Source of the DNA: Saccoglossus kowalevskii
Lineage: Eukaryota > Hemichordata > Enteropneusta > Harrimaniidae
NCBI RefSeq assembly: GCF_000003605.2
Contig: NW_003114957.1
Coordinates: 342,950 to 362,958 of the forward strand
Direction of reading: 5' to 3'
DNA: 20,009 bases
Shown: positions 1-20,009 of the stretch, in pieces
Numbering within the stretch: position 1 is the stretch's first letter
Layout of the letters: every line of letters starts with the position of its first letter
Notes under the pieces: model-generated
Told to the model about the DNA's origin: nothing
Databases searched by the model: none
Seen by the model: the letters and a program-made list of their open reading frames with translations, nothing else
Translations under genes and position numbers: made by a program

Positions 1-882
1 GTCATTTGCATTTACGATCTAAAAAGCATCCATAAAAGTCGCTCAATTTAACATTAATAAAATGTGGTGTGACAAATAACAAAACAGCCATTTTTAATGA
101 TATGTTTCGATCATAACATGTCAAAATCGAAGACAAATATTGGTTTCGCGCCGAGAAGTATGGTAAATAAAATAGAGTTCATTTCAATCACCCCAAAATC
201 AAAAACGACAAACATCTGGGTAAAGGTATAAACATTTGTTGCGAAAATGTGTTTCTGCTTGTAAAATAGATGAGTTAGAGAACTACTAGCCGGCTAAAAT
301 ATGACCTTATGCAGATATCCTGATTAAAAATTATGTGAAAAAGCACGAATTCTGGAATAAACAACTTAGTTGTAAAAAGTACATAACACTGACGATGTCA
401 AAAACAGTGGCCGGCTGCATACTGATCACGTGACAATGCTTTGCCCATACCCGCAATGCGCCTTTGCCAGGGAAGGAGGCCAATTCACACCTAATACAAT
501 GACCGTTTCCAGACCGGGGATAGAGGGACTGTGCATAGACCTTGGAAAGAAAGGGACGGGCAACTACAGTATTTCTTTTGTTTTAACCTGGATTATAATC
601 CTCCAAATAATCTCACAAACCTATTAACGAATGAACAACCATCTGTTTATTTGCACTCTCGGCAGCACTCGTGAAATCGCGCAAAACGCGTGAGTTTCCC
701 TGCGTGGCTACCAAAGCAACGGTCATGAATATGCTAATTGATGTAAATGGTTTCCACTTAGTATCACATGTTTCCAAAAGTAGTTTAGAAAATTCAGAAT
801 TTCGACTTTTGTAAAAAAAGTCATCAAATTAAAATACCATAATTACTTCGCAAATTGCACGACTCAAGTAAAAACGCAATAA
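1..882. other. Non-coding 5' flank, nothing recognised
   Basis: AT-rich sequence with no ORF resembling a known protein. The longest open frame (430-627, plus) has no domain features and no convincing splice context. A 10-bp palindrome, TAGCCGGCTA, lies at 287-296. No RNA gene or repeat could be identified. The stretch ends where the first copy of the 2.77-kb repeat begins. Confidence 0.5.
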
Positions 883-2022
883 TTAGGTGAAAACCAAAAG
901 TGTTTTTATTTTCCCGAAAATGTGGGCAGTCGCAGGATAGGTATCAGTCAACCATTTGTCACCGCACATAAAATCAACCGAGTAGTTATTTTATACTGAT
1001 GAAAAAACGAATTGTAACTCAATTTATATTAAGTGTCACCTAATAACAGTACAAAATAATTGGATCTTGTATTGAAATCTAGTAACAATTCGATGTAATG
1101 AGCACAAACACTGGAAGACGTGTTGCAAACTGCGCGGCCGATTGATTGTGAACAACGATATAATGGCTTCCTTTTCTTGGTAAATTGTTTATAACTGTAG
1201 TAACCCACGCTGCACGCCGGATGTCGGGAAATCCTTTGTTTTATAATCCAGTTGCACGCCCCCACTTTCTAAGTTTAAGTCTATGGTGAAATCGACGGAG
1301 CTCCTCTTAGAGCTCCTTCGAGGATATGGTAGCTCCCTCGAACTCCGCGGATACCGGCCCGGAACCCACTGGTTTGATTTAGATAACATCCCGACATGAT
1401 GGTTTACAAAAGATTAGTCGTTACATGTGGGGCTGTGAAACACAGGAATAACGATAATATTGCCATTACAGTAGCGATTTATTTAACGTGTTTGGCTATC
1501 ATAGAGAAGAACATCTGTATATGAGTACTGGGTTTGTATTTATCGATGTCCTAATGTTGCAGCTATACATTTTTGTCAATTTCTTTCCGTCATCGTCTAA
1601 ACTTTATTATATTTAATAATGCTACGCACCAGTAGTAGCATTTATTTCACGTTGAATTGTTTGCTTATTTTGTACGTGGCGAGCATGCTTTATAACGATT
1701 CAATGTTACATCCGTTATGTAACCGGAACTCGAAATAAAACAAATAAACACATATGAATGAGTTAATTGCCGTTTTGGCTATTTATAGAATACATGTTAA
1801 GCGTCAGAAATGGTTATTCTCTATACCAGTATGAGTGTCCAAAATGGAATGACGGAAAATTAATACAAAGAAAACGATTGAAAGAGCAAAATTATTGGCA
1901 TTTCGTAAAATTAAATTTGCGGATTAAAATAGACTAATACACTGTATATATCCTTCTTAAGAGACGTGCATATTATCCCATTCATTTGCTCTAATGTCAA
2001 CAATTATTCAGTATCATGCTAT

Positions 2023-2032
2023 GGGGGGGGGG
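2023..2032. repeat. G10 homopolymer in copy A
   Basis: Ten consecutive G between ATGCTAT and TAAACAATATGC. The same position in copy B (6869-6881) has thirteen G, so this is a length-variable tract at a homologous site. Confidence 0.9.
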
Positions 2033-2943
2033 TAAACAATATGCACACATTTAAATCAACATTTTTCTCATTTCCAAACAAACTACATGCAAAACAAAAT
2101 ATCGACACAATACAATTAAACAGTTTAATACAATTAAATACAATACAACTAAACTTTTCCGTAAAGTATTTAGATGTAGGATGTATCAAAAACAAGTTAA
2201 AATATGTTGGACAAACTAGAACCACAGTAAATAGAACGCATGATTCGTAAACTTTCCAATTAGAGAAAAGAGGCATGTAATAGGGAGGGGGGTATAACGA
2301 CGAATCCATGAAATAAACGACCAAGTACGATAACCTGTAATTCTGTTGTTATTGTTGGTTATTTAGTACCATATATCATCGTTGTATGTTTCCTGCACTT
2401 TTACAGAAAAACAACACTGCGTCACGGTACCAGTACGTGTACATTAACACTTGAATTTCCCACACAGCTGTTACATACATCCTATTATTTATAACCCACG
2501 AAATGAACCCAAATACCTTTGTTGAATAAAAACACAATGAATGGTATCGGTATGTAAATTATTTTCACGTTTTCATATGCTTTGTCTATAAAAACAAATA
2601 ATGTATTTACCAGAGAATATTATTAAACAACGTTTATAAAAAACGTTTATTACAGCCTTGGAATTGCTGAATATATTATCTTAAATTTATAGTCTCGTCC
2701 CCGTAACTATTTAACAAATTATGAGTGTTCTAGAAATATAGATGGAATCAAATGTGAATTATTTTGGCGATGGCACTACGAATAAATTGTAAAAGGAATA
2801 TTTAAATTCTCACTTGAAAACATTAGAAGTTTTAAATGATTTTATAATGGTTATGCCAAATGAATGTTACACCAATTTTGTGATACATTGTTAATAACTA
2901 ATTTTTTAGTAAACTGCCCCGCGCACGGAAACGGCTTTTAATC

Positions 2944-3300
2944 TCGCTCTAATTTCAGATAAACAATTATGCCTTCGATAAATTACTATTTGAATGTTAC
3001 AAAGAAATTGTCAGGGGAGCTTAGAAATTACGAATGACAGATTCTGCGTTACTTTGAAGAAACTGCTTTACGAAAGCATGATAATAAATGTGTACTTTAG
3101 TGTACTTCACTCTCTAATTTCAGATAAACAATTATGCTTTCGCGAAGTTGCCAATGAGATGCCGTCTACGAATTGGCACTGCAATATCGCCAAGAAATTG
3201 TCGTGGGGGGGGGGGGGGCTAAGAAATTGCGACTGCGTTGCCACACAGACAGATTCTGCGATAAGAAAGCTAACAGTACACATACACAGTAAGGGAAATA
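2944..3300 (+). repeat. Internal two-monomer sub-repeat in copy A
   Basis: A segment beginning TCTAATTTCAGATAAACAAT and including an AAGAAATTGTC...G-run...TTAGAAATT core followed by CAGATTCTGCG occurs twice in succession, at about 2950-3065 and about 3111-3290 (period about 165 bp). The second monomer carries a 14-G run at 3205-3218. A 123-codon plus-strand frame (2994-3365) runs through both monomers, but the equivalent frame in copy B is interrupted upstream of the shared part. Copy B has the same two-monomer arrangement, so the internal duplication came before the large one. Confidence 0.65.
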
Positions 3301-4317
3301 ACCGTTTCCAACAAAACCACATACTTATTACCCATCTAATTTTTCAAAAAAGCACATATTTTTAATATGTTAACCGAAAAGACTAATATTTATATCTGGA
3401 ATTTGTAAATTGTTCAAGACCGCTGAGTCGGAATGCTGAGTCCAATGTGCTAAACGTGTGTGAATATTCTATCTGTAAAAATGTACCCGCCCCTTTTTTA
3501 CATAGGCTGGTCAACCGGTTATGATTACTGTCACCTGCAAGTGAATAATTTATTAAGATGCATTTTTATTTCTATGTCTAAAGGTACCAGCAATTTATAG
3601 TTTGTTGCGTAACCGAATTAATAAATTTCAACTTTTTTGTACTAAATGTTGCCGGGTGTTTATGCCGGATATCAACTCAACTCAGTGATACACATTTCAT
3701 GTGCACCCACATACTGTAACAGCATGTCGCACGTGATGCACCTATCACCATTACCAAATTTGTCGTAACAAAGTGTTCTAAGGACGATGCTGACTTAATT
3801 TTCGTTTACTTTTTATTTTTCTAATTTAGCGGATTTAGTGGAATTTAATTACTTATTAACAAAAATACCGAAATTAAAAGACAGTGAATAAATATTGCGT
3901 AAACATTAATTTAGTAACATGTAGATTTTGTTTGTATTTTGCATTAAACACTCGACGTTACCACAGACCACAATGAATGTGTAAGTTAACAACACTAAAT
4001 TGATGTAAATAATCCAATAATTGAAAGTAATCCTTTATGTATTTGAAAATATTGAAACTCAATGCTGCTATATACCAGTTTATATAATAATTTGTATTTA
4101 GTTGTAGTTAATATCGCATGAGTGTTGATTTCTCCAAAGCCATTTTGTCTCAGCTGATTTGCCGAGTGGTCTCCCATCACACAACGCTGTTTCTTCCTAA
4201 AGTACTGTATTGTTGCATATTGCATATTTATTTAGTGAGTTAAGCTAGTAAGATTACCCATATATCAATGAGAATTTAATGTTGTCACCGCCTAATACAG
4301 TAGTAATTATGATCACG

Positions 4318-4440
4318 GCAGGGCTCGAAATTAGCGGCAGTCCCGCGTCCACAGACTACCAGTTTCTTCCTTGAGGCTACCAATTTTCAAATTCGGTAGC
4401 CCAATTGGGCTACCAAAAATCCATTACCTTCTCGGGTATG
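4318..4440. repeat. Candidate interspersed repeat fragment with palindrome
   Basis: A GC-richer island in the AT-rich spacer starts at CAGGGCTCGAAATTAGCGGC and contains related GGCTACCAA words (4375 and 4409 areas) and a perfect 20-bp palindrome at 4395-4414. A composition shift with palindromic, repeated words is typical of short interspersed elements or MITE remnants. I see only one copy in the window, so the repeat status is inferred from its look. Confidence 0.4.
4395..4414. repeat. Perfect 20-bp palindrome
   Basis: GGTAGCCCAATTGGGCTACC is its own reverse complement. It could form a cruciform or be the tip of a hairpin-type element. The neighbouring GGCTACCAA at about 4375 repeats one arm. 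Confidence 0.9.
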
Positions 4441-5969
4441 CGTAAGTAAGTTGGAATAGCCCGCATTGAGTTTCTGGAGTGCGTGTGTGGCAGGGTGACG
4501 CGCGAGGCAATTTGCCGGGCAACAATGAATTGTCCTTCCCTCTTGTTGCGTGATTTAATTAATTATTTCGCGCGTCCAATTTTTGATTATTACTCAGTAG
4601 AGATTTTAAATAAATTCGTTGAATTGTTATGAAATGCAAATTAGTTTCATCGTAAGAGAGTGATTCCGGACTCATATTAAACACTCGATGCTGGAGAATA
4701 TCCAGAGTTCTTGACCTGATAATCGCAAATTAACCAATCAAAATGGTGGATGATGCCAACGTGCTCAAATTAACATAGCTTATTTAAATACGTTAATGTT
4801 ATTGAACGCAACGCAGAAGAGATTTGCCGATATTGTAGTAAACTGTTTTGGCTTGGATTTAGATAGGAAAACAGCATGATTTTGTATTAAACAATAAATT
4901 AGTTGTTTTAAAAAAATAAACTGACCGTTTGAAAAAATAATTTAACATAGTTTATAGTGATAACAGCTCACTGTCGAAACGAAGCTTACCCATTCACGCT
5001 AGCCACGATAAAAATCATACTCTTGAATAGGCGTCAATGACTACGATAAAATTTAAATTAAACTATATTAGCCGTCCGGGATGATTTAAATGTCTAATTT
5101 CGCCAAAATATGTAATGAAAACGCGATTTCTTTTATTTTTTAAACTAAACTTACAAATTTACGGCAGAATACAGTACATTGTAAGATGTACATGACATTT
5201 GTTTAAAGAGCTTTTATTAGTAAACATATTTACCTATCGACCCACGCCAGTCAAGCTGTGGACTTTTCCTTTTCACTTCATACCTGCAAAAAAGTTAATT
5301 TACCTAATTTGATGGATATGTGGATATTATGTTTATGTATGCAATGTGATGCAGTCATGTAATGTGAATGCCTGGCCACACAACGCAAACTTGACTTTCA
5401 ACTGCTGGGTATTTACATTGCGTGACCATATTCGGTCAACGAACTTTAAATTTTGAGGCATTCAGTGGCAGTGCATTTCCCGGGTGGCAATGTGAACATC
5501 AACTAATTTCAACAAATTTCAATGACTTGAAAGGTTAATAAAGAATATCGAACAAGTTTTCCTTGTAAGTCTCGTTGTAGTGAGCAATCGAAGCAGGAAG
5601 TTAGGAAAATTTTAGAATTATGAATTTAAAATATAGACTAGCAAAACTAAAATACGCGAGTATCCTTGAAAATAGTATGATTTAGGTGAAAATACCATAA
5701 TGCAAACAACAAGTGTTTTTATTTTCCCGAAAACAACCGAAAATGTGGCAGTCGCAGGATAAGTATTAGTCAACCATTTGTCACCGCACATAAAATCAGC
5801 CGAGTAGATAATTTATAGTGATGGAAAAACGAATTGTAACTCCCCATATATTAAGTGTCATCTAAAAGTATAAAAAATGGGTCTTGTATTGCATTCTAGT
5901 GACAATTCGATGTAATGAGCACAAACAGTGAAAGACGTGTTACAAACTGCGCGGCCGATTGATTATGAA

Positions 5970-5977
5970 TGACGTCA
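5970..5977. promoter_or_regulatory. Full CRE-like palindrome in copy B
   Basis: TGACGTCA matches the consensus binding site of CREB/ATF bZIP factors. It lies about 2.5 kb upstream of the predicted sulfatase start. The homologous position in copy A (about 1148-1160) has no such site. An 8-mer match alone does not show function. Confidence 0.25.
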
Positions 5978-6695
5978 TACGGCTTTCTTAGCTTGGTCAT
6001 TTGTTTATAACCGTAGTAATCCACGTTGCACGTCGTGAAATCCTTTGTTTTATAATACAGTTGCCCGCCACTCTCTTTCTAAGGTCTACGGTGAAATCGG
6101 TGGAGCTCCTCAGTGCTCCGTGGATACCGGGCCGGAAACCGCTGATTTGATTTTGCTCACATCCCTAACATGGTTTACAAAAGATTAGTCTTTACATGTG
6201 GGTTTGTGAAACACGGGAATAACGATAATATTGCCATTACAGTAGCGGTTTATTTTGACGTGTTTGGCTATCATACTGGAGACGAACATCTGTATATTAG
6301 TACAGGGTTTATATTTGTCGATGTCCTAATGTCGCTATACATGTATATGTCAATTTCTTTCCGTCATCGTCTTAACTTTATTATATTTAATAATGCTACG
6401 CACAAGTAGTAGCATTTATTCACCAGTCAGTAATTTAGTGATGTCACCATTTCGTTTGGAACGGATAGTGAAAATTAAGGGACGCTGTGCGTTGAATTGT
6501 TTGCTTACTTTGTACCGTAGCGAGCATGCTTTATAAATATTCAGTTATGTAACCGGAACTGGAAACACATCTTCCTCGAAATAAAACAAATAAATACATA
6601 TGAATGAGTTAATTGCCGTTTTGGTTATTTATAGAATGCATGTTAAGCTTCATAAATAATTATTCTCTATACCAGTGTGAGTGTTCAAAATAGAA

Positions 6696-6703
6696 TGACG
6701 TCA
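6696..6703. promoter_or_regulatory. Second CRE-like palindrome in copy B
   Basis: Another TGACGTCA, about 1.8 kb upstream of the sulfatase start. Copy A has TGACGGAA at the homologous position (about 1851), so the full site exists only in the gene-proximal copy. Confidence 0.25.
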
Positions 6704-6868
6704 AGTTAATATAAAGAAAACAATTGAAGGAGCAAAATTATTGGCATTTCGTAAAATTAAATTTGCGGCTTAAAATAGACTAATACACTGTATATATCCC
6801 TCTTAAGAGACGTGCATATTATCCCATTCATTTGCTCTAATGTCAACAATTATTCAGTATCATGCTAT

Positions 6869-6881
6869 GGGGGGGGGGGGG
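6869..6881. repeat. G13 homopolymer in copy B
   Basis: Thirteen G at the site homologous to the ten-G run of copy A (2023-2032). Confidence 0.9.
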
Positions 6882-7755
6882 TAAACAATATGCACGCATT
6901 TACATCATCATGTTTTGCAGCTTCCAAATAAACTTCATACAAAATAAGATATCCACACAATACAATTAAACAGGTTAGCAAAACTTTTCCGTAAATTATT
7001 TTGAAGTAGGATGTATCAAAAACAAGTTACCATAAGAAATTAAAATATGTGGGACGAACTAGAACCACGGTAAAAAGAACACATGATTCGTAAAGTTTCC
7101 ACTTATAGAAAAGAAGCGTGTAATAAGGAGGGTGATATGACGATGAATACATGAAATAAACGACCAAGTAAGATAACCTGTAATTCTGTAATTGTAATTG
7201 TTGGTTATTTAGTACCATATATCATCGTTGTATGTTTCCTGCACTTTTACAGAAAAACAACACTGCGTCACGGTACCAGTACTTATGTATTAACACTTGA
7301 ATTTCCCACAGCTGTCACATACATCATATTATTTATAACCCATGAAATGAACCCAAATACCTTTGTTGAATAAAAACACAATGAATGGTATCGGTATGTT
7401 AATTATTTTCACGTTTTCATATGCTTTGTCTATGAAAAACAAATAATGTATTTACCAGAGAATATTATTAAACAACGTTTATGAACGTTTATTACAGCCT
7501 TGGAATTGCTGCTGAATACACTATCTTAAATTAATAGTCTCGTCCCCGTAACTATTTAACAAATTATTAGTGTTCTAGAAATATAGATAGAATCAAATGT
7601 GAACTATTTTGGCCATGGAACTACGAACAAATCGTAGAAGGAATATTTTAAGCATGAGAAGTCTTTAATAATTTTATAATGTTTATGCCAATTTTGTAAT
7701 AAATTGGTAATAAATAATTTCTTAGTAAACTGCCCTGCGCACGGAAACGGCTCTT

Positions 7756-8110
7756 TATCGCGCTATAATTTCAGATAAACAATTATACCTTCGAGAAATT
7801 GGAATGTCGTCTAGAAATTGTCAGGGGGGCTTAGAAATTGCGAAAAACAGATACAGACAGATTCTGCGTTACTTTGAAGAAACTGCTTTACGAAAGCATG
7901 ATAATAGATGTGTACTTTAGTGTACTTCACTCTCTAATATCAGATAAAACAATTATGCCTTCGCGAAGTTGTCACTGAGATGCCGTATAGGAATTGGCAC
8001 TGCAATGTCGCCAAGAAATTGTCGTGGGAGGGGGGGGGGCTTAGAAATTGCGACTGCGTTCCCACTCAGACAGATTCTGCGTTAAGAAATCTAACAGTAC
8101 ACATACATAG
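7756..8110 (+). repeat. Internal two-monomer sub-repeat in copy B
   Basis: Same arrangement as 2944-3300. A TAATTTCAGATAAACAATTAT segment is followed by an AGAAATTGTCAGGGGGG core at about 7811, and then by a second monomer starting near 7931 with a G-rich run at 8026-8039 (interrupted by A at 8029). The short open frame at 7980-8216 keeps the same phase across the G run as in copy A. Copy B has one extra A in GATAAAACAATT, which breaks the longer frame that is open in copy A. Confidence 0.6.
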
Positions 8111-8490
8111 TAAGGAAAATAAACCACATATTTATTACCCATCTAGTGTTTCAACAAAAGCACATATTTTTAGTAAGTTAACCGAAAAGACTAATATTTA
8201 CATCTGGAATTTGTAAATTGTTTTCAATGCAAACTATTGCTCAGATGTCAGGACCGGAATGCTGAGTGTGAATATTTTATCTGTAAAAATGTACCCGCCC
8301 CTTTTTTAACATAGGCTGGTCAACCGGTTATGATTACTGTCACCTGCAAGTGAATAATTCATTAAGATGCTCTTTTATTTCTGTGTCTAAAGGTACCAGC
8401 AATTTATAGTTTGTTGCGTAACCGAATTAATAAATTTCAACTTTTTTGTACTACACGTTTATTCTATTAATAGCACACTACAACGATAAG

Positions 8491-8498
8491 TATATATA
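8491..8498 (+). promoter_or_regulatory. TATA-like element of the sulfatase gene
   Basis: TATATATA lies 58 bp before the start codon. A normal spacing of about 30 bp puts transcription initiation near 8520 and gives a leader of roughly 28 nt. That leader would exclude the out-of-frame ATG at 8512. It sits in unique sequence just past the end of repeat copy B. The call rests on position and sequence only. Confidence 0.45.
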
Positions 8499-8548
8499 TT
8501 AGACAAGTTCTATGCAATTGATAACGATCGCGAATCGAAGCAGTCACG

Positions 8549-11500
8549 ATGAGTAGTCTACATTGCATAGCTGTTTTCCTGGCACTGGCAGTTGTCAGCA
8601 AGGTGAGTAACAACCGGCAACGTTTAGTAACATACCAATTTACTTGATTGGTTTAATTTGACGTCCTATATTCAATTAAGAACGATTCCGTTGTTTTAAA
8701 TACTCCCGGTTAATTGGTGAAATGTTTTCGCCGCAGACTAGTTGGAGAAAATATTGAGTTTATTCGTGATATCTTATTTTGTTCAAATTATAATGCACCT
8801 TCGACCACGGAGGGTTCCGTGTGTATTGGACGATACGAGTGTTTACGTCCAATGAAAAGTAAACATTATAGCTGATGAAGACTTTGAGTTTGGCATGGGC
8901 AATCTATCGGTTTTGTAACGACTGTTATTCTTCAAAAGGTTCTTAGGAACTATTCGCCATATTTTTGACTATTTGGAATCACTGTGCATGGTGATTCTCC
9001 GTGTCCGGCCATCCCATATTTTGGAATCGTCCCACCATTCAATAAAAATAACACGATATCGTGTTCTTGTTGTATTACTGTTTCCGTGGGGTGTTTAGTG
9101 GATATATTCATGCATACATTGTTAGTTTTTTGAGTTTGTGTTTCATTTTAACTCGACATATGTTTCTCAAATAAACTCTGTTCAAAATTCTCCATGGCGA
9201 TGACTGGTATAGCATTTATCTGATAAATATACCGGTATTTTCTTAGCCAGAAACAGAGGTTAATTTTTAGCATAAATTTAAAAAAATGCAATTTTTTCTA
9301 TAATATTATAAGATTTTTTCACTTAACAAATTCATGTTGCTGCAGATTAAGAACATTTTATAGTTATTGTTAAGCTCTTTGAATTGACAGTGAATATAAT
9401 ATTACAGTTGGCGATGTGATAAAACGATGTTGGATTTGTCACATTTAACACATTTTTTTTATTTCTTTTGTATTACAGCCCAGTATTGCTGAAGCAGGTA
9501 CGATTATTTTTTTTTTCATTTTGGGAGACCTTCGCTAAGTGTCGAAGGATATTTGCATATTCTAAACTTGAAATCAACAAGTTTTGGAAGTGCGAACTGT
9601 CACCATTCGGTTATAGTATTTGACAACACTAAACGAGTAGTTTCGCTACCAGACGTTCAGAACGATACAGAAACTTGGATGTTTCAAATATCAAGAATTT
9701 TTTCAATGCCAAGTTTGCTAGATGTCTGGTAGAATATAAGTATTGTTATGACGATGATGTCAAATCAATTAATTATTTACAAAAGATAAAAAATGTAAAT
9801 TATTCTCCGTAAGGGATATAGTTCGTTTCGTTCGTTTCAAACTGCACACTTAAAGGAAAGTTTATATAATTAGGTATTAACTCTTCACACTCAGTATGTA
9901 ACAAACACGATGATTGGTCGTTTAAGAATTGTAGTTTTCCATGACAGGTGTTGATGGCTAACTTGTTTTATACGTAATATTTTCTATTTGTATCGATTGG
10001 CAAACTGTAAACTAGCGAACATGTTTCATGATTGAGCGTCAACAAGTATTATAGGTTATATCATAAGTTATATATGTTTTAATGTTGAGTTATGTTTTCA
10101 TGTTGAACTCCGTTTCAATGTTATACATTTTTTTTATTTTTTCATTCATTATTTTTATCAGATCAACCGCATGTTATTCTAATATTTGTGGATGACATGG
10201 GATGGAATGATGTACATTGGCACAACCCTGATATCGCAATGCCCAACTTGATGGATCTCGCCGCTGATGGCGTCATATTCAACCAATCATATACCCATCC
10301 AACATGTACACCGTAAGTGATAATATTGTTAATGTGCATGGAATTTAGTTATAAATTGTTCAGTCAAGTTCAATATAACAGCAATAAAAGTCAATGTAGA
10401 ATTTCAGCGTCTTGCTTCTATTTTGAATTATGGGTTCATTGACATCATGATAGCATACAGGTTAATTTCAGTATCTAGCTTCAATTCTAAATCCTGAGTT
10501 GGTACCGTATGATATGATACGCAATATACGTCTGAAATATTATACCATATATAGATGTTTATATGTAATTCTTTAGATCAAGAGCTGCTATGATGACGGG
10601 ATTGTATCCTTTCAAAACTGGAAATCAGGTAAGAATTACTTTCAACGAAATACAATGTATCTGGCTTCGCAGCACATATTTACTGGAAAATAACGATACA
10701 AATTTACATTTTTTAAAATAACACTAACATTGTTTCATTAGTTAAATAGAAAACCTAAAAGAAATTCTGTTCATATATATTTTACAGCATCAAATGGTGT
10801 TCAACCTTCATCCTAGTGGGGTTCCATTGGAATTCAAGCTATTACCAGAAAAACTTAAAGAAGTTGGATACTCTACTCATATGGTAGGAAAGTAAGTAGA
10901 CCATAGCATTTGTTTGCTGTACTAAAGATTATGCGATTGCGATGCTGAGAGCCTGATCTAATTCTCAGCTTTACATTCTTATGCTATTTGTGTTTTTTAA
11001 ATAAATTTTTAATAAAGGATATCCTTCATATAAGCTTAGGCAATTTAAGAAGATCTTTTTCAGTGGCCAGAGTTTTTTAAAACAAGTTGTCGCAAAGGCA
11101 GGAACCTCAAAAAATAATTTGATATCGGTAAATAACCTCGACCGCAGGAATGTCATTACACGTGGTTGCTAATTTGACACAAAATAAAAGTCACACGCAA
11201 TGATAGAAAGCAAAAATATACAGATACAGTCAATAATATTTCTATGTATTTCTATTATGTATTTCTAATTTCTAAATTTGTTTTTAGATGGCATTTAGGG
11301 TTCTGTAAAGATGAGTATCTACCAACAAATCGTGGTTTTGATTCCCACTATGGTCTGTGGACATTGGGTGTCGGTGATTACGATAAAATGAATGGAGTAC
11401 TCTGTAAGTTAACTATTAGTAAAACAATATACTTAATCATAAATATATGTCTAAGTATATGACAGTGGTGATATTGTGCCATAGTTATGATAACACGTTT

Positions 11501-14500
11501 TCGGGAACGGGTCGACTGAGACAACGATTTTATTCAGTTCACTCATCTTTGAATTGATTTGTCATTCTAGCTCCTTCAGCAGGATATGATTTCCGTGATA
11601 ACATGGGAGTAGTGCCAAAAAGTGACGGTTATCTTGCAGTGAGTATGAATAATATTATTGTCATAAACCAATGTCAAAACACGCATTAAACAGAAACGTA
11701 TATTGTTTACAACTAATTAGGTAAAGCACGGTGCCACGCTTTCGAGATTCTGGTAAAAACTTGAAAACAATAAAATAATAAATCGACAAATTATATCATT
11801 ATATCTTTCTCATACACAGTTAATGCTTGGTGATAGAGCAGAGCATATCGTAAATACACATTACCCAGGAACTCCACTTTTTCTTGCGTTTACTCTGGAC
11901 ATCCCTGCTAAGCATCTGGAGGTAACTATCTTATTTTGTTGGTTACAGTGAGCTAACAACAATAGTATAATTAACCTAAATTTAATCACTTGATGGAAAT
12001 CCTTCTTTGGTACAAAATGTGTATATCATGCATGTACTTGTATACATTTATGTTTGTGTGTTATTTCCTCAAGATTCCAGAAGAGTATGAAGAAAAGTAT
12101 TCTGATATCGAAGATGATAGAACTAGGCAATTTTATGGTGAGTAAAGTAATTCCATATAAGCATAGTTCTATTCATCCCTGGCCTAGGACATTACATACG
12201 TCATCAAGTGAACGTCGAAACATTAACCATAATGCATTCGTATTTATTAGTACGATGTTAAATAACACTATGGGTCCGCCTTACTTGTAATAAATGAATG
12301 CCCCGTTAAAGTATGTAAAATTAAAAATTTAGTATTTTCACTATTGCAGGAAAGTTGACTATGATGGACGATATAATTGGCGGTGTGGTGGATGCGTTGA
12401 AGAACCGTGGAATGTATGACGATTCGCTAATAATATTCATAGGAGACGTAAGTGACCAACGTCTATTATGTTCAGTTAATTTAAAAACGTGCTGATATCT
12501 AGTCTATGACTATCTGTAAATGTCTGTGTCATGTTTTGTCCAAATGTGGAGACTGATTTAGATGGATAGTTATCATCGTTTTATTTTGAATGCTACAGTT
12601 TTACAAGGCATCGCCTACTTTAACTTTGCGTGATTAATTTGATATATTTTAAATTCTAAACCTCCTCGTTTACCATAATCTATCTTCCCGTGTAGATATT
12701 TAAGAATTTCCACTCTCAGATTTCATAATTTAATAATAATATAGTTGAGTGGAATTCCAAGTTTGTGTCGTCCATATATCCATATGACTATATTTATTTA
12801 CATAGAATGGAGCGTTATCGTCTCAATCGGGCTCCAACTATCCATTCCGCGGTATTGCTGGAACGATGTTTGAGGGCGCTACTCGCGTACCATCTATTGT
12901 CAGTGGGAAGGGAATAAAGAAGACTGGATATGAAAGCAATGAGTAAGTTAACTGTAGTAATTACAATCTCACAACGATGATCACGAGTATGATTGAAATC
13001 CCAAGGTTAATGCACTGTCTTAGTCAGTGTCAATGACAATATATAACATAAAATACCCTTCTAAAATGTGATGCTAAGCAATTCAGAAGACATGTACCAG
13101 GGCCAGCTAGTCGCGTTGTTTTATACAGTTTTAAATTTTCAACCATTCTCAGATAACATATAAGTTAATTTCCACTTGGTTCATAGGTTATACAGCATAG
13201 TTGATATACACAGAACAATCCTTGATGTGGCTGGAGCTAAAGCTGGTAAGTTAACACAAAAAGTCAATAAATTTTAGGCATGTTGTTTCACGACCGAATG
13301 TTAAATAGTGGACGTTTTAATATTTACATCGAGGTTTCTATAATATGTTTCGTATTGTATTTGACAGAGCCTGAACTTGACGGTTTAAGTATGTGGCCTA
13401 CATGGTCAGAAGATAAACCATCGCCAAGAAATGAAATCCTCTATAATATCGATGATGATCCAGTGTCCCCTGGTGCTGCTATCAGGTAAACAGTGATATA
13501 TGTATGTATGTACGTTAGTTGCGTATACAAAACTGTTTTCATTTCCGGTTTCTGTAGAATAATTGAAATTCTACTTTTTATTGTATCATTTAGAAGAACC
13601 GAATAATTGTTCTAACAAATGATAAAGGTGTGTGTGCTGCAAAACAATGGTGGAATATAACATATATGCATACAATCATGTCATGAATTATGTTTTGTAT
13701 GTTTTTTTAGGATCGGCGACTATAAACTGATTACAGGACACCCGGATTTATTGTATCCATATCGGGACATCAGTTTAACAGGTAAACACCCACAGAATTT
13801 TCGATTATAGTGTTATCAGAACCAACGTATCGCGGACGTATTTTCGATAGTGAAGGCAGTGGAATTGCATTTACTATGCCTCAATATGATTACACGATCT
13901 GACGCATGTCAATGTATATTTATTTCAGATAACTATTACAATTACGGTGACGCCCCAGCAAGCGGATTGCCAAGTACAGACCAACAATCACACGCACCGG
14001 CTCCACAGAACGTAGAATACTTGTTCAATGTCGTTGGTAAGACGTTTTTTTTTCAAACAAGTGAACAAACATAAGTACAGACAAACTATTAACAAATAAA
14101 CACCCATACCATGACCACTACAGCATAGCGTCTTGTTCATGTAAGCAGACGCGCGCATTAGAGGAAACAGATACTGATTCATAACAAAATGTTCCCAAGC
14201 AAGTTTTCAGTTTCACAATTTTGTTAAAATAGTGAATGTTTTATTGATTCAATTCTAAGGTGATTATTTAAAAGTTTGAAATTGTTTGTAAATTTCCTGA
14301 ATTGTGTCATGAAATGTTACTGTCACCTTATCGCATGGTCAAATACGATTATCGCAAGTTCAACAAAATAGTCGCCATTTGATATAATATTTCCCGAAAC
14401 ATGCCCCAATATTGAAATAAATTTACAAAGACTTACTCATGTTCCTTTTTCAATGCAGTTGACCCAGAAGAAAGGAACGACATCTCCGCTGATCATCCAG

Positions 14501-14631
14501 ATATAGTACAGGATTTACGTGATCGATTGGATGAACATCGTAAACTGCTAATTCCACCAGTAAACCAAACAACAGAGCTAGCCGGTGCAGCTGGGAATTT
14601 TAATGATGTATGGTCACCTGGTTGGTGTTAA
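8549..14631 (+). CDS. Secreted arylsulfatase B/I/J-like protein, 16 exons, 497 aa
   Basis: Sulfatase of the alkaline-phosphatase-like superfamily, expected in the secretory or lysosomal pathway, where relatives remove sulfate esters from glycosaminoglycans. Seen: a leader peptide (about residues 1-24); metal ligands D35-D36; formylglycine motif C73-T-P-S-R77; GKWHLG with K127 and H129; a P-x-x-R-G-F-D stretch at 139-145; PEEY at 224-227; D276-N277; FRG...EGATRVP at 290-305; [11 protein letters not shown] at 360-370; DPEERND at 442-448. The last two resemble the ARSB/I/J branch more than ARSA or GALNS. N-glycosylation sequons: N65-Q-S and N476-Q-T. An in-frame TAA at 8522 supports this start. 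Length is slightly below human ARSB. Odd: residues equivalent to ARSB H242 and K318 are A218 and A294, and the mature chain has only three cysteines (73, 133, 497). Family is near certain; catalytic activity is doubtful. Confidence 0.95.
9479..9497 (+). other. 19-nt micro-exon (exon 2)
   Basis: This exon encodes PSIAEA plus the first base of D25. It is flanked by a strong acceptor (pyrimidine tract, TATTACAG) and the donor GTACGA. It links the hydrophobic leader in exon 1 ([18 protein letters not shown]) to the catalytic domain that starts at [12 protein letters not shown], so it should carry the signal-peptidase cleavage region (A22 or A24). Skipping it would shift the frame, because 19 is not a multiple of three. 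Confidence 0.75.
10305..10307 (+). other. Catalytic cysteine codon (formylglycine precursor)
   Basis: TGT encodes C73 of C-T-P-S-R, the motif recognised by the formylglycine-generating enzyme (SUMF1 type). In this family that cysteine becomes the nucleophilic formylglycine. R77, which contacts it in relatives, is encoded in the next exon. Confidence 0.9.
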
Positions 14632-14990
14632 ATGAACTAATACATACACTCAAAGCATGCGACGGTTCCCAAACTACTCAATCTATCATATCACTTATTA
14701 TTCAATACTGTTGTTCGATCTAATATTACTTATTTATCTTGTTAGTGTATAGCCAATATTAGATTTCTGTTACGCGTGACATGAAAATGTTTGCTTACGT
14801 CAGCAACTTGTAGGCTCGTTCGAATTGGCTAAATATTTGTGAAACGAGGTTATTGTTTACTGCGTAACTGGCTACGAACGAGATAGCAGATTGTATGACG
14901 TACTCAGGCAAAACATATCACGTGTTATACTCTTCGATGATTTAATTGGGTTGTCAAAGGTATGAAATAAAAGTTCATTGTTACAACGAA
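14632..14990 (+). other. Probable 3' untranslated region of the sulfatase gene
   Basis: From the TAA to shortly after the AATAAA at 14966 there is about 350 bp with no coding potential. An 8-bp perfect inverted repeat (CTCGTTCG at 14815-14822, CGAACGAG at 14875-14882) could form a stem with a 52-nt loop. The exact cleavage site is not visible. Confidence 0.6.
14966..14971 (+). terminator. Polyadenylation signal AATAAA
   Basis: Canonical hexamer 335 bp after the stop codon, followed within 10-20 bases by the T/G-containing stretch TTCATTGTTAC. It is the first canonical signal after the stop, so it is the likely gene end. Confidence 0.65.
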
Positions 14991-16529
14991 GAAATTTGCT
15001 TCTCAGTAGTTTATTTTGAGTAGTGGATGTTATGTTATTTTTAATTCATTCTTATGTCACATTCTAAATACTTATAACTACATAAGCACTTTATTATGGG
15101 TTCCTATTTTTGTCATATTTGAATGAATTGAGAAATGTCAAGAAACTTTCACCGAAAAATAAATTGGCATGTACATAAAACAGAATAATCCTGCCTTTCT
15201 ACCATAGTCGACACAATTTGTCAAGCTTGCCAGAAAAAATGGTGAGAATACTACTTTTTTTTGAAAACTATTACATCGAAATTCCTCTCCCCTTAATATA
15301 CTGTTTTGTTATTATAGGTAGTGAGTTTCTAAATGTTACCCACGTTTTGGTTTCTATACCTGTATATCAATATCACATACTTATTTGGCCATGCGGTCAA
15401 CAGTATGCGTATGTCCTCCGACATGCTGTAAGTTACCCGTATGAAATGTATTTTCTCGAGGCCGCAATTCATATATTATAGGTAACTCAAATCCCACACG
15501 GGATTCTGGATTCTGCTCAGTACGAACGATAACTATTTTAATTTCAACAGCAATGTTCAACATATATTTACATTGACATACTCTAAATGAAAACCCTAAT
15601 TGGTAATACTATGAATGTATACAAGATATTTATTATAGTTGTTTTGTCTCAGACTTTAGTCTTATCACTAAAGCATGATTTTTAAAGATGTCATCATGGT
15701 AGAAGACATTGGTCTATGGTGGACTGTGGAAAAGAAATGCGGGAAAACGGGCATTAGGAAATAATTGACTGAGTGATTGTTACTGACGTAGAATATATAT
15801 TGACTTTAAATACAAAGGGTACACTCATTTCTCGCATCCTCTATCCCGAGACTTTGGCATGACTTGAATACTAGATTCAGATTAATGTCAATTTTATATT
15901 ATAATACATATTATATGCATGTCTCAAATCCGTCTAAGATGATAACAGTCGTCGCACAATGTCAATGATTTGTTCACTACGTCTTTCCCATTTAGATTTC
16001 CTCTTCAGTCTATTCTCGTAATTTTCCAGCGACAAAACATAGCAAACTGCCGGGTCTGCGTGCTTTGTGGTACACTTCTCTGTTGGTCCGAAAGCAATAC
16101 ACATCGGCTTGAGCATTTGAACGACAAGTCATTGAATTACGTCATCTCCGCTAGCATTGTTAATAATGCAGACGTCATCTTTTTTACAAATATTAGTTGA
16201 TACATGCACAGAGTTTGAAAATGACCTAATTCTTGAAGTGGCGCAATACATAAAAAGTGTAAACTTTTCCAACTGATCGAGCATTATTTGCAAATAACAC
16301 CACATATATGTGTGCAAGTGTCATCCTAGTTACTGCCTTTTTTTTAATTCATATCGAGTTCGTTAAATGATTAGAACTTCGAGGGCGTGAGGGTCTGCTA
16401 AATATGCATAATTTAATATAAACACATTTTGAAAGAAAATAGTTTCCATATGCCTACTTTAAAGAAACCTTATAATAAATAACCTTTTATACAAATATGG
16501 CATAATAAATCACTAAATTTTAAATAGAG
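14991..16529. other. Intergenic, no supported gene
   Basis: AT-rich DNA. An 87-codon plus-strand frame (15218-15481) is hydrophobic and resembles nothing I know. A 60-codon minus-strand frame (15934-16116) has a basic, charged C-terminal half that looks somewhat protein-like, but it has no recognised domain, no clear splice sites and a stop codon five codons upstream of its ATG. Confidence 0.4.
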
Positions 16530-16700
16530 CAGTGGCGGGGCATGGGGCAGAGGGGGCGACCTCGAAAAAAATTTTTGGGGCGTCGCTCTCCAGAATCAAG
16601 CTGAAACCCTTTGTGTCAGAATAATTTCGTTTCAGAGGGTCTGGATTTCATGTTTTTAAGACGGGGGCATGCCCTGGACTTTCTAGTTAGGTGGCGCTTT
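16530..16700. repeat. GC-rich candidate transposon-terminus fragment
   Basis: An abrupt GC- and G-rich patch starts at GCAGTGGCGGGGCATGGGGC, followed by G-rich and A/T-run sequence, inside otherwise very AT-rich DNA. CAGTGGCG-type starts followed by G-rich sequence are common at the ends of old DNA transposons in animal genomes. I found no matching CGCCACTG end nearby, so if this is an element it is a fragment. Class not determined. Confidence 0.35.
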
Positions 16701-18940
16701 CGGCGCGAGGTTGGTGAGAAGATCTCGTCACTCCATGTAACATTGCGTGTCGTTGCCTCTGTACAATGGCTCGAACAATACATGCACTAGACACGTACCG
16801 AGAACTATATACTCATATGATATTGTTAATACATACAATTTGTTTGATAAATTTACATTTGTTATACGGCAATACATACGACTGGATAAAACAATTGAAA
16901 GACGACTGTATCTTCAGGAAATCGGAAAAATTTCTCCACGTTTCCGCTGCAATTTTAGAAGAATAGCAATCAGAATCAAATATTGTACATTTTCGTTGTC
17001 GTATACTTGGAAGTAGCATTTTGAATTGCAATTACAGTGGCTGAATATAAATATATTGTGTTATATTTTACGATTTTTTTATTTTACTTTTATGTCCGAG
17101 AAATTTGCCGAATCAGCTAATAAAAATCTGGAAAAGTTATTTCAAATTATAGTGACACGCCTTGGGTATGTCATGCAATGAATCATGCAGTTCAGATTCA
17201 GAATTTTCTCATTCTGTATTGAAACTGGTCGATATCGTGGTGAGTATGTTAAAGAAAAAAAGAATCATCTAGAAAACTGGTAACACTTGTTATATTGACC
17301 ACTTTATAAAGATTTTCGTGGAATTTTGTGTAATGTTCCTTGTTATCAGAATGGTTATGGATTGCACACAATGTGAATCCGGAAGCACTTATGTTTTGTT
17401 TTTCAATAAAATACACTGCTTTAATAAGAAACTTTCTTTCAAAAACAATATTAATAATAAAAAAAAAACATCTGTAATTTCAAACAGTGGAGTTTTAGTA
17501 TTTATGGAAAAGTGTTTGTCGGAGTAAATGCTTTCTGTTGAAAATTAACACAAAGCAAAAGCACCAAAATGTTTTTCAAGGCAAAAGCACTTACAATGCT
17601 TCAAACCAAACCACCAGACTATATATAATGTTACACAATGTGCTAAGTATAAGACATATTTGTGTTTATGAGAGTAATTTCGATTGCTACTTCTTTTGTG
17701 AGATATCTTTTGTAAACGACGTTTTCTCACGATGAGCAGTTTTATATGTTCGGTGTTCAAGTGACTGGTAACTTGGCTCGTGCGCATGCACGATTGGATT
17801 ATACAATCAGAAGCAAGTGGAAAGGTGGCTTGTTCGACAACTTGGATTGATGACTTTTAGATTTTCCGAGACGGGAACCGGAAGTTATCATAAATAAACT
17901 TGAGGTATGGTGGTGTTGCTCCCTTACAAAACTTAAATTTAAAAATTTAAATTAAAAAATGTAATTGATATAGCCGACGTCGGCAGTTCTGTACTAGATT
18001 CTCGTTTGCATTTTCATTAATTTTCATTGTGTTTTGGTTGGTACGATAAGTGATTTAACTAAACTTACTACATTAATTTTACAGCGAAATAAATTTCTTA
18101 TCGAAATCATTCAGAGACTTGATCTGAGTTATAATAAGGCAGATTTTCGTTTCACAATTAATACGCGTACGCTTAATTATTTTGGGAAATATTACATATT
18201 TTAATTTAAATATCGCATTGCTCGAAACATTAATGATTAATAAAATTGCTTACCGGTTCTTGATAACATATTTTTCAGATAAAAGAGGTAATTGGTCAGA
18301 GCGAACGAAGGTGGTTTTGCCAATATTGGAAATTGAATTTGTGCTGTTAAATATGGATTATTTTTATTTGGTTAATATCTGGTAAGGTAATACACACTTG
18401 CCAGTTTGAATATTTCGTATGGCGTGCTTTCTTTTGCTTTTTCACAGCTACCGTGAGATATATATATCTTTATTTAGAGTGAGTATTTAGCCCATTGGCT
18501 TGATGGTTTATATACTAGTCCTATAATAAATATATTTACTTACTGTCTGTCAATTATCCCATACAATATCAAAAATCGCCGTATAGCAATTGTAAGGTTA
18601 CTGTCATGAATTTGTTTTTGCGTATCTGTTGACCGACTTAATTAGCTGATTATTAGCGAATTGCTGTGTTATGTCTGTCATCGTTTAGGCCTATTTGAAG
18701 TTTTGGACGGAACTTGGCTCAGTGATTTGGAACTAATTACGAGATAACCGTCGCTATTCTGACTATTAATTCTGACAGTTGGTATTCGTAGTTATTAATG
18801 TAGTGAACGATTTATCAAAAGATATGACGCATTCAGTACTTAGTGTGATTGGCTTTATGATTGAAAGTTACGCCCTAGAGTCTTTTTACTGTTTTGTAAT
18901 TGGTTAGAGTTTTGAAAATGAATAAAGTTGTTTTAGTTGG
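16701..18940. other. Intergenic, no supported gene
   Basis: AT-rich sequence with only short frames lacking known motifs (for example 16747-17016 and 17538-17735). Small palindromes are present: GCCGACGTCGGC at 17973-17984 and AGATATATATATCT at 18456-18469. An AATAAA at about 18920 precedes the next repeat-like block, but no gene could be tied to it. Confidence 0.4.
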
Positions 18941-19045
18941 TCTTGGGGAGTACAGCAGAACAGACGCAGTCCTGGAGAGACTTGGGGCGAGCCTTGACGC
19001 AGTCTAAAAGAGTCTTGGGTCAGCCTTGCGATAGTCTTGGAGATT
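18941..19045 (+). repeat. Imperfect tandem repeat, CTTGGGG-type units
   Basis: Units beginning CTTGGG or CTTGGA recur at 18942, 18981, 19014 and 19036. They are spaced 39, 33 and 22 bp apart and share GAC/GAT-GCAGTC-like and AGCCTTG words. The block is GC-rich relative to its surroundings and is followed to about 19250 by further GC-richer sequence. It may be part of an unrecognised repeat or a solo LTR-like remnant. I cannot place its ends. Confidence 0.45.
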
Positions 19046-20009
19046 TTTCCCCAGGGCGCTGTGTCTTATAGAGTGCTCGATTGACCGACTAAGACGAGAG
19101 CTGAAACGTATTACGTTGTGTGTGTCTTATTTGACTGTAAAGTTAAAGTGACTTTCCCAATCCCATACCTCAAGGGGGCGAGATATAGAGACGAGACGAG
19201 ATTTCCACCTGACACGTGTGGAGAACCCAGAGAGAGAGATTTACCCCGTGATATTACCATAAATATGTACTGATGAGGTCGTGTTACATACCAGTATATA
19301 GACCCGGGTACTTGTCTGGTGCGTATAAGGTTAGTAAATGGGGTTGGCCAAGCAAGGGTATTCCTAAAAATGTTCCTTCCATTTCTAATGTAGTAAGTCT
19401 AATGTAATAATGTAGTAAATTAGAAAGTTACTCTTTTTAAAACAAGTATACACGGATTTTTCTCTAAAAAGCACTGTTTATGTATTGATGCAACTTTGAA
19501 AACCGTTTGCAAGATTTGTCTGTGAATGTATTAAATGATATTGTCAATAAGATGACGTCTGAATTATTAGCATTCCATGATTTGTCGGTTTTGGGGGAAT
19601 AGAATAGAATCAAACAGGTTTACGAAGAATATGTTAACACTAATTCATGCAGTGCTGTCTCGACAACCGTCTTGAATGTTGAGTGTGAGTCGAAAACAAA
19701 GTTGAAAACGGGGGGTAAAGGAGCTTAATGGCGCAATATGCCCAAAATAAAGTTGTAAACAGCAGCTACCAACCAAACTACGCCAAGTGACGTTCAGAAG
19801 CTCAATTTGGTTTGTAATGCTTTCTGACAAGAACCAAATGACGAGTGTACCACTCAGCACGCAGAACCGGATTGTGGCTACGACAACGTGGTCGTGGGAG
19901 AAACACGGGTCAGAGAATAAAATAAAGAGAAACGATGATCGGGTAAGTGAAGAAATCCTTCTCTTCGTGTGGTAACTGTTACTATCTTAGACGCAAATAG
20001 AATTTAGTT
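19046..20009. other. Right flank, unclassified
   Basis: The GC-richer sequence continues to about 19250, then the DNA becomes mixed in composition. A plus-strand frame at 19787-19975 has no known motif. A strong donor-like GGGTAAGTGA at 19941-19950 could mark an exon of a gene that continues past the window, but no acceptor or protein similarity supports this. Confidence 0.3.

Follow-up and report, generated by a model that had tools for sequence, protein, structure and literature searches.

A family of arylsulfatase B-type genes in Saccoglossus kowalevskii with both sulfate-binding residues replaced

The window gene

The window (i.e. the whole stretch of DNA analysed here, 20,009 nucleotides from Saccoglossus kowalevskii) contains a gene of the arylsulfatase B (ARSB) type on its plus strand. 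In the spliced model the gene extends from 8549 to 14631, comprises 16 exons separated by introns that are all GT-AG, and encodes a protein of 497 amino acids without internal stops. The exon models of this gene, and of its relatives elsewhere in the genome, were built by a purpose-written script. Upstream lies a large direct repeat (888–3650 and 5701–8459) made up of two blocks, 81% and 86% identical, the second copy of which stops some 90 bases 5' of exon 1. The window has no match in Rfam at the gathering threshold.

Exon 1 (8549–8602) supplies the start codon and a hydrophobic segment that resembles a signal peptide and suggests the protein is secreted; five of the seven other copies on the window contig have a counterpart of this exon (L010, L011, L012, L029 and L030). 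Exon 2 (9479–9497) is a mere 19 nt long, and has counterparts in six of those seven copies, and in L014. Exon 3 (10162–10312) encodes the metal ligands D35 and D36, and C73, the cysteine from which formylglycine (FGly) is made; exon 4 (10577–10628) encodes the remainder of the CTPSR motif, including R77. Exon 5 (10788–10891) ends within the codon for K127, and exon 6 (11288–11403) encodes H129, as part of GKWHLG. Exon 7 (11571–11638) is followed by exon 8 (11820–11921), which has the P207–E222 stretch at its end and, inside this, A218 (GCT, 11907–11909), K219 (11910–11912) and H220. Exon 9 (12074–12137) precedes exon 10 (12350–12447), at the end of which is the metal ligand D276, and exon 11 (12806–12942) contributes N277, R291 and A294 (GCT, 12857–12859). 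Exons 12 (13187–13245), 13 (13368–13485), 14 (13711–13781) and 15 (13929–14036) lead to exon 16 (14459–14631), with the C-terminal WSPGWC and the stop codon. An initial annotation of this DNA had placed D35, D36, C73, R77, K127, H129, D276, N277 and H220 correctly, as judged by the spliced model.

Domain and active site

Residues 27–339 match the Pfam Sulfatase domain (PF00884) from one end of the profile to the other (1–301 of 301), with 163.1 bits against a cut-off of 25. The closest solved structure is that of human ARSB (PDB 1fsu), which phmmer matches with E 4.9e-88, and a profile HMM from five members of the clade described below matches with E 3.2e-107. Similarity of this order suggests that the fold has been kept. 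The maturation motif, C-x-P-S-R, is present as CTPSR at 73–77, and the metal ligands Asp, Asp, Asp and Asn are all present, as D35, D36, D276 and N277.

Table 2 of PMC4014121 sorts the active-site residues of ARSB into metal binders (Asp53, Asp54, Asp300 and Asn301), formylglycine binders (Arg95, Lys145 and His147) and sulfate binders, and this last class consists of His242 and Lys318, and nothing else. The pair corresponds to H229 and K302 in ARSA (PMC7404199 Table 3; PMC4014121 Table 2), and a survey of the family (PMC5066984, section 8) finds the His conserved in 99% of its sequences and the Lys in 96%. In the window gene, all seven of the listed metal- and formylglycine-binding residues are kept, along with the Cys, and both of the sulfate-binding residues are missing: A218 occupies the column of the His (ARSB His242), and A294 that of the Lys (ARSB Lys318). 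These placements come from phmmer and profile HMM alignments to 1fsu, and from a profile–profile alignment to five bacterial sulfatases, and none of these sequence, profile and profile–profile alignments has a gap across either site. The two alanines proposed in the initial annotation are borne out, then, by three types of alignment, as is the 18-residue stretch, P207–P224, that it had aligned to ARSB without gaps, and its description of the replaced side chains as sulfate binders agrees with Table 2 of PMC4014121. Going by the residues, the loss in the window gene is a selective one: the grip on the sulfate is gone, and the rest of the listed active site is kept.

Alternative exons encoding the His or the Lys were sought elsewhere in the window by tblastn, using two canonical His-exon peptides, two canonical Lys-exon peptides, and exons 8 and 11 as queries. 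All that emerged were weak, chance-like matches—the best, at E 0.007, had stops and left the Lys uncovered—in a search of limited power, the canonical His peptides having missed even exon 8.

Relatives in the same genome

The animal's own 572-Mb genome contains at least 19 related genes, including the window gene. Eight are on the window contig (C843), where the seven other copies lie at about 230–308 kb; other relatives occur on C2048, C166, C2543, C1967, C4507 (two), C3655 (three), C2602 and C367. A further candidate for the clade, C3897:79872, was left out of the family counts, and only part of the 118 exon matches to PF00884 in the genome were used for loci. The relatives have the same exon plan as the window gene, as far as they have been modelled. 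Five of the 18 have all 16 exons (L010, L011, L012, L014 and L029), two of these with stops, and the remaining ones are partial, in part because the contig ends, or the stretch that was taken. L018, L019 and L021 are incomplete, and are counted for residues and omitted from the dN/dS calculations and the tree; L022 was used in both, with six exons missing.

Neither sulfate-binding residue is found in any member of the clade for which there are data, and neither has been regained. Site 218 is Ala in 13 members and Gly in five (18 of 18, with the window gene), and site 294 is Ala in 12 and Ile in four (16 of 16, again with the window gene). The initial annotation proposed searching related genomes for orthologues with the same two changes; genes that have them turned up within the same genome, as a trait of the whole family. 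Residue 219 is Lys in all 18 members with data, giving the clade the motif P-[AG]-K. Residue 220 is variable; eight of the 18 have Ser, Phe, Ile or Ala there, and H220, once suggested as a partial stand-in for the lost His, is unlikely to be one. Sequencing error, or chance, was considered as the cause of the replacements and is ruled out, since the His is missing from the window gene and from 17 relatives alike.

The remainder of the active site has fared differently. D36, R77 and K127 are kept in all 18 members with data, D276 in 17 of 17, and N277 in 16 of 16. Five of 18 members have Glu in place of D35, and two of 19 have replaced H129, by Asp in L015 and by Asn in L017. Cys73 is kept in 18 of 19, and is Ser in L020. 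L020 is a distant member of the clade; the change is in exon 3, at the start of its locus, and its residues at sites 218 and 294 are Gly and Ile. Retention of the core is not by itself proof of catalysis, or decisive proof of function, because 32 of the 42 columns common to the window protein and five bacterial enzymes are invariant across the clade as well. The pattern of conservation lies between that of a strictly conserved enzyme and that of a freely drifting relic.

Several of the copies look broken. L011 and L012 on C843 have one in-frame stop each, and L013 has two; the model of L030 lacks exon 4, and that of L017 has a defective exon 5, the shortened version of which, as picked in the model, accounts for the stop there. 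L018 has four exons in the stretch taken, and L019 has six. All 16 exons are open in the window gene, L010, L014 and L029. In L010, at 5856–6318, the last coding exon is tandemly duplicated, the second copy being in two pieces in different frames.

Other sulfatases and the maturation enzyme

The control sulfatases from the same genome (L001–L008 and L031–L046) have the His at every one of the 24 loci, and the Lys at 21 of them, the exon for the Lys having not been found in L033, L043 and L046. The patterns used for the controls required His or Lys, and hence were blind to other residues; the controls also include near-copies, L031 with L038, and L034 with L035. Prokaryotic relatives have the His at all eight loci and the Lys at all seven with data, and the double loss was not found among these eight, a small sample from one scan with two short peptide patterns. 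One canonical copy, L033, has a Lys at the +1 position together with the His. The reverse complement of another ARSB-like canonical locus, L032, has in an intron, at approximately 1900–3300, a long minisatellite-like repeat, two frames of which are open.

The formylglycine-generating enzyme family, PF03781, has eleven exon matches in the genome, on C540, C300, C2607 and C4451, and given these the cysteine of CTPSR could, in principle, undergo maturation.

The mitochondrial contig, C4830 (L057, 17037 bp), has cox1 on the strand opposite to that of the adjoining genes, which we take to be nad1, cox2 and atp8. In its genes ATA stands for Ile, AAA for Lys and TGA for Trp, and the one site informative for AGA has Ser. 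This code fits NCBI tables 24/33 and, tentatively, suits a hemichordate best, as judged against conserved residues.

Phylogeny and selection

A tree was made from 146 columns around the two sites, both sites included, and rooted at its midpoint. The 16 rows from the clade are monophyletic in it, with support of 100/99, on a stem 0.87 changes per column long, and 13 canonical rows form a separate group (92/89). Five bacterial rows are in the tree, and one of these, L050, adjoins the canonical rows. With several long branches and a midpoint root, the tree says little except that the clade, as sampled, is monophyletic.

Comparisons by the NG86 method of the window gene with the eight relatives closest to it, of which seven are on C843 and one is on C2048, give dN/dS of 0.05–0.20, at dS of 0.14–0.23. 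The losses are therefore old, and the protein has been kept by selection. The ratio rises to 0.26 against L014, and to 0.33–0.51, at dS of 0.64–0.78, against the six most distant members tested. Two of the marks expected of a pseudoenzyme are found here: catalytic residues have been lost, and selection on the protein has been maintained. L011, L012 and L013 have dN/dS of 0.05–0.07 against the window gene in spite of their stops. With ratios so low, the breaks look recent; there are intact copies as well.

Interpretation

Because sister genes in the genome lack the same two residues, the window gene is probably no chance defect, and would encode a sulfatase that has evolved away from the standard form. 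What the initial annotation claimed at its core—a sulfatase domain with the formylglycine motif kept and both substrate contacts lost—is on firmer ground than it had been put. Its label of ‘sulfate-binding’ pseudo-enzyme is the weak part. The pair that has gone is the sulfate-binding pair, the whole of that class, and a gene that lacks it does not naturally suggest that sulfate is bound in the usual pocket.

What might the losses do? In the mechanism as presented in PMC4014121, the FGly diol attacks the sulfur, and the acid that protonates the leaving group is uncertain; the candidates listed are His211 and Lys375 of PAS, the second hydroxyl of FGly, and water, and PAS His125 is named as possibly the base for release of the sulfate. 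A protein that lacks the counterparts of His211 and Lys375 would have a poor hold on the sulfate and would be short of two candidate acids, and its turnover should drop strongly. On balance, we favor the reading that this is a secreted ARSB-type protein from an old, tandemly expanded and lineage-specific family of pseudosulfatases, in which turnover has been lost or is very weak. In the stem of such a family, the equivalents of ARSB His242 and Lys318 would have been replaced by small or aliphatic residues (Ala or Gly, and Ala or Ile), and the domain, the calcium site, the formylglycine site and the maturation motif retained thereafter. Hydrolysis of sulfate esters would have disappeared, or nearly so, and the protein would have become a non-catalytic component of the secretions or matrix, binding a glycan or some other ligand by way of a remodelled pocket or its outer surface. 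The double loss in all clade members with data, against controls that keep the His throughout and the Lys at 21 of 24 loci, supports this reading; so do the monophyly of the sampled clade, the low dN/dS, the fact that the lost pair is the whole sulfate-binding class, and the further erosion of H129, D35 and Cys73 in distant members. We count the PF03781 matches in its favor also. Several things count against it: the formylglycine and metal core is kept nearly throughout, although a protein with a purely structural role could do without it; K219 may make up for part of the lost charge; and dN/dS is 0.33–0.51 against the distant members, and several members look broken.

The near-complete retention of the formylglycine and metal residues, together with the presence of PF03781 genes, would fit proteins that are still FGly enzymes, but altered ones, in which K219 supplies the charge and the substrates are sulfate esters that have a good leaving group, or esters of another oxyanion. 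The Lys in 18 of 18 members favors this. So do two precedents in PMC4014121: BcPMH, which differs at two of the FGly-binding residues with the sulfate-binding pair unchanged, and human SGSH, in which Arg takes the place of the Lys, a sign that the pocket can be retuned in evolution. An invariant Lys is commonplace here, however, accounting for nine of the 19 Lys columns in the window protein; L033, with its +1 Lys plus the His, shows that such a Lys need not be a replacement; and H129 has gone from two members. We regard such an enzyme as unlikely, the pseudosulfatase reading being preferred both to it and to the weak sulfatase considered next. More specifically, and quite doubtfully, K219 may replace the pair outright, as a charge relocated in an FGly/calcium enzyme, or in an FGly-dependent covalent binder, of new specificity in at least 19 genes of one animal lineage.

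Perhaps, instead, the proteins are ordinary sulfatases of a feeble kind, with a turnover that is reduced yet physiological on abundant sulfated glycans. The metal- and FGly-binding residues are complete in the window gene. Single alanine mutants of ARSA at these positions reportedly retain 1–26% of Vmax (Waldow et al. 1999), and this residual activity counts against the pseudosulfatase reading as it counts for a weak sulfatase. Those were single mutants, and here both residues have been lost together, at positions conserved at 99% and 96% in the survey (PMC5066984). Neither residue has come back in any clade member with data, and H129, the equivalent of the possible base for sulfate release, has gone from L015 and L017. 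We judge the weak sulfatase to be rather improbable. That the family is simply decaying, a set of pseudogenes without function, is suggested by the stops in L011, L012 and L013, the exon defects in L030 and L017, and the few exons of L018 and L019. This is very improbable: four genes (that of the window, L010, L014 and L029) are open through all 16 exons, and dN/dS is far below 1.

If the pseudosulfatase reading is true, we have a sulfatase in which the pair that grips the sulfate has been lost family-wide with the formylglycine apparatus intact, and a natural means of separating the roles of the formylglycine and calcium from those of the His/Lys pair. The idea that the matrix of marine deuterostomes contains ‘arylsulfatases’ that are not enzymes would become testable, and annotations of ‘arylsulfatase B-like’ in such genomes may sometimes name proteins that are not sulfatases at all. 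The open literature, judged by titles and the beginnings of abstracts, yielded no paper on the present animal family, which is weak evidence of absence.

Comparison with known systems

Sea urchin embryonic arylsulfatase is enzymatically active. It has been reported to be a component of the extracellular matrix, and a role in the matrix has been proposed for it. Sea urchin sulfatases have been assayed with artificial aromatic substrates, according to PMC5066984.

Possibly inactive sulfatases are not new. In PMC5066984, certain FGly sulfatases of Lentisphaerae and Planctomycetes are predicted, from the loss of a catalytic residue, to be perhaps inactive. The nine bacterial sequences concerned have lost a different residue, the Arg of the motif (PAS Arg55), whereas the window clade keeps this Arg and has lost the sulfate-binding pair, instead. 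Human sulfamidase, SGSH, has a natural change at the same conserved Lys, to Arg282 (PMC4014121). Unlike the window protein, SGSH keeps the charge, and the His, and is an active enzyme.

The nearest group within the same genome, to go by the tree, is that of the canonical ARSB-like genes, L031–L045. These 15 loci have the same domain and, unlike the window clade, have the His in 15 of 15 and the Lys in 13 of 15, L033 and L043 being the two in which no K exon was found; the His is also present in L046, which is less similar. ARSB itself (N-acetylgalactosamine-4-sulfatase; 1fsu) has the same metal and formylglycine residues as the window protein, and the two are colinear almost to the C-terminus. 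They part company at His242 and Lys318, each of which is Ala in the window protein, such that where ARSB has x-H-x, the window clade has P-[AG]-K.
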